Assembly (NCBI GenBank): GCA_947503035.1
Contig: CANNCD010000006.1
Coordinates: 1-64,000, forward strand
Origin: an uncultured Halocynthiibacter sp.
GTDB lineage: Bacteria; Pseudomonadota; Alphaproteobacteria; Rhodobacterales; Rhodobacteraceae
Direction: 5' to 3'
DNA: 64,000 nucleotides
Positions within the stretch are counted from its first letter, which is position 1. Each line of letters begins with the position of its first letter. The position numbers and the translations under genes were made by a program. This document shows, piece by piece, positions 1-64,000 of the stretch. The notes under the pieces are model-generated. The model did no database searches, was not told where the DNA came from, and worked only from the letters and a program-made list of their open reading frames with translations.

Positions 1-78
1 GCAACCTCAGCAACCTCAGCAACCTCAGCAACCTCAGCAACCTCAGCAACCTCAGCAACCTCAGCAACCTCAGCAACT
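1..78. repeat. 9-bp in-frame tandem repeat
   Basis: Eight perfect copies of the 9-mer CAACCTCAG run from position 2 to 73, followed by a degenerate ninth. On the minus strand each unit adds the tripeptide Ala-Glu-Val to the acidic protein that covers this region. The array touches the left edge, so the true copy number is unknown. Identical units at the nucleotide level point to recent slippage or recombination. Confidence 0.95.
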
Positions 79-1118
79 TCGTCCTCGATGATATCCTCAA
101 CGATGACTTCCGACTCGGCCTCTGGGGCGTCGACTTCGGTGTCGTCGGTTTCAACAAAGGCGCTCAGATCGAAGTCGTCACTTTCGTCGGTGCTGTCCTC
201 AGCGACAACATCTTCCGCTGCTGTCTCGTCGCTTTGCTGTGCAACGCGGCTCAAAAGAGCAGAGATCGGGTTGTTTTCAACTGAAGACTCTTCTGCGGTG
301 ATCTCTTCGATCTCGGCTTCAACCTCGGTTTCCGCTTCTGGCGCGTCCTCAAGCTCTGCCTCGGTTTCGGAAATCTCCTCAACATCGGCAAGCTCTTCGG
401 TCAGACCCGCGATCATCGCGTCTGTGTCCTCGGTTGGGGCGTCAACGATATCCTCAACGGTCTCGGCAGCGGGTGCCTCGTCCTCTTGGGAAATCTCTTC
501 GGCAAACAGGTTGATGTCGAAATCGTCGTCTTGGTCATCAGTATCGATTGGGGTCGCTGCGTGCTGATCCTCAGAGTAGGTAGGCTCGTCCGAGTCAGCG
601 CGGGACACAACCGCACGAATACGTTGAAGTTTCGCCGCGACGCTTTCGGCATCCAATGTGGAAGCCGCCGCAACAGGCGCGTTGTCTTGATCGATCAGAT
701 CGGTCTGAAGCGCTTCTGGCGCTTTTGCCACCTCAACCGGTGCTTTTTGCGCAACGGGTTCGGGTGTGATCTCTGGGGAGGCAACCGGCTCTGGTGTTGG
801 CTCCGCACGGGCTTCTACCACTGGGGTCTCAACTACCGGCGCTGGGTCCTCGGCCTTGTCAATTGCGGTTGGGCGCAGAACAACACCGGTATCGCCAACT
901 TTGGCCTCAACACGTTTTGAAATCTCGCGCTCAGCGATCCGTGCCAACATCTCGGCATCGGGGGTTGCGGGTTCGGCACCGAAATACCGGTCGTCCGCTG
1001 CAAGATCGCGGAAATACTCCGAGATTGCCTTCATTGTTTCAAATGAATCGTCGAACCCCTCAAGGGTACACGAGAAGGTTCCGTACGAAACCGTGAGAAT
1101 TTTACTGGCACCTACCAT
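1..1118 (-). CDS. Acidic repeat-containing hypothetical protein (C-terminus beyond window)
   Basis: The frame starts at ATG 1118, preceded by an AGGAAAG ribosome-binding site, and stays open to the left edge. The first ~90 residues (beginning [17 protein letters not shown]) form a conserved globular-looking segment that I recognise from Rhodobacterales genomes, where it is often left hypothetical or loosely labelled CheA-like. The rest is a long low-complexity region very rich in Glu, Asp, Ala and Val, probably disordered, ending in (Ala-Glu-Val)n repeats. There is no signal peptide or membrane segment in the part seen. It is divergent from the thiamine pyrophosphokinase gene. Function is unknown and I do not assign one; the CheA label has no support here because no histidine-kinase motifs are visible. 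Confidence 0.85.
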
Positions 1119-1257
1119 TTGCCTGCTCTCTTTCCTAATTAACCAATTTCCACTGTTCTAGCAGCCAAGGGGTCGCAGAAAGGGGTCGGACTAGGGCGTT
1201 TCCTGTGTCTTTTCATGGCGGAAATGTGTCATTTTGCCCAAAACAGGGGAAATCACC

Positions 1258-1935
1258 GTGAGTCGCACCATTGTAGCAGAAAATTTGCCCGTCACATTGA
1301 TTGGGGGCGGCGTTGTTGACGAATCTACTCTAATTGACGCGATTTCGCGCACGGGGATGTTGGTTGCGGCGGATGGCGGCGCCAATCGTGCGGTCGCGTT
1401 GGGCCATATGCCCAAGGTGGTTATCGGTGATTTTGACTCGGTCGACCATGCCACACAGGACGTATTGGGGCAGGAGGCATTGTTTCCAATTGCCGAACAG
1501 GACACGACCGATTTTGACAAATGCCTGCGCAATATCGATGCGCCGTTGATCATCGCGGTCGGGTTTACGGGCGCGCGGGTGGATCATGAACTGGCGGCGC
1601 TGGGGTGTTTGGTGCGGTACGCGGCGCGGCCAGTGGTCATGGTTAATGAAGACGACGTGATCATGGTCTGTCCGCCGGAAATTCGCCTGCCTTTGGCGGC
1701 GGGGGTGCGTGTGTCATTGTTCCCGCTGGGCGCGGCGTCGGGCACATCAACGGGCCTGCAATGGCCCATTGATGGGCTAGAGATGGCGCCGGATGGGATG
1801 ATCGGCACGTCGAATATCTCGACGGGGCCGGTGCATTTGACCATGTCCACGTCCAAGATGTTGCTGATCCTGCCGCGGACCATGTTGGATGTCGCGATCA
1901 AGGCGATGATGATTGCGCCGCGCTGGCCGGATTAA
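1258..1935 (+). CDS. thiN: Thiamine pyrophosphokinase
   Basis: Cytosolic enzyme transferring pyrophosphate from ATP to thiamine to make thiamine diphosphate. The 225-residue product carries the family landmarks: DGGANRA near residue 40, GDFDSV near 60, DTTDFDKCL near 82 and GARVDHELA near 105, the Asp-rich pair binding Mg-ATP. GTG 1258 is chosen because AGGGGA lies about eight bases upstream; an in-frame TTG at 1234 would add eight residues without a good ribosome-binding site. The gene faces the 3' end of sdaA and stops four bases before that gene's stop codon complement region, so the two converge. No TPP riboswitch is visible upstream. Confidence 0.9.
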   Translation: MSRTIVAENLPVTLIGGGVVDESTLIDAISRTGMLVAADGGANRAVALGHMPKVVIGDFDSVDHATQDVLGQEALFPIAEQDTTDFDKCLRNIDAPLIIAVGFTGARVDHELAALGCLVRYAARPVVMVNEDDVIMVCPPEIRLPLAAGVRVSLFPLGAASGTSTGLQWPIDGLEMAPDGMIGTSNISTGPVHLTMSTSKMLLILPRTMLDVAIKAMMIAPRWPD

Positions 1936-3305
1936 CAGTTCGGTACATTGACGGCGAGCCCGCCAAGCGACGTTTCCTTATATTTCGACGCCATATCCGC
2001 GCCGGTTTGGCGCATAGTTTCGATGGCTGCATCGAGCGGCACCAAATGCGTGCCATCGCCGCGCAGGGCAAGGGACGCCGCCGACACGGCTTTAATCGCG
2101 CCAAGGCCGTTGCGTTCGATACACGGCACCTGAACCAGCCCGCGCACGGGATCACATGTCATGCCAAGATGGTGTTCCAATGCGATCTCGGCGGCATTTT
2201 CGACTTGTTCCGGCGTGCCGCCCATCACCGCGCACAGGCCAGCGGCGGCCATGGCAGATGCGCTTCCGACCTCGGCCTGACAACCCGCCTCGGCGCCCGA
2301 GATCGAGGCGTTGAACTTCACCAGCCCGCCAATCGCCGCTGCGGTCAGCAGGAAATCGGGGATTTTCGCAGGCGTCGCCGTCGGCACGTGATCCAGCCAA
2401 TACCGAAGCGTCGCGGGCACCACACCCGCCGCGCCATTGGTCGGGGCGGTGACGACCTGACCGCCGGCGGCGTTTTCCTCGTTCACGGCCATGGCATAGG
2501 TGCTCATCCAGTCGTTGATGGTGTGGGGCGCGGTCAGGTTCAGACCCTGTTCATTGACTAGCGCGGCGTGAATGCCCTTGGCGCGGCGTTTCACCATCAA
2601 CCCACCGGGCAGAATGCCGTCGGTCATCAGCCCGCGATCAATACAGTCGTTCATCACCTGCCAAATCCGCGCAATCCCATCATCAAGCGCGTTCGGCCCC
2701 ATATGAGAGAGCTCATTCTTGCGTTTCATCGCGGCAATCGACAGGCCGGATTTGGCCGCCATCTCCAACATCTGCGCTGCGGATTTAAACGGAAACGGGA
2801 TGGGCGGGCCATCTGGCGCGTCGTCTTGGTTTGCCAATTCGTCCGCCGTCAACACGAACCCGCCGCCGATGGAGTAATATGTTTCTCGTAGGATCACGTC
2901 ACCCTGTTCGTCGCGGGCGATCATCTCCATGCCATTTGCGTGGCCGTCGAGGGGCGCGTCATAGTTGAAGACCACATCCGCCTGAGGGTCGAATGACAAC
3001 GGCGGAAGCTCCGCTGGCGTCACCGTTTTGCTGCGCAGCATTTCGACCATCGCGGCATCTGCCAAATCGGCGTCATAGGTGTCTGGCATCATCCCCGCCA
3101 ACCCCAAAATGACGGCGCGATCCGTCGCGTGCCCCTTGCCGGTGAAGGCGAGGCTTCCGTAAAGAACCGCGCCGACGCTGGCGAACTCAAACGGCGAGGC
3201 ACGCATCAGATCAAGGAACCGCGCAGCCGCAATCATCGGCCCCATCGTATGGGATGACGATGGGCCAATACCGATTTTGAACATGTCAAAAATGCTGAGA
3301 TACAT
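1932..3305 (-). CDS. sdaA: L-serine ammonia-lyase, iron-sulfur type
   Basis: Converts L-serine to pyruvate and ammonia in the cytosol with a [4Fe-4S] cluster acting as Lewis acid. At 457 residues it is the single-chain form, with the beta (ACT-less substrate) domain first (SSSHTMGP near residue 17) and the alpha domain after it. Cluster cysteines are C342, C384 and C395. The chain ends in NVPNC, so a cysteine is the last residue; in the Legionella enzyme a C-terminal cysteine tail enters the active site and ligates the cluster, and the same may hold here. The ATG at 3305 has an AAGGA ribosome-binding site. Divergent from rpiA; the 3' end overlaps thiN by four bases. Confidence 0.95.
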
Positions 3306-3455
3306 CGCGCGTCCTTTGCGTTTTTCTTACGGTGTCACGGCAAGAGATGAAAATGAAACGAATTATTGTGATAACACACGTAACAAGGGTTGATTTCACA
3401 CTCGCAGACGACACTGTTTCTGACTATAACGACTACAACTAAGGGGAGACCGGCC

Positions 3456-4244
3456 ATGTCCAGCGAATTGTCACCGATTGATAAGGCAAAATTTGTCGCG
3501 GCCAAACGCGCATCGACCTATGTCAAAGACGGCATGCGGGTCGGGCTTGGCTCTGGTTCGACCGCCGCATGGTTGGTGCGTTGCCTTGGGGAACGCATCC
3601 GCGATGAGGGGCTTCGGATCACCGGTGTGCCCACGTCAACCCGCACGGCCGTTCTTGCCCGCGATGTGGGCGTTCCAATCATCAGTCTGGACGAGGCCAA
3701 GTGGCTTGATCTGTCGATTGATGGGGCCGATGAATATGACGCCAACCTGAACCTGATCAAAGGTGGCGGTGGCTCGCTTCTTCAGGAAAAGATCGTCGCG
3801 ACCGCAAGTGACCAGATGATCGTGATCGCGGATGCCGCCAAACAGGTCGAAAGCCTTGGCGCCTATCCTCTGCCGCTTGAGATCATTCCGTTTGGCTGGC
3901 AAACCACCAACGCCCTTATCGAGGAAACCTTGATCGGGCTTGACGTGTTGGGCCGCAATACGACCCTTCGGATGAATGGCGATGTGCCGTTTATCACGGA
4001 TGAGGGCAATTATATCGTTGATCTCCACTTGAACCGGATCGGCAACGCGCGGCAATTGTCGCTTGTCTTGAACCAGATCCCGGGTGTGGTTGAAAACGGT
4101 CTCTTTATCGATATTTGTGACGTAGTTGTGATCGGCCATGGGGATGGCAAAGTGGAACTGCGCGACATAAATAACGGCACAGTAGAAGAAGATCGGATAT
4201 TCTTCGCCGAGAGCGACAACCTCTTTACCGATCTCGCAGATTAG
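3456..4244 (+). CDS. rpiA: Ribose-5-phosphate isomerase A
   Basis: Interconverts ribose 5-phosphate and ribulose 5-phosphate in the pentose phosphate pathway. The 262-residue protein shows GLGSGSTA near residue 29, the SIDGADE motif near 85 and KGGGGSLLQEK near 99, which contain the substrate loop and the catalytic Asp/Glu/Lys. ATG 3456 follows an AAGGGGAG ribosome-binding site with eight-base spacing, so the longer frame opening at 3390 is not used. The next gene, gor, begins 13 bases after the stop and is probably cotranscribed, linking NADPH supply with its use by glutathione reductase (inference). Confidence 0.95.
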   Translation: MSSELSPIDKAKFVAAKRASTYVKDGMRVGLGSGSTAAWLVRCLGERIRDEGLRITGVPTSTRTAVLARDVGVPIISLDEAKWLDLSIDGADEYDANLNLIKGGGGSLLQEKIVATASDQMIVIADAAKQVESLGAYPLPLEIIPFGWQTTNALIEETLIGLDVLGRNTTLRMNGDVPFITDEGNYIVDLHLNRIGNARQLSLVLNQIPGVVENGLFIDICDVVVIGHGDGKVELRDINNGTVEEDRIFFAESDNLFTDLAD

Positions 4245-4257
4245 AAAGCCTAGGACT

Positions 4258-5616
4258 ATGACATTCGACTATGATCTATTTGTAATTGGTGGCGGCTCTG
4301 GTGGTGTGCGCGCCGCGCGTCTCGCCAGTTCCGAAGCAGGCGCCAAGGTTGGCCTTGCCGAGGAATACCGTCTGGGCGGCACCTGTGTGATCCGCGGCTG
4401 TGTACCGAAAAAATTGATGGTTTTCGCAAGCGGCTTTAACCCGATGATGACCGACGCGGCGGCCTATGGCTGGGACGTGAAGGCGGGTGACTTTGATTGG
4501 CCGCATTTCCGTGGTCTGTTGGATGCGGAGTTGACCCGTTTGGAAAACCTGTATCGCTCTGGTCAGAAAAACGCCGGCGTGACCGTCCATGACGCACGCG
4601 CCGTTGTAAAAGACGCACATACGGTTGAACTGTCCACCGGCGAAACATTCACCGCGAAACACATTCTGGTGGCTGTTGGTGGCAAACCGTTTACGCCCGA
4701 TGTCCCTGGTGCCGAACACACGATCACCTCGAATGAGGTTTTCCTTTGGGATCAGCTCCCGAAATCGATCCTTATTGTTGGTGGTGGTTTCATCGCGTCC
4801 GAATTCGCCTGCATCCTGCATGGCCTTGGCGTGAAGGTCACACAGATGTATCGCGGCGAAGAAATCCTTCGTGGCTTTGATGCGGAATCCGTGGGCGTTG
4901 TGGCCGATGCAATGCGCGAGCGTGGCATTGATCTTCGGGTGAAGACCGACGTGAAATCGATCACCAAAACCGATGCGGGTTTGGTCGTGGATGCAACCGA
5001 CGGCACCAATGACACGTTCGAAACCGTCATGTATGCGACGGGCCGCGTGCCAAACACAGATGGGCTTGGTCTTGAAAACGCGGGCATCACATTGGGCAAA
5101 CGCGGTGTGGTTGAGGTGGATGAGTATTCACAGACTTCCGTGCCGTCGATCTATGCGGTGGGCGATGTGACGAACCGCATCAACCTAACGCCAATCGCGA
5201 TCCGCGAAGGTGCCGCGTTTATCGAGACCGTCTTCCACGGCCGCCCGACCAAACCGGACCATGACCTTGTGCCGTCTGCTGTGTTCACACAGCCCGAATT
5301 TGGCACCGTCGGCATGACCGAGGACGAAGCCAAAGAGACCGGCACCATCGAGGTCTACACCACCAAATTCCGCGCCATGAACACATTGTTCGCCGGTCGC
5401 GAGGATAAGACATTCATGAAACTCATCGTCTCTGCCGAAACCCGCAAGGTGCTTGGCTGTCACGTGGTGGGTGCCGCCGCGGGTGAAATGATCCAATTGG
5501 CAGGTGTGGCCGTAAAAATGGGTGCAACCAAAGAAGATTTCGATCGCACGGTGGCCGTGCATCCCGTCGCCGCAGAAGAGCTGGTGACATTGAAAACACC
5601 AACCCGTACGGTATAG
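4258..5616 (+). CDS. gor: Glutathione-disulfide reductase
   Basis: FAD- and NADPH-dependent flavoprotein that regenerates glutathione in the cytosol. The 452-residue sequence opens with the FAD dinucleotide fold GGGSGGVRAAR, has the redox pair C43-VIRG-C48, a second nucleotide-binding GGGFIASEFA near residue 178, and the C-terminal HPVAAEELVT that carries the proton-relay histidine of the partner subunit. Two arginines after the NADPH fold (MYRGEEILRG) fit NADPH rather than NADH preference, as in true glutathione reductases rather than dihydrolipoamide dehydrogenases. It follows rpiA closely and is followed by a hairpin and hflK. Confidence 0.93.
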   Translation: MTFDYDLFVIGGGSGGVRAARLASSEAGAKVGLAEEYRLGGTCVIRGCVPKKLMVFASGFNPMMTDAAAYGWDVKAGDFDWPHFRGLLDAELTRLENLYRSGQKNAGVTVHDARAVVKDAHTVELSTGETFTAKHILVAVGGKPFTPDVPGAEHTITSNEVFLWDQLPKSILIVGGGFIASEFACILHGLGVKVTQMYRGEEILRGFDAESVGVVADAMRERGIDLRVKTDVKSITKTDAGLVVDATDGTNDTFETVMYATGRVPNTDGLGLENAGITLGKRGVVEVDEYSQTSVPSIYAVGDVTNRINLTPIAIREGAAFIETVFHGRPTKPDHDLVPSAVFTQPEFGTVGMTEDEAKETGTIEVYTTKFRAMNTLFAGREDKTFMKLIVSAETRKVLGCHVVGAAAGEMIQLAGVAVKMGATKEDFDRTVAVHPVAAEELVTLKTPTRTV

Positions 5617-5640
5617 CCCGAACAGGTTGAATTATGCATG

Positions 5641-5666
5641 AGGCTCCCCATTTGTAAGGGGAGCTT
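5641..5666 (+). other. Stem-loop between gor and hflK
   Basis: AGGCTCCCC at 5641-5649 pairs with GGGGAGCTT at 5658-5666 (nine pairs, one G-U; eight-base loop). No U-tract follows, so it is a poor intrinsic terminator. It lies 25 bases before the hflK start and may mark an operon boundary, a processing site or mRNA stabilisation. Confidence 0.55.
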
Positions 5667-5690
5667 CGATGACAACAAGGTAGGAAAATA

Positions 5691-6809
5691 ATGGCTGGAA
5701 ATAACGGTGGCCCATGGGGCGGCGGCGGCGGAAACCAAGGGGGCGATAAAGACAATCGTCCAACTGGTGGTGGCGGCAAACGTCCAAACAACAACGACCC
5801 GCAGATCCCCGAGATCGATGAATTGGTCAAAAAAGGCCAAGAACAGCTGCGCGTTCTTATGGGCGGTCGTGGTGGCAACGGTAACGGCGCTGGCACTTCT
5901 GGTCCTGAAATCGGCAAAGGCGCGATTTTCCTTGGTCTGATTGCGGCGGCTGTCGTTTGGGCCGGTGCATCGTTTTACCGCGTTGATACCTCCGAGCAAT
6001 CCGTCGAACTTTTCCTTGGTGAATATTACAAAACCGGCAACGAGGGTCTGAACTTTGCCCCTTGGCCGCTTGTGACCAAAGAGATCCTTCCGGTGACGCG
6101 CGAAAACATCGAAAACATCGGGACCGGCCAGAACATCAATGATCTGGGTCTTATGTTGACCGGTGACGAGAACATCGTTGACGTTGATTTCCAAGTTGTT
6201 TGGAACATCAACGACCCTGCGAAATATCTGTTCAACCTTGCGGAACCTGAAAACACGATCCGCGCGGTTTCGGAATCTGTGATGCGTGAAATCGTATCGC
6301 GCACCGATCTGACACCGATTTTGACCACAGGTAAGGGCGCCATCGCGGCCGAGCTTGAGGAGCTTATCCAAACCACATTGGACAGCTACAACAGTGGTGT
6401 GAACATCGTTCGTGTCAACTTTGACAAGGCCGATCCGCCCGCAGAAGTTGCCGATGCGTTCCGCGAAGTTCAGGGTGCTGAACAGACCCGCGACACGCTT
6501 GAGAAACAGGCCGACGCCTATGCCAACACCAAACTGGCGCAAGCCCGTGGTGAGGCCGCACAGTTGATCGCCGAAGCCCAAGGGTACAGCGCGCAAACCG
6601 TGAACCAAGCCGAAGGTGAAGCCAGCCGCTTTATCTCGGTCTATGACGAATATGCCAAGGCCCCAGAGGTGACGCGCAAACGTCTGTACCTAGAAACCAT
6701 CGAAGGCGTTCTGGGTGATGTGAACAAGATCATCATCGACGAATCCGCAGGTGAGGGCGTTGTTCCATATCTTCCGCTCAATGAGCTGAACAAAGGAGGG
6801 TCAAACTAA
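5691..6809 (+). CDS. hflK: HflK, membrane protease modulator
   Basis: One half of the HflK/HflC complex that surrounds and modulates the FtsH protease in the inner membrane. The 372-residue chain has a Gly/Asn-rich cytoplasmic N-terminus (residues 1-70), one membrane helix at about 77-96, then a periplasmic SPFH/band-7 domain followed by a long Ala/Glu/Gln-rich coiled coil (about 265-325, e.g. ARGEAAQLIAEAQG). AGGAAA precedes the ATG. hflC starts on the last base of the stop codon (TAATG), so the two are translationally coupled, as expected for equimolar partners. Confidence 0.95.
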   Translation: MAGNNGGPWGGGGGNQGGDKDNRPTGGGGKRPNNNDPQIPEIDELVKKGQEQLRVLMGGRGGNGNGAGTSGPEIGKGAIFLGLIAAAVVWAGASFYRVDTSEQSVELFLGEYYKTGNEGLNFAPWPLVTKEILPVTRENIENIGTGQNINDLGLMLTGDENIVDVDFQVVWNINDPAKYLFNLAEPENTIRAVSESVMREIVSRTDLTPILTTGKGAIAAELEELIQTTLDSYNSGVNIVRVNFDKADPPAEVADAFREVQGAEQTRDTLEKQADAYANTKLAQARGEAAQLIAEAQGYSAQTVNQAEGEASRFISVYDEYAKAPEVTRKRLYLETIEGVLGDVNKIIIDESAGEGVVPYLPLNELNKGGSN

Positions 6810-7678
6810 TGAGCCGTCTGAATTATATCCTTCCCGCCCTGATTTTGATCGCTATTGGCGTGCTGTCCTCGGTCTATATCGTTGACGAACGCGAAAAGGT
6901 TCTGCGCCTTTGGTTCGGTGAAGTCAGTGCCGAAATCAACGAACCAGGCTTGAACTTCAAGATCCCAGTTCTGCATGAAATCGTAAAATACGACGACCGC
7001 ATTTTGCCGCTTGATACCCAGCCTCTTGAAGTCACCATGAGCGACAACCGTCGTTTCGAAGTGGACGCATTCGCGCGCTGGCGTATTTCCAACACTGTTG
7101 GCTTCCGTCGTGCGGTTGGCGCTGGTGGCATTCCATCAGCCGAAAGCCGTCTTGAAACCATTTTGAACGCCGAGTTGCGTCAGGTTTTGGGTGATGTGAA
7201 TTCCAGCACATTGCTGTCATCCGACCGTGTTGCATTGATGATCCGTATCCGTGATGCGGCACGTATCAAGGCCGCCGATCTGGGTGTAGAAGTGATCGAC
7301 GTGCGTATCAAACGTGCGGACCTACCCAGCGAAAACCTCAGCAAAACGTTCGAACGTATGCGCGCCGAACGTGAACGCGAAGCGGCGGACGAAATCGCCC
7401 GTGGTAACGAGGCCGCCCAACGTGTGCGTGCGAATGCAGACAAGACCGTGGTTGAAACCGTCTCCGAAGCGCAAAAAGAAGCGGACATCATCCGTGGTGA
7501 AGCCGACGGTCGTCGCAACGCCATCTTTGCCGAGGCCTTTGGTCGCGACCCAGAATTCTTTGCCTTCTACCGTTCGCTGAACGCCTATGCGACGTCTCTC
7601 AAGGGTAGCAATTCGTCCTTGGTGATGTCACCAGACAGCGAGTTCTTCGATTACTTCAAATCTGACACGCTTAAATAG
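6809..7678 (+). CDS. hflC: HflC, membrane protease modulator
   Basis: Partner of HflK in the SPFH cage around FtsH. 289 residues: a single N-terminal membrane anchor (about 5-22), the SPFH domain beginning near VDEREKVLRLWFGE, and a charged helical segment at about 175-235 with alternating Arg/Glu/Ala. It overlaps hflK by one base and is followed by a strong terminator, then by a DegP-type protease; this hflK-hflC-degP order is common in Rhodobacterales and places cytoplasmic-membrane and periplasmic quality control side by side. Confidence 0.95.
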   Translation: MSRLNYILPALILIAIGVLSSVYIVDEREKVLRLWFGEVSAEINEPGLNFKIPVLHEIVKYDDRILPLDTQPLEVTMSDNRRFEVDAFARWRISNTVGFRRAVGAGGIPSAESRLETILNAELRQVLGDVNSSTLLSSDRVALMIRIRDAARIKAADLGVEVIDVRIKRADLPSENLSKTFERMRAEREREAADEIARGNEAAQRVRANADKTVVETVSEAQKEADIIRGEADGRRNAIFAEAFGRDPEFFAFYRSLNAYATSLKGSNSSLVMSPDSEFFDYFKSDTLK

Positions 7679-7700
7679 ACGTTAGAACAACATCTTATCG

Positions 7701-7729
7701 AAAGGGCCGGCGGATTGTCGGCCCTTTTT
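7701..7729 (+). terminator. Intrinsic terminator after hflKC
   Basis: AAAGGGCCG (7701-7709) pairs perfectly with CGGCCCTTT (7719-7727), loop of nine bases, running into a T-tract at 7725-7729. It ends the hflKC transcript 22 bases after the stop codon. Confidence 0.85.
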
Positions 7730-7879
7730 GCGTTGAAAGTGGCGGTATTATGCCACTTCACAGCGATATGACGGATATGTGTCTGCCACGCCCTTGAAGA
7801 TTTCGTCAGAGTCTTAAATGTTTACTATCAAATACGCGGTATATCGCGTCTAATTGGTGTTGAATAAGAGGAGCTCATC

Positions 7880-9382
7880 GTGACCACGAACATCGTAGCA
7901 CAATCCGACACGCCCCGCGCCGTTGCCCTTGCGCAGGCGGACACATCCGCAACCAAACGGCTTGGTTTTCTCGCACTCGTTTCGGCGACCCTTTTGGTGG
8001 TGACAACCGCCATGGGCCACACGCGCGGCGCCCCAGAAAGTTTCGCAGACTTGGCCGAGGCCGTAAGCCCAGCGGTGGTAAACATCACCACGACAACAGT
8101 CGTCGAGGCACAGGCCAACATCGCGCCCGTCGTCCCCGAAGGGTCCCCGTTTGAGGATTTCTTCCGCGAATTCCAGGACCGCAACGGCCAGCAGGGCACC
8201 CGCCCACGCCGCAGCCAAGCGCTTGGTTCGGGTTTTGTGATTTCTGAGGACGGCTATATCGTCACGAACAACCACGTGATCGAGGGCGCCGATGAGATCC
8301 TCATTGAATTTTTCGAAGGTGACGAACTTCCTGCGACTCTGATCGGGACCGACCCAAACACCGACATCGCCTTGCTCAAGGTAACAAGCGATGAGCCGCT
8401 TGATTTCGTGTCCTTTGGCGACAGTGACATCGCACGTGTGGGTGACTGGGTGATGGCCGTTGGTAACCCGCTTGGTCAGGGCTTCTCGGTCTCTGCCGGT
8501 ATCGTATCCGCGCGCAACCGTGCGCTTTCTGGTATTTTTGACGATTATATCCAAACCGATGCCGCGATTAACCGCGGGAATTCCGGTGGTCCACTGTTCA
8601 ACATGGACGGCGACGTGATCGGTGTGAACACCGCGATCTTGTCCCCGAACGGCGGCTCCATTGGGATCGGTTTTTCCATGGCGTCCAACGTTGTGACCCG
8701 CGTTGTCGACCAGCTTCAGGAATTTGGTGAAACCCGTCGCGGTTGGTTGGGCGTGCGCATCCAAGACGTGTCTGATGATGTGGCCGAGGCGATCGGCCTT
8801 GAAAAGGCTGCCGGTGCATTGGTCACTGATGTGCCTGATGGTCCCGCAAAAGAGGCCGGTGTTCTGGCCGGTGACGTGATCGTATCCGTTGACGGTGCCG
8901 ACATCGAAAACGTGTCCGGCCTTATCCGCCAGATCGGCGATAGCCCCGTTGGTGCCGTGTCCCGTGTTGTGGTGTTCCGTGATGGTGGCACCCAGACGAT
9001 CAAGGTTACGCTTGGCCGCCGTGAAACCGCCGAAGGTGTTGCGACGCCTGCCGCTGAAACCCCTGCCGAACCAGAGGCCCCAGCAGAAACCGATATCCTC
9101 GGTATGACCCTGTCCGGTATCACCGATGCCGACCTTGAACCGCTTGGCCTTGCCAAAGGGTCCGAGGGTCTGGTGATCCGTTCTGTGGATGAACTATCCG
9201 AAGCCTATGAAAAGGGTCTGCGTGAAAACGATGTGATCGTCGAGGCCGGTCAGGCGAATATCGCCACGATTGCCGACCTTGAGGCGCGGTTCGCCGACGC
9301 CAAGGACGCGGGGCGCCGTTCGATCCTGTTGCTTGTGCGGCGGGACGGGAACCCACGGTTCGTGGCGCTTACATTGGAATGA
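7880..9382 (+). CDS. degP: DegP/HtrA (Do)-family periplasmic serine protease
   Basis: Periplasmic chaperone-protease that degrades misfolded envelope proteins. The 500-residue chain starts at GTG 7880 after GAGGAG, has an N-terminal membrane/signal segment at about residues 27-46, a trypsin-like domain with the complete triad His132 (TNNHV), Asp162 (NTDIAL) and Ser235 (GNSGGP), and two PDZ domains (about 262-355 and 405-495) separated by a Pro/Ala/Glu-rich linker. The long unprocessed-looking N-terminus (26 residues before the hydrophobic stretch) could leave it membrane-anchored rather than released. It has its own upstream region and a terminator after it. Confidence 0.93.
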   Translation: MTTNIVAQSDTPRAVALAQADTSATKRLGFLALVSATLLVVTTAMGHTRGAPESFADLAEAVSPAVVNITTTTVVEAQANIAPVVPEGSPFEDFFREFQDRNGQQGTRPRRSQALGSGFVISEDGYIVTNNHVIEGADEILIEFFEGDELPATLIGTDPNTDIALLKVTSDEPLDFVSFGDSDIARVGDWVMAVGNPLGQGFSVSAGIVSARNRALSGIFDDYIQTDAAINRGNSGGPLFNMDGDVIGVNTAILSPNGGSIGIGFSMASNVVTRVVDQLQEFGETRRGWLGVRIQDVSDDVAEAIGLEKAAGALVTDVPDGPAKEAGVLAGDVIVSVDGADIENVSGLIRQIGDSPVGAVSRVVVFRDGGTQTIKVTLGRRETAEGVATPAAETPAEPEAPAETDILGMTLSGITDADLEPLGLAKGSEGLVIRSVDELSEAYEKGLRENDVIVEAGQANIATIADLEARFADAKDAGRRSILLLVRRDGNPRFVALTLE

Positions 9383-9387
9383 AAATT

Positions 9388-9408
9388 GGGGCGCTTCGGC
9401 GCCCCTTT

Positions 9409-9410
<2 letters not shown>
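9388..9410 (+). terminator. Intrinsic terminator with TTCG loop after degP
   Basis: GGGGCGC (9388-9394), tetraloop TTCG, GCGCCCC (9399-9405), then five T (9406-9410). It sits between two convergent genes; the minus-strand reading is followed by only a weak T-run, so it chiefly serves degP. Confidence 0.92.
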
Positions 9411-10473
<1,063 letters not shown>

Positions 10474-10474
<1 letters not shown>

Positions 10475-11334
10475 TGCTGCGCGCCGGCCTTGTTGTGGCG
10501 GTCGCCTGCGTTGCCAGTTTGGCACAGGCGGGCGTGTCCGGCATGGCTGGCGACATGCCCGATCGGGGCGATGTTTTTCTAGAGCAGCCCAACGCGCTGG
10601 GGGTGGTGGCATCTGTGCCCCGCCCAGTGAGCTTTTATTCCGACAATCCTCAGGTTCTTGGCAAAGCCAAAGAGTGGCATGTGGTGATGGACCATGAGGA
10701 TACTTCCTATGGTCATAATATCATGGGCGGCCTTCGCGACAGCGCGTCTATGGCGTGGTATTGGACGTTTGAAGGTGACGAAAGAACGTCGTTGCCGCAT
10801 AACATTTGGGTCGGCCCTGCCCATGTGATCGAAGACATTGCGCCCCGTTGGGCCGATGTCACAGGGGATGCTCTTCCGGAAGTCGTAACGGTAACGTCGT
10901 CTTTTGACGAAGGCGGGCGGTTGTCCATTTATGATCCCATATCAGGCGCAGAACCCATTCACGGCCCGCATATCGGTCGCCGCAACCGCTGGCTTGCCGT
11001 TGCCGGTATCGCAGATTTTGACGGGGACGGGCAGAATGATATCGCCTATGTGGACCGTCCGCATCTTGCGAAAATCCTGCGGTTTTGGACGGTGCGCGAT
11101 GGGGCCTTGGTGGAAATCGCCAGTGGTGACGGGTTCACCAATCACCGCATCGGCGAAGAAACCATCACCAGCGCCGTGCGCTCCTGCGGCGACGTTTCCC
11201 AGATTGTAACGGTGGATGCGGGATGGTCGCGGATTTTGGCGTCCCATGTCGTGGACGGCACGGTCCAGACCGAGGACCTTGGGGTGTATCGCGGCCCCGC
11301 CAGTTTGGCAGAGGCCGCAAATACCTGTTCTTAA
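10474..11334 (+). CDS. Secreted FG-GAP/VCBS repeat protein
   Basis: 286 residues starting at GTG 10474, which overlaps the ferredoxin stop codon by one base. A Sec signal peptide is evident (hydrophobic core ending near SLAQA, residues about 1-19). The body contains beta-propeller FG-GAP-like repeats, clearest at ADFDGDGQNDIAYVD (about 180-195) and at PRWADVTGDALPEVV (about 127-142), which bind Ca2+ in related proteins. No enzyme motif was recognised. It ends four bases into the purD stop region on the other strand. Translational coupling of an exported protein to a cytosolic ferredoxin is unexplained. Confidence 0.8.
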
Positions 11335-12593
11335 AGCGCGCGCCAGCCGATGTCGGTGCGGTTGAAACCGTCGGGCCAGTGGATGCTATTGACGGCATGA
11401 TAGGCACGTTCACGGGCCTCGTTCAATGTCGCGCCACGGGCGGTCACGTTCAACACGCGACCACCGTTTGCGGTGATTTCGCCATCAACCAATTTCGTGC
11501 CCGCATGGAACACCATGTTCGAACTGTCCTCGACCAATGCGTCTAGGCCCTTGATCACAGAGCCTTTTTCATAGGCACCAGGATAGCCGTTCGCCGCCAT
11601 CACGATGGTCATCGCGTGGTCATCGGCCCAGTTCACCTGTGCCTTGTCCAAGGTGCCCACGGCCGCAGCCAACAACAAATCAAGGATCTGACCACCCAAA
11701 CGCATCATCAACACCTGACATTCAGGGTCGCCAAAACGGGCATTATATTCGACCAAACGTGGCTGGCCGTCTTTGATCATGAAGCCCGCGTACAACACGC
11801 CCTGATAGGGGGTGCCGCGTTTCGCCATTTCGGCAACACAGGGTTTGATGATCTCGTTCATGGCTTTGTCGATGACGCTGTCGGTCATGACGGGCGCAGG
11901 GGAATAGGCCCCCATGCCACCGGTATTCAGACCCTTGTCACCGTCATAGGCGCGTTTGTGGTCTTGGGCTGTGCCCACGGGCAAAACGTTTTCGCCGTCA
12001 CATAGAATGAACCAAGAGGCCTCTTCGCCCTCCATGAATTCTTCGATCACGACCTCGGCGCCCGCGTCGCCAAATGAGCCGTCGAACATGTCGTCAATCG
12101 CGTCCAGCGCGGTGTCGACGTCCTCGGCAACGATCACGCCTTTACCGGCGGCAAGACCGTCGGCCTTAACCACAATCGGTGCACCTTGTTCACGGATATA
12201 GGCCTTGGCGGCATCCGCATCGGTGAAATGCGCATAGGCTGCGGTTGGTGCGTTACAGGCGTCGCAGATGTCTTTGGTGAACGCCTTGGACGCCTCAAGC
12301 TGGGCCGCCTTTTGCGATGGACCAAAACACAGGATACCAGCAGCGCGCAACGCATCGGCAACACCGGCGGCCAATGGGGCCTCTGGGCCGATGATCACGA
12401 AATCAATCGCGTTCTCGGTGGCGAATTCAACAACCGCCGCGCCGTTTTCAACGTCAATAGACGCGCATTCCGCAATCATCGCGATGCCCGCATTTCCGGG
12501 TGCGACGATCAAACGATCGCATTTAGGGTTCTGTTTCACAGCCCACGCAAGGCTATGTTCACGCCCGCCGCTGCCTAAGATAAGAATGTTCAT
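11331..12593 (-). CDS. purD: Phosphoribosylamine-glycine ligase
   Basis: Second step of purine biosynthesis: joins glycine to phosphoribosylamine with ATP to give GAR. 420 residues, the usual length, with the N-terminal MNILILGSGGREHSLAW, the IVVKADGLAAGKGV ATP-grasp loop near residue 143, the EEFMEGEEAS strand near 190 and YNARFGDPECQ near 285 carrying Mg-binding acidic residues. Stands alone on its strand, divergent from xseA and convergent with the FG-GAP gene, overlapping it by four bases. Confidence 0.97.
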   Translation of the reverse strand: MNILILGSGGREHSLAWAVKQNPKCDRLIVAPGNAGIAMIAECASIDVENGAAVVEFATENAIDFVIIGPEAPLAAGVADALRAAGILCFGPSQKAAQLEASKAFTKDICDACNAPTAAYAHFTDADAAKAYIREQGAPIVVKADGLAAGKGVIVAEDVDTALDAIDDMFDGSFGDAGAEVVIEEFMEGEEASWFILCDGENVLPVGTAQDHKRAYDGDKGLNTGGMGAYSPAPVMTDSVIDKAMNEIIKPCVAEMAKRGTPYQGVLYAGFMIKDGQPRLVEYNARFGDPECQVLMMRLGGQILDLLLAAAVGTLDKAQVNWADDHAMTIVMAANGYPGAYEKGSVIKGLDALVEDSSNMVFHAGTKLVDGEITANGGRVLNVTARGATLNEARERAYHAVNSIHWPDGFNRTDIGWRAL

Positions 12594-12664
12594 GTCGCGT
12601 CCCCGCTTGGCCTTTGGTTACCGGCGTTCTAAGGTGGGATGACCCACATGACAAGCGAGCCTTT

Positions 12665-14215
12665 ATGTCAGACCTGTTCGAAGACGCAGAAACCGCCAGC
12701 AATGAGCCAGAATTCACAGTTACCGAGATTTCCGGCGCCGTAAAACGCACGATCGAAGGCGAATTTGGCCATATCCGCGTGCGCGGCGAGGTCGGGCGCG
12801 TGTCACGGCCACGGTCGGGCCACGTCTATATGGACCTCAAGGACGACAAATCGGTTCTGTCGGGAATCATGTGGAAGGGCGTTGCGACCCGCCTCACAAC
12901 CCAGCCAGAAGAGGGCATGGAGGTCGTCGCGACCGGCAAATTGACCACCTTTGGCGGCCAATCCAAATACCAAATGGTGATCGAAGACATGGTGCCCGCC
13001 GGTGCCGGTGCGCTGATGGCGATGCTGGAAAAACGCAAAAAGGCGTTGGAGGCCGAGGGCCTGTTTTCGCCGGATCGTAAACAACGTCTGCCCTATCTAC
13101 CCGAGGTGATCGGGGTTGTGACCTCGCCGTCCGGTGCCGTGATCCGCGATATCCTGCACCGTTTGCGCGATCGTTTCCCGCGCAAGGTGTTGATCTGGCC
13201 CGTGGCCGTTCAGGGTGCGCGCTGTGCCCCCGAGGTGGTGAATGCCATCAACGGGTTTAACGCGCTGACCCCTGGTGGTGCGCTTCCGCGGCCCGATTTG
13301 ATTATCGTTGCCCGAGGGGGGGGCTCGATTGAGGATCTTTGGGGTTTCAACGAGGAAATCGTTGCCCGCGCTGCGGCTGCGTCGCGTATTCCGCTGATTT
13401 CGGCGGTTGGGCACGAAACCGACACAACGCTGATCGATTATGTGTCCGATATGCGCGCGCCCACCCCGACCGCTGCCGCCGAATTGGCCGTGCCGGTGCG
13501 GATGGAATTGATGGCGTGGATCGAAAACCAAGGCGGGCGCATGACCAATGCCGTCACGCAAACCATCGGCCATCGCCGTCAACGGGCACGCGACATCGCG
13601 CGGGCCTTGCCCAACCCCGAAACGTTGTTGTTCGTGCCGCGTCAACGGGTTGATGCGATTGATCTGGGGCGGTCCTTGCGTGTGGCGATTGCCGAAAAGA
13701 AGAACATGTTTGTAACCGCCTCGGCGCCTTTGCGGCCCGAATTGCTTCGTCAACGGGTGGGACGCGAACAGGACCGATTGGCGCAAACGTCAAAACGCCT
13801 TGCGCCAAGCCTGCTTCGGACGATCGAAACCAAGTCGGATGCCTTGGCACAGCGTGCAAAACGGCTTCGGATTGACCCGATCCAACAGGCGATTGCCCGC
13901 GATCAGGTGTCCTTGGCCCAGCTGGCCAATCGGTTTGATCGCGCCGGCACCGCCCAGATCAAGGGCTGGTCGGATCGGCTTGCCTCGCTTGATCGGATGC
14001 ACGGCACCCTTGGGTACAAGGAAACCTTGCGACGGGGGTACGCCGTTGTGCGCGATGGAGACGACGTGGTGACCAACCGTAAAGACGCGGCCAAGGCCAA
14101 GGCGTTGCAGATCGAATTTGGTGATGGTGTCTATGACGTGGGCGCGCCCGCGGCCAGTGCCCCCAAGCCCGCCAAGAAACCGAAACCCGCACCGGATCAG
14201 GGTTCACTGTTCTAA
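12665..14215 (+). CDS. xseA: Exodeoxyribonuclease VII large subunit
   Basis: Catalytic subunit of the single-strand exonuclease VII, acting in DNA repair and recombination. 516 residues from ATG 12665: N-terminal OB fold (about 15-110; VTEISGAVKRTIEGEFG, GHVYMDLKDD), then the XseA catalytic domain with IARGGGSIEDLWGFNEE near residue 215 and SAVGHETDTTLIDYVSD near 242, a long coiled-coil arm (about 290-440) and a Lys/Pro-rich tail. An in-frame earlier opening at 12614 overlaps the purD promoter and is less likely. xseB is not in this window. Confidence 0.95.
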   Translation: MSDLFEDAETASNEPEFTVTEISGAVKRTIEGEFGHIRVRGEVGRVSRPRSGHVYMDLKDDKSVLSGIMWKGVATRLTTQPEEGMEVVATGKLTTFGGQSKYQMVIEDMVPAGAGALMAMLEKRKKALEAEGLFSPDRKQRLPYLPEVIGVVTSPSGAVIRDILHRLRDRFPRKVLIWPVAVQGARCAPEVVNAINGFNALTPGGALPRPDLIIVARGGGSIEDLWGFNEEIVARAAAASRIPLISAVGHETDTTLIDYVSDMRAPTPTAAAELAVPVRMELMAWIENQGGRMTNAVTQTIGHRRQRARDIARALPNPETLLFVPRQRVDAIDLGRSLRVAIAEKKNMFVTASAPLRPELLRQRVGREQDRLAQTSKRLAPSLLRTIETKSDALAQRAKRLRIDPIQQAIARDQVSLAQLANRFDRAGTAQIKGWSDRLASLDRMHGTLGYKETLRRGYAVVRDGDDVVTNRKDAAKAKALQIEFGDGVYDVGAPAASAPKPAKKPKPAPDQGSLF

Positions 14216-14311
14216 CCACAAACCACTTTGTAGGCACGGTTTAACACCTCCCCCCTTTTATTTTTCGCCCGTCTGGCATAGGTGAAAGGGGAACGTTCAA
14301 AGGCGCGCAAT

Positions 14312-15406
14312 ATGTCATTTTTCAAAAAGCTCAAAGATCGGCTGACCAATTCTTCTTCCAAAATCGACGAGGGGCTTGAGTCCATCATCGAGGACGGCGG
14401 CGTTGCCGAGACCGAAACACCTGAAGTGATCGACGCGCCAGCCCCCGAGGTTGAGACGCCAGCCGCGCCAACGCCGGCAGTGGTCGAGCCGAAACCAGAG
14501 CCTGCACCGGCGCCGAAAACCGGCATTATCGGTCGCGTTCTGGGGCGCAAGGACGCCAAGCCAGTCGTCAAACGTGAACTTGATGACGCGATGCTCGAGA
14601 GCCTCGAAGAGCTGTTGATCACTGCCGATATGGGCGTTGAAACCGCGTTGCGAGTGACCGCGAATATGGCCGAGGGTCGATTTGGCAAACGCCTGTCCGT
14701 GGATGAGATCAAATCCCTGATGGCTGATGAAATCGCACGGATCATGGACCCCGTGGCGAAGCCGCTGCCCCTGTATCCCAAGACACCACAGGTCGTGTTG
14801 GTTGTCGGCGTGAATGGCGCGGGCAAAACCACCACCATCGGCAAATTGGCAAGCCAGTTCCGCGCCGCGGGCAAATCCGTTGTGATTGCCGCCGGTGACA
14901 CATTCCGTGCCGCCGCGGTGGAACAGCTTCAGGTCTGGGGCGAACGCGCGAACGTGCCCGTTTTGACCGCACCCGAGGGGTCAGACCCCGCCAGCCTTGC
15001 CTATGACGCGATGGTTCAGGCGGAACGCGACGGCGCCGATTTGTTGTTGATCGACACCGCCGGTCGTCTGCAAAACCGTCAGGACCTGATGGAAGAACTG
15101 TCCAAAATCGTGCGGGTCATTCAGAAAAAAGACCCAAGCGCGCCGCATAACACCTTGTTGGTGTTGGATGCGACGACGGGTCAAAACGCGCTTAATCAGG
15201 TTGAGACATTCCAGAAACTGGCCGATGTGTCCGGCCTTGTCATGACCAAATTGGACGGCACCGCGCGCGGTGGTGTCTTGGTGGCCTTGGCGGATAAATT
15301 CGGCCTTCCGATCCATGCGATTGGGGTCGGCGAACAGATCGATGACCTTCAGGCGTTTGACCCTGCCGAATTCGCGCAGGCCCTTGTTGGCAACGTAGAG
15401 GACTAG
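14312..15406 (+). CDS. ftsY: Signal recognition particle receptor FtsY
   Basis: GTPase that docks ribosome-SRP complexes at the membrane for cotranslational insertion. 364 residues: a basic start (MSFFKKLKDRL) that can bind lipid, an acidic Pro/Ala/Glu-rich A region to about 75, then the N domain and G domain with P-loop GVNGAGKTTT (166-175), DTAGRLQNR near 248 and TKLDGTARGG near 312. ATG 14312 is preferred over an in-frame start at 14282 because family members begin at this FFKKLK-like helix. yciB follows after four bases. Confidence 0.96.
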   Translation: MSFFKKLKDRLTNSSSKIDEGLESIIEDGGVAETETPEVIDAPAPEVETPAAPTPAVVEPKPEPAPAPKTGIIGRVLGRKDAKPVVKRELDDAMLESLEELLITADMGVETALRVTANMAEGRFGKRLSVDEIKSLMADEIARIMDPVAKPLPLYPKTPQVVLVVGVNGAGKTTTIGKLASQFRAAGKSVVIAAGDTFRAAAVEQLQVWGERANVPVLTAPEGSDPASLAYDAMVQAERDGADLLLIDTAGRLQNRQDLMEELSKIVRVIQKKDPSAPHNTLLVLDATTGQNALNQVETFQKLADVSGLVMTKLDGTARGGVLVALADKFGLPIHAIGVGEQIDDLQAFDPAEFAQALVGNVED

Positions 15407-15410
15407 GATC

Positions 15411-16025
15411 ATGTCAGAGAAAACCGTGCCGCCTATGGTGAAAACCGTTTTGGAAATGGGCCCGATCGTGGCCTATTTCGTGATGTACAGCCGGATGAAG
15501 GACAACGTTTATTCCGTTGGTGGGACCGAATATGACGGGTTCATCATGGTCACCGCGATTTTTATCCCGATGCTGTTGATCGCGACGGGTATTCTGTGGA
15601 AACTGACCGGTACTATCTCAAAGATGCAGGTCTTGACGGCCGTGTTGGTTGTAGTGTTCGGCGGCCTGTCGATCTGGTTCAACGACGACCGGTTCTTTAA
15701 GATGAAACCGACGATCATCTATCTTATCTTTGGTGGAATTCTTGGCTTTGGTCTTATGCGCGGGCAAAGTTATCTTCGCAGCGTCATGGAACAGGCCATG
15801 CCCCTTGAGGACGAGGGTTGGATGATCCTGACCAAGCGGTTCACCGTGCTGTTCTTTGGTCTTGCCGTCGCGAATGAGATCGTCTGGCGGTTTACCAGCA
15901 CCGACATGTGGGTGAACTTTAAGACCTTTGGCCTGACCGGCCTTATGTTCTTGTTCTTTATGTCGCAGGCGAAACTGTTCGACACCTATGGCATTGATAA
16001 AGAAGAAAAAGACGGGGCCGAATAG
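15411..16025 (+). CDS. yciB: Inner-membrane septation protein A family (YciB/IspA)
   Basis: 204-residue integral membrane protein with five hydrophobic helices, matching the YciB family, whose members contribute to envelope integrity and septation, though the molecular role is unsettled. Family landmarks visible are GPIVAYFVMYSRMK near residue 18, KPTIIYLIFGG near 99, and WMILTKRFTVLFFGLAVANEIVW near 141. It follows ftsY by four bases, an arrangement shared with many alphaproteobacteria, so it is probably cotranscribed with the SRP receptor. Confidence 0.9.
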   Translation: MSEKTVPPMVKTVLEMGPIVAYFVMYSRMKDNVYSVGGTEYDGFIMVTAIFIPMLLIATGILWKLTGTISKMQVLTAVLVVVFGGLSIWFNDDRFFKMKPTIIYLIFGGILGFGLMRGQSYLRSVMEQAMPLEDEGWMILTKRFTVLFFGLAVANEIVWRFTSTDMWVNFKTFGLTGLMFLFFMSQAKLFDTYGIDKEEKDGAE

Positions 16026-16032
16026 GGCCCCG
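16013..16032. terminator. Hairpin at convergent yciB/GST ends
   Basis: CGGGGCC (16013-16019) pairs with GGCCCCG (16026-16032); the six-base loop holds the yciB stop codon. No T-tract on either side, so it is a weak or factor-assisted terminator at best. Confidence 0.4.
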
Positions 16033-16041
16033 CCGATCTGA

Positions 16042-16743
16042 TTACCGTGGTTTAAACATCGAATCCTGCGCCGCCTTATCAAAGGTGGCGCGTTTTGATT
16101 CATCGGACCCAACAGCCGCCCCCGCAATCACCGCAGGACGTTTATCAAGCGTCTCTTTCCAGCGGCGCAGGTTGGGTTTGTCGCTCCAATCTTGTTTCTG
16201 TTTTTCCCATGAATTCGCCCAGCCCCAAGCCGCCATATCGGCGATGGAATAAAAATCACCGGCCAGAAATTCGTGTTTGGCCAAACGGCGATCCATGACC
16301 CCATAAAGGCGCGCGGTCTCGTTGCGATAGCGGTCCTTGGCATAGGGCAGGTCGTTGGGCGGATCCATCTGGGGCGCGTAAAACAGGAAGTGATGCGCCT
16401 GACCGGCCATCGGACCAAGGCCACCCATTTGCCACATCAGCCATTCATCCACGGCCACGCGGTCGCGTTCGGTTTCGCCATAGAACGACCCCGTTTTGCG
16501 GGCGAGGTATTGCAAAATCGCGCCGCTTTCAAAGATGGAAATCGGCTCACCATCAGGGCCGTCATAATCCACAATCGCGGGCATCCGGTTGTTCGGCGCG
16601 ATCTCCAAGAACGCCGGTGCGAACTGATCGCCGCGCCCGATATTGATATAGCTCACCTCATACGGCAGGTTCATTTCCTCGAGGGCGATGGTGATTTTTT
16701 TGCCGTTGGGGGTCGGCCAGTAATAGAGATCAATTGGGCGCAT
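16042..16743 (-). CDS. Glutathione S-transferase, Nu-class (YfcG/YghU-like)
   Basis: 233 residues with an N-terminal thioredoxin fold (1-85) and an all-helical C-terminal domain. The segment YYWPTPNGKKITIALEE matches the TPNG-x-K signature of Nu-class enzymes, in which Thr and Asn replace the usual catalytic Tyr/Ser and two glutathiones are bound; known members act as disulfide-bond oxidoreductases. NNRMPAIVD and FESGAILQYLA are the usual glutathione-binding loops. ATG 16743 has an AAGGAA ribosome-binding site. Substrate unknown; general redox or detoxification role inferred. Confidence 0.9.
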   Translation of the reverse strand: MRPIDLYYWPTPNGKKITIALEEMNLPYEVSYINIGRGDQFAPAFLEIAPNNRMPAIVDYDGPDGEPISIFESGAILQYLARKTGSFYGETERDRVAVDEWLMWQMGGLGPMAGQAHHFLFYAPQMDPPNDLPYAKDRYRNETARLYGVMDRRLAKHEFLAGDFYSIADMAAWGWANSWEKQKQDWSDKPNLRRWKETLDKRPAVIAGAAVGSDESKRATFDKAAQDSMFKPR

Positions 16744-16785
16744 CGGTGATTCCTTGTTTAGGTCAAAGGAGTTTGGCCCAGATCA

Positions 16786-17706
16786 TCATCGTATCAAAGT
16801 ACCGAATAGAGGCGTGATCGCAAATATCCGTGACCACCGTCGGGCAGGGCGGACGGGGCGCGTGGCCGATAATGTCCCAAGCGAGAGCGTCTCGCGGTCG
16901 CGCAAAAACGCACGATAAAGCGGGAACATGCCCGCGCGCAGATAGGTGCTCCAATGGCAAACCCGCTGCGCAGGCAGGGCAATCGGAAACCCCAGCCGAC
17001 GTAACCCCGCCAAGGTCTCAGGGCAATCCAGTTGCAGATCAAGCCAGTTCATGCGCCGCCGTTTGAGCCCATGTCCAAGCGACTGTTCCGTCGGCGAAAC
17101 CGGACACATCGCCCGTTCGAAGTAGAATTCATAGAGATCGTTTTCGCGGGTCGTGATGTTCAATACCTCAACGACCCGCCCCGCATCGGTGTCCATGGCC
17201 GCATCCGCAACCGAGCGCAGCTCGGCGCCGGCCATCAACACCGCGCGGCCCAAGGTGTTGGTTTTGACGTGGTGCAGGGCCGACAGGAACACCCGCGCCC
17301 CAAGGCTATGGGCGACGATGTCCACCTGACGGTTTGGGGCGAGTGTGCCGATTTGATCGATCAACCGCGCAAGGGCGACACCTGCATGTTTTGCCTTGCG
17401 ATAGGCGGACCAGATGGTCCCGCGCGCCTCCCAGCCAAAGGCGATGCTCAGGCCCTCGTCGGCGCGGTTTCCACCAAAGCCCAGATGATGCGGCCAAGAC
17501 ACCGAACGCGGCGCTGACTCATCCGGCGTAAGGGACAAGATATGGCGATGCGGTGAATGGTTTTGTACGCTGGGCGCGTATTTATACCCGTGGATCATGA
17601 TGACAATCGGACCATCGCCCGCCATAGTAAGGGCCGCGGCAAGATCACCATCCACTCCGTTGGTAACCGGCGTATCACTCAAGGCATTTATGCGAATATG
17701 AGACAT
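16786..17706 (-). CDS. Alpha/beta hydrolase (DUF900-like)
   Basis: 306 residues. The N-terminal half is an alpha/beta-hydrolase core: VIMIHGYKYAP near residue 35 supplies the oxyanion region, and VDIVAHSLGARVFLSAL near 150 the nucleophile elbow, with serine flanked as AHSLG instead of GxSxG, typical of the DUF900/esterase-like group. No signal peptide is apparent, so it is likely cytoplasmic. The C-terminal third (after about 215) is Arg-rich and has no recognised domain. It lies divergent to metZ across a 260-base region that contains the riboswitch. Substrate unknown. Confidence 0.8.
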   Translation of the reverse strand: MSHIRINALSDTPVTNGVDGDLAAALTMAGDGPIVIMIHGYKYAPSVQNHSPHRHILSLTPDESAPRSVSWPHHLGFGGNRADEGLSIAFGWEARGTIWSAYRKAKHAGVALARLIDQIGTLAPNRQVDIVAHSLGARVFLSALHHVKTNTLGRAVLMAGAELRSVADAAMDTDAGRVVEVLNITTRENDLYEFYFERAMCPVSPTEQSLGHGLKRRRMNWLDLQLDCPETLAGLRRLGFPIALPAQRVCHWSTYLRAGMFPLYRAFLRDRETLSLGTLSATRPVRPARRWSRIFAITPLFGTLIR

Positions 17707-17839
17707 GGCAGCTCTCTTTGCATTGGGTGATTTCGGGATAGGTTAACGGTGCAACAATTTGATGAAAACTTTACTACAGCTGCGTAAAACCGACGCTGCG
17801 CGGGCTTGACCTTGCGATGATTTTGTCGTTACCAAGGGC

Positions 17840-17894
17840 TGTGGCGATTTGTTGACCAGATTGCGGGCCACGTAAAACATGCTGCTAAAATGGG
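17840..17894 (+). promoter_or_regulatory. SAM-II riboswitch
   Basis: The stretch fits the SAM-II (metA-type) aptamer closely: P1 GTGGC (17841-17845) with GCCAC (17867-17871), the conserved GATTTG after the 5' strand, TTGC before the 3' strand, then GTAAAA and the 3' pseudoknot strand GCTAAAA (17884-17890) followed by TGGG. SAM-II elements bind S-adenosylmethionine through an H-type pseudoknot and occur upstream of methionine-synthesis genes in alphaproteobacteria, as here before metZ. Confidence 0.92.
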
Positions 17895-17907
17895 ATTGGG
17901 ATATGTG

Positions 17908-17938
17908 CCCCGATACCTATTTGGGTCGGGGTTTTTTT
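17908..17938 (+). terminator. Intrinsic terminator/attenuator in metZ leader
   Basis: CCCCGA (17908-17913) pairs with TCGGGG (17926-17931), followed by seven T (17932-17938). It lies 13 bases downstream of the SAM-II aptamer and 31 bases before the metZ start, which suggests control by transcription termination. Confidence 0.8.
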
Positions 17939-17957
17939 GTGCCTCCCTGTTGGCACA
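17938..17957 (+). promoter_or_regulatory. metZ: Second leader hairpin abutting metZ ribosome-binding site
   Basis: TGTGCC (17938-17943) pairs with GGCACA (17952-17957), eight-base loop; GGAG at 17960-17963 follows at once, six bases before ATG. The 3' arm GGCACAT (17952-17958) is also perfectly complementary to ATGTGCC at 17903-17909, which overlaps the base of the terminator stem, so two mutually exclusive folds are possible. Confidence 0.5.
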
Positions 17958-17969
17958 TCGGAGATAAAG

Positions 17970-19151
17970 ATGACGAAAGACTGGAATACACGGACAAAAT
18001 TGGTGCACTCAGGTGCGCGTCGAAGCCAATACGGTGAGCTCTCCGAGGCGATGTTCCTGACCCAAGGGTTCGTTTACGACACCGCGGAGCAGGCCCAAGG
18101 TCGGTTCGATAAGTTGGGCGAGGATGAGTTCATCTATGCGCGCTATGGCAACCCAACTGTGGCCATGTTCGAAGACCGCATCGCCGAGATCGAAGGCACC
18201 GAGGCGGCATTCGCGACGGCATCCGGCATGGCGGCCGTCAACGCGGCGCTGACCTGTTTGTTGAAAGCGGGCGACCACGTCGTGTCCGCCAAGGCGCTGT
18301 TCGGGTCCTGTCTTTATGTTCTCGAAGACATCCTTGCGCGGTTTGGCGTCGAGATCACATTGGTCGACGGCACAAACATGGACGAATGGAAGGCCGCCGT
18401 GCGTCCTGACACCAAGGTTGTGTTCCTCGAATCTGTGTCCAATCCAACGCTTGAGGTCATCGACCTTAAATCTGTTTGCGATCTGGCCCATGAAAATGGC
18501 GCGACCGTGATTGTGGACAATGTGTTCGCGACGCCCGTGTTCTCCCGCGCGGTCGAACTGGGTGTGGATGTGGTTGTCTATTCCACGACCAAACATATCG
18601 ACGGCCAAGGTCGTTGCTTGGGCGGTGTCGTTTGCGGCACCAAAGAATTCATTCGCGGCCCGTTCGAAACCTATACCAAACACACCGGCGGCGCCATGAG
18701 CCCGTTCACCGCTTGGGTCATGCTCAAGGGGATGGAGACGCTTGATCTTCGTGTCCGTGCACAGGCCGAGAGCGCCCTGGCCATGGCGAAGACTTTGGAA
18801 GGTCACGATAAATTGGAGCGTGTGGTTTACCCGTTCCTTGCGTCCCACCCTCAACACGATCTTGCCCGCGAGATGATGGAAGAGGGCGGCACCGTTGTGA
18901 CCCTGATCGTGAAGGGCGGCAAAGAAGGGGCGTTCCGGTTCCTGAATGCCCTGACCATTCCGACGATTTCCAACAACCTTGGCGATGCGAAATCCATCGT
19001 GACCCATCCGGCGACGACCACGCATTACCGTCTGCCTGATGAACAAAAGGTCGAATTGGGCATCGAGCCGGGCCTCGTGCGGTTCTCGCTTGGTCTTGAA
19101 GATGTGCGCGATCTTATTGCGGATGTCGAAAACGCCCTTAAGGCCGTATAA
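17970..19151 (+). CDS. metZ: O-succinylhomoserine sulfhydrylase
   Basis: PLP enzyme of the Cys/Met metabolism family making homocysteine directly from O-succinyl- (or O-acetyl-) homoserine and sulfide. 393 residues. Family motifs: YARYGNPTVAMFE near residue 61, ATASGMAAV near 85, and STTKHIDGQGR near 205 with the Schiff-base lysine; the C-terminus LVRFSLGLEDVRDLI is typical. ATG 17970 follows GGAG. Placement behind a SAM-II element supports the methionine-synthesis role over cystathionine lyase alternatives. Confidence 0.93.
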   Translation: MTKDWNTRTKLVHSGARRSQYGELSEAMFLTQGFVYDTAEQAQGRFDKLGEDEFIYARYGNPTVAMFEDRIAEIEGTEAAFATASGMAAVNAALTCLLKAGDHVVSAKALFGSCLYVLEDILARFGVEITLVDGTNMDEWKAAVRPDTKVVFLESVSNPTLEVIDLKSVCDLAHENGATVIVDNVFATPVFSRAVELGVDVVVYSTTKHIDGQGRCLGGVVCGTKEFIRGPFETYTKHTGGAMSPFTAWVMLKGMETLDLRVRAQAESALAMAKTLEGHDKLERVVYPFLASHPQHDLAREMMEEGGTVVTLIVKGGKEGAFRFLNALTIPTISNNLGDAKSIVTHPATTTHYRLPDEQKVELGIEPGLVRFSLGLEDVRDLIADVENALKAV

Positions 19152-19167
19152 TTTGTCATGGCGCGCT

Positions 19168-19187
19168 CGCCCCTTTAAATTGGGGCG
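19168..19187 (+). other. Stem-loop after metZ
   Basis: CGCCCC (19168-19173) pairs with GGGGCG (19182-19187) around an AT-only loop. No T-tract follows, so termination is doubtful; it lies 17 bases after the metZ stop and before folE2. Confidence 0.4.
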
Positions 19188-19225
19188 GCGTTGTCATACA
19201 TAGCGCAGAACAATAGGAGCGCGCC

Positions 19226-20293
19226 GTGACCGATCAAACGATGCCACAGACCCATATCCCGTCGGATGACGAGGCAAAGCAGGCTCTTGAGACGCTCAAG
19301 GCTTGGGCGGCGCGTGGCGATGAAAACCGTGCGGCTCTGCGGGCTGCGGCGGGGGCATTGTCCACAGAATATCCAACCGATTTCACGCCCGATGCGGCCT
19401 ATAAATCGCGGATGCCCGATCTTCAGAACGGACCAGCAAGCCTAATCCGTGGCGCGAATGAGCCCATCCAACACGTGGGCATCTCCAATTTCCGTCTGCC
19501 CGTGCGGTTCAAAACCCGCGATGGCGGCGACACGATGTACCTTGAAACCTCGGTGACCGGCTCTGTCAGCCTTGAGGCCGATAAAAAGGGCATCAACATG
19601 TCGCGCATCATGCGCAGCTTTTACAAACATGCCGAGCGCGAGTTCAGCTTTAACGTCATGGATGCCGCGATTGCGGATTACCAAACCGATCTTGAGAGCC
19701 TCGATGCTCGCATCATGATGCGGTTCTCGTTTCCGGTGATGCTTCCGTCGTTGCGGTCCGGTCTGTCGGGGTATCAGTACTATGATATCGCGCTTGAACT
19801 GGTTCAGGACGGCGGCGAGACCTATAAAATTATCCACCTTGATTACGTCTATTCGTCCACATGTCCGTGTTCACTTGAACTTTCCGAACATGCGCGGGCG
19901 GAGCGTGGCCAATTGGCGACGCCGCATTCACAACGCTCTGTGGCGCGAATTTCGGCCTGTATGGCCGAGGGTGGCGATACCCTGTGGTACGAGGATCTGA
20001 TCGATATTTGCCGCAACGCCATCCCGACCGAAACACAGGTCATGGTGAAACGCGAAGACGAGCAGGCCTTTGCCGAATTGAACGCGGCCAACCCGATTTT
20101 TGTCGAAGATGCGGCGCGTTTGTTCTGCGAGGGGCTTCAGGGCGATCCGCGCATCGGCGATTTCCGCGTGGCCGCCAGCCACCAAGAAAGCCTGCATAGT
20201 CATGACGCCGTTAGCGTTCTGACCCGCGGCCATACCTTTGGCGCCAAAAGCATCGATCCGCGCTTTTTCCAAAGCCTCTTCCACACCGGCTAG
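19226..20293 (+). CDS. folE2: GTP cyclohydrolase I, type IB (FolE2)
   Basis: First enzyme of folate/pterin synthesis, GTP to dihydroneopterin triphosphate. The 355-residue sequence shows the FolE2 hallmarks: VGISNFRLPVRF near residue 88, the Cys-containing loop YSSTCPCSLELSEHA near 208, and ATPHSQRSVARI near 233. Type IB enzymes are not homologous in sequence to FolE and can work with metals other than zinc. GTG 19226 has AGGAG in front. Other folate genes (folB, folP) lie 11 kb further on, not in this operon. Confidence 0.95.
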   Translation: MTDQTMPQTHIPSDDEAKQALETLKAWAARGDENRAALRAAAGALSTEYPTDFTPDAAYKSRMPDLQNGPASLIRGANEPIQHVGISNFRLPVRFKTRDGGDTMYLETSVTGSVSLEADKKGINMSRIMRSFYKHAEREFSFNVMDAAIADYQTDLESLDARIMMRFSFPVMLPSLRSGLSGYQYYDIALELVQDGGETYKIIHLDYVYSSTCPCSLELSEHARAERGQLATPHSQRSVARISACMAEGGDTLWYEDLIDICRNAIPTETQVMVKREDEQAFAELNAANPIFVEDAARLFCEGLQGDPRIGDFRVAASHQESLHSHDAVSVLTRGHTFGAKSIDPRFFQSLFHTG

Positions 20294-20337
20294 GCCGACC
20301 TGACCACTCTTCACACCTCCAACGGATCGAGCCACGC

Positions 20338-21216
20338 ATGCAAGGTACCCCTCAATTCTCGACAGGACCGCGCGCGATTGGTCTCTTGATCGCGGTGTCG
20401 TTTCTGTTGGCGTTGCAAACCATCGTGGCCAAGGTCGCGGTGAGCCATGCGGTGCCGATGCTATCGTTCTTGACGGTTTGCATTTTGACATCTGGAACCG
20501 TGCTTTTGGTGTTTTCAAAACGGCCCAAGATGACATCCGCGCTTTGGCGGTACTGTGTGATATCGGGGGCGCTCTATGCCTTTCCGAACGCCTTGGGATT
20601 TGTCGCCGTGGGCGAATTGGGCGCGGGGTTCGTGGCCTTGGTGTTTTCCTTCACGTCGCTGGTCACATGGGTGATTTCGGTGACTTTGGGTGTCGAGCGT
20701 CCGACCATGATCCGCATCATTGCGGTGTTGATCGCCCTTGCCGGCGGGTGCCTGATCGCCATGTCCAAGGCATCCGGCGGCGACGCGCCGCTGGGCTGGG
20801 TTTTGATCGCGATGACGTTTCCGGTGATCATCGGCATCGGCAATGTGTTTCGCACCATGCACTGGCCCACCGGAGTCGCACCGTTGTTCCTTGCGGCGGT
20901 GATGTTGATTTTTGGCGGCCTCACTGTGCTGCCCTTTGCGGTGATCCTTGAGGGGCAGGCGGGCATCATAGGTCCGTGGGAGATTTACATGGCCGAAATC
21001 GCGGTGATGATCTCGGCCTATATCCTGTACTTTCAGCTTCAGCGTCTGGCCGGCCCCGTGTATCTCAGTCAAATCGGCGGGCTGATTGCGCTGTTCGGGG
21101 CGGTGATCGCGGTCGTGTTCCTTGGGGAAGCCTTGCCTTCGTTGATTTTGCCCGCAGGCGTGTTGATCGCGCTTGGGATTGTTCTGTTCCACCGCGGAGG
21201 GGCGGCTTCTTCTTGA
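20338..21216 (+). CDS. DMT-family (EamA) transporter
   Basis: 292-residue inner-membrane protein with about ten hydrophobic helices in two EamA repeats; the first starts around residue 15 and the second around 157. The motif FAYLGE-like VVFLGEALPSLILPAG near the end is typical of the EamA second repeat. Such proteins export amino acids, nucleosides or other metabolites, but the substrate cannot be read from sequence. It follows folE2 by 44 bases and precedes trkH by 31 bases. Confidence 0.85.
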   Translation: MQGTPQFSTGPRAIGLLIAVSFLLALQTIVAKVAVSHAVPMLSFLTVCILTSGTVLLVFSKRPKMTSALWRYCVISGALYAFPNALGFVAVGELGAGFVALVFSFTSLVTWVISVTLGVERPTMIRIIAVLIALAGGCLIAMSKASGGDAPLGWVLIAMTFPVIIGIGNVFRTMHWPTGVAPLFLAAVMLIFGGLTVLPFAVILEGQAGIIGPWEIYMAEIAVMISAYILYFQLQRLAGPVYLSQIGGLIALFGAVIAVVFLGEALPSLILPAGVLIALGIVLFHRGGAASS

Positions 21217-21247
21217 CTTCGGGCGCGGTCGGGGCCAATCGTGCCCT

Positions 21248-22696
21248 ATGTTTGATTTACGACCAGTTGGATATGTGATCGGCCTTTTGGTGGCTGCTCT
21301 TGGGGTGACCATGTTTTTGCCGATGGCGGTGGATCTCTATGATGGGGATCCCCACGCCGGTGCCTTCCTTGAAGCGGCGATTATCACGGCGGTGACGGGG
21401 GCCTTGGTGGCGATGGCCTGTGTGAACGGGATGACCCCGCGCCTTAGCCTTCAGCAGACCTTCCTTTTGACCACTGGCGTTTGGCTGGCGCTGCCGGTGT
21501 TTGGCGCGATCCCGTTTTTGCTGGGCGAAACCGACGCAAGCTATGTCGATGCGTTTTTTGAGGCCATGTCCGGCCTGACCACCACGGGGGCCACGGTGTT
21601 CTCGGGGTTGGACGATCTGCCGCGCAGCTTGCTGTTGTGGCGCGCGATGCTCCAGTGGTTTGGCGGCGTGGGTATCATTGTTGTGGCCATGGTGTTTTTG
21701 CCCGAATTGCGCGTTGGTGGTATGCAGATTTTCCGATCCGAAGGGTTCGATACCATGGGAAAAATTCTGCCCCGCGCGACCGAGATTTCCCAACGTATTT
21801 CCACGATCTACATTAGCCTGACTGTGGTTTGTGCGGTGACCTATGCCGCGCTTGGCATGGGGAAATTCGACGCGGTTGTGCATGCGATGACCACCATCGC
21901 GACGGGTGGGTTTTCGTCCCATGATGCGTCATTCGGCTATTTTGGCCCCCAGATGGAATATGCAGGCGCGGTGTTCATGATGCTCGCTGCACTTCCGTTC
22001 GTGCGGTATGTCCAGATGATGGCGGGCACCGCGAAACCGATGTTGACCGACCCACAGGTACGCGGGTTCTTTGGAACCATGGCAGTGGTGGTGTTGCTGT
22101 TGACGGCGTGGCTTTATTTCACGGGCCAAGAATCGGGCGAAGGTGCCCTTCGTCTGTCGCTGTTTAACGGCGTTTCGATCCTGTCTGGCACGGGATACGC
22201 CAGCGCAGATTATATGACATGGGGGCATTTCCCCGTCGTCGCGTTCTTCTTTATCGGCCTGATCGGCGGCTGCGCGGGAAGCACGGCGTGCTCGATCAAG
22301 ATCTTCCGCTATCAGTTGTTGTTCGCCTCGATCAAGGCGCAGGTCCAAAAGATCCACTCGCCCAGTGGGGTGTTCACCGCGCGCTATGCCGGCCGCGTCG
22401 TGGGCGAGGACATCCGATCATCCGTTATGGTGTTCTTTGTGATGTTCTTTGTGTCGCTTTGCGTGGTGTCAATTTTGCTGTCGATGGCGGGGCTTGATTT
22501 CATCACGGCTGTGTCTGGTGCGGCGACGGCGCTGGCCAATGTGGGGCCGGGGCTGGGCCCTGAAATCGGGCCGGCGGGGAACTTTGGTGGGCTGCATGAC
22601 GGGGCCAAGTGGATTTTGGCTGGGGCCATGTTGCTTGGCCGTCTTGAACTGTTGGCGGTGTTCGTTTTGTTCACCAAGCAATTCTGGCGCATCTAA
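21248..22696 (+). CDS. trkH: Trk-type potassium uptake protein
   Basis: Membrane subunit of a K+ transporter. 482 residues, eight to ten hydrophobic helices plus four pore loops with the expected selectivity glycines: TTTGATVFSG near residue 113, TIATGGFSSH near 215, LSGTGYASAD near 312 and VGPGLGPEIG near 432. ATG 21248 matches the N-terminal MFDLRPVGY start of family members; a longer in-frame opening overlaps the preceding gene. TrkA, the NAD-binding gate subunit, is not in this window. Confidence 0.9.
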   Translation: MFDLRPVGYVIGLLVAALGVTMFLPMAVDLYDGDPHAGAFLEAAIITAVTGALVAMACVNGMTPRLSLQQTFLLTTGVWLALPVFGAIPFLLGETDASYVDAFFEAMSGLTTTGATVFSGLDDLPRSLLLWRAMLQWFGGVGIIVVAMVFLPELRVGGMQIFRSEGFDTMGKILPRATEISQRISTIYISLTVVCAVTYAALGMGKFDAVVHAMTTIATGGFSSHDASFGYFGPQMEYAGAVFMMLAALPFVRYVQMMAGTAKPMLTDPQVRGFFGTMAVVVLLLTAWLYFTGQESGEGALRLSLFNGVSILSGTGYASADYMTWGHFPVVAFFFIGLIGGCAGSTACSIKIFRYQLLFASIKAQVQKIHSPSGVFTARYAGRVVGEDIRSSVMVFFVMFFVSLCVVSILLSMAGLDFITAVSGAATALANVGPGLGPEIGPAGNFGGLHDGAKWILAGAMLLGRLELLAVFVLFTKQFWRI

Positions 22697-22697
22697 C

Positions 22698-22723
22698 AAA
22701 AAGGGCCACCCAATGGGCGGCCC
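22698..22723 (-). terminator. Intrinsic terminator for the downstream minus-strand gene
   Basis: GGGCCACCC (22703-22711) pairs with GGGCGGCCC (22715-22723) with one A-C mismatch and a three-base loop. Read on the minus strand it ends in five T (22702-22698), 23 bases past the stop of the protease-like gene. It also separates that gene from trkH. Confidence 0.75.
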
Positions 22724-22745
22724 GTTTCACATCATGTGATTGATC

Positions 22746-24476
22746 TTATTCAGACCAGCATTCCACCAGAACCGTGATGTCGCTTGCGCGTTGTGTCAGG
22801 TCCTCGGGGGCGAGGGCGCCGTTTGTGGTTGCCGTTGTCACGGCCACGCCAGTGTTCGCGATGGCACCCGCGTTTAGGGCAAATTGAACGTCCTGTGGCA
22901 ATTGCTGGGCCCCTGTGGATTTCGCCAAGAGGATGCCCATAACCGCACCGGATTGGTCCAGAACAGGGCCGCCTGTGTCGGACGCGCGGGTGTTAAGCGA
23001 CAGACGCACGCGGGTCTCTTCGCCATTGAGGCCACGCACATCGGCCAAGGTGCCAAAGGTCACCGTCGGCGCGCCCAGCACACCTTCGTAAGAGAAACCA
23101 GCCGCCGCCACGTCGGATTTCAGACGGGGCAGGGTGTCGCCGAATTGCGCAAAGAATGGCGGCGACAGGGGTGTCTTGGCCTTAAGAACCGCCACGTCGG
23201 CGTCGGCGTATGACACCTCAACCTCGGTGTCGCCATCGATGGTGACGCGCGTACAGGCATTCACGGCCTCGGCGGTGGTGATCACATCGCCCGCATCATT
23301 CAGGTAGAAACCAGAACGCACACGGGTCGGGCCGCGCACCTCAAGACCGGCAAGAAGATCGATCTGTTGATCGGCACCACCAGCACCCAGCGTTTCATCC
23401 AAGGAATAATCGCCGTAAGGGGCAAAGCTCGCCTGCATTTCGGACACCACGCGGTTCATGCGTTTGTCGTCGCCTGCTGGCCACACAAGGGTAAAGCCCT
23501 TGATCAAACCACGGCTTAGACGGGCAAAGGTATAGGAATGGATCGTGTCGTTCTGCCCACGCAGGGTGAACGACGTCTCGCTGCGGCTGCGTTCGCCTTC
23601 GCTTGGCACGATCTTGAGCGTCTGCATGACGTCATAGAGACCGAACAAGGACGCGCGATCCCCAGGTTGTGAAATCAACAGAACCTGTGCGCCGGTGGCG
23701 TCAGTGGGTTTGTAGTGGACGAAGGGGGCTTCGTATTTGTCAAACGCGACAAGGTTCGCAGGGATCTTGATCTCGATGCCGGCCTCGTCTTCGCGGATGG
23801 TTTCAAGCCCAAGCGCCGCAAGAACGGCGGTGTAGTTGTCCATCAATTCGGTCCGCTGTTCGGTCGAGAGAACGCCGGTCGCCTCATAGCCCATCTCGGT
23901 TTGATAGGCGGCCATGGAGTTGCGTGTACCACGACCAAATGAACCGTCGATTGCCGCCGTATAGAACCCTTCCCATTTCAACGCCTCCTGAAGGGCGCGC
24001 TTTTCATCGCGGCTCAAGGCTGCCTCGGCGGCGCGGGATTGGCGCAGGGTTTCCACTGGCGCGACCTCGGGGATTGGGTCGGGTGCGACCACTGGTGTTT
24101 CGGGAATGGCGCGGCTTTCGGGCTGGACCTGAGGGATGGCGCGCTGAATGCCGCCAATCGGCCAGAACTGTTGGCCAAGCGATGAATTGGGCGCGATATA
24201 GGCGTCACGCGGGATCAGATTATCGCGTTTCAACTGGCGCAATGTGCCGTCGATCACATTTCTGTCATATGGGCCCAAAACGACGCCATACCAGCCCGCG
24301 CCAAGGGCAAAGCCGGCCACATTGTCAAAGGCATTGCCATAGGCACGCGCCCGTTCTTGGGCCTGACGCAGGTTCGGTTGTGCCTCGATTTGGATATAGG
24401 CGGTATCTTGCGCCACTGTGGCGCTGCCAAAGATGGCGAAAAAAGCAATAAATACAGGTAAAATTAGTCGGATCAT
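22746..24476 (-). CDS. Secreted peptidoglycan-binding protein with degenerate trypsin-like domain
   Basis: 576 residues with a clear signal peptide (cleavage near ATVAQD, about residue 22). Three regions: a SPOR-like N-terminal segment (about 25-100), a type-1 peptidoglycan-binding fold (about 158-215, ALKWEGFYTAAIDGSFGRGTR) and a C-terminal trypsin-2 fold (about 385-545). In that fold the expected TNAHVV is TTAEAV (Glu403 for the catalytic His), the Asp is kept (Asp427 in ADVAVLK), and GNSGGP is SDTGGP (Thr501 for Ser). It is therefore probably not a working protease of the usual kind; a wall-binding sensor or scaffold is more likely. Terminator on its 3' side. Confidence 0.8.
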   Translation of the reverse strand: MIRLILPVFIAFFAIFGSATVAQDTAYIQIEAQPNLRQAQERARAYGNAFDNVAGFALGAGWYGVVLGPYDRNVIDGTLRQLKRDNLIPRDAYIAPNSSLGQQFWPIGGIQRAIPQVQPESRAIPETPVVAPDPIPEVAPVETLRQSRAAEAALSRDEKRALQEALKWEGFYTAAIDGSFGRGTRNSMAAYQTEMGYEATGVLSTEQRTELMDNYTAVLAALGLETIREDEAGIEIKIPANLVAFDKYEAPFVHYKPTDATGAQVLLISQPGDRASLFGLYDVMQTLKIVPSEGERSRSETSFTLRGQNDTIHSYTFARLSRGLIKGFTLVWPAGDDKRMNRVVSEMQASFAPYGDYSLDETLGAGGADQQIDLLAGLEVRGPTRVRSGFYLNDAGDVITTAEAVNACTRVTIDGDTEVEVSYADADVAVLKAKTPLSPPFFAQFGDTLPRLKSDVAAAGFSYEGVLGAPTVTFGTLADVRGLNGEETRVRLSLNTRASDTGGPVLDQSGAVMGILLAKSTGAQQLPQDVQFALNAGAIANTGVAVTTATTNGALAPEDLTQRASDITVLVECWSE

Positions 24477-24628
24477 GTAGGTAACGCGCCCCTTGCGGAC
24501 AGATATTTCGATGTTTCGCTGCGCACACTAGCAGAGCGGGCCAAGTTTGCACTCGAAAATTGGGTGGTATTGATTGACCATGTGCCCGCTGTTGCATACA
24601 CAGAACGCGCTTTCAAAGAGGTGACAAC

Positions 24629-25558
24629 ATGGCAAACGGTATCGAGGCTCCTAAGAGCTTTCAGGAAATTATCTTGCGGCTTCAGAATTACTGGGCGGGC
24701 AAGGGCTGTGCTGTGATGCAACCCTATGACATGGAAGTGGGCGCGGGCACGTTCCACCCTGCGACGACGCTTCGTTCGCTTGGCGACAAGAGCTGGGCCG
24801 CGGCCTATGTTCAACCGTCCCGTCGTCCGACCGATGGTCGTTACGGTGAGAACCCGAACCGCCTTCAACATTATTACCAATATCAGGTCGTGATCAAACC
24901 ATCTCCGCCGGATCTTCAGGCGCTCTATCTCGGAAGCCTCGAGGCCATCGGGATCAACATGGAATTGCACGATATCCGTTTCGTAGAAGACGATTGGGAA
25001 AGCCCAACGCTTGGCGCGTGGGGTCTTGGTTGGGAAGTGTGGTGCGATGGCATGGAAGTGTCTCAGTTCACCTATTTCCAACAGGTCGGCGGTCATGACT
25101 GTCACCCTGTGACGGGCGAATTGACATACGGATTGGAACGTCTTGCGATGTATATCCTTGGTGTCGATCACGTGATGGATATGCCGTACAATGACCCATC
25201 GTCACCGGTGCCGTTGTCCTATGGCGATGTATTTCGTCAGACCGAGGCCGAATATTCCCGCTGGAACTTTGACGTGGCCGACACCGATGTGTTGCTGCAG
25301 CACTTCAAAGACGCCGAGGCCGAATGCCAACGTATTTTGGAACAGCCCTATGAGGACCCCAAAACAGGCAAGCGTATCGTGATGGCGCACCCCGCCTATG
25401 ATCAGGCCATTAAGGCCAGCCACCTGTTCAACCTCTTGGATGCACGTGGGGTGATCTCGGTCACCGAACGTCAGGCCTATATCGGTCGTGTGCGCGCCTT
25501 GTCCAAGGCCTGCGCCGATGCATTCGTTCAAACCGAAGCAGGGGGGTATGCCGCGTGA
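24629..25558 (+). CDS. glyQ: Glycine-tRNA ligase alpha subunit
   Basis: Catalytic class-II synthetase subunit of the bacterial alpha2beta2 glycyl-tRNA synthetase. 309 residues with [12 protein letters not shown] near residue 11, [12 protein letters not shown] near 40, [19 protein letters not shown] near 60 and [12 protein letters not shown] near 150, all standard. AGAGGTGACA precedes ATG 24629. The DUF6446 gene starts four bases before its stop codon (GTGA), so the trio glyQ-DUF6446-glyS is one coupled operon. Confidence 0.97.
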
Positions 25559-26085
25559 CCGGCAAGATCCCAACGGTACTTATTATGATTGCAGCTCTCC
25601 TTGCCGGCGGCGGAATGTATTACCTTCAGGTATACGGGTATTACGACGAAATCCCCGCATCCGCCCCCGCAGCCCAGATCGAGATCACCAATCTTGTGAC
25701 AGGGACCCCAGAACCCATGTTGATCGACGGTTTTGACGGGATCGATTCCGACAGTTCCCCGATCCGGTTCCGCGCGTGTTTTTCCACGGATATGTCCACG
25801 GCCATGATGACCGAGACATTCCTGACCTATGACAACCCCGAACCCCGGACCGCGCCCGATTGGTTCGGTTGTTTTGATGCGAAAACCATTGGTGCCGATC
25901 TTGAGGCCGGTGTTGCCACCGCGTTTCTTGGCACCGAAAACATCAGCTATGGCATCGACCGTGTGATTGCCGTCTATGACGACGGCCGCGCCTTTGCTTG
26001 GCACCAAATCAACGCCTGTGGCGAAAAAGTATTTGACGGTGAGCGCGCCCCCGAAGGGTGTCCACCTGCTCCGGAGACAAACTAA
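25555..26085 (+). CDS. DUF6446 family membrane-anchored protein
   Basis: 176 residues starting at GTG 25555 inside the end of glyQ. One N-terminal hydrophobic helix (about 6-24) is followed by a probably periplasmic domain with Cys at about 75, 102 and 154 and a Pro-rich end (CPPAPETN). I recognise it as the Rhodobacteraceae family placed between glyQ and glyS; no function is known to me. It overlaps glyQ by four bases and glyS by one base, so its output is tied to that of the synthetase. Possible disulfides from the conserved-looking cysteines would fit a periplasmic location. Confidence 0.8.
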
Positions 26086-28142
26086 TGCCTGATCTACTGA
26101 TTGAACTCTTCTCCGAAGAAATCCCCGCACGTATGCAGGGCCGCGCGGCGGCTGATCTTAAGAAACTCGTGACCGATGGTTTGGTCGAGGCGGGTCTGAC
26201 CTATGCCTCGGCTGGTGCGTTTTCGACGCCCCGTCGTTTGACCCTGTCGGTTGAGGGTCTGCTCTCCGAGAGCCCAGACACACGCGAAGAGCGCAAAGGC
26301 CCCAAGGTCGGCGCACCGGACAAAGCCATCGAAGGGTTCCTTCGTGGTGCGGGCGTGTCCAAGGACGATCTTGAAATCCGTGACGACAAAAAGGGCCAGG
26401 TCTATTTCGCAGTGATCGCGAAGCCGAGTCGTCCTGCGGCGGATATCATCGCCGAGGTTCTGGAAAACGCGATCCGCAATTTCCCATGGCCAAAATCCAT
26501 GCGCTGGGGTGCTGCGCCGTTGAAATGGGTGCGCCCGTTGCATTCCATCATCTGCCTGTTGTCCGACGAAGCGGGCGCGACGGTTGTGCCGGTTGATATC
26601 GACGGTCTGATTGCCGGTGACACCACCGAGGGCCACCGTTTCATGGGCGCTGGGCGGTTTGCCGTGACTGGGTTCGACGATTACGCGACCAAGCTACGCG
26701 CGAATTCCGTGATCTTGGACGCGACAGAACGCGCCGATCACATCTGGAATGATGCGACGAACCAAGCCTTTGCAAATGGGCTTGAGGTAGTTGAGGACCG
26801 TGGTTTGTTGACCGAGGTTGCCGGCCTTGTGGAATTCCCCGTCGTGTTGATGGGCGAGATCGCAGAAGATTTCCTTGGGCTGCCACCAGAGGTGCTGCAG
26901 ACATCGATGAAAGAGCACCAAAAGTTCTTCTCGGTGAAGAACCCGAAAACTGGCCGCATTGAACGGTTCATCACGGTTGCGAACCGCGAAACCGCGGACA
27001 ATGGCGCGACGATTTTGGCAGGGAACCAAAAGGTTCTGTTTGCCCGACTGTCCGACGCGAAATTCTTTTGGGAAAATGACTTGCGCGTGGCGAATGCGGG
27101 CATGGAAACATGGACCGACGCCTTGTCCAACGTGACCTTCCACAACAAACTGGGCACACAGGCGGCGCGGATTGATCGCATCGCAGCATTGGCACGTGAG
27201 ATCGCGCCAGACGTTGGCGCCGATGCTGATTTGGCCGAAAAGGCCGCGCGCGTTGCAAAGGCCGATTTGTCCTCCGAGATGGTTTATGAATTCCCCGAAC
27301 TTCAGGGGCTTATGGGCCGTTATTACGCCGAGGCGGCCGGTCTGCCGCAAGAGGTGGCGAATGCCTGTGAGGCGCATTATTCCCCATTGGGTCCAAGCGA
27401 CGACGTCCCAACAGAGCCAGTTTCCGTCGCCGTGGCGCTTGCGGATAAGATCGATACATTGACCGGTTTCTGGGCGATTGACGAGAAGCCAACGGGGTCT
27501 AAGGACCCGTTTGCGCTTCGTCGTGCGGCGTTGGGTGTGATCCGGTTGATCATGGAAAACGACGTGCGTGTGTCCTTGGCCGATGTGTTGGGCAAAGGGT
27601 ACGAGGGTGCCGATGTGGCGCATCTGGTTGGGTTCTTCCACGACCGTTTGAAAGTGTACCTGAAGGACGAAGGTATCCGTCACGATGTGATTGATGCCTG
27701 TTTGGCGATGGACGGTAGCGACGATATCACCCTGTTGGTGAAACGTGCCCGTGCGATGGCCGCGTTCCTGAAGACCGACGATGGGGAAAACCTGTTGCAG
27801 GGCTTTAAACGCGCGAACAACATTTTGTCGCAAGCTGAGGAAAAAGACGGGGTTGAGTATTCATTCGGCGCGGATGTAAAATTCGCCGAGGATGATAGCG
27901 AGACCGCCTTGTTTGACGCGTTGAAATCCGCAGAGGGGGCGATCTCTTCGGCCATCGAGACCGAAGATTTCGCGGGCGCCTTTGGCGCCATGGCCGCCCT
28001 ACGGTCACCGATCGATGCGTTTTTCACGGCAGTGCAGGTCAATGCCGACAACGCTATCGTGCGTCGTAATCGTCTAAACCTGTTGGGTCAAATCCGCAAA
28101 ATCGGCACATCTGTTGCCGATCTGACCCGCGTCGAAGGGTAA
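26085..28142 (+). CDS. glyS: Glycine-tRNA ligase beta subunit
   Basis: tRNA-recognition subunit of glycyl-tRNA synthetase, 685 residues. It begins [18 protein letters not shown], the usual start, and shows FSTPRRLTL near residue 45, FPWPKSMRWG near 136, EFPVVLMG near 250 and KDPFALRRAALG near 475. Its ATG shares a base with the DUF6446 stop codon (TAATG). A hairpin follows the stop codon, then the PPDK-like gene. Confidence 0.97.
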   Translation: MPDLLIELFSEEIPARMQGRAAADLKKLVTDGLVEAGLTYASAGAFSTPRRLTLSVEGLLSESPDTREERKGPKVGAPDKAIEGFLRGAGVSKDDLEIRDDKKGQVYFAVIAKPSRPAADIIAEVLENAIRNFPWPKSMRWGAAPLKWVRPLHSIICLLSDEAGATVVPVDIDGLIAGDTTEGHRFMGAGRFAVTGFDDYATKLRANSVILDATERADHIWNDATNQAFANGLEVVEDRGLLTEVAGLVEFPVVLMGEIAEDFLGLPPEVLQTSMKEHQKFFSVKNPKTGRIERFITVANRETADNGATILAGNQKVLFARLSDAKFFWENDLRVANAGMETWTDALSNVTFHNKLGTQAARIDRIAALAREIAPDVGADADLAEKAARVAKADLSSEMVYEFPELQGLMGRYYAEAAGLPQEVANACEAHYSPLGPSDDVPTEPVSVAVALADKIDTLTGFWAIDEKPTGSKDPFALRRAALGVIRLIMENDVRVSLADVLGKGYEGADVAHLVGFFHDRLKVYLKDEGIRHDVIDACLAMDGSDDITLLVKRARAMAAFLKTDDGENLLQGFKRANNILSQAEEKDGVEYSFGADVKFAEDDSETALFDALKSAEGAISSAIETEDFAGAFGAMAALRSPIDAFFTAVQVNADNAIVRRNRLNLLGQIRKIGTSVADLTRVEG

Positions 28143-28147
28143 CATGT

Positions 28148-28170
28148 ATGGGGCCTAGGTTTGGCCCCAT
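28148..28170 (+). terminator. Hairpin after glyS
   Basis: ATGGGGCC (28148-28155) pairs perfectly with GGCCCCAT (28163-28170), loop of seven. Only TT follows, so it may terminate partly, letting some transcripts read into the next gene 33 bases away. Confidence 0.55.
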
Positions 28171-28202
28171 TTCACCGCTATCGTTGGTCCAAGGAGACTT
28201 TG

Positions 28203-30743
28203 ATGACCAATTCCGCGCAGGCACCCGAAGATTTTTGTGAAATCACCCCGACCGCCAATATCGGGGTAACCACCCACGGTGGACGTGCCAAGTGTCTTCA
28301 ACGCTTGGTGCGGTTGGATATGCCTGTGCCTTTGACGCTTGCGCTTTCGTTTGGTGCGGTGAAGGACATCGCCGAAGGGCGTATGCCCGACACGGCCCGC
28401 ATGATGGCGAGTTTCGGCGACGCACCGCTGGTTTGCGTTCGGCCAAGTTCCCAAGACCCAGATTGGGGTGGCCCGCGCGCCGTGTTGAACGTCGGTATCA
28501 ACGATGCCCGCCATGCGGACCTGTGCAAACAGATCGGCGAAGAGGCCGCAAACGTTATGTATCTGCGGTTTGTCAAAGAATTCGCGGTCCATGTTGCGCG
28601 GCTTGACCCTGATATGTTTGAGGCCCCCAAATCGGATAGCGCGCAGGCGCTTGCCCATGTTCTGAACGCCTATGAGTTAGAAACCGACACCCCATTTCCG
28701 CAGGACCCCGCCGTGCAATTGGCGCAGGTTCTTCGGTCCATGGCGCGGGCGTGGGACGGGACGACGGCACGGTTGCTTCGCTCCGCCAGTGGTGCCCCTG
28801 CGGATGCGGGGCTTGGCCTGATTGTCCAGAAAATGGCGCTTGGGGTTGGGCCGGGTGAATCGGGGTCCGGACGCATTCATTTCGTCGATGCGGTCTCGGG
28901 CAAGCCGGCCATCGTCGGCCGCTATACCCGCCAGTCCCAACAGCACGAAACCGAGGTGCCGGAGAACACGCTTTATATCGGGCGTGATCCGCGCGGCCCT
29001 TCGTTTCAGGACGAAGTCAACGACGTCTTCAACGAATTGGTCGATTGGAGCGGTATCCTTCGGCAGCGCCTGCGCGAAGAGATGCAGGTTGAATTTACCG
29101 TCGAACAAGGCGCGCTTTGCGTTTTGGATGCGATCCGCGTCCAGCGGTCATCGCGTGCCGGCGTCGCCATTGCGGTTGCCCTAGCCAATGATGGGATCAT
29201 CACACGAAACGATGCCCTTTTGCGGACCCAACCCCACGCCCTTAGTGAACTGTTGCACCCGCAAATTGACCCGAGCGCGGACCGCTCTGTCTGTGCGCGC
29301 GGCATTGCCGCGAGTCCTGGGGCGGCCACGGGGCGCTTGGTATTTGATTCCGCCACCGCACAGGCCAACGCCGCCCGCGGTGAGGCCTCTGTTTTGGTGC
29401 GCCGTGAAACCACCCCCGAAGACATCCGTGGGATGCATGCGGCCTCGGCGGTTTTGACCGAAAAGGGCGGTGTGACAAGCCACGCCGCAGTGATCGCGCG
29501 CGGGCTGGGCGTGCCCTGTATCGTTGGGGCGACCGATATCAAAATCGATTCCCGCAAAAAACAAATCCTGACCCAAGACGGCCGCGTTTTGTCCGAAGGC
29601 GAAACCATGACCATCGACGGGACTTCGGGTGAAATCCTTTTCGGGGCGGCCAAGATGGTCGAGGCCGCACAGGACGGCGCGTTCCGTTCGTTGTTGTCAT
29701 GGGCCGACGACGTGCGCGAAATCGGGGTGCGGGCCAACGCCGACACCCCCGCCGACGCCGCCGTCGCCCACAACTTTGAGGCCGAAGGCATTGGCCTGTG
29801 TCGCACGGAACACATGTTCTTTGAACAGGACCGCCTGACCGTGATGCGCGAAATGATTTTCGCAGATAGCTCGGCGGATCGTCATGCGGCGCTTGACCGT
29901 CTGTTGCCGATGCAGCGCAATGACTTTATCGACCTGTTCGACATTATGGCGGGCAAACCGGTGTGCATCCGTCTGTTCGATCTGCCGCTCCATGAAATTC
30001 TGCCTGCCACGCGCGAAGGCCTTCATGACTTGGCCGAGGCGCTTGATCGACCTTTGTCCGAGGTCACCCAGCGCGTCGATGCGATTTCCGAATTCAACCC
30101 GATGTTGGGGATGCGCGGTGTGCGTTTGGGCATCGAAATGCCCGAGATTTACGTCATGCAGGCCCGCGCGATTTTTGAAGCCGCGATTGAGATGGGGCGC
30201 CGTGGTACGCCGTTCGTGCCCGAAATCATGATCCCGCTTGTTTCGGCCAAACGTGAAGTCGAACTGGTCAAGACCCAGATCGATGGCGTTGCTGCCGAAC
30301 TGCGTGCCCATGGTGCATCGGATTTCGACTATCGGTTGGGGGTCATGGTGGAAACGCCGCGTGCCGCATTGCGGGCAGGGGACATCGCCATGAATGCGTC
30401 CTTCCTCAGCTTTGGTACGAATGACCTTACCCAGATGACCTATGGTCTGTCGCGCGATGATGCGGGGCGGTTTATGTCTGGTTACGTGCAGAAATCTGTC
30501 TTTCCCGAGGACCCGTTTCACATGCTTGACCACGAAGGTGTGGGCGAATTGATGGAGATAGGGGCCGCCCGTGCCCGCGCCGCCCGCCCAAATATTGTGC
30601 TTTCAATGTGTGGTGAGCACGGCGGGAACCCCGAATCGATTGCATTCTGTTGTGCGGCAGGGTTTGATTACGTGTCGTGTTCGCCGTTTCGGGTACCCGT
30701 GGCTCGGCTTGCGGCCGCCCATTTGGCAATTTCCCAGAAATAG
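28203..30743 (+). CDS. Pyruvate phosphate dikinase-like PEP-utilising protein with altered ATP site
   Basis: 846 residues aligning along the full length with pyruvate,phosphate dikinase. The swivelling domain keeps the phospho-acceptor His427 (GGVTSHAAVIARG), and the PEP/pyruvate barrel keeps GIGLCRTEHMFFE, GTNDLTQMT and the catalytic Cys803 in MCGEHGGNP. The ATP-grasp half is eroded: the GGKG lysine is Arg28, the SMPGMMDT loop is replaced by a DPDWGGPR-type segment, and positions matching the ATP-binding D321 and Q335 of the Clostridium enzyme (numbers from memory) are Gln295 and Asp309, while Arg80 and Glu297 remain. ATG 28203 follows AAGGAG. It may use another phosphoryl donor or be regulatory; classic PPDK activity is doubtful. 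Confidence 0.8.
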   Translation: MTNSAQAPEDFCEITPTANIGVTTHGGRAKCLQRLVRLDMPVPLTLALSFGAVKDIAEGRMPDTARMMASFGDAPLVCVRPSSQDPDWGGPRAVLNVGINDARHADLCKQIGEEAANVMYLRFVKEFAVHVARLDPDMFEAPKSDSAQALAHVLNAYELETDTPFPQDPAVQLAQVLRSMARAWDGTTARLLRSASGAPADAGLGLIVQKMALGVGPGESGSGRIHFVDAVSGKPAIVGRYTRQSQQHETEVPENTLYIGRDPRGPSFQDEVNDVFNELVDWSGILRQRLREEMQVEFTVEQGALCVLDAIRVQRSSRAGVAIAVALANDGIITRNDALLRTQPHALSELLHPQIDPSADRSVCARGIAASPGAATGRLVFDSATAQANAARGEASVLVRRETTPEDIRGMHAASAVLTEKGGVTSHAAVIARGLGVPCIVGATDIKIDSRKKQILTQDGRVLSEGETMTIDGTSGEILFGAAKMVEAAQDGAFRSLLSWADDVREIGVRANADTPADAAVAHNFEAEGIGLCRTEHMFFEQDRLTVMREMIFADSSADRHAALDRLLPMQRNDFIDLFDIMAGKPVCIRLFDLPLHEILPATREGLHDLAEALDRPLSEVTQRVDAISEFNPMLGMRGVRLGIEMPEIYVMQARAIFEAAIEMGRRGTPFVPEIMIPLVSAKREVELVKTQIDGVAAELRAHGASDFDYRLGVMVETPRAALRAGDIAMNASFLSFGTNDLTQMTYGLSRDDAGRFMSGYVQKSVFPEDPFHMLDHEGVGELMEIGAARARAARPNIVLSMCGEHGGNPESIAFCCAAGFDYVSCSPFRVPVARLAAAHLAISQK

Positions 30744-30919
30744 GTGAAATTACCTATTGTCTTAAGGACCTTACGCAGCTTTCCCATATTGGGATAGGTG
30801 CTTTGTTGTGACACCCTAGACCCCAAAAACCACGCTTAGTTGTTTCTTAATCAGAATTCCCTTATGAAGTCGCGAACTGCGGCTTTGGCTGCGATGTAAC
30901 TGCTATGCTAGGATGTCTC

Positions 30920-31579
30920 ATGACACGCTCTGTATTTTTTGCTGGTTTGATTGCCTTTGTAACATCGTTTGCCACACCTTCCTTGGCGAATGATGTCGAT
31001 CCGACTGTTGCCCTTGATGGCCAGATTGCCTTGCTCTTGGGGCAGGAACGCGCCGTTCTGTCCGAGGTGAGCGCCGCTCATTTCCAAGGTTTGACAACCC
31101 CGCCATTGAAGGCAGCCGCCGGAATGGACAGTGTCGAATACACGCGGTCTTGGGTTTCGGCCCAACCCGTGCGCAAAGGCGGCGATGAATGGGCCTGTTT
31201 GACACAGGCGCTCTATTTCGAAGCCCGCGGCGAAAGCGTAAAGGGCCAGTTCGGCGTTGCCGAGGTTATTTTGAACCGCGTTGCATCATCGCGGTATCCA
31301 GACACCGTGTGTGGCGTGATCCATCAGGGCACCGGCAAAAAATACCAATGCCAGTTCACCTATACCTGTGATGGCCGTGCCGAGGTGGTGTCAGAAAAGC
31401 GCGCCTATGATGCCGTTGGCAAGATCGCCTATGCGGTTCTGAACGGTGCGCCGCGTAACCTGACGTCTGGCGCCACGCATTATCACACCAATGCTGTGAA
31501 CCCTCGCTGGGCCAAAGTGTTCCCTCACACTACGACAATCGGGGTTCACCGTTTCTATCGCCAGCCGTCGCGCACCTAA
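30920..31579 (+). CDS. SleB/CwlJ-type cell wall hydrolase
   Basis: 219 residues with an N-terminal signal sequence (hydrophobic to about residue 22, ending near PSLAN) and a C-terminal Hydrolase_2 (SleB) domain from about residue 92: WACLTQALYFEARGE carries the catalytic Glu, and VAEVILNRV, FTYTCDG and ATHYHT are family landmarks. Acts on peptidoglycan in the periplasm, probably as a lytic transglycosylase-like enzyme. ATG 30920 has AGGA six bases ahead; an ATG at 30905 in frame is possible but less well placed. Its upstream region contains an 11-codon open frame. Confidence 0.87.
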   Translation: MTRSVFFAGLIAFVTSFATPSLANDVDPTVALDGQIALLLGQERAVLSEVSAAHFQGLTTPPLKAAAGMDSVEYTRSWVSAQPVRKGGDEWACLTQALYFEARGESVKGQFGVAEVILNRVASSRYPDTVCGVIHQGTGKKYQCQFTYTCDGRAEVVSEKRAYDAVGKIAYAVLNGAPRNLTSGATHYHTNAVNPRWAKVFPHTTTIGVHRFYRQPSRT

Positions 31580-31616
31580 TCTGTAATTCCTTCTGGTATC
31601 ATCGGTTTGTTCCCTG

Positions 31617-31638
31617 ATAGATGTATGTAAACATCTAT
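31617..31638. promoter_or_regulatory. folB: Perfect inverted repeat before folB
   Basis: ATAGATGT (31617-31624) and ACATCTAT (31631-31638) are exact reverse complements with a six-base spacer. It ends three bases before the GAGGG ribosome-binding site of folB, so it could be an operator or a leader hairpin limiting translation. Confidence 0.55.
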
Positions 31639-31649
31639 GAGAGGGTCCT

Positions 31650-32534
31650 ATGACGCGCGAAACCGAGATTGCATTTGCCGAATTGGACATGCGGGCCGAT
31701 GCCATGGCAGGTGATCCGCCGCTTGACCGGATTTCTCTGCGGGATCATGTGGTCTCTGTCGAAATCGGCGCATTTCAGCTCGAACGCGATATGACCCAAC
31801 GTTTGAAATTCAACGTGGTCGTCGAAGTGTTTCCCGTGTCAGGCGATGTGGCCGATGATGTCGATAAAATCCTATCCTATGACACCGTGACCGAGGCCAT
31901 CGCGACCGAGCTTGCCGCGGAGCGGTTGAACCTTCTTGAAACCTTATCCGAGCGGATTGGGGATCGCATTTTGTCCGAGCCACAGGCGGCCAAGGTGTTT
32001 GTTCGGATTGAAAAGCTGGACCGTGGGTCTGGTGACCTCGGTGTGGAAATCGTGCGCACCAAGGACGCCGCTGCGCCCCTTTTGCCCGTTCATGAACAGG
32101 CCCCAACGGTCGTCTTCGTTCCTTGGTCCGTGATCTGCGGCGATGCCCTAGGCGCGTGGGTCACTCAGTTTCGCGCATCGGCCCCCGTTGTGGTGTGTGT
32201 TGCGCCGGATGATGCTGCTGTCTCTGATATTACTGGCAACTCTGGTCGTCGCATCGATCTGTTGACCATCGAACAGGCGGCCTGGACCTTTGCGGCCCTG
32301 GCCGAAGATTGCGCAGTGGTCAACACCAGAACCGAGATGGATTGGTCGATCAAAAACGGCCAACTGGCGATCTGGGCCCCGTCTAAAATGGTGATGGATG
32401 CCGTCGATGGCCCAACATGTGCGGCGTCGGATGCACTTGGTTTGGCACGCTGGTTCGCGGGCGAAATCGGCGCCAAAGACGTCGTTGTGATCGACGCGGG
32501 CATGTCACCCCAAACCGGAATTTACGGCGCATGA
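31650..32534 (+). CDS. folB: Dihydroneopterin aldolase with long C-terminal extension
   Basis: The first ~150 of 294 residues are a FolB domain: DRISLRDHVVSVEIGAFQLERD holds the catalytic lysine-equivalent and substrate-binding strand region, YDTVTEAIATELAAERLNLLETLSERI is the standard helix with the conserved Glu. The enzyme splits dihydroneopterin to 6-hydroxymethyldihydropterin in folate synthesis. The remaining ~140 residues (from about 152, APTVVFVPW onward) have alternating hydrophobic strands and Gly-rich turns and match no domain I know; typical FolB is about 120 residues. folP overlaps its stop by four bases (ATGA), so both are coupled. Confidence 0.85.
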   Translation: MTRETEIAFAELDMRADAMAGDPPLDRISLRDHVVSVEIGAFQLERDMTQRLKFNVVVEVFPVSGDVADDVDKILSYDTVTEAIATELAAERLNLLETLSERIGDRILSEPQAAKVFVRIEKLDRGSGDLGVEIVRTKDAAAPLLPVHEQAPTVVFVPWSVICGDALGAWVTQFRASAPVVVCVAPDDAAVSDITGNSGRRIDLLTIEQAAWTFAALAEDCAVVNTRTEMDWSIKNGQLAIWAPSKMVMDAVDGPTCAASDALGLARWFAGEIGAKDVVVIDAGMSPQTGIYGA

Positions 32535-33538
32535 CGTATTACTACCGCCCAATTGTGATGTCAGGAGCCACGCGCCCGCACCATGCCCGTCAATTGGCGG
32601 GAGGGTCGTTTTGGTTTGATCGCGTCGAACGGCTGTCGCGAACCGCGCCCGCAGAAATCATTGACGCGAATAAGATCCCACAGGATGTCTTGGACCGTTT
32701 GTGTTCCGAGCGCGCGCCGATGGCGGGCCTTGGTTTTGATGGGGTACCCAATCTGATGGGTATCCTGAACGTCACACCAGATAGCTTCTCTGATGGGGGC
32801 AAGTTCACCGCGCCAGACGCCGCGATTGCCCACACAAAACGGATGATCGACGACGGCGCAGACATCATCGACATCGGCGGCGAAAGCACCAGACCGGGCG
32901 CGGCTTTTGTCCCCGAGGAAGACGAAATCGCACGCACGGCGCCAGTGATTGCTGCCCTTCGTGAAACCACAGCGGTGCCAATTTCCATCGATACCCGCAA
33001 ATCCGGTGTCGCCCGCGAAGCCGTCGCAAAAGGTGCAAACCTTTTGAACGATGTTGCCGCTGCCACGTTTGATCCCGCAATGTTCGACGTGGCCGCCGAA
33101 ACCCAAATGCCGATCTGTTTGATGCATGCGCAGGGCGACCCCAAGACCATGCAGGATGCGCCGACCTATGATGATGTTGTTCTGGATGTCTTTGATTTCC
33201 TGTCCGCGCGCGTCGAGGCGGCCATTGCTGCGGGCGTGCCGCGCAGCCGGATCATGGTCGACCCCGGTATCGGCTTTGGCAAAACCACGGCGCATAACAT
33301 CGCGCTGTTGGACAAGATTTCGATCTTTCACAGTTTGGGCTGTGTCATTTTGCTTGGGGCATCACGGAAACGTTTCATCGGTGAAATAACCGCGACCGAA
33401 ACGGCAGAAGACCGCGTGATTGGGTCCGTCGCGGTGGCGATCCATGGGATGATGCAGGGTGTTCAGGTCCTGCGCGTTCATGATATCAACGAGACCAATC
33501 AGGCGATACGCCTGCAAAAAACGCTAATTGGGATGTAG
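32531..33538 (+). CDS. folP: Dihydropteroate synthase
   Basis: Condenses hydroxymethyldihydropterin pyrophosphate with p-aminobenzoate; target of sulfonamides. 335 residues. The TIM barrel begins near residue 72 ([17 protein letters not shown]), with [11 protein letters not shown] near 113, DTRKSG near 155, [10 protein letters not shown] near 172, and the C-terminal GASRKRFIG near 275. The ~65 residues before the barrel (from MTYYYRPIV) are longer than in E. coli. ATG 32531 lies inside the folB stop codon. glmM follows after five bases, the same folP-glmM neighbourship as in enterobacteria. Confidence 0.95.
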
Positions 33539-33543
33539 GCAGT

Positions 33544-34887
33544 ATGAGTAAATCAATTTTTGGAACCGACGGTGTACGCGGACGTGCGAACACATACCCG
33601 ATGACGGCGGAGTTGGCCCTGCGGATTGGTGCGGCGGCGGGGCGGTATTTCCGCCAAGACGGCAAGAATTTTCACCGCGTCGTGATCGGCAAGGACACGC
33701 GCCTGTCGGGCTATATGTTTGAAAATGCCCTTACTGCTGGCTTCACATCTACGGGGATGAACGTGTTGATGTTGGGGCCTGTGCCGACGCCCGCTGTGGG
33801 CCTGTTGACGCCATCGATGCGCGCCGACGTGGGCGTTATGATTTCCGCAAGCCACAACCCAGCCGAGGACAACGGCATCAAATTCTTTGGCCCCGATGGG
33901 TTCAAATTGTCGGATGAGGCCGAGGCCGAGATTTCCGCGTTGCTTGAGACCGGAGTGGAGCCAGCCGCCGCCGAGAACATCGGCCGTGCAAAGCACATCT
34001 ATGATGGGCGCTTCCGCTATAATGAGCGGGTGAAATCGACATTCCCGTCTGGCAAACGCCTCGAGGGGCTCAAGGTCGTGATCGACTGTGCCAACGGTGC
34101 CGCCTATCGTACCGCCCCCGAGGTTCTTTGGGAGCTGGGCGCCGAAGTCATTCCCGTTGGCGTGACGCCGGATGGTAAGAACATCAACCAAAACTGTGGC
34201 TCTACCGCGCCTGAAACCGCGGCGGAAACCGTGGTGGCGCATGGGGCCGATTTGGGCATCTGTCTGGACGGTGACGCCGACCGCGTGATGATTATTGATG
34301 AAAAAGGTCGCGTGGCGGATGGTGACCAGTTGATGGGCATGATGGCATCACGTTGGGCCGCCGAGGGCCGTCTGAAGGGCGGCGCCCTTGTGGCAACCGT
34401 GATGTCGAACCTCGGGCTTGAACGGTATCTTGCTGCGCAGAATATCGGGCTGCACCGTACGGGTGTTGGCGACCGTTATGTGGTCGAGGCGATGCGCAAA
34501 GGCGGCTATAACCTTGGTGGGGAACAGTCGGGCCATATCGTCATGACGGATTATGCGACCACGGGCGACGGGTTGTTGGCGGGGCTTCAATTCCTTGCGG
34601 CGATGGTGGAAACCGACAAGCCCGCAAGCGAATTGACCAATGTGTTTGAAACCGTGCCGCAGATGTTGAAGAACGTGCGCTATACGGCGGGCAAGACCCC
34701 GTTGGACGACGCACAGGTTCAGGCCGCAATCGCACAGGGCGAGTCCGACTTGGCCGCGACAGGGCGTTTGTTGATCCGCAAATCCGGCACCGAACCGTTG
34801 ATCCGTGTCATGGGCGAATCCGAGGACAGCGCCCTTTTGGATCGCGTGACCGACAGCATCGTCGACGCCGTAAAAGCCGCGTCTTAA
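33544..34887 (+). CDS. glmM: Phosphoglucosamine mutase
   Basis: Converts glucosamine-6-phosphate to glucosamine-1-phosphate for UDP-GlcNAc and hence peptidoglycan and LPS. 447 residues, the family norm. It has [11 protein letters not shown] at the start, the phosphoserine loop [13 protein letters not shown] near residue 100, the Mg-binding DGDADR near 242, the sugar loop GGEQSGH near 325 and [12 protein letters not shown] near 413. It closes the folB-folP-glmM cluster; the stop codon overlaps the end of the convergent DMT gene by four bases. Confidence 0.97.
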
Positions 34888-35789
34888 AATAGATCGCGCA
34901 GCGCCTTCCATTGGCTGATGGCCATGCCACATAGGATCAGGATAAGCGCATAGAGCATCGATGGGGGCAGGGGTTCAGACAGAACCAAGGCCCCCAACAC
35001 AATCGACCACACCGGCACCTGATAGTTCACGAGGCTCATGAACACAGGCCCCGCGCTTCGGACCACAAAAACCAGAAGTAGGTTCGCCAGTGCCGTTGGA
35101 AACACACCCAGAATAAGCAAATATCCAAAGGTTTTTGCATCCATCAACTGGGGTGCGCCCTCGACAAAGATTGCTGTGGTGATGGATACGGCAGCCCCGA
35201 CAATCACCATAACCGCCGCAAGGCCAATCGGGTCGATCTTGGGTAATCCACGCATCGTGATCGTACTGATGGAATAGCACAGCGCCGCCGAGAGACAGGC
35301 GATCCGCCCCGCCCATTCGAGGTCCGCATTGGTGCTGGCAAAGGCCGTGCCCCCCACCAACAATGCGACCCCGATGAACCCGATCACAACCCCCGCGAGC
35401 TTGTCCAACGTCATGCGCGAATCTGGGACAAAGACATGCGCAAGCGGAAGAACCATAAGGGCGACCGCGGCCATGGAAACGCCTGTAAAGCCAGAGCTCA
35501 CGTGCTGTTGGCCCCAGCTGAGCAACATGAACGGAAAGGCCGAGCTAAAGCTCCCGACGATGAACACAGCGAACCAGTTTAGGCGCGTTGGCGGTGTTTC
35601 GAATAATTTGCCGCCGCGCATTTGCCAGATAACGGTCAACAGGATCGCGCCCATAGTGATCCGCGTCGCAGCAAGCCAAAACGGGGTGATCCCCGATAGT
35701 GCCAGTTTTTGAACAAGAAACGTGCTGCCCCAGATGAAACCAAGAAGGGAAACGGTGGCCCAGTGGATGGGTTTAATTTGATTTTGCAT
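34884..35789 (-). CDS. DMT-family (EamA) transporter
   Basis: 301-residue membrane protein with about ten helices in two EamA repeats; [17 protein letters not shown] near the N-terminus and [20 protein letters not shown] near the C-terminus are typical. ATG 35789 is chosen because AAGGACC lies just upstream; a further-upstream start would add a charged, non-hydrophobic 22 residues. It lies 78 bases downstream of ilvC on the same strand, so branched-chain amino-acid or 2-oxo-acid export is conceivable, but only by position. Confidence 0.85.
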
Positions 35790-35867
35790 AATGGGGTCCT
35801 TTGAAACGACATGACCCCAGCCAAGGGCCGGGGTCAATCTTAATCGTTTGGTCAAACCCTGAGAGGT

Positions 35868-36929
<1,062 letters not shown>

Positions 36930-37003
36930 TCATTGGAGACAGGCTATATCGTGGATCGGCGGGGTGTTCTGCAAGGATTGTATATTTTTTTGAATTATGC
37001 GAA

Positions 37004-37027
37004 AAATCATTCGTGATTAAATGATTT
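37004..37027. promoter_or_regulatory. Candidate Lrp-family operator between ilvC and the Lrp genes
   Basis: AAATCATT (37004-37011) and AATGATTT (37020-37027) form a perfect eight-base inverted repeat with an eight-base spacer in AT-rich DNA. It ends 12 bases before the first Lrp gene and 114 bases upstream of ilvC. Lrp/AsnC dimers bind AT-rich dyads of this type; autoregulation and ilvC control are inferred. Confidence 0.55.
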
Positions 37028-37039
37028 GGTGAAAAATTC

Positions 37040-37498
37040 ATGCAAGCCGACGACATTGACCGACGTATCCTACGCTATATGCAGGCCGAACCGACCCTTG
37101 CGATGGTGGATTTGGCCGATAAGGCCGGTGTGACCTCGGCCACGTGCTGGCGGCGGATCGAGCGGATGACAACCGCGGGGATCATTCAGGGACAGCGCGC
37201 GGTGATCGACTGGGGCGCGCTTGGCTATGATGTCGAGGTGTCGTTGCGGGTAACCTTGGACAAGACCCAATCGCGGGCCTTTGACGATTTTCTGGCCGGC
37301 GCGCGCGACATCCCCGAGGTGATCGAGATCCAAACGTTTCTGGGGCAGGTCGATGTGCGCCTGAACGTCTTGGCGCGGGACATGTCCCATTATCAGGAAA
37401 TCTATCGCGAACGCATTCTGACCCTGCCGCATATCGCGGATATTGAGGCGCTCATGTTAATTTCGGAACTGACATCTGGCGAGGCGCTGCCGATATGA
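37040..37498 (+). CDS. Lrp/AsnC family transcriptional regulator 1
   Basis: 152 residues: N-terminal winged HTH (about 4-60; DLADKAGVTSATCWRRIERMTTAGII) and C-terminal RAM ligand-binding/oligomerisation domain (about 68-145, with VIEIQTFLGQVDVRLNV). Members sense amino acids and regulate nearby metabolic genes. Its position divergent to ilvC suggests a branched-chain amino-acid response. The next gene, another Lrp-type regulator of the same length, starts four bases before its stop, so both proteins are made together and may form mixed oligomers (inference). Confidence 0.92.
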   Translation: MQADDIDRRILRYMQAEPTLAMVDLADKAGVTSATCWRRIERMTTAGIIQGQRAVIDWGALGYDVEVSLRVTLDKTQSRAFDDFLAGARDIPEVIEIQTFLGQVDVRLNVLARDMSHYQEIYRERILTLPHIADIEALMLISELTSGEALPI

Positions 37499-37953
37499 TT
37501 GATTTGGATGATCTGGACCGCGCCTTGCTGCGCGACCTTGCGATGGATGCCACCCAAAGCGCGGGCGCGCTTGGCCGTAAACATGGCCTTAGCCAGCCTG
37601 CCGCGTGGCGTCGCATCAAACGCCTCGAGGATGCGGGTATCATCAAAGGGCGGCGTCTGGTTCTGGATCGCGAGGCGCTTGGATTTGGGGTGACCGTGTT
37701 TCTGGGGGTTAAGCTGGCCGTCAAAGGGCGCGTGAACTTTGAGGACTTTGAGGCCGCGATTTCCGCCATCCCCGAGGTCCAAAGCGTGCAGCACGTGCTG
37801 GGCCTCTATGATTATCGATTGCGGGTTGTGGCGCGCGATCTGGCCGATTTCGAACGGGTTTTGCGTCGCCGTATCATGGCTATGCCAGGGGTCGGCAACG
37901 TCGAGGCGAACGTGTTATTGTCCGAAGAAAGCCGCATGGGCCCCATCGGTTAA
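37495..37953 (+). CDS. Lrp/AsnC family transcriptional regulator 2
   Basis: 152 residues with HTH at about 3-60 (ALGRKHGLSQPAAWRRIKRLEDAGII) and RAM domain at about 66-145 (AIPEVQSVQHVLGLYDYRLRVV). It is clearly related to the preceding regulator but far from identical, so the pair is an old duplication or a functional heteropair, not a recent copy. Start ATG 37495 overlaps the first gene's stop (ATGA). Its end overlaps the ubiquinone-hydroxylase gene end by four bases. Confidence 0.92.
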   Translation: MIDLDDLDRALLRDLAMDATQSAGALGRKHGLSQPAAWRRIKRLEDAGIIKGRRLVLDREALGFGVTVFLGVKLAVKGRVNFEDFEAAISAIPEVQSVQHVLGLYDYRLRVVARDLADFERVLRRRIMAMPGVGNVEANVLLSEESRMGPIG

Positions 37954-39137
37954 ACGTTCAGGCCCCGTCGCATCAACGTTTTGCGCACCGGTGTCACGGC
38001 GTACATCGCATTAAGCGCCCCAGCCCGTAGGTTACGCAACGCCGGCGCCCCCATCATCGAGGCACGGTTCAACATATCGATCCCCATCACACGGTTGCGG
38101 ATGTCGCTGTGACGTTCCTTGTCATAAGCGGTCAACATGGCACGTCCGCCGATATCCGCCGGATTGGCCAGCGCCAATTCCCAAAGGGCCGCCATGTCGG
38201 CAAGGCTCATGTTCAATCCCTGCGCGCCGATGGGCGGCACCACATGGGCGGCCTCGGCGATTAATGCCGTGCGTTCACCGGTCAGGCGTTCGGCAAATTG
38301 GCTGATGATGGGCCAATGGGCGCGGCCGGAGGCAAGGGTCATTTCACCCAAAATGCCACAGGACCGTTCGTTCATTTCGGCGGTGAACGCATCATCATCA
38401 AGCGCGGCAAGGCGCAGGACATTCGGGCCGGTTTCCATCCAGACAATCGCCGAGTGATGCACCCCGTCGCGGTCGGGTAACGGCACCACGGTGAACGGAC
38501 CGCCCGTGCGGTGAATTTCGGTGGAAATGTTGTCATGCGGCATCGGGTGCGACACAGCAAACACCGTGGCACGTTGCCCATAGCGGATAGTTTTCGCATC
38601 GATATCAAGGGCCTCGCGGACGGTGGAATGACGTCCATCGGCCCCGATCAACAGTTTGGCCCGCACCACGTCGCCGTTGTCGAGCGTGACAATCGCCTCT
38701 CCCTCGCGGGTCAGAACGCGTTTGGTCGCAGCGCCTTGCACCATGGTCACATTGGCAAGCCCGTCGATATGCGCGGCGAGTTCACGGCGCAAAATCCAAT
38801 TGGGAACGTTCCAGCCAAAAGGGCCGTCGGTGATGTCAGCCGCGTTAAAATCGCGCATAATCCGTGGGGTGTTTTCCACACCACCCGCGTCAATGATCCG
38901 CATGACCTGAAGGGCGGCGGCGTGGGGCGCAAACCGATCCCACAGGCCAATGTCATCGAGAAACGCACAGGCAGGTTGCCAAAATGCGGTGGATCGAAGG
39001 TCCTTGGGCGTGTCCTTGGACGCGGGCATCGGATCGACACAGAGAACCGAAAACCCAATGGCGCCAAAGCCCACGGCGGCAATCAAACCAGCGATGCCGC
39101 CACCGGACACCAATACATCGACATTTGTTTTGTTCAT
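37950..39137 (-). CDS. UbiH/UbiF-family FAD-dependent hydroxylase
   Basis: 395-residue flavoprotein of the ubiquinone-hydroxylase group. FAD-binding GGGIAGLIAAVGF at the N-terminus, the DLRSTAF motif near residue 47, GADGRHSTVRE (DG motif) near 163, and AEAAHVVPPIGAQGLNMSLAD near 285 in the place of the usual GDAAH-like signature. It probably hydroxylates a polyprenylphenol ring in ubiquinone synthesis; which carbon cannot be told here. ATG 39137 is preferred to one six bases earlier because AGGAG is spaced correctly from it. Confidence 0.85.
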   Translation of the reverse strand: MNKTNVDVLVSGGGIAGLIAAVGFGAIGFSVLCVDPMPASKDTPKDLRSTAFWQPACAFLDDIGLWDRFAPHAAALQVMRIIDAGGVENTPRIMRDFNAADITDGPFGWNVPNWILRRELAAHIDGLANVTMVQGAATKRVLTREGEAIVTLDNGDVVRAKLLIGADGRHSTVREALDIDAKTIRYGQRATVFAVSHPMPHDNISTEIHRTGGPFTVVPLPDRDGVHHSAIVWMETGPNVLRLAALDDDAFTAEMNERSCGILGEMTLASGRAHWPIISQFAERLTGERTALIAEAAHVVPPIGAQGLNMSLADMAALWELALANPADIGGRAMLTAYDKERHSDIRNRVMGIDMLNRASMMGAPALRNLRAGALNAMYAVTPVRKTLMRRGLNV

Positions 39138-39197
39138 CTGCATCTCCTGCCTCGGTCGTAACCGGTTCAGAGGCCAATTGCAAAGCGACAGCTCGTC

Positions 39198-39851
39198 TCA
39201 GAGGGCGCGGCGAAGATCATCCAGAAACGCGGAAATATCGGTGGTGTGATGGTGGATATGATCACTGTCATCAGGCGTATCGGCAATGTGGATCGTCCGC
39301 ATCCCAAGGGCATGGGGCACGACAAGGTTGCGCGCCGCGTCTTCGAACATCGCGGCCTTGGTCGGGATGATACTGTCCCGTTTGATGATGGCATCATAGG
39401 CGGCGGCCTGTGGTTTTGGCACCAACAGCGCGTCTTCGCATCCATAAACCGCATCGAACAGATCTGTCAGACCCCGTGCGGCCAACACGTTATGGGCATA
39501 TGCGATGGGGCCATTTGTAAACACGATCTTGCGGCCAGGGAGCGCCTCAATCCGAAGCCGAAGGACGGGGTCTTCGTGCAAGTCGCCTAGGTCGACGTCG
39601 TGGACGTCCTGCAGAAAACGTGTTGGCTCGACATCATATTCCGTCATCAACCCACCCAAAGTGGTCCCGTATTTTTCCCACAATTCGTGGCGAAGTGTTT
39701 CGGCGCGTTCCCCAGACATGCCGAGGTCCCGCATAACGAAATGGCGGATTTTTTCCGAAATCTGGTCAAAAAGGCACATGGACTGGGGGTATAGGGTGTG
39801 ATCAAGATCAAAGATCCAGCAATCAACGTGCGAGAGGGAGGCGTTCAACAT
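39198..39851 (-). CDS. HAD pyrimidine 5'-nucleotidase-like phosphatase
   Basis: 217 residues with HAD motif I DLDHTLYP (nucleophile Asp and acid/base Asp near residues 15-17), motif II TNGP near 112, the motif III Lys in VPKPQAAAYD near 142 and motif IV EDAARN near 167. It matches the SDT1/pyrimidine 5'-nucleotidase group that dephosphorylates pyrimidine nucleotides. 60 bases separate it from the ubiquinone hydroxylase gene. It is divergent to the GntR gene. Confidence 0.85.
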   Translation of the reverse strand: MLNASLSHVDCWIFDLDHTLYPQSMCLFDQISEKIRHFVMRDLGMSGERAETLRHELWEKYGTTLGGLMTEYDVEPTRFLQDVHDVDLGDLHEDPVLRLRIEALPGRKIVFTNGPIAYAHNVLAARGLTDLFDAVYGCEDALLVPKPQAAAYDAIIKRDSIIPTKAAMFEDAARNLVVPHALGMRTIHIADTPDDSDHIHHHTTDISAFLDDLRRAL

Positions 39852-39875
39852 GTGCGAATCCTACCCTGCCAAAGA

Positions 39876-39894
39876 TGTATAAGCAATTGATACA
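39876..39894. promoter_or_regulatory. Candidate operator for the FCD-type GntR regulator
   Basis: TGTAT (39876-39880) and ATACA (39890-39894) are exact inverted repeats separated by nine bases, located 56 bases before the GntR gene and 25 bases before the divergent HAD gene. FadR-type regulators bind TGTAT/ATACA-like dyads, though usually with closer spacing. Confidence 0.4.
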
Positions 39895-39949
39895 CTTGCC
39901 CGACGCACGTTTGGCGCGCTAGGGTGCCGAAACAACGACGGAGACGACC

Positions 39950-40597
39950 ATGAGCGACCAGAGATCGACACAAAAAGATGCCTATGGGCTTATTTTGGAT
40001 GCGATTGACGTGGGTGTTTATAAGCCCGGCGATCGTCTGGTCGAAAGCGAATTGGCCGAACGGTTTGGCGTGTCGCGCACCCCGATCCGAGAGGCACTTC
40101 AACGGCTTGAGACCCAGTCTCTTTTGACCCGCGATGGGCGGTCGTTGATTGTCGCGTCTTTGGACCATAATCAGCTGGCTGAACTCTATGTTGTACGCGC
40201 CGAGCTTGAGGGCCTTGCCGCCCGTTTGGCCGCCCGTCATGCCGCGCCCGAGGAAATCCGCGTCCTACGTGAAATGGTCGAAGATGACCGCGCCCGCATG
40301 GACAATCCCGAGGCGCTTGCCCGTTCAAATCGCCGGTTTCACAAGCAAATCCACCTTGCCTCGCATAATCGGTATTTGGTGCAACAGCTTGATCTTGTGC
40401 ATCGCTCGATGGCCCTGTTGGCGACGACGTCCCTTGCGTTTGAAGGTCGAAGCGAAACCGCATTGGCCGAACATGACGCCATCGTCACCGCTCTTGAGGC
40501 GCGGGATGGCGATGCGGCGAGCCTTGCGCTTGGGAACCACATCTCTCGGGCCTTTGAGACCCGCCTGAAAATCGACGCAAACAGCGACGACCGCTAG
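39950..40597 (+). CDS. GntR family regulator, FCD (FadR-like) subgroup
   Basis: 215 residues. Winged HTH at about 8-70 (AERFGVSRTPIREALQRLETQSLL) and an all-helical FCD effector domain after about 75 with the metal-binding pattern visible in ARSNRRFHKQIHLASHN (conserved His) and ALAEHDAIVTAL. FCD proteins sense small carboxylic acids or similar metabolites. No catabolic operon lies beside it, so the target is unclear; a divergent HAD gene shares its upstream region. Confidence 0.88.
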   Translation: MSDQRSTQKDAYGLILDAIDVGVYKPGDRLVESELAERFGVSRTPIREALQRLETQSLLTRDGRSLIVASLDHNQLAELYVVRAELEGLAARLAARHAAPEEIRVLREMVEDDRARMDNPEALARSNRRFHKQIHLASHNRYLVQQLDLVHRSMALLATTSLAFEGRSETALAEHDAIVTALEARDGDAASLALGNHISRAFETRLKIDANSDDR

Positions 40598-42495
40598 CTG
40601 CCGCTATTGTTTTCGTTAAAGACCCCGTGTTCGGTTTTGTCCCAGTAAAACGGGCAGGTGAACAATTCAAACAGCCCCTTGTATACTGCCAACACCCCAA
40701 GCGGAAAATAGAGCTGTAACGTCGGGACAAAAATCGCAAGACGTCGATGTTGGGTTCCCCAGACGGCGAACACCCCAATCGCAATCTGGATGACTTCTGT
40801 CACGAATAATGAAACCCCAATCCCGATCAGGGCGGATTGGGGCAGGATTTCTTTGAACGGGTGGGCGACGTCAAACATCAAAAGCCAGAACGACCAAAGA
40901 ACCGGAGCGAGGACAAATTGCGACAAGGTCGCGCCAAAGAGAACCTGAACGCCGAAGAATTTCCACGCACCAAGATCACGATAAAGTTTCACCGGATCGC
41001 GCATGTGGACGGCCCATGTGATCGCATAGCCCTTGTTCCAACGCGACCTTTGTTTGACCCACGCCCATGGTCGGCAATTCGCCTCTTCTTGGGTGACGGT
41101 TTCGATGATTTCGGTGCGATAGCCGTGGCGCACCAGACGGATGCCCAAATCCGCATCCTCGGTCACGTTATGGGCGTCCCAACCGCCAAGTTTCTCAAGC
41201 GCCTCACGGCGGAAAAATAGGGTCGTGCCCCCAAGCGGCAGGGCAAACCCCAATTTTTGAATGCCAGGTAGGACGACGCGGAACCACGTGGCATATTCAA
41301 TGGCGAAACAGCGCGACAACCAGTTGGTACGCGCGTTGTAATAATCAAGCATTCCCTGCAGGCAGGCGACCTTGGGGCTTCTTTCGTGGAACCGTTGGAC
41401 CACCGCGTGAATTTGGTCGGGGTGGGGGGCGTCCTCGGCGTCATAGACCCCGATGATCGAACCGCGACAAAAGCTGAGGGCATAGTTCATCGCGCGGGGC
41501 TTGGTACGAATGCTGCCGGCGGGGACCTCAATTGGACGGATCCAGCGGGGAAGATCGGTCGCGGCAATCGTCGCCTTGGTGGTGTCGTCATCGTCTTCGA
41601 TCACAAGGCAGACATCCAGCAATTCACGCGGATAATTCAGATCACGCATACGCCGCACGAGGTGGTTCGCGATTTCCTTTTCCTTGAACAGCGGGACCAT
41701 AATGGACACGACAGGCAGGCGTGCGATGCTTGTTTTAGTGGCCTCTGGTCGTGGGCGATGTTTGTATTTGTACCGATCCAAGACCTGCATGGTTGCGGCA
41801 CCGATTTTCATGCCAGCAGCCAGATAAAACGTGAAAAGCGTCCACGCCAGCACCATCGCAACCAGTGCGTTGAACGACAAAATACCAACGGTCGCAAGAC
41901 AGGCCGCAAAGAGCGCGACGCGTATTTGGAGTTTGCGCGTGTGCCATTGTCGGCAACTCTCGTCCTCATCCACGAGGGTTTCGGCACGCTGTGTTAGCTG
42001 GGATTTGCGTACCCGTAACAGGGCGTCATGAATGTCTCGTTCTGGCGCGATGGCCATAAGAACAGGGCCGAACGTATCGCGTAACAATCCCTCCATCTCG
42101 GCGAATTCGGCGGGGCGGGCACAGGCGATAACCGTCGCGCCGCCGACGCGAATCCATGGAACAAACGCCCCACGGATACAGGTTGCTGCGCCGATTTCGT
42201 CAATCAGACGTACGTCGGGCGGGGAAATGGTCAGGTCCGCAAGGCGCGCGTCCCATTGACGGCTGAGACCATCGTAGAGAGCCGCTTCGGACACCATATT
42301 GTGGGTTAGGAGAATGTGACCAAGCGGGACGTCTTCGCGGGCCTGAAGAGCCAAAGCGCGCAGCAGGTCACCCGGATCAAGAGCACCCGAATCCACCAAA
42401 ATCTGGCCAATCGGGGTCCGACCGCGCGTGGCGCGTGCGGTGCCAAAGCGTTTTGACAGCGGCGTTACGATTCTGAGATTCGGTTGGGCGAACAT
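40594..42495 (-). CDS. Membrane glycosyltransferase, family 2, with N-terminal MshEN-like domain
   Basis: 633 residues. Residues about 28-51 (IGQILVDSGALDPGDLLRAL..Q) and 57-80 (LGHILLTHNMVSEAALYDGL..Q) are two tandem 24-residue motifs of the MshEN/T2SSE_N fold, which binds cyclic di-GMP in several proteins. Two membrane helices at about 185-230 precede the GT2 domain: DAED near 345, TEDADLG near 442 and QRSRWNKG near 485 are the sugar-nucleotide and catalytic motifs of processive synthases. Three or more membrane helices follow. It most resembles NfrB-like exopolysaccharide synthases, in which MshEN sits at the other end. The polymer is unknown. A strong inverted repeat covers its ribosome-binding site. 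Confidence 0.82.
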   Translation of the reverse strand: MFAQPNLRIVTPLSKRFGTARATRGRTPIGQILVDSGALDPGDLLRALALQAREDVPLGHILLTHNMVSEAALYDGLSRQWDARLADLTISPPDVRLIDEIGAATCIRGAFVPWIRVGGATVIACARPAEFAEMEGLLRDTFGPVLMAIAPERDIHDALLRVRKSQLTQRAETLVDEDESCRQWHTRKLQIRVALFAACLATVGILSFNALVAMVLAWTLFTFYLAAGMKIGAATMQVLDRYKYKHRPRPEATKTSIARLPVVSIMVPLFKEKEIANHLVRRMRDLNYPRELLDVCLVIEDDDDTTKATIAATDLPRWIRPIEVPAGSIRTKPRAMNYALSFCRGSIIGVYDAEDAPHPDQIHAVVQRFHERSPKVACLQGMLDYYNARTNWLSRCFAIEYATWFRVVLPGIQKLGFALPLGGTTLFFRREALEKLGGWDAHNVTEDADLGIRLVRHGYRTEIIETVTQEEANCRPWAWVKQRSRWNKGYAITWAVHMRDPVKLYRDLGAWKFFGVQVLFGATLSQFVLAPVLWSFWLLMFDVAHPFKEILPQSALIGIGVSLFVTEVIQIAIGVFAVWGTQHRRLAIFVPTLQLYFPLGVLAVYKGLFELFTCPFYWDKTEHGVFNENNSGS

Positions 42496-42498
42496 TGT

Positions 42499-42523
42499 CC
42501 CTCACATGTTGACCATGTGAGGG
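42499..42523 (-). promoter_or_regulatory. Perfect 10-bp inverted repeat over the glycosyltransferase ribosome-binding site
   Basis: CCCTCACATG (42499-42508) and CATGTGAGGG (42514-42523) are exact inverted repeats with a five-base loop. In the minus-strand mRNA the 3' arm contains the GAGGG that serves as ribosome-binding site, three bases before ATG 42495. Folding would block translation; alternatively it is a protein operator. Confidence 0.7.
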
Positions 42524-42540
42524 TGTCTGGTTCTGGTTAA

Positions 42541-42562
42541 TTGGGCGTTAATATGCGCCCAA
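42541..42562 (-). terminator. Hairpin after carA
   Basis: TTGGGCG (42541-42547) pairs with CGCCCAA (42556-42562), eight-base loop, 12 bases past the carA stop. No T-tract on the minus strand beyond two T, so it is a modest terminator between carA and the glycosyltransferase gene. Confidence 0.45.
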
Positions 42563-42573
42563 AACCGGTTAAT

Positions 42574-43740
42574 TTACGCAGATTTCGCTTCGATTGCTTC
42601 GACGAAGCGTTCAAAGAGGTAAAAGCTGTCCTGTGGGCCAGGGCTGGCCTCTGGGTGGTGCTGGACCGAGAACACCGGACGGTCTGCGATTCGGATGCCA
42701 CAGTTGGAGCCGTCGAACAAAGACACGTGGGTTTCGATAACACCTTCTGGCAGGGTTTGCGCGTCAACCGCAAAACCATGGTTCATGGATGTAATTTCAA
42801 CCTTACCTGTTTCGTTTTCCTTAACAGGGTGGTTTGCGCCGTGGTGACCGTGGTTCATTTTCACAGTTTTCGCACCCAATGCCAAAGCAAGCATCTGGTG
42901 GCCAAGGCAAATCCCAAAGACCGGAAGATCGGCCGCGAGGACCTCTTTGATCATTGGAACGGCATATTCGCCGGTCGCGGCGGGGTCACCCGGGCCGTTG
43001 GACAGGAACACGCCAGCAGGGTTGTGCGCGAGCACTTCTTCTGCGGTCGCAGTCGCCGGAAGGACGGTTACGTCACAGCCAGCGGATGCAAGGCACCGAA
43101 GAATGTTGCGTTTCGCGCCGAAATCAATCGCCACGACCTTGTGGCCAGGTGTTGCGCGTTTGGTGAAACCATCAGGCCACGCCCAACGCATCTCATCCCA
43201 TTGATAAGACTGGGAACATGTGACCTCTTTGGCCAAATCCATACCCTCGAGACCTGCGAACTCGCGCGCTTTGGCGATCAGGTCTTCGATGTCAAACTCG
43301 CCATCTGGGTGATGGGCCATTGCGACGTGCGGCGCGCCTTGCTGGCGGATCGCGCGGGTCAAACGACGTGTATCCAAGCCGCCCATACCGATGCGGCCAC
43401 GTTTCTCAAGCCACGGGCCGAGTTCCCCGACAGCGCGCCAGTTGGAGGAAAGGGTCGGGTCCCATTTCACAACCATGCCAGCGGCAACTGGGTTCGCGGT
43501 TTCGTCGTCTTCTGGGGTCACACCGGTGTTGCCGATGTGTGGGAATGTGAAGGTCACAACCTGACCGGCATAAGACGGGTCAGTCATGATTTCCTGATAC
43601 CCTGTCATCGCGGTGTTAAAACACAGCTCGGCGACGGTGGTGCCGGTGGCACCGAACCCCTTGCCATAAAAGATTGTCCCGTCCGCGAGGGCGATACAAG
43701 CGGTAGGTTTTTCAGTAAGTGAGGTAACGGCAGTAGACAT
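42574..43740 (-). CDS. carA: Carbamoyl-phosphate synthase small subunit
   Basis: Glutaminase subunit supplying ammonia to CarB for pyrimidine and arginine synthesis. 388 residues: N-terminal domain with GYQEIMTDPSYAGQ near residue 47, and C-terminal class-I glutamine amidotransferase domain with nucleophile Cys278 (FGICLGHQML) and HPEASPGP near 365. ATG 43740 is preferred to an upstream in-frame start because family members begin near ACIALADGT. carB is not in the window. Divergent from a YqeY-type gene. Confidence 0.96.
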   Translation of the reverse strand: MSTAVTSLTEKPTACIALADGTIFYGKGFGATGTTVAELCFNTAMTGYQEIMTDPSYAGQVVTFTFPHIGNTGVTPEDDETANPVAAGMVVKWDPTLSSNWRAVGELGPWLEKRGRIGMGGLDTRRLTRAIRQQGAPHVAMAHHPDGEFDIEDLIAKAREFAGLEGMDLAKEVTCSQSYQWDEMRWAWPDGFTKRATPGHKVVAIDFGAKRNILRCLASAGCDVTVLPATATAEEVLAHNPAGVFLSNGPGDPAATGEYAVPMIKEVLAADLPVFGICLGHQMLALALGAKTVKMNHGHHGANHPVKENETGKVEITSMNHGFAVDAQTLPEGVIETHVSLFDGSNCGIRIADRPVFSVQHHPEASPGPQDSFYLFERFVEAIEAKSA

Positions 43741-43946
43741 GGCGACTCCTGATCGGCAGCAGGGTAGGTAAACGGGTGGATGATTATTCCGCGCCGCCTG
43801 TCGGGTCAAGCGGACATTTGCCGTTCCTGCCTTTAATTCGTGCAGGAACCGCCGGTGGCGTCATCCAATTCGCTCTTTGCTTGCCCCGTTAGCGCGAACG
43901 AGCTATGTGTCGTGGCTAGAAAACGGAACCAGGGGATGGGACACCG

Positions 43947-44405
43947 ATGACAATACGTGAGCGCCTCGGCGCGTCGACCAAAGACGCAATGCGCAACAAA
44001 GAGACGAAACGCCTTATGACGTTGCGCCTGATCAATGCTGCGATCAAGGATCTTGAGATCTCACTTCGCGGTGAGGGTTCAGACGACGAAATCGGCGATC
44101 CGCAGATCGTGTCGATTCTCGAACGGATGGTAAAGCAGCGCAAAGAAAGCGCGCGTGCCTATGAAGAGGGCGGTCGGATTGAATTGGCAGAACAGGAATT
44201 GAACGAGATCGAAATCGTTCGCGAATTCCTTCCACGTCAGCTTGATGATGACGAAGCCGCCAAGGCCATCGCCGCCGCCATCGAAGCCACAGGCGCGGGT
44301 TCCATCCGCGATATGGGCAAGGTTATGGGCGAGCTTAAATCCAAGTTCGCAGGCCAAATGGATTTCGGCGCTGTCGGTCCTATGGTCAAGGCGCAGCTCA
44401 GCTAG
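43947..44405 (+). CDS. GatB/YqeY domain protein
   Basis: 152 residues, all-helical. It is the stand-alone YqeY family related to the tail domain of the amidotransferase subunit GatB: LGASTKDAMRNKETKRLMTLRL near residue 5, KQRKESARAYEEGGR near 62, and MGKVMGELKSKFAGQMD near 125. The tail domain contacts tRNA in GatB; the free-standing protein is of unclear function. Divergent to carA, and followed by a clear terminator. Confidence 0.9.
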   Translation: MTIRERLGASTKDAMRNKETKRLMTLRLINAAIKDLEISLRGEGSDDEIGDPQIVSILERMVKQRKESARAYEEGGRIELAEQELNEIEIVREFLPRQLDDDEAAKAIAAAIEATGAGSIRDMGKVMGELKSKFAGQMDFGAVGPMVKAQLS

Positions 44406-44429
44406 AGCTTGCGAAATAATCGAATGTTG

Positions 44430-44454
44430 CGGCGCCCATTGTGGCGCCGTTTTT
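44430..44454 (+). terminator. Intrinsic terminator after the YqeY gene
   Basis: CGGCGCC (44430-44436) pairs perfectly with GGCGCCG (44443-44449), six-base loop, then five T (44450-44454) 25 bases after the stop. Confidence 0.92.
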
Positions 44455-44464
44455 CGTTTTGGGG

Positions 44465-44965
44465 CTAGTGGGACGCGCGATGGGGCGCGAGGGCCTCTTG
44501 GATATCCCCGTAAAGGGTCTTACGTTCCTCAGGTGTCAGAAATGCGCCCAGTTCGACCACTCGATGCCCGCCCGAGAGCGTGAGGTAATTGGGCACTGGC
44601 CCGCCCGTGGGACGCATCCGAAGGTCCACCCAGTGCGTGTTCGCGTCCCAAGATTGGATATGGGTGTTGGCGTTCATGCGCCGCAGTTGGACGGTGTCGG
44701 GGGTGATGATCAGGTCCTCGCGAATGCGCATGGCCCGCCAGTTCCGGCTTATGGCGAACCATATGGCCGCGATTGTCACCACCGCCGAAAACAGAAGAAC
44801 CCAAAGGACGGGGCTTCCTAGGACGCCCAGAAGCGGCAGCAGGAACAGGGTCGCGGTGATGCCAATAAACCAGACGAATCCCCGTGGAGACAACGAACGA
44901 TAGGGCCACGCCACGAGGTGGCGCTGGTTTGGCTTATCTGGGGATATGTTCCATTCATAGGGCAT
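44465..44965 (-). CDS. DUF2244 membrane protein
   Basis: 166 residues with two adjacent hydrophobic helices (about 30-48 and 52-70) and a hydrophilic C-terminal domain starting at RIREDLIITPD; the pattern matches DUF2244. The family is regularly located near cytochrome oxidase genes in alphaproteobacteria, as here beside ctaD, so a link with respiratory complex assembly or heme-copper oxidase function is plausible but unproved. ATG 44965 is used; an in-frame TTG lies six bases earlier. Confidence 0.82.
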   Translation of the reverse strand: MPYEWNISPDKPNQRHLVAWPYRSLSPRGFVWFIGITATLFLLPLLGVLGSPVLWVLLFSAVVTIAAIWFAISRNWRAMRIREDLIITPDTVQLRRMNANTHIQSWDANTHWVDLRMRPTGGPVPNYLTLSGGHRVVELGAFLTPEERKTLYGDIQEALAPHRASH

Positions 44966-45021
44966 AGGCAACCATATGATGACAGTCGCGCTGAGGCCCT
45001 GCGACGAATCCGCATAGGCAA

Positions 45022-45052
45022 CAAAAAAGGCCCCTCCGAAGAGGGGCCTTTT
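45022..45052 (-). terminator. Strong, nearly symmetric terminator after ctaD
   Basis: AAAAGGCCCCTC (45025-45036) and GAGGGGCCTTTT (45041-45052) pair over 12 bp around the loop CGAA. On the minus strand it ends in six T (45028-45023), 21 bases past the ctaD stop, and separates it from the DUF2244 gene. The plus strand would also give four T. Confidence 0.92.
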
Positions 45053-45073
45053 GAATGTGGTCTCAACTATGAA

Positions 45074-46741
45074 CTAGTGAGCAGGGGCTTTGTCCCAGTC
45101 TTCCTGTTTTGGAAGCTGTTCGAAAGTGTGCTCTGGTGGTGGGCATGGAAGTGTCCATTCCAGAGTATCTGCATACTCGTTCCAGTAGTTGTTTTCGGTA
45201 ACTTTTTTGCCCCAACGCAGTGAGTAAAGAACGATACCGAAGAAGAAGATGAAGGACGCAAAGGACAAGAACGCACCCATTGAAGAGATTTTGTTCCAGT
45301 ATGCGAATGCTTCTGGGTAGTCGATGTAACGACGTGGCATACCCTGACGACCCAAGAAGTGCTGTGGGAAGAAGGTAAGGTTTGCGCCGATGAACATCAT
45401 CCAGAAGTGAAGCTTCGCAGCCCATTCAGGATAGTGACGGCCCGACATTTTGCCGAAGTAATAGTAGATACCCGCAAAGATCGAGAACACCGCACCAAGC
45501 GACATCACATAGTGGAAGTGCGCCACAACGTAGTATGTATCGTGGTATGCACGGTCAACGCCCGCCTGAGATAGAACAACACCTGTAACGCCACCAACGG
45601 TGAACAGGAACAAGAAGCCGAACGCCCAAAGCATAGGTGCCTTAAACTCAACAGAACCGCCCCACATTGTCGCAATCCAAGAGAAGATTTTGATCCCTGT
45701 TGGAACCGCAATCACCATGGTTGCAAGCATGAAGTAGGACTGTTGTGTCAGGGACATACCAACGGTGTACATGTGGTGAGCCCAAACAACAAAGCCGAGA
45801 ACACCAATGGAAACCATCGCGTAAACCATTGGCAGGTAGCCAAAGATTGGTTTCTTGGAGAAGGTCGAGATGATGTGTGAAATCAGACCGAAACCAGGAA
45901 CGATGATGATGTACACTTCTGGGTGACCAAAGAACCAAAGGATGTGTTGGTACAGGATTGGGTCGCCGCCGCCTTCTGGTTGGAAGAAGGTTGTGCCAAA
46001 GTTACGGTCCGTCAGCAACATGGTGATCGCGCCAGCCAAAACAGGCAAGGACAGAAGGATCAACCACGATGTTACAAAGATGGACCATGCGAACAATGGA
46101 ACCTTGTGCATTGTCATGCCTGGTGTGCGCATGTTCAGGAATGTCGTGATCATGTTGATCGCGCCAAGGATAGAAGAGGCACCAGAAACGTGAACCGCGA
46201 AAATCGCAAGGTCCATAGAGTAGCCGCCTTCGTTCGTGGAGAGCGGTGGATAAAGAACCCAACCCACACCAGAACCAAGCTGTTGGTTACCACCAGGGGC
46301 CAAAAGCGAAGCAACACCCAATGCAACACCGGCAACATACATCCAGTAGGACAGGTTGTTCATCCGTGGGAACGCCATATCAGGCGCGCCAATTTGCAAT
46401 GGCATGAAGTAGTTGCCGAAACCGCCGAAGAGGGCGGGAATCACAACGAAGAACATCATCAATACACCGTGGTAGGTGATCATAACGTTCCAAAGGTGGC
46501 CGTTTGGCGTACAAAGTGCGTCAGGGTTCGCGATGAAACGCGCGCCTTCGAGACACATGTATTGTACACCTGGATTCATGAGCTCGAGACGCATGTAAAC
46601 GGTGAAAGCAACTGAAATAAAGCCAACAATTGCTGCGGTGAAGAGATATAGAATCCCAATGTCTTTGTGGTTCGTAGACATGAACCAGCGCGTGAAAAAA
46701 CTGCGCTCGTCTACGTGGCCATGATCGGCTGCATCCGCCAT
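45074..46741 (-). CDS. ctaD: Cytochrome c oxidase subunit I (aa3 type)
   Basis: Catalytic heme-copper subunit of the terminal oxidase; reduces O2 and pumps protons. 555 residues with twelve hydrophobic helices. [10 protein letters not shown] near residue 276 contains the D-channel Glu and the His-Tyr pair of Cu[10 protein letters not shown] near 325 the next two CuB ligands, and HFHYVMSLG near 410 the heme ligands. ATG 46741 has an AGGAG site; a longer frame (31 more residues) has no membrane-protein features. Codon use is biased to a highly expressed set. Subunits II and III are not in the window, so the operon is split. Confidence 0.97.
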
Positions 46742-46768
46742 AGCGATCTCCTGTTCCCAGTGGTTAAA

Positions 46769-46791
46769 CGCGCAAAGCAGGACTTTGCGCG
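46769..46791 (-). promoter_or_regulatory. ctaD: Perfect inverted repeat in the ctaD leader
   Basis: CGCGCAAAG (46769-46777) and CTTTGCGCG (46783-46791) are exact inverted repeats with a five-base loop, 28-50 bases upstream of the ctaD start. A leader hairpin that protects the mRNA or a regulator site are both possible. Confidence 0.55.
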
Positions 46792-46881
46792 ACGTATTCC
46801 TCCCCGTCTTAGTGCGGGAAGCTGTTGCGGGCAATGTATCACTGCGCCGCAGGTGGTATTTTTTTCGCCCAAACGCCCGAT

Positions 46882-47346
46882 TTATTCGGATTCTGGGGAT
46901 TCTGTTGTGCCTGTGCCGTCGATAGAGGTGTCAACGGGCGCGAGGCTTGCCAAATAGGCGGCGATATCTTCGCCCCCTTTGGCCAAACGAAAGTTCATGC
47001 TCGACTTGGCGTTGTTTTTACCCAAGGTTTCCTTAAGAAACGATGTTGGGTTGGCCAGATAGGCCACAAGATTGGCCTCGTTCCAGACCAAACCGGCCTC
47101 GCCTGCGGCGACGATGGACTTCCCATAGCGGAAATCGGGAATCGTTCCGGCGGTCATACCGATGATCCCAAAGAGATTCGGTCCGATCTTGCCGCCGCGC
47201 ACGATGGTGTTGTCGCCATCGACGATCATGTGACAGGCCTTACAGCGGCGGAATTCCTTTTCACCGGCAGCGATGTCACCGTCGGCCAAGGCCGAAAGAG
47301 GGGCGGTGGCGAGAATGCCCGCAATGACGAAGTTCAGTGAGCGCAT
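46882..47346 (-). CDS. Periplasmic cytochrome c (c2/c550-like)
   Basis: 154 residues with a cleavable signal peptide (to about SALA, residue 21). The single heme site is CKACH (C35, C38, H39) and the axial methionine is probably M117 in SSMNF. The distance and the KIGPNLFG segment fit class I cytochromes c2/c550, which donate electrons to cytochrome oxidase. Location immediately upstream of ctaD on the same strand supports that partner. An acidic C-terminal tail of about 18 residues (rich in Thr, Asp, Glu, Ser) lies beyond the heme fold. Confidence 0.9.
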
Positions 47347-47424
47347 AACCCATCCTTTGATATGATAATGTTGCGTCGATCATGCCCCGTGTTCGCGAAA
47401 AATGATACGGTGCGATTGTCGCAG

Positions 47425-48075
47425 TTACCCGTCAAAGGCCGTTTCAAACGTCCGTTTCAGCGCGTTATCAACGTCGCCCATTTCCACAGGAAGACCCAGA
47501 TCAACCATGCTTGTGACGCCATATTGGGTGATTCCACAGGGCACGATGCCGGTGAAATGTGACAGGTCGGGTTCGACGTTGATGGACAGGCCGTGGAAGC
47601 TCACCCATTTGCGCAGGCGCACACCGATGGCGGCGATCTTGTCCTCGGCAACGGATCCATCGATGTTCAATGGCCGTTCGGGCCGTTCCACCCAGACGCC
47701 AACACGGCCGTCGCGAATCTCGCCAGTGACGTTGAATTCGGCGAGGGCGGCGATGACCCAGTTTTCCATCTGTTGCACGAATTTACGCACATCGCGTCCG
47801 CGTTTATTCAGGTCCAACATCACATAAGCCACACGTTGCCCCGGTCCGTGGTACGTATATTGCCCACCGCGTTTGGTGTCATAGACTGGGAACCGGTCGG
47901 GGTCGGTTAGGTCTTCGATCTTGGCGGATGTGCCCGCGGTATAGAGCGGCGGATGTTCCACCAGCCAGATCAATTCATCCGCAGTACCTGCATAAATATC
48001 GGCGGCGCGTTGCTCCATCAGGGCGACAGCGTCGTCGTAATCCACAAGCCCCGTCGCGGTGATCCATTCAACCAT
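47425..48075 (-). CDS. lipB: Lipoyl(octanoyl) transferase
   Basis: Transfers octanoate from acyl carrier protein to lipoyl domains of 2-oxo-acid dehydrogenases and the glycine cleavage system. 216 residues: [16 protein letters not shown] near 69, K146 in DKIAAIGVR and the acyl-accepting C180 in [15 protein letters not shown] 48075 is chosen over an upstream start; AAGGG lies ahead. Lies between the cytochrome c gene and tRNA-Leu on the minus strand. Confidence 0.95.
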
Positions 48076-48221
48076 GTTATTGCCCTTGTTTCCGTTCGCC
48101 CCATACATAGCGGGGCAGGCCACGGAATTCGACCCTTTGACCGCAAATTTTGCCAAAGGTGCATTTTCCTCTTTTCAAGGGCTTGGCCGTTCGGTATAGC
48201 CACCACACCAAGTCAAGGCGT

Positions 48222-48308
48222 GCGGCCATGGCGGAATTGGTAGACGCGCAGCGTTGAGGTCGCTGTGGGGTAAAACCCGTGGAAGTTCGAGTCTTCTTGG
48301 CCGCACCA
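48222..48308 (+). tRNA. tRNA-Leu(GAG)
   Basis: Acceptor stem GCGGCCA (48222-48228) pairs with TGGCCGC (48298-48304), discriminator A, and CCA (48306-48308) is encoded in the DNA. The anticodon loop TTGAGGT gives anticodon GAG, and the long variable arm around GTGGGGTAAAACCC is that of a class II leucine tRNA. It stands alone between two minus-strand genes. Confidence 0.96.
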
Positions 48309-48376
48309 ACTTGTTATCCCAAACAATTGAAAATCTATCCCCCGTCGGGGTTATGTCGTTTTGTGTTCTGCAAAAT

Positions 48377-48404
48377 GAAAAGGGCCGCATTTCTGCGACC
48401 CTTT
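48377..48404 (-). terminator. Hairpin after the RND gene
   Basis: AAAGGGCCGCA and TGCGACCCTTT pair with one C-A mismatch and a four-base loop (core 48381-48402). On the minus strand the stem is followed by TTTTCATTTT. It sits 17 bases past the RND permease stop and may also end tRNA-Leu transcripts on the plus strand. Confidence 0.6.
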
Positions 48405-48420
48405 GTGTTTGTGTTTGTGT

Positions 48421-51400
48421 TTATGCGGCGGCCAATCGCTTGGCCTCGCTTCTGGCGAAGAACAGGTAATAGAACACCGGTGCCGCGATCAAAGTCAGGA
48501 TCGACGCGAACGCCAAGCCCCCCATGATCGTCACTGCCATCGACACAAAGAACGCGTCCGACAACAATGGCGCCATCCCAAGGATTGTCGTCGCCGCGGC
48601 CAAGATCACCGGACGCAGACGCGACACACAGGCCGTCACGATGGCCTCGCGCAGTTCCACACCTTGGGCGCGCACGATGTCGATTTCTTCGACCAGAACG
48701 ATGCCGTTCTTGATCAACATGCCCGACAAGGACAACAGCCCCAAGAGCGCGGTGAACGTAAAGGGAAGACCGGTCCCCAAAAGACCAAGCGCCACGCCGT
48801 TGACCGACATCGGAACCAAGAGCCAGATGATGATTGGCTGTTTCAGACGACCAAACAACATGATCGAAATCAACACCATCACCAACAGGCTGAGCGGAAG
48901 CTGACGGCCCAAGGATGCCTGCGCATCGCCGGAACTCTCGTAATCGCCGCCCCATTCCATCTTGTACCCAATCGGAAGCGGGATCGCCTCGATGGCGGCT
49001 TGGACCTCGGCCTGAACGGCGGCGGGGGTGGTGTCTGCGACGATATCGGCCGAAACCGTCAACGTCGCAACGCGATTGCGCCGATGAATAAGGGTGTCTT
49101 GCGCCTCATAGGTCAGACCGTCGATAACCTGCGTGATCGGAATGAACTGTCCGGCTGTGCTCGAATAGATCACCTGATCCAGAAGGTCTGGGCTGGTGGT
49201 GTCATTCAGACCCACAATGATCGGGATCAAACGTTCATCTTCACGGAACACTCCGCCGGTTGTCCCTTCGGTGGCAAAGGCAAGACCGGACGCGATGTCA
49301 TCGCGGCTGATGCCGGCGGTCTGGGCGCGGTTGGTCGCATAGATCGGACGCACCACCAGTTCTTTTTCACGCCAGTTTTGGCTGATGTCGATCAGATTGT
49401 CCGAACTTGCGGCCAGAACGGCCATGGCTTGATCGCCCAGTTCCCGAAGCACCTCTGGATCGGACCCCGAGAACCGCGCCTCGATTGGGTTACCGCCACC
49501 GGGCCCAAAGACGAGACGTTTTGTGCGGAATTCCCCACCGGGGAAATTGTTCCGGCCAAAGTCGTCCAGATCCGCCCGAAGCGCTGGGATTTGCTCGATG
49601 CTTTCGGTGCGAATGATCAGGTGGCCATAGCTCGGATTGGGTTTCTCGGCGCTATAGGTCAACAAGAACCGCGTCGCGCCTTGCCCCACAAATGAAGTCA
49701 CGGACACAACATCGTCGCGTTGCTCAAGCCACTCTTCCATCTTGGTCAAATCTGCCGAGGTCGTGTGGATCGATGTCCCCTGCGGGAGCTTGTAGTGCAC
49801 GAAAAATAGCGGTGTGTTTGAGTCAGGAAAGAACTGTTGTTTGATCTGACCAAAGCCCGCGAAACAGGCCACGGTCACGGCAATAAGGCCCGCAACGACC
49901 AACCAGCGCGCCTTGATTGCGCCACGCAAAACCGCGCCGTAGGCCCGAAATAGCGGCCCATTATAGGCCGTGTCTTCGCCGCCTTTGCCCTGTTTGAACA
50001 AAATTCCACCCAGCAATGGTGTCACCGTCAAACCAAGAACCCAAGACAGCAGTAACGAGATGCTGATCACCGCGAAAAGCGAGAACAGGAATTCACCCGT
50101 CGCGTCTGGGCTGAGGCCGATACCGGCGAATGCCATGATGCCGATGACGGTCGCACCCAAAAGCGGGATCTGCGTTTTCTTGGCGGCCTCGTCGGCGGCG
50201 TCCAATTTGTTGGTGCCCCGTTGCATCGAAATCTGCATGCCCTCGGCGACCACGATGGCGTTGTCCACCAACATGCCCATCGCGATGATCAATGCACCCA
50301 GCGAAATACGTTCCATTTCAATGGAAAACACCGCCATAAAGAACAGCGTCCCCACAACGGTCAGCAATAGGGTCGACCCCACAACCACCGCCGCGCGCCA
50401 ACCCATTGCCACGGCCAGAACGACCACAACGATGCCAACGGACATGGCAAGGTTCACCAAAAACGCGCTTGAGGCTTCGTCAACCACCACGTGTTGCTGA
50501 TAAATTGGTTCAAGGATGACCCCCGCGGGGATTTCCCCCTGAAGTTCGGCCAAACGGATGTCGGCACGTTCGCCGACGGTCACGATGTTTTCCGACGCGA
50601 TCCCTGCAATCCCGAGGGTGAATGCCTCTTGGCCATTGTGCCGTACGACAAAATCAGGCGTCGCGACACGGTCACGGCGCACGGTTGCGATGTCGAACAT
50701 GTTCAACAACTCGCCACCGACACCGACCTTCAGGCCGGCGATTGCACTGACGCTATCTTCGCCATCTGGGGCCTGAAGGATCGTGGTTGTACCTGCTGTT
50801 TCAATAGATCCCGCATCAACCACGCTATTGGCCGTACTTAGCGCGCCAACAAGCGCCGCAGGGGGAATGCCTTGGTTTACCACAAGGGCAGTGTCGGTAT
50901 CGACGAAGATCGCCTCTTCTGGAAGACCTGCAACATCGACGTCCGCGACACCTTCAACGGCCAGCAGTTCACGACGCAAAAATGTTGCCAATTCGTGGCG
51001 TTCGGCGTCGGAGAACCCTTCGGCGGTGACGGCGTAATAGATACCGAACACGTCCCCGAACGAGTCATTCACAAACGGCGTGCTTACCCCACTTGGAAGC
51101 GACCGCGTCGCGTCCGAGACCTTGTTTCGCAGCTTGCTCCAGACCTCGGGGAGGGCCGCGCCGTCATAGGTGTCTTTGATTTCAACCTCGATAAGGGATT
51201 GTCCAGGTTGGTTGATCGACGTGATTTTCTTGACCTCGCCCATTTTTTGAATCGCGGATTCAAGCGGTTCGGACACCTCGCGGGCGACCTGTTCGGCGCT
51301 TGCGCCAGGGTAATAGGTGATGACCATCGCCTGTTTGATGGTAAAGGCCGGATCTTCGAGCCGTCCCAGTGAATTGAACCCCCAGAGGCCGCCAAACAGA

Positions 51401-51462
51401 CAGCCGAGGATCAAAAGCCACGTCATGAGCGGCTTTTCTATGGATGCGCGTGCAATGTTCAT
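48421..51462 (-). CDS. RND-family efflux permease
   Basis: 1013-residue inner-membrane proton antiporter of the AcrB-like superfamily with twelve membrane helices and two large periplasmic loops. In helix 4 the segment is GMLVDNAIVVAE: the first proton-relay Asp is kept, while the second, which is Asp in AcrB (LVDDAIVV), is Asn. Helix 10 keeps the relay Lys in SGMLIKNGIVLVEE. It works with the preceding membrane-fusion gene, 9 bases away, and an outer-membrane channel not in this window. Substrate unknown. The MarR gene upstream is the likely regulator. Confidence 0.9.
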   Translation of the reverse strand: MNIARASIEKPLMTWLLILGCLFGGLWGFNSLGRLEDPAFTIKQAMVITYYPGASAEQVAREVSEPLESAIQKMGEVKKITSINQPGQSLIEVEIKDTYDGAALPEVWSKLRNKVSDATRSLPSGVSTPFVNDSFGDVFGIYYAVTAEGFSDAERHELATFLRRELLAVEGVADVDVAGLPEEAIFVDTDTALVVNQGIPPAALVGALSTANSVVDAGSIETAGTTTILQAPDGEDSVSAIAGLKVGVGGELLNMFDIATVRRDRVATPDFVVRHNGQEAFTLGIAGIASENIVTVGERADIRLAELQGEIPAGVILEPIYQQHVVVDEASSAFLVNLAMSVGIVVVVLAVAMGWRAAVVVGSTLLLTVVGTLFFMAVFSIEMERISLGALIIAMGMLVDNAIVVAEGMQISMQRGTNKLDAADEAAKKTQIPLLGATVIGIMAFAGIGLSPDATGEFLFSLFAVISISLLLSWVLGLTVTPLLGGILFKQGKGGEDTAYNGPLFRAYGAVLRGAIKARWLVVAGLIAVTVACFAGFGQIKQQFFPDSNTPLFFVHYKLPQGTSIHTTSADLTKMEEWLEQRDDVVSVTSFVGQGATRFLLTYSAEKPNPSYGHLIIRTESIEQIPALRADLDDFGRNNFPGGEFRTKRLVFGPGGGNPIEARFSGSDPEVLRELGDQAMAVLAASSDNLIDISQNWREKELVVRPIYATNRAQTAGISRDDIASGLAFATEGTTGGVFREDERLIPIIVGLNDTTSPDLLDQVIYSSTAGQFIPITQVIDGLTYEAQDTLIHRRNRVATLTVSADIVADTTPAAVQAEVQAAIEAIPLPIGYKMEWGGDYESSGDAQASLGRQLPLSLLVMVLISIMLFGRLKQPIIIWLLVPMSVNGVALGLLGTGLPFTFTALLGLLSLSGMLIKNGIVLVEEIDIVRAQGVELREAIVTACVSRLRPVILAAATTILGMAPLLSDAFFVSMAVTIMGGLAFASILTLIAAPVFYYLFFARSEAKRLAAA

Positions 51463-51471
51463 GATCAGCCC

Positions 51472-52503
51472 CTAATTCGCAAAGCCGTCAAAGCGACGTA
51501 CGGTCGCCCCGTCGGCAAGGGTTTTGGCGCCAGCGCTCACAATGATGTCGCCAGCGGCAAGCCCATCGGTGACGGTGAACTGGCCGCGCCCATCGGGTGT
51601 TATGGTGATGTCGCGTTTGCTTACGGTGCCTTGATCGCCGGTGGTCGGGGCAAAGACCAAGGCGGAGGTCGCTCCATCTGCGGCAATAACGATGGCCGAA
51701 GCCGGAAGGGTGATGGCACGCTCGACGTGAAGGAACTCGGCTCGGACTGTCACCGATGAGCCTGGCAAAATATGAAGCCCCTCTGCATTTTCAAGCGCAA
51801 GCGTCAGACCATAGGTTTGCCCCACGGCCGCGGTTTCGGCGTTGAATTCACGAATTTGAAGCGGATAGACCGTGTCGCTTGTGGGGAAGGTCGCGGTGAT
51901 ACGCACATTTGGATTGTTGCCCGCCTGTTGAAACAGGACCTCGGGGACGTCGATATCGATCCGGATCTCGGACATATCATGAAGACGGGCGACGGGGGTG
52001 CCGGCAGAAATGGTGGTAAAGTTTGCGACATTGCGCGATGCGACAATAGCGTCAAATGGGGCATGAAGCGTCGCATGCTCGAGCGCATATTGCGCGTTGC
52101 GCACGGCGATCTCGGCGATGGCCACGGCGGTTTCGGCGTCATCGACGTTCACTTGGGACACAGTGCTTCCAAGTTTGGTCAGGCGCTCGAGGGTGCGTTC
52201 CGCCTGTTCCTTTTGAAGCTGGGCCTGATCAAGGGTCAGGAGAAAGGTTTCAAGATCCAATTCCGCAATCAGATCCCCCTCGCGAAGGGTTGCACCCTCG
52301 ACAAGAGGTAGGTCAATGATCTGGCCGGAGACCTGAAAGGCAAGATCAACGGTTTGACGGGCCACGACCTGACCAAAGAATTCGCGCGACGGACCTGTTT
52401 CGGCTTGGCTGATCTCCAAAAGCTTGACCGGCTTAATGATATCTTGGGCGACAGCGGGCTGGGCCAAAAGAGCGGCGACCAGAACATAGGGAATAAGTTT
52501 CAT
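51472..52503 (-). CDS. RND periplasmic adaptor (membrane fusion protein)
   Basis: 343 residues with a signal peptide (cleavage near PAVAQ, about residue 19), a barrel-sandwich/lipoyl region, a coiled-coil hairpin at about 85-140 (LDQAQLQKEQAERTLERLTKLG) and beta-barrel domains (DMSEIRIDIDVPE near 185). It bridges the RND permease to the outer-membrane channel. ATG 52503 overlaps the MarR stop by four bases (ATGA), so expression is coupled to its regulator's gene. Confidence 0.92.
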   Translation of the reverse strand: MKLIPYVLVAALLAQPAVAQDIIKPVKLLEISQAETGPSREFFGQVVARQTVDLAFQVSGQIIDLPLVEGATLREGDLIAELDLETFLLTLDQAQLQKEQAERTLERLTKLGSTVSQVNVDDAETAVAIAEIAVRNAQYALEHATLHAPFDAIVASRNVANFTTISAGTPVARLHDMSEIRIDIDVPEVLFQQAGNNPNVRITATFPTSDTVYPLQIREFNAETAAVGQTYGLTLALENAEGLHILPGSSVTVRAEFLHVERAITLPASAIVIAADGATSALVFAPTTGDQGTVSKRDITITPDGRGQFTVTDGLAAGDIIVSAGAKTLADGATVRRFDGFAN

Positions 52504-52955
52504 GAATAGGGGCACTCCGTGTTGCCGTTGGTTTCGCGGATGACATCCAAAAGGCGGGTCAATTCCGCTTGGTCTTTTGCGTTCAATCCGGTGACGCTTT
52601 GGACAAAATGGTTGGCTTGTAGCATCAACGCCCGCCGCGCAGTTTCGCCCTGTTCGGTCAGCGCCAAAAGCCATGCGCGCCGATCATCAGGGTGGCGTTC
52701 GCGTCGAAGCGTCCCTTGTTTTTCAAGGTCGTCGGCCAGTGCGGTAAAGGCGGGTTTGGTCACACCAAGGGTGTCGGCAAGTTCGCCCATTTTCCGTGGA
52801 AAGGGGATGCTGACGATCAATTTTCGTGCGTTGCGTGAAAGAGGGGGATCAATGTTGACCTCTTCCACGACCTGATCAAGTCGGGTGTAAAGGTCGTGCA
52901 CGCCCATCAAGGTGCGCACGCCCCAAGTTTCCTCATCTAGGGTGGTCGGTGACAT
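52500..52955 (-). CDS. MarR-family transcriptional regulator
   Basis: 151 residues with the MarR winged HTH: MGELADTLGVTKPAFTALADDLEKQGTL near residue 68 and RRERHPDDRRAWLLALTEQG near 96. Members repress drug or stress genes and are released by small phenolic or oxidising ligands. It is first in the marR-hlyD-RND operon, so it probably represses its own operon. ATG 52955 follows GGAG. A perfect inverted repeat lies 13 bases upstream of its start. Confidence 0.92.
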   Translation of the reverse strand: MSPTTLDEETWGVRTLMGVHDLYTRLDQVVEEVNIDPPLSRNARKLIVSIPFPRKMGELADTLGVTKPAFTALADDLEKQGTLRRERHPDDRRAWLLALTEQGETARRALMLQANHFVQSVTGLNAKDQAELTRLLDVIRETNGNTECPYS

Positions 52956-52967
52956 AGAGACTCCATT

Positions 52968-53002
52968 TAGTTCAGAATATGAACTATTCAGGTGCGGAAC
53001 TA
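52968..53002. promoter_or_regulatory. Candidate MarR operator
   Basis: TAGTTCA (52968-52974) and TGAACTA (52980-52986) are exact inverted repeats with a five-base spacer, the size of a typical MarR site. A further half-site GAACTA lies at 52997-53002. Both are just upstream of marR in the 148-base divergent region shared with the TetR gene, which also has a weak TTAC-N5-GTAA dyad at 53063-53075. Confidence 0.65.
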
Positions 53003-53103
53003 AAGTCAATACAGTGAACCATGAAACTGCTCCGTGTTGGTTTTACTTCGGTTGCAGTTACGTTACGCTAGGTAAGGGGTATTCGCCCACAGGAGGTTTA
53101 CGC

Positions 53104-53706
53104 GTGACCAATGAGACGACGCCACGAAAACGAAACGCGGCCGCAACGCGCGACGCCATTCTGGACGCGGCACGGCGGGTGTTCACCATCCGAGGTTATG
53201 ACGGATGTGGTACCCGCGAGATCGCATCAGAGGCCGGCGTGAATGTGGCTCTGATTAACCGCTATTTTGGGTCCAAGCTGGGTCTGTTCTCCGAAGCGGT
53301 TCTGTTCGACGAAGAGGTCGACGCGCTTTTGTCTATGCCGCTTGATCAAATGGCGGATGATTTATCAGAGCTTTTGACGACCAAGCCCCTAACCAAACCC
53401 GACTTTGATATCACCTTGGCGGTGTTGCGGTCGGTGTCGAACATCAATGCGACCGAGGTCGCGAGCAAAAAGTTCCACGACCGATTTGTGGCGGTTTTGG
53501 CGGATCGTTTGACAGGGCCGGATAAATACCATCGCGCAGAGATGGTTCTATCGGTGATTGCGGGGGTCGATTTGATGAGGCGGGTGTGCCGCTCACCCGC
53601 GTTGGCGAACGACGGCATTGTCGCGCAACCTTACCTGCGCGATATCCTTTGGTCGTTGATTTATCCGGACGAGGCGCGTTTTGACGCCAATGTCATCAAC
53701 CGATAG
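53104..53706 (+). CDS. TetR/AcrR family transcriptional regulator
   Basis: 200 residues beginning at GTG 53104 behind a near-perfect AGGAGG. N-terminal HTH at about 13-60 (ARRVFTIRGYDGCGTREIASEAGVNVALINRYFGSK); the rest is the helical ligand domain. It is divergent to the efflux operon and could regulate it together with MarR or answer to another ligand. Its last 46 bases overlap the end of speB on the other strand, so the C-terminus (about 15 residues) is encoded antisense to the agmatinase tail. Confidence 0.9.
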   Translation: MTNETTPRKRNAAATRDAILDAARRVFTIRGYDGCGTREIASEAGVNVALINRYFGSKLGLFSEAVLFDEEVDALLSMPLDQMADDLSELLTTKPLTKPDFDITLAVLRSVSNINATEVASKKFHDRFVAVLADRLTGPDKYHRAEMVLSVIAGVDLMRRVCRSPALANDGIVAQPYLRDILWSLIYPDEARFDANVINR

Positions 53707-54530
53707 GTCAGCTGCGCAGCTGTGAAATCCCATGCCTCGGCGTCGGTGATCGGGGCGAGTTCGACGATATCCATCCCAACGATGTTACGCCCTTTGGCGG
53801 CGTTGGCCACCAGATGGATCGCCTGATAAAATCCCAAACCACCCGGAACCGGCGTGCCCGTCGCAGGCATGATCGAGGGGTCCAAACCGTCGACGTCAAA
53901 GCTGATGTAGACGTCGTCGGGGAAATCATCGGGCAGGGCGACGGCGTGGGTGTTGTTCACCACCAAATCTTCGCCATCGACAAAGAAGACGTTGTTCTTG
54001 GTGCGGCTTTCGGCCTCTTGGGTGCAAAGGGCGCGCACGCCGAATTGCGCAAGGCGGTGACCGTCATTCACCAGTAGGTTCATGACCGATGCGTGCGAAT
54101 GGGGTTCGCCTTGATAGGCAATGCGCAGGTCCGCATGGGCATCGATCTGGATGATCCCAACAGGACGGCCAAGCGCGCGGGACACGCCCGTCACTGCGCC
54201 AAACGACAGGCTATGTTCGCCGCCCAATGTCACGGGGATCGCACCCGCATCGACGCTGGTGCGGGTGGCGGCAGCAAGGCGCTCCATGACCTCGGGCAAG
54301 GGACCAGAACAATCGACGGGCGCGGTGGTGGCGATGCCGTCGGCGCAGGCCTCGATCCCATCACAAAGCCGTTCCAATTCGTTCGACGCCTCGATGATCG
54401 CGGCGGGCCCATCGGCCGTTCCCGCCCCATAGGACACAGTGCGTTCAAGCGGCATCGGGATCACGTGGAACCGCGCCGTGGCGGCGTCACGTTCGGATAG
54501 GGTCAGTTCGCTATCAAGAAAAACGGTCAT
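53661..54530 (-). CDS. speB: Agmatinase
   Basis: Mn2+-dependent ureohydrolase splitting agmatine to putrescine and urea. 289 residues with the metal-ligand motifs GGEHSL near 103, DAHADLR near 126 and SFDVDGLDPS near 210. It is the last gene of the operon speA-CANSDH-nspC-speB, starting nine bases after nspC. The related guanidinobutyrase or arginase activities cannot be excluded from sequence, but adjacency to arginine decarboxylase favours agmatine. Confidence 0.92.
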   Translation of the reverse strand: MTVFLDSELTLSERDAATARFHVIPMPLERTVSYGAGTADGPAAIIEASNELERLCDGIEACADGIATTAPVDCSGPLPEVMERLAAATRTSVDAGAIPVTLGGEHSLSFGAVTGVSRALGRPVGIIQIDAHADLRIAYQGEPHSHASVMNLLVNDGHRLAQFGVRALCTQEAESRTKNNVFFVDGEDLVVNNTHAVALPDDFPDDVYISFDVDGLDPSIMPATGTPVPGGLGFYQAIHLVANAAKGRNIVGMDIVELAPITDAEAWDFTAAQLTYRLMTLASKRASSG

Positions 54531-54539
54531 CTTTTGGTC

Positions 54540-55724
54540 CTAGGAAAGGCGGTCGCGGAAATCGGCATAGCTGAATTCCTTGATCATCCGCAGGTCGTCT
54601 GTGTCCGATTGCCAAAGCGCAATCGCGGGCAGGGCGACCCCGTTAAACGTGTTGGTTTTCACCATGGAATAATGCGCCTGATCCAAAAACGCGATGCGCG
54701 TGCCAATGGTTGGTGTTGTGGGGAACCGGTAATCGCCGATCACGTCGCCGGCCAGACAGCTTGGACCGCCCAGACGATATTGGGTTCCGGTGTCGGGCTC
54801 ATTCATCATGGCAGGGCGATAGGGGGCCTCGATCACGTCGGGCATGTGACAAGTCGCCGAGATATCCATGATGGCAAGGTTCATGCCGTTCTGCGGCAGA
54901 TCAAGCACCTCGCCGACCAGAATACCAGCATCAAGCGCCATGGCCTCACCCGGTTCAATATATGGCGTCGCGCCAGTGGTTTCGCGCACGTCACGCAGGA
55001 AATCGACCAGTGCATCGCGATCATAATCGGCGCGGGTGATATGGTGGCCACCGCCGAAATTCACCCATTGAAGGCTGGGGAAATAGGGCTCCAAATGCGG
55101 TTTTACCGCGGCCCAAGTGCGGGCGAGGGGCGCAAACCCCTGTTCGCAAAGGGTATGCATATGGACGCCATCGACGCCCTCCATATCCTCGACGGTCAAT
55201 TGGGAAACGGGGGTGCCCAGACGCGAACAAGGCGCGCAGGGGTCGTATTTCGCGATCTCGCCCTCGGAGTGTTCGGGGTTGATCCGAAGACCCACATGAA
55301 TGGTTTGGCCATTGGCGCGCGCGGCGGCAACGACCGGCATGAACCGACGCTTCTGGGCAGGGGAATTGAAGATGATGTGGTCGGACAGGGCGACGATCTC
55401 TTCGATCTCGGCGTCCTTGTAACCGGCACAAAACGTCGCCAGTTCGCCGCCGAAAAATTCACGGGCCAGACGTGCCTCGAACAGGCCCGAGGCGCATGTG
55501 CCGTGCAGCGTGCCGCCGACCATATCGCCAAGGCTGTGCATCGAAAACGCCTTGAGCGCGCCCAAAACACGCGCCCCCGAGCGGTCGGCCACATCGCGCA
55601 AAATGCGCAGGTTGTCGGCGATCTTGACCGCATCAACGACGAAACACGGCGACGGCACGCGGTTCAGATCGAACCGCGTAAACGCACCCGCGTCCCCCGC
55701 CTGTGTTTCCATCATCGCGGTCAT
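54540..55724 (-). CDS. nspC: Carboxynorspermidine decarboxylase
   Basis: PLP enzyme of the alanine-racemase-fold decarboxylases; removes CO2 from carboxyspermidine or carboxynorspermidine to give the triamine. 394 residues, with PSPCFVVDAVKIADNLRIL near 24, LKAFSMHS near 57 (PLP lysine), HMHTLCEQGFAP near 190, GGGHHITRADY near 222 and CAGYKDAE near 98. Start codon directly follows the CANSDH stop (TAAATG, no gap). With CANSDH it completes the S-adenosylmethionine-independent spermidine route. Confidence 0.93.
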   Translation of the reverse strand: MTAMMETQAGDAGAFTRFDLNRVPSPCFVVDAVKIADNLRILRDVADRSGARVLGALKAFSMHSLGDMVGGTLHGTCASGLFEARLAREFFGGELATFCAGYKDAEIEEIVALSDHIIFNSPAQKRRFMPVVAAARANGQTIHVGLRINPEHSEGEIAKYDPCAPCSRLGTPVSQLTVEDMEGVDGVHMHTLCEQGFAPLARTWAAVKPHLEPYFPSLQWVNFGGGHHITRADYDRDALVDFLRDVRETTGATPYIEPGEAMALDAGILVGEVLDLPQNGMNLAIMDISATCHMPDVIEAPYRPAMMNEPDTGTQYRLGGPSCLAGDVIGDYRFPTTPTIGTRIAFLDQAHYSMVKTNTFNGVALPAIALWQSDTDDLRMIKEFSYADFRDRLS

Positions 55725-56945
55725 TTAGAAATCAACCGGACCGTCAAGTTCTACCACATTCCACGGCAGACCATGTTCGTTCAACATGTCCATGAACGCG
55801 TCCGGATCAAGCTGTTCAGTATTCCACACACCGGCATCCAACCAAATCCCTTTGATCATCATCGCTGCACCGATCATCGCGGGCACACCAGTGGTATAGG
55901 ACACCGCCTGTGAACCGACCTCGGCGTAACACACCTCGTGATCGCAGATGTTGTTGATGTAGTACGTTTTTTCAACGCCATCCTTTTCACCGGTGATGAT
56001 GTCACCAATGTTGGTCTTGCCCTTGGTCAACGCGCCCAAGTCACCCGGGTTCGGCAGAACCGCCTTCAGGAACTGAAGCGGAATGATCTCTTTGCCCTCG
56101 TACATCACCGGTTCAATCGAGGTCATGCCGATGTTTTCCAGAACGGTAACGTGTTTGATGTATTCGTCACCAAAGGTCATCCAGAACCGCGCACGTTCAA
56201 TTTCAGGGAAGTGGGTTTTCATGCTCTCGAGCTCTTCGTGATACATGAGATACATGTTTTTCGGACCCACACCGTCGAAATCAAATTCAACCTTGGTGGT
56301 CATCGCGGGGCTTTCGACCCAGTCGCCATTTTCCCAGTGACGCGCGGGGGCGGTCACTTCGCGGATGTTGATTTCAGGGTTAAAGTTGGTCGCGAACGCC
56401 TGGCCGTTGTTACCACCGTTACAATCAAGGATGTCGATCTGACGGATGGTGTCCAGTTTATGTTTGCGGATCCAAGTGGCGAACACAGACGTTACACCAG
56501 GATCGAAACCAGACCCCAGAACGGCCGAGAGGCCCGCCTCTTTGAATTTGTCCTGATAGGCCCACTGCCAATGGTATTCGAATTTCGCCTCTTCTGGTGG
56601 CTCGTAATTCGCGGTGTCAATATAGTGACAACCGGCCTCAAGGCAGGCGTCCATCAGGTGCAAATCTTGATAGGGCAGGGCAAGGTTGATCAACAACTCC
56701 GCACCCGTTTCGCGGATCAATGCGGCGGTTGCGGCCACATCGTCACCGTCGACTTGGGCGGTTTTAATCGTTACGCCAGTGCGTTCCAGAACGGACGCGG
56801 CGATGGCTTCACAGCTGCTGATGCGGCGGCTGGCCAATGTGATATCGGTGAAGATATCGCTGTTCATCGCCATTTTGTGGACGGCGGCGTGGCTGACGCC
56901 ACCGGCGCCGATGACAAGTACTTTTCCAGAGAGAGCGTTGGTCAT
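55725..56945 (-). CDS. Carboxynorspermidine/carboxyspermidine synthase (saccharopine dehydrogenase family)
   Basis: 406 residues with an N-terminal Rossmann VLVIGAGGVSHAAVHKMA near residue 8 and a saccharopine-dehydrogenase C-domain. It reductively joins putrescine (or diaminopropane) to aspartate semialdehyde using NADPH, giving the carboxylated triamine that NspC decarboxylates. Assignment rests on the strong context with nspC, speA and speB; saccharopine reductase proper is not expected in this group. Twelve bases separate it from speA. Confidence 0.9.
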   Translation of the reverse strand: MTNALSGKVLVIGAGGVSHAAVHKMAMNSDIFTDITLASRRISSCEAIAASVLERTGVTIKTAQVDGDDVAATAALIRETGAELLINLALPYQDLHLMDACLEAGCHYIDTANYEPPEEAKFEYHWQWAYQDKFKEAGLSAVLGSGFDPGVTSVFATWIRKHKLDTIRQIDILDCNGGNNGQAFATNFNPEINIREVTAPARHWENGDWVESPAMTTKVEFDFDGVGPKNMYLMYHEELESMKTHFPEIERARFWMTFGDEYIKHVTVLENIGMTSIEPVMYEGKEIIPLQFLKAVLPNPGDLGALTKGKTNIGDIITGEKDGVEKTYYINNICDHEVCYAEVGSQAVSYTTGVPAMIGAAMMIKGIWLDAGVWNTEQLDPDAFMDMLNEHGLPWNVVELDGPVDF

Positions 56946-56957
56946 AACGTGTCCTTT

Positions 56958-58844
56958 CTAGTGTTCGAAATAAGTGTAACCACGGATGCTGTCCTTATAG
57001 GCAGCGGTGATGGCTTTGCGTTCAGATGGGGTGATATCACCCCGTTTAATGGCGGCTTCGACGCGGGATTTGAACGCCGCGAACATGTCGTTCGGGTCAT
57101 ATTCCACATAGGTCAGAACCTCGGCGATATCGTCGCCTTCGACCTCGTGCAACAATTCAAACCCGCCCTCGGGGGTACATTCAATGGTGACGACATTGGT
57201 GTCGCCAAAGAGGTTGTGCAAGTCGCCAAGGGTTTCCTGATAGGCCCCAACATAGAACGCGCCCAGATAATAGGGATCGTCGGTCAGTTTGTGCACAGGC
57301 AGGGTGGGGCTGACGCCATCGGCGACGACGAATTGGTCGATCTTGCCGTCGCTGTCACAGGTGATGTCCGACAGAATCGCGTGGCGGTCGGGTGTTTCAT
57401 TCAGACGTTGAAGCGGGGTGATCGGGTGCATCTGATCGATGGCCCAAACGTCCGGCAGGCTTTGGAACAGCGAGAAATTACAGTGATAGATATCCGCAAT
57501 GGAGTTCAGTTCCTCGCGGGCATCGGATTGCAAATCTGGGTCGGCCTTGTCCATCAGATCGCGGAATTTCGCGATGAGGTTCAGGTAAACCCGTTCGCCC
57601 TTGGCCAATTCGCGGATGCCGATCTGTTCACGACGGAACAGCGCGCGCAATTCGTCCCGCAAATACACCGCATCATGCAGGGAATGCGACAGGCGGTCGT
57701 TGTGGGTTATGTTGCCAAGCGCAGCGAGTTCGGTGATCAGGTGGTGATCATCCTCGGACACCTCGGGGCGGTCGGCGGAATCGTATAGCGTCGCCTCAAG
57801 CACGTTGAACAACAGCATCGACGATGACGCCACGGTCGCGCGCCCGCTTTCGGTGACAAGATGCGGGTGCGGAATGCCCGCCGCGTTCATCGCATAACCA
57901 GTGATCTCGACAATCGCGTTACAGTAATCCGCGACCGTGTAATTCACGGAATGATCGCTGATGCGTTTTTGACCGGTATAGTCAAAGCCAAGCCCGCCCC
58001 CGAGGTCCAGATAGCACAGGGGCGCACCCTCTTTGGTGAGTTCGGTGAAATAGCGACAGGCCTCAGACACCGCGCGGCGCACGTCGTTCAAGTCGGGGAT
58101 TTGCGAGCCAAGATGTGAGTGTTGCAGCACAAGCGTATGAAGCAGGTTTTCCGCCCGCAGACGATCCACCACATCCAACACCTGATCCGAAGTCAGACCA
58201 AAGGCCGACCGGTCGCCCGAACTTTCGGCCCACGCGCCACCCACACGGTGGGTCAGTTTCATCCGCACACCAAGCGCGGGGTCCATGTCCAATTCGCGGG
58301 CCACATCGACAACGATATCAAGCTCATTCGGGCTTTCGATGACGATGACGGTGTTGAACCCGATCTTGCGCGACTGCATGGCAAGGGCGACAAATTCGCG
58401 GTCCTTGATGCCGTTACAGATGATCAGGCTTTGATCGGACAAGGGTTGCGACAGCGCAATGATCAGCTCCGGTTTGGAGCCGCATTCAAGACCAAAGTGG
58501 TATTGCTGGCCAAAGGAGACGATGCGTTCAATCACCTGTTCCTGTTGGTTCACCTTGATCGGAAACACACCACGATAAGCACCGGAATAGTCGTTATCGG
58601 CAATTGCCTTGGCGAAGCTTTCGTTGATTTGTTGAAGCGAGTTTTCCAAAAACGACGACACGCGCAGCAAAATAGGGAGCTGGATACCGCGGTCTTCGAG
58701 GTTGGTGATAATGGCCGGAAGAGACACAGGGGGATAGTCAGGTTTGCCAGGTGTCGCGATGGCCATATCGCCATTGTCCAACACCGTAAAATATGGATCA
58801 CCCCAGCGATTTATACCGTAAATCGCGTTTGCATCTTTTCCCAT
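56958..58844 (-). CDS. speA: Biosynthetic arginine decarboxylase
   Basis: PLP-dependent enzyme making agmatine from arginine. 628 residues, as in E. coli SpeA: YGINRWGDPYF near the start, the PLP lysine in FPIKVNQQEQ near residue 96, LECGSKPELI near 120, YLDLGGGLGFDYTGQ near 270, and CTPEGGFELLHE near 555. First gene of the polyamine operon; 12 bases before the CANSDH gene. The upstream region of 76 bases shows no riboswitch I can name. Confidence 0.95.
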   Translation of the reverse strand: MGKDANAIYGINRWGDPYFTVLDNGDMAIATPGKPDYPPVSLPAIITNLEDRGIQLPILLRVSSFLENSLQQINESFAKAIADNDYSGAYRGVFPIKVNQQEQVIERIVSFGQQYHFGLECGSKPELIIALSQPLSDQSLIICNGIKDREFVALAMQSRKIGFNTVIVIESPNELDIVVDVARELDMDPALGVRMKLTHRVGGAWAESSGDRSAFGLTSDQVLDVVDRLRAENLLHTLVLQHSHLGSQIPDLNDVRRAVSEACRYFTELTKEGAPLCYLDLGGGLGFDYTGQKRISDHSVNYTVADYCNAIVEITGYAMNAAGIPHPHLVTESGRATVASSSMLLFNVLEATLYDSADRPEVSEDDHHLITELAALGNITHNDRLSHSLHDAVYLRDELRALFRREQIGIRELAKGERVYLNLIAKFRDLMDKADPDLQSDAREELNSIADIYHCNFSLFQSLPDVWAIDQMHPITPLQRLNETPDRHAILSDITCDSDGKIDQFVVADGVSPTLPVHKLTDDPYYLGAFYVGAYQETLGDLHNLFGDTNVVTIECTPEGGFELLHEVEGDDIAEVLTYVEYDPNDMFAAFKSRVEAAIKRGDITPSERKAITAAYKDSIRGYTYFEH

Positions 58845-58920
58845 CAGCCCGCCTTTCGCACATAAGTTAGATAAGCGTCATAATCACAGATTCGGGCAAA
58901 TGAAAATCCAAAATTTTGCC

Positions 58921-59850
58921 CTAGGGTAAAATCGTCAGCCAAATACCGATGCTGAGGATAGACCCCACGGTCCCGATCAACACAGTCGATGCCGCAACCC
59001 GTTTCGCCGAGTCATACATATTGGCGTAAATATAGGCGTTTACGCCGGACGCCATGGCCGCGGTCAGGGTCGCAGAGCGGATCGTTTCAACGGATAAATC
59101 AAAGGCGGTGGTCAGGGTATAGGTGATCGTTGGGTGCACGACCAAGGACAGGGTCACGACATAGATAATCGTGCGCATGTCGCCTTCGGGTCGATAACGT
59201 ACCAAGATGCCACCAAGCCCAAACAAGGCCGCAGGCAGCGCCGAACGTTTGATCAAATCGACCGCATCGATCATCGCCGTCGGGAGAGTGAGCCCAGACA
59301 GATTCACAATCAGTCCGAGGGTGACGCCAATCACAATCGTATTGCGGAACATCGCCCGCAGGATGGATCGGCCGATCTCTTTCTTGCCTTTGCCCTTGGC
59401 GCGCAAGGTTTCCATGATCGCAATGCCGAACCCGTAAATAAGCGGCGAATGCACCGCCAAAATCGCATAGTTCGCATCAAGCGCGTCCGCCCCATAGGCG
59501 CGTTCGGTGATCGGAACACCCAAGAGCAAGGCGTTGGAATACATCCCGACAAACCCGATGGTCACCGCGTCCTGAATGCCGCGCCCAAACACGTATCGCG
59601 CCCCAAGAAAGGCCAGCGCGAACACCACAATCGCGCCGCTGTAGAAGCTGAACATGAGACGAAGATCAAAATTTTGCGCCAAATCGATGGTCGACATCGC
59701 CGAGAAAAGCAAACAGGGGATGGCGAATTTCTGGACATAGGTCATCAACGCATCAACGTTGTCCCCCGAAAACCAGCCCTTCCATACGACAAGATATCCA
59801 AACCCCATAACAAGAAAAACAGGGAGGATGATGTCGATGAATGAGAACAT
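58921..59850 (-). CDS. AEC-family auxin/carboxylate-type transporter
   Basis: 309 residues with about ten hydrophobic helices in the PIN-like AEC arrangement: FIDIILPVFLVMGFGYLV at the start and a second half with FGLGGILVRY near 195. The family exports or imports organic anions such as malate or auxin-like acids; substrate unknown. Its start overlaps the stop of the MBL gene by one base (TAATG), so it belongs to the downstream end of the tmk-holB-tatD operon. Confidence 0.85.
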   Translation of the reverse strand: MFSFIDIILPVFLVMGFGYLVVWKGWFSGDNVDALMTYVQKFAIPCLLFSAMSTIDLAQNFDLRLMFSFYSGAIVVFALAFLGARYVFGRGIQDAVTIGFVGMYSNALLLGVPITERAYGADALDANYAILAVHSPLIYGFGIAIMETLRAKGKGKKEIGRSILRAMFRNTIVIGVTLGLIVNLSGLTLPTAMIDAVDLIKRSALPAALFGLGGILVRYRPEGDMRTIIYVVTLSLVVHPTITYTLTTAFDLSVETIRSATLTAAMASGVNAYIYANMYDSAKRVAASTVLIGTVGSILSIGIWLTILP

Positions 59851-60647
59851 TAAAGATCCAGCGTAAGGGTCATGCCATCAAAGGCGGGAACGGTCCCGTC
59901 AGGCGTTTCGTTTTCGACGTCGGTATAATCAAGGTCGATGTGCATATTGGTGATGACCGCCGATTTCGGCGCGGCGCGTTTGATCCAGTCGACCGTCTGG
60001 GACAGATGCGAATGCGAACTGTGTGGCGTGCGGCGTAGGGCATCGATGATCCACAGGTCGAGGTCATTCAACTGGTCCCATGTGGCGTCGAAAATCTCGC
60101 TCACGTCGGGGATATAGGCGACGTCATTCATCCGAAAGCCGAGCGCGGGAATGCGTCCGTGTTGAACGGGCAGGGGCGTGAATTCAATCGGGCCGCCATC
60201 GCCGTCAACGGTGAAGACCCCATCGATTGTGTTCAGATCGCAGATCGGTGGATAGTCCGACCCTTTTGGCGTCTCAAACACATAGCCAAACCGCACCAAA
60301 AGGTCGGCTTGGGTGTGCTTATCCGCCCAAACCGGAATGCGCCCGCCCATGATATAGGCAACCTGACGGATGTCGTCCAAGCCGTGCACGTGATCCGCAT
60401 GAGCGTGGGTGAAGACGACGGCATCGATGGTTTCAACACCGGCATCCAGAAGCTGATCTCGCATATCGGGCGAGGTATCGATCAGAACCCGCGTGGTGCC
60501 TGCGTCGGTGATGCGTTCTACCAAAATCGAACATCTGCGCCGACGGTTCTTGGGATTGGCTGGGTCACATTCGCCCCAGCGGTTGCCAATCCGTGGCACC
60601 CCGCCGGACGATCCACATCCCAATATCGTTATGCGCATCTGGGCCAT
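59850..60647 (-). CDS. Metallo-beta-lactamase-fold hydrolase (PhnP-like)
   Basis: 265 residues with the metal-site motif HAHADHVHGLDD near residue 80, GCGSSGGVPRIG at the start and the second-shell NMHIDLDY near 233. The PhnP-like group cleaves cyclic phosphodiesters; in this operon position the gene is conserved in many bacteria next to tatD and holB, without a known joint role. It starts right after the tatD stop (no gap). Confidence 0.85.
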   Translation of the reverse strand: MAQMRITILGCGSSGGVPRIGNRWGECDPANPKNRRRRCSILVERITDAGTTRVLIDTSPDMRDQLLDAGVETIDAVVFTHAHADHVHGLDDIRQVAYIMGGRIPVWADKHTQADLLVRFGYVFETPKGSDYPPICDLNTIDGVFTVDGDGGPIEFTPLPVQHGRIPALGFRMNDVAYIPDVSEIFDATWDQLNDLDLWIIDALRRTPHSSHSHLSQTVDWIKRAAPKSAVITNMHIDLDYTDVENETPDGTVPAFDGMTLTLDL

Positions 60648-61448
60648 CTAGCCGGCCTCGTATGCTGCGGCTTTGGCGAACAGACGGTCAAAGTTTTCTT
60701 GGGTCTTGGCCGCGAAATCCGCATAGTTCATGCCAAATGTGTCGGCACCAACCTTGGCGGTCAGCGCGCTATAGGCGGGCTCATTGCGTTTGCCACGATG
60801 GGGCGGGGGCGCAAGATAGGGCGCATCAGTTTCCACCAAAATCCGGTCAATGGGGGCTGCGGCAAAGATGTCGCGTACCTCTTGGGATTTCGGGAAGGCT
60901 GCGATGCCGGACATGGACAAATAGAAGCCCAGATCAAGGGCCGCGCGGCCCAATTCGGCAGAAGAGCTAAAGCAATGCATCACACAGGAATAGGCGCCGT
61001 TTTCATGCTCTTCGCGCAGGATGCGGGCCATGTCATCGTCCGCCGCACGGGCGTGAATAATCAACGGCAACCCCGTTTCGCGGGCGGCGGCGATGTGAAT
61101 GCGCAGGGATTTTTGTTGAATTTCAATGCTATCGGCCGAGTAATGGTAATCAAGCCCCGTTTCGCCGATCCCCACCATCTTGGGGTGTTCGGTCAGGGCG
61201 ATCAATTCATCGACGCTGGCGAGTGGTTCCTCGTGGGCGCTCAGCGGATGTGTCCCTGCGGCCCAAAAGACGGGTGCATGGGCGTCGGAAATCGCGCGCA
61301 CGGTATCGGCATTGCGAAGCCGCGTACAGATCGTCACCATCCGCGTCACACCGGCGTCATTGGCCCGTGAAATCAGGTCAGGAAGTTCGCCGTCAAAATC
61401 TGGAAAATCAAGGTGGCAGTGGCTATCGGTAATCTGTGGCGTGGTCAT
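60648..61448 (-). CDS. TatD-family hydrolase
   Basis: 266 residues with the TIM-barrel metal ligands: DSHCHLDF at residue 8, GETGLDYHY near 92, HARAADDD near 128, HCFSSS near 155 and ETDAPYLAP near 203. The family comprises metal-dependent DNases and D-aminoacyl-tRNA deacylase-like enzymes. ATG 61448 is chosen because the product then starts MTTPQITDSHCH like its relatives. Eight bases after the holB stop. Confidence 0.92.
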   Translation of the reverse strand: MTTPQITDSHCHLDFPDFDGELPDLISRANDAGVTRMVTICTRLRNADTVRAISDAHAPVFWAAGTHPLSAHEEPLASVDELIALTEHPKMVGIGETGLDYHYSADSIEIQQKSLRIHIAAARETGLPLIIHARAADDDMARILREEHENGAYSCVMHCFSSSAELGRAALDLGFYLSMSGIAAFPKSQEVRDIFAAAPIDRILVETDAPYLAPPPHRGKRNEPAYSALTAKVGADTFGMNYADFAAKTQENFDRLFAKAAAYEAG

Positions 61449-61456
61449 CGGGGTCC

Positions 61457-62593
61457 CTAGCGTGCGGCGCATTTGGCCGCGATCGTATCCATCTTTAAAC
61501 CCATATCAAGGATGAGAGCCGTCGGGTCAAGGTTCACGGCACGCCCATGTCGTGCGCGTGCGGACATCTCTTGCTGTGCGGTGGCCCAAATGCGCGCGGC
61601 GGCGGGGGTCGGGGCAAGGCGGGCCAACAGGTCGGCTTCGCCGTCGAATGCCTCGAACGGGGCGGGGCCGGCAACGCCTGCACGGGCCAGCCGCGCAAGG
61701 AACATATCCCACAAATCCAACATTAACAGGAATCGTGCCTGTGCGTTCTTACCTGCGGCAGAGTCCGCCAATTTCACCAAACGGGCGCGATCCACGTTCG
61801 GCATCGACGCGGCCAGCGCCCCGATTTCACGGTAAATACCAAGGCCACCCTGGGCCACCAATTGCAGCGCGTCACCGACCGATCCTTGGGCCAATGCGGT
61901 CAATTCGCTCGGGCTTGCCTCAAGCGCGGTGTCGCCAAGCGCGTTTTGAAGGGCCGTTGCCAGATCATCGGGGGCGAGTGCTGCGCAGCGTAGTTCGCGA
62001 CACCGCGACCTGATCGTCGGAAGAAGCCGCGAGGGTTGGTGGCTGATCATCAGAATAACCACATTCGCGGGGGGTTCTTCGAGCAGTTTGAGCAAGGCGT
62101 TGGCCGCGTTTACGTTCATTTCATCGGCGCTATCGACGATAACCACACGCCGTCCGCCGTCGGTCGCGGACATAGAGAAGAAATTCTTGAGCCGGCGAAT
62201 TTCTTCGACGGTGATGTCCTGTTTCAGGCGCGCTGCCTTTTCGTCATAGGCCCGCCGTATCAGGGCAAATCGTGGTTCAGAATGGGCGGCCAGACGGGCA
62301 CAGACGGGGTGATCCATGGACACATCAAGCGATGTGGGCGGCGGCGGGGCCTCGCCGAATAGGCCGCCATCATCGGCGGTGTCTGTCAGCAAAAATCGTG
62401 CAATCCGCCAAGCAAGGGTTGCCTTGCCGATCCCGCGTGGTCCTGTGATCAACCACGCATGATGAAGCCGTCCAAGGGCTGCTGCCGCCAGAAAATCCGC
62501 CTCGGCGCGGGACTGCCCAATCAATGTCGCGGTGTCGCGCGGGTGTGGCGCGCCGTCGATGGCATCGGGTTCGGGGCGGGCTTCGTCGCTCAT
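61457..62593 (-). CDS. holB: DNA polymerase III subunit delta'
   Basis: Clamp-loader subunit of the AAA+ fold. 378 residues: GPRGIGKATLAWRIARFLL near 48 is the P-loop region, DSADEMNVNAANALLKLLEEPP near 150 the Walker B and arm, and the sensor-like SHQPSRLLPTIRSRCRELR near 183 carries the SRC motif. The zinc-ribbon cysteines of the E. coli protein are missing (only one Cys in the corresponding region), as in many alphaproteobacteria. Overlaps tmk by four bases. Confidence 0.93.
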   Translation of the reverse strand: MSDEARPEPDAIDGAPHPRDTATLIGQSRAEADFLAAAALGRLHHAWLITGPRGIGKATLAWRIARFLLTDTADDGGLFGEAPPPPTSLDVSMDHPVCARLAAHSEPRFALIRRAYDEKAARLKQDITVEEIRRLKNFFSMSATDGGRRVVIVDSADEMNVNAANALLKLLEEPPANVVILMISHQPSRLLPTIRSRCRELRCAALAPDDLATALQNALGDTALEASPSELTALAQGSVGDALQLVAQGGLGIYREIGALAASMPNVDRARLVKLADSAAGKNAQARFLLMLDLWDMFLARLARAGVAGPAPFEAFDGEADLLARLAPTPAAARIWATAQQEMSARARHGRAVNLDPTALILDMGLKMDTIAAKCAAR

Positions 62594-63210
62594 AGGTGGT
62601 CCTTGATTGTCGCGGTGATATCCGCCGCGACGCTATCGATATCGCGCGCGCCGTCGATGGTCTTAATGCGGTTCGGATATTGCGCCGCAAGTGCCAAGAA
62701 ACCGTCACGCATCTGTTGTTGCAGATCGACGCCAAAATCTTCGAAACGTTCCTCGACCGTGTTGCGGGACTTGGCTCGGGCCAGACCGGCGGCGGGGTCC
62801 ATATCGATCAGAATGGTCACGTCGGGTTCGCGCCCGATCATAAGGTCATGGAGCGTGTCCACAGTCGCGCGCAGATCGCCACGGCTGATGCCCTGATACA
62901 TACGGGTGCTGTCGGCGAAACGGTCGCAGACAACGATTTTTCCGGCCTCGATGGCGGGTAAAATCGTCTTTTCCATGTGGTCGCGACGGGCGGCGGTGAA
63001 CAGCATGATCTCGGTCTCGGCGGACCAACGATCGGGATCGCCCTGAAGAACCAGCGCGCGAATTTCTTCGGCACCGACAGATCCCCCCGGTTCGCGGGTA
63101 TGGATCACATCAAACCCTTCGGCGCGCAGCGTTTCCACAAGCATCTTTGCTTGGGTCGATTTGCCCGACCCATCGATGCCTTCAAAGCTAATAAAAAGAC
63201 CGTTGGACAT
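62590..63210 (-). CDS. tmk: Thymidylate kinase
   Basis: Phosphorylates dTMP to dTDP. 206 residues with P-loop FEGIDGSGKSTQAKML near residue 8, the DR motif CDRFADSTRMYQG near 92 and the lid ARAKSRNTVEERFEDF near 143. Ends in a four-base overlap with holB, a coupling common in alphaproteobacteria that pairs precursor supply with the replication machinery. Three bases after the carboxypeptidase stop. Confidence 0.96.
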   Translation of the reverse strand: MSNGLFISFEGIDGSGKSTQAKMLVETLRAEGFDVIHTREPGGSVGAEEIRALVLQGDPDRWSAETEIMLFTAARRDHMEKTILPAIEAGKIVVCDRFADSTRMYQGISRGDLRATVDTLHDLMIGREPDVTILIDMDPAAGLARAKSRNTVEERFEDFGVDLQQQMRDGFLALAAQYPNRIKTIDGARDIDSVAADITATIKDHL

Positions 63211-63213
63211 AGG

Positions 63214-64000
63214 TCAGAACAGGCCTTCGTCGCCGGTCAGCCGACCGAACAATACCTGCGCGGCGGTGCCAACGCGTTTGCCAAAACCACCCGCGGCGAT
63301 GTCTTGGTCTGCCACCAATGGGATGTGGGCCTTGTCCATGTCACCGCGTGTGACCACGAGGGTAGCAAGTTCTTGGCCCTTGGAGATCGGGGCCTCAAGC
63401 GGGCCGTTATAGACTACTTCTGCCGATGCTGTGCGCAGCGCCTCGGCGGGAATAAGGATGTCGATGTCGCTTTCGGTCATCAAGCCAACGGTCGACGCGG
63501 CACCCATCCAAACAGGGGCCTCGGCAAGGATTTTGCCAGCGGGTGCAACGGTACGCTGAACGAATTGACGGAAGGCCCAATTGGCGATGCTCTCTGCCTC
63601 TTCTGCGCGGGCGGCTTCGGATTGCAGGCCAGAAATCACAAAGATCACACGGCGATCCCCCTGACGTGCAGAGCCAACAAGCCCATAGCCCGCCTCGGAG
63701 GTGTGACCGGTCTTAAGACCATCGGCGCCGATTCCCAGTTTAAGAAGAGGGTTGCGGTTGAACCGGTTGTCCGGCGCGCGCCCGTCAAAGCCGAATTCGG
63801 TTTGCGAAAAGAAGTGGTAATACTGTGGAAAATGCGTGATCAGACGGTCGGCCAAAACGGCAAGGTCATGCATGCTCATGCGTTGTTGTGGATGCGGCCA
63901 GCCAGATGCGTTCGCAAAGCTGGAATTGGCCATGCCCAAATCCTTGGCACGTTCTGTCATCTGCTTGGCAAAGGCCTCTTCGGTCCCAGCCAGACCTTCG
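63214..64000 (-). CDS. D-alanyl-D-alanine carboxypeptidase (start beyond window)
   Basis: The visible 262 residues run from inside the penicillin-binding transpeptidase fold to the C-terminus. Seen: AEGLAG-like start (EGLAGTEEAFAKQM), SGWPHPQQRMS, the KTG triad in DGLKTGHTSEAGYG, and a C-terminal beta domain (about the last 100 residues) as in PBP5/6, which trims peptidoglycan pentapeptides. The SxxK and SxN motifs lie outside the window. The gene ends three bases before tmk. Confidence 0.88.
   Translation of the reverse strand, partial: EGLAGTEEAFAKQMTERAKDLGMANSSFANASGWPHPQQRMSMHDLAVLADRLITHFPQYYHFFSQTEFGFDGRAPDNRFNRNPLLKLGIGADGLKTGHTSEAGYGLVGSARQGDRRVIFVISGLQSEAARAEEAESIANWAFRQFVQRTVAPAGKILAEAPVWMGAASTVGLMTESDIDILIPAEALRTASAEVVYNGPLEAPISKGQELATLVVTRGDMDKAHIPLVADQDIAAGGFGKRVGTAAQVLFGRLTGDEGLF

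Follow-up and report, generated by a model that had tools for sequence, protein, structure and literature searches.

A pyruvate, phosphate dikinase orthologue with an intact phosphoenolpyruvate half and a remodelled nucleotide domain in Rhodobacteraceae

The window, that is, the whole 64,000-nucleotide stretch analysed here, carries on its forward strand a gene for an 846-residue protein that resembles pyruvate, phosphate dikinase (PPDK). It lies between glycyl-tRNA synthetase genes and a SleB-like gene; we take the names glyQ, glyS and SleB-like to be the right ones for these neighbours. The features of the locus are given below, with the residue names K22, R92, E271, D321, E323, Q335 and R337 in C. 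symbiosum PPDK numbering.

24629..25558, forward strand: open reading frame presumed to be glyQ, glycyl-tRNA synthetase alpha (context)
26085..28142, forward strand: presumed glyS, glycyl-tRNA synthetase beta, directly upstream of the PPDK-like gene (context)
28191..28196, forward strand: Shine-Dalgarno-like AAGGAG ahead of the ATG of the PPDK-like gene
28203..30743, forward strand: open reading frame of the PPDK-like protein, 846 aa; ATG at 28203, stop codon ending at 30743
28260..29237, forward strand: former ATP-grasp (nucleotide) domain, remodelled, residues 20-345; no PF01326 match, fold kept in the AF2 model
28275..28298, forward strand: HGGRAKCL, residues 25-32, where the canonical sequence is LGGKGANL; K22 becomes R28
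28440..28490, forward strand: R80 and the loop RPSSQDPDWGGPRAVLN, where the canonical sequence is RSGARASMPGMMDTVLN or near it
28920..28922, forward strand: R240, at the position of C. symbiosum E271
29076..29147, forward strand: EEMQVEFTVEQGALCVLDAIRVQR, with D321 changed to Q295, E323 kept as E297, Q335 changed to D309 and R337 to I311
29286..29642, forward strand: phosphohistidine swivel domain, residues 362-480 (PF00391, 83.7 bits at 395-476)
29466..29504, forward strand: GGVTSHAAVIARG, with the catalytic His427 and the PDRP-type Thr425
29685..30731, forward strand: PEP/pyruvate-binding domain, residues 495-843 (PF02896, 252.4 bits at 490-841)
30905..31579, forward strand: presumed SleB-like cell-wall hydrolase gene, downstream of the PPDK-like gene (context)

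Both phmmer and a structure search returned PPDKs as the best PDB relatives of the protein. Pfam matched its swivel His domain and PEP domain, and PPDK_N (PF01326) gave no match at E-values up to 1. With the NCBIfam PPDK equivalog model TIGR01828 the protein scored 792 bits, under the cut-off of 843.45, and it fell below the cut-offs of the models for PEP synthase (TIGR01418, 150.2 bits against 739.75) and PTS Enzyme I (TIGR01417, 132.4 bits against 341.7). Its named relatives, at 62-70% identity, were records from Rhodobacteraceae, Roseobacteraceae and Paracoccaceae and one titled only Alphaproteobacteria, and a quick tree placed it beside Celeribacter (support 85). The initial annotation had proposed looking for a second, intact ppdK, but a PF01326 search of the 99.92%-complete genome found none; the sole further PEP-utilizers match in that genome lies inside a 751-aa frame. 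PDRP was likewise not found there in a PF03618 search.

The comparison across the family was made on an alignment of 269 distinct rows, which were divided by the six residues K22, R92, D321, E323, Q335 and R337; we assume that these make up the ATP-site set of PPDK, and assume their roles in it. Thirty-one rows were canonical (K-R-D-E-Q-R), namely 28 loci from the class, one locus from within the family (L112) and two stand-alone N-half proteins (L114 and L115). The remaining 238 rows, all from the family sample or the named loci, were non-canonical; 207 of them read R-R-Q-E-D and form what we call the core, and 27 were divergent non-core rows. The family sample itself comprised one genome per genus and 142 distinct rows.

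The catalytic His and the PEP half were intact, as the initial annotation had read them. Along with His427, the protein has R534, R590, D593, E717, N740, D741 and C803 in its PEP/pyruvate domain, that is, all eight residues of what we take to be the His and PEP-site set of PPDK. Each of the eight was found in 237 or 238 of the 238 non-canonical rows (His427 in 237, the remaining row having a gap), and 141 of the 142 distinct family-sample rows had the full set, the one remaining row coming from a contig fragment. The core retained 139 of 159 canonically conserved positions in the His and PEP part, and 32 of 101 in the N-domain. Residues 357-484 aligned with the NMR structure 2fm4. Of 234 rows, 13 have Ser (12) or Val (1) in place of the PDRP-type Thr425 (L004, L109, L110, L111, L124, L131, L132, L165, L170, L196, L239, L277 and L279); the seven genomes in which PDRP was found all have Thr.

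At the six ATP-site positions the window's protein reads R, R, Q, E, D and I, with two of six residues kept. In the phmmer alignment with C. symbiosum PPDK, which begins at residue 73 and is gapless from residue 266 through the ATP site, R92 paired with R80, D321 with Q295, E323 with E297, Q335 with D309 and R337 with I311. The pairing of K22 with R28 rests on a MAFFT alignment with alphaproteobacterial PPDKs and on the GGKG motif, whose Lys we take to be K22. At the sites covered by both, phmmer and the MAFFT alignment of 269 distinct rows agreed, and the two together bear out the claimed exchange of Lys, Asp and Gln for Arg28, Gln295 and Asp309, to which the change of R337 to I311 is now added. 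As a control, we took the 25 outsider loci retrieved through the N-domain profile search through the same alignment; 24 read K-R-D-E-Q-R and one had an X at the Lys, so the placement of the ATP-site residues, which the initial annotation had wanted checked, holds. The SMPGMMDT loop reported as lost is indeed gone, but it has been replaced by a conserved D-W-G-G-P loop rather than deleted. K22, R337 and T453 are named as mutated in PDB titles (1jde, 2dik and 1ggo), and the K22A and R337A probe mutants (1jde, 2dik) reportedly lost activity.

These replacements recurred across the family. The commonest ATP-site pattern in the non-canonical rows was R-R-Q-E-D-V (183 rows). The K22 position held Arg in 228 of the 238 (Lys in 31 of 31 canonical rows), the Q335 position Asp in 232 and position 312 Arg or Lys in 209; R92 was kept in 234 and E323 in 221. 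Among the 142 family-sample rows, D321 and Q335 were retained in L112 only, and K22 and R337 in six each, L112 being counted in both. W-G-G stood at positions 88-90 in 228 of the 234 non-canonical rows covering both sites, where all 29 of 29 canonical rows had PGM, and W88-G-G-P91 was conserved at 1.00 across the 207 core rows. Ninety N-domain positions were at least 97% conserved in the core; 46 of these differed from the commonest canonical residue, and these newly fixed positions include nine Arg or Lys. Of the 101 N-domain positions conserved in canonical rows, 69 were not kept in the core. The window's protein followed the core at the 90 positions with two exceptions, having H248 where the core has R and N273 where it has P.

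The N-domain was more variable than the C-domain, with mean pairwise identities of 64% vs 76% in the core and 40% vs 66% in the 27 non-core rows, and the core N-domain stretch was about 41 residues shorter than in canonical rows. The non-core rows include some of transitional appearance, which diverge outside the core, and others that fall within the core clade with one of the five residues changed. The N-domain dN/dS (Nei-Gojobori) was 0.04-0.13 in 12 close family pairs and 0.12-0.16 in three canonical pairs, one more pair on the list being absent, although several dS values were above 1, which makes single ratios rough. The word "eroded" that the initial annotation used for the ATP-grasp is unsupported, since the replacements have become fixed in most of the family and purifying selection acts on the N-domain; the sequences point to an N-domain that was altered and then maintained under purifying selection. 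We also considered a positively charged pocket and rejected it, since the net charge of the N-domain was -8.9 in the core vs -16.1 in canonical rows, less negative yet not positive.

Some match was found in 147 of 149 family genomes, strong in 142 and with a weak best match (E 3e-8 to 1e-16) in five; no in-frame stop occurred in the best family matches, among the matches listed. In a search of the order, 61 of 61 genomes were strongly matched, all of them from Rhodobacteraceae. The class search covered 385 genomes, five of them from the family, and 292 were matched by the profile; the remodelled N-domain profile scored 561-574 bits in the five family genomes and no more than 138 in any of the remaining 380. 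No remodelling was seen among the 25 outsider loci, a result that does not extend to the lower-scoring class matches, which were left unaligned and where weaker cases may be missed. Judged from these searches, the remodelled protein is restricted to Rhodobacteraceae in the genomes covered. Two small class genomes (G169:C38:1419-3815 and G167:C124:1724-4129) had PPDK matches with one in-frame stop each, TAG and TAA, respectively.

Of the 75 named family loci with sufficient flank, 72 had a same-strand glyS upstream, as did 27 of 28 canonical class loci; these 28 belong to the set retrieved from the 100 class genomes that were matched. In the family sample, glyS was upstream in 129 of 167 rows, duplicate rows included; the 38 rows without it were 24 PEP-synthase-like proteins, two stand-alone N-half proteins and 12 remodelled proteins. 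Because the window's gene shares the position after glyS with canonical alphaproteobacterial ppdK, we regard the remodelled gene as the orthologue and not as a spare copy. A paralogue or a recent acquisition was ruled out, as the locus is the canonical ppdK locus. In a 79-row tree (LG+G4), the 28 class canonicals fell on one branch (support 100) and L112 grouped with two divergent family rows (support 85, drawn open); on a single origin of the remodelling the tree leaves the basal order unresolved, with L110 as a long branch. L112 (genome G054, C68:1-8881) was the only full-length protein with the canonical ATP site among the 142 distinct family-sample rows; it has Glu at 271, and its genome also carries PDRP. 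It is our reference for the ancestral state. A SleB-like relative accompanied the remodelled gene in each of the 77 named loci whose downstream flank was long enough, and the canonical gene in just 1 of 27 loci.

Two near-complete genomes (G094 and G127) lack the PPDK-like gene, the SleB gene coming straight after glyS, so the function of the PPDK-like gene is not vital. Neither glyS nor the PPDK-like gene was found in G131 and G102, so that these two are uninformative on loss, and the remaining family genomes with a weak match or none are only 74-84% complete.

Position 271 was Arg in 207 of 207 core rows and in 21 of the 27 others, and Glu in 29 of 29 canonical rows. Together with 219 and 262, it is presumably situated on the face where the His domain docks. 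The wild-type-like chains 2dik, 1dik and 1kbl have R219, S262 and E271, and the mutant chain 2r82 has E219, D262 and R271. The core resembles this C. symbiosum triple mutant (R219E/E271R/S262D, 2R82) in its Arg at 271 and in the loss of Arg219, which is Thr or Ser in the core; it differs in that the mutant chain retains R92, D321, Q335 and R337 and has Asp at 262, a position that is variable in the family, with Val commonest. In the triple mutant, the central domain is described as lying beside the PEP domain (PMC5371819). Arg at 271 may make the His domain dock less firmly on the N-domain, and weaker docking would count against a transfer step to the N-domain side. It may alter swivelling or mark a re-shaped docking face. 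A search of residues 362-480 for a compensating charge swap, at the thresholds applied, turned up no position newly fixed as Asp or Glu; H409 to R and E387 to Q were the fixed differences there that affect charge.

The AF2 model, built from 58 rows, had a mean pLDDT of 85.9 and a pTM of 0.83, and modelled the new loop poorly (pLDDT under 50 at 89-92). PPDKs ranked first across its full length in Foldseek and VIA-align 2, the latter giving for 5jvl_A a Z of 48.5 and an rmsd of 4.3 over 825 aligned residues, and the three-domain PPDK fold was thus recovered. The ATP-grasp fold is retained in the N-domain as modelled. The model scored closer to 2r82, 1vbg and 5jvl, in which the His domain sits on the PEP side, than to 1kbl, although the swivel state of an AF2 model is weak evidence.

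We then considered PEP metabolism in the family. PEPCK was matched in 146 and pyruvate kinase in 147 of the 149 genomes, and both in 132 of 132 genomes that are at least 90% complete; in G007 the PEPCK matches were broken by stops. This near-universal presence implies that other enzymes can cover the PEP node, and with PEPCK the family could make PEP from oxaloacetate, so that a general need for PPDK is not evident. PF01326 was found in 45 of 149 genomes, 30 of which have a match over 350 bits; most of these higher-scoring matches fall in reading frames some 800-940 aa long, the size expected of PEP synthase, and the other genomes have weaker, unsorted ones. According to a review, every bacterium with PPDK also has a PDRP homologue (PMC8100219). 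We found PDRP (PF03618) in seven of 149 family genomes, six of which carry the already remodelled protein. If PDRP needs phosphorylated His (His~P), its presence beside the remodelled protein in six genomes would fit a His~P that is still made.

The published work on roseobacters touches the same question. In D. shibae and P. gallaeciensis, where ppdK is annotated, 13C work on glucose is described as finding zero PEP from pyruvate (PMC2761930), and in R. denitrificans as finding weak PEP-from-pyruvate flux with low ppdK expression (PMC2749216). The D. shibae model contains the PPDK reaction, with the reverse direction given as active in all states studied (PMC3789786). On the family pattern, the ppdK genes of these three species are likely of the remodelled type. 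For a loss of the dikinase role the flux papers are weak support, since their results might come down to growth on glucose or to low expression. The main text of an R. sphaeroides essentiality study contains none of the words "dikinase", "pyruvate" and "phosphoenolpyruvate" (PMC5513736).

Among known systems, PPDK (EC 2.7.9.1; C. symbiosum 1KBL, plant 5JVL) shares with the window's protein the domain order, the full-length fold and the His and PEP residues, and in other alphaproteobacteria also the place after glyS. Unlike PPDK, the window's protein has four of six ATP-site residues replaced, SMPGMMDT exchanged and Arg at 271, falls below the TIGR01828 cut-off, and comes from a genome without PDRP. 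PTS Enzyme I has the PEP-driven His phosphorylation and the His and PEP fold in common with it (2hwg_A vs residues 365-845 of the AF2 model: Z 31.1, rmsd 2.9, 396 aligned), but has another N-terminal part, and the protein is far under the Enzyme I model cut-off. Two stand-alone proteins of the family sample, L114 (G062, C33:120601-128049; 625 aa) and L115 (G124, C43:1-4805; 582 aa), show a VadK-like layout, with PPDK ATP site and His motif intact and no PEP domain; both genomes also hold the remodelled protein. Their neighbours are, by our own naming, an AMP-dependent acyl-CoA-ligase-like gene in both and biotin-carboxylase-like and biotin-carrier-like genes at L114. VadK itself (Rv1127c of M. 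tuberculosis) is described as a PPDK-derived regulator that acts through protein contact and is PPDK no longer (PMC13400623). It is reported to keep the ATP-grasp and His domains and to have lost the PEP domain (PMC13400623), whereas the window's protein is intact in the other half, with its PF02896 match of 252.4 bits. Rifampin phosphotransferase and HpeHI-type dikinases are similarly portrayed as placing a swivel His between a donor and a non-PPDK acceptor domain, with ATP as donor (PMC12167813); the donor of the window's protein would be PEP. Among the matches listed in a search of open-licence literature by title or start of abstract, we found no earlier description of the remodelled family.

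Our preferred reading, to which we give slightly less than an even chance, is that the Rhodobacteraceae orthologue of PPDK was converted from a dikinase to a PEP-dependent histidine phosphotransferase. His427 would be phosphorylated by PEP, with C803 as proton donor and pyruvate released, and the swivel domain would carry the phosphoryl group to the N-domain side. There, we conjecture, a new acceptor would replace AMP/pyrophosphate, perhaps a small molecule in the remodelled cleft or a docked partner protein. The three options of the initial annotation, namely phosphate from another protein, a different nucleotide or a regulatory role, are each still plausible. With the intact half offering PEP as the evident donor, however, the N-domain side more probably receives phosphate than supplies it. 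By analogy, the arrangement would mirror VadK. We offer only tentatively, as a possibility we are inclined to doubt, that Rhodobacteraceae have a family-wide class of PEP-dependent kinases in which the ATP-grasp has turned acceptor site and "PEP + X -> pyruvate + X-P" runs through a swivelling His domain.

The protein could instead be a nucleotide-using dikinase still, with E297 and D309 holding the metal, R28 and R312 replacing K22 and R337, and a different nucleotide or second acceptor, e.g., ADP, GTP or a PPi-type one. The retention of R92 (234/238) and E323 (221/238), the Asp at the Q335 position (232/238), the Arg or Lys at 312 (209/238) and the kept ATP-grasp fold, whose first Foldseek match, 5jvl_A, is an entry with a bound ATP analogue, all fit this. 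Since R92 and E323 are kept and D309 is a possible metal ligand, some nucleotide use may survive. The initial annotation held that the protein cannot bind ATP normally; normal dikinase chemistry does appear unlikely, but a total loss of ATP binding is unsupported, as R92, mostly E323, and the fold remain. However, K22, D321, Q335 and R337 are all changed, two of them being the residues of the K22A and R337A probe mutants (1jde, 2dik), 69 of 101 canonically conserved N-domain positions are not kept in the core, and PF01326 does not match, so we consider a surviving dikinase unlikely, though a serious rival. We give the same weight to a sensor, in which phosphorylation of His427 would read the PEP:pyruvate ratio and the N-domain would bind and control a target protein, the phosphoryl group going no further. 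The wholly retained PEP half and an Arg271 (207/207 core rows) that could keep the His domain at the PEP side would suit a sensor, as would the precedent of VadK, a PPDK-derived regulator by protein contact (PMC13400623), but conservation at 28-37, 80-96 and 293-315 seems to exceed what a docking surface would need.

A decaying relic, that is, PPDK minus its ATP half, might be suspected from the greater variability of the N-domain (64% vs 76% in the core, 40% vs 66% in the 27 divergent rows) and from the loss of the gene in G094 and G127. It is nevertheless very improbable, given the N-domain dN/dS of 0.04-0.13 in 12 close pairs, the strong matches given by 142 of the 149 genomes, the best of those listed being free of in-frame stops, and the 46 newly fixed N-domain positions. 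We put least trust in the idea of a normal PPDK misread through a faulty alignment, for which we found no supporting evidence: two aligners concur where both cover, the 25 outsiders read canonical apart from the one X at Lys, and the N-domain profile separates the five family genomes (561-574 bits) from the other 380 (at most 138).

The PPDK label on the remodelled gene is probably wrong. Relatives carry the label too, among them a plasmid-borne one from a Paracoccaceae bacterium, 53.7% identical, that is annotated 'ppdK_2: Pyruvate, phosphate dikinase'. If the D. shibae gene is of the remodelled type, the PPDK flux in its metabolic model would be an artefact, and the zero PEP from pyruvate in the 13C work would be simply explained. 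The canonical relative inside the family, in G054, offers a comparison for the remodelled protein. If the conversion to a PEP-dependent histidine phosphotransferase is true, it would show plainly how a central-metabolism enzyme was put to a new use throughout one bacterial family, as the mirror image of VadK.
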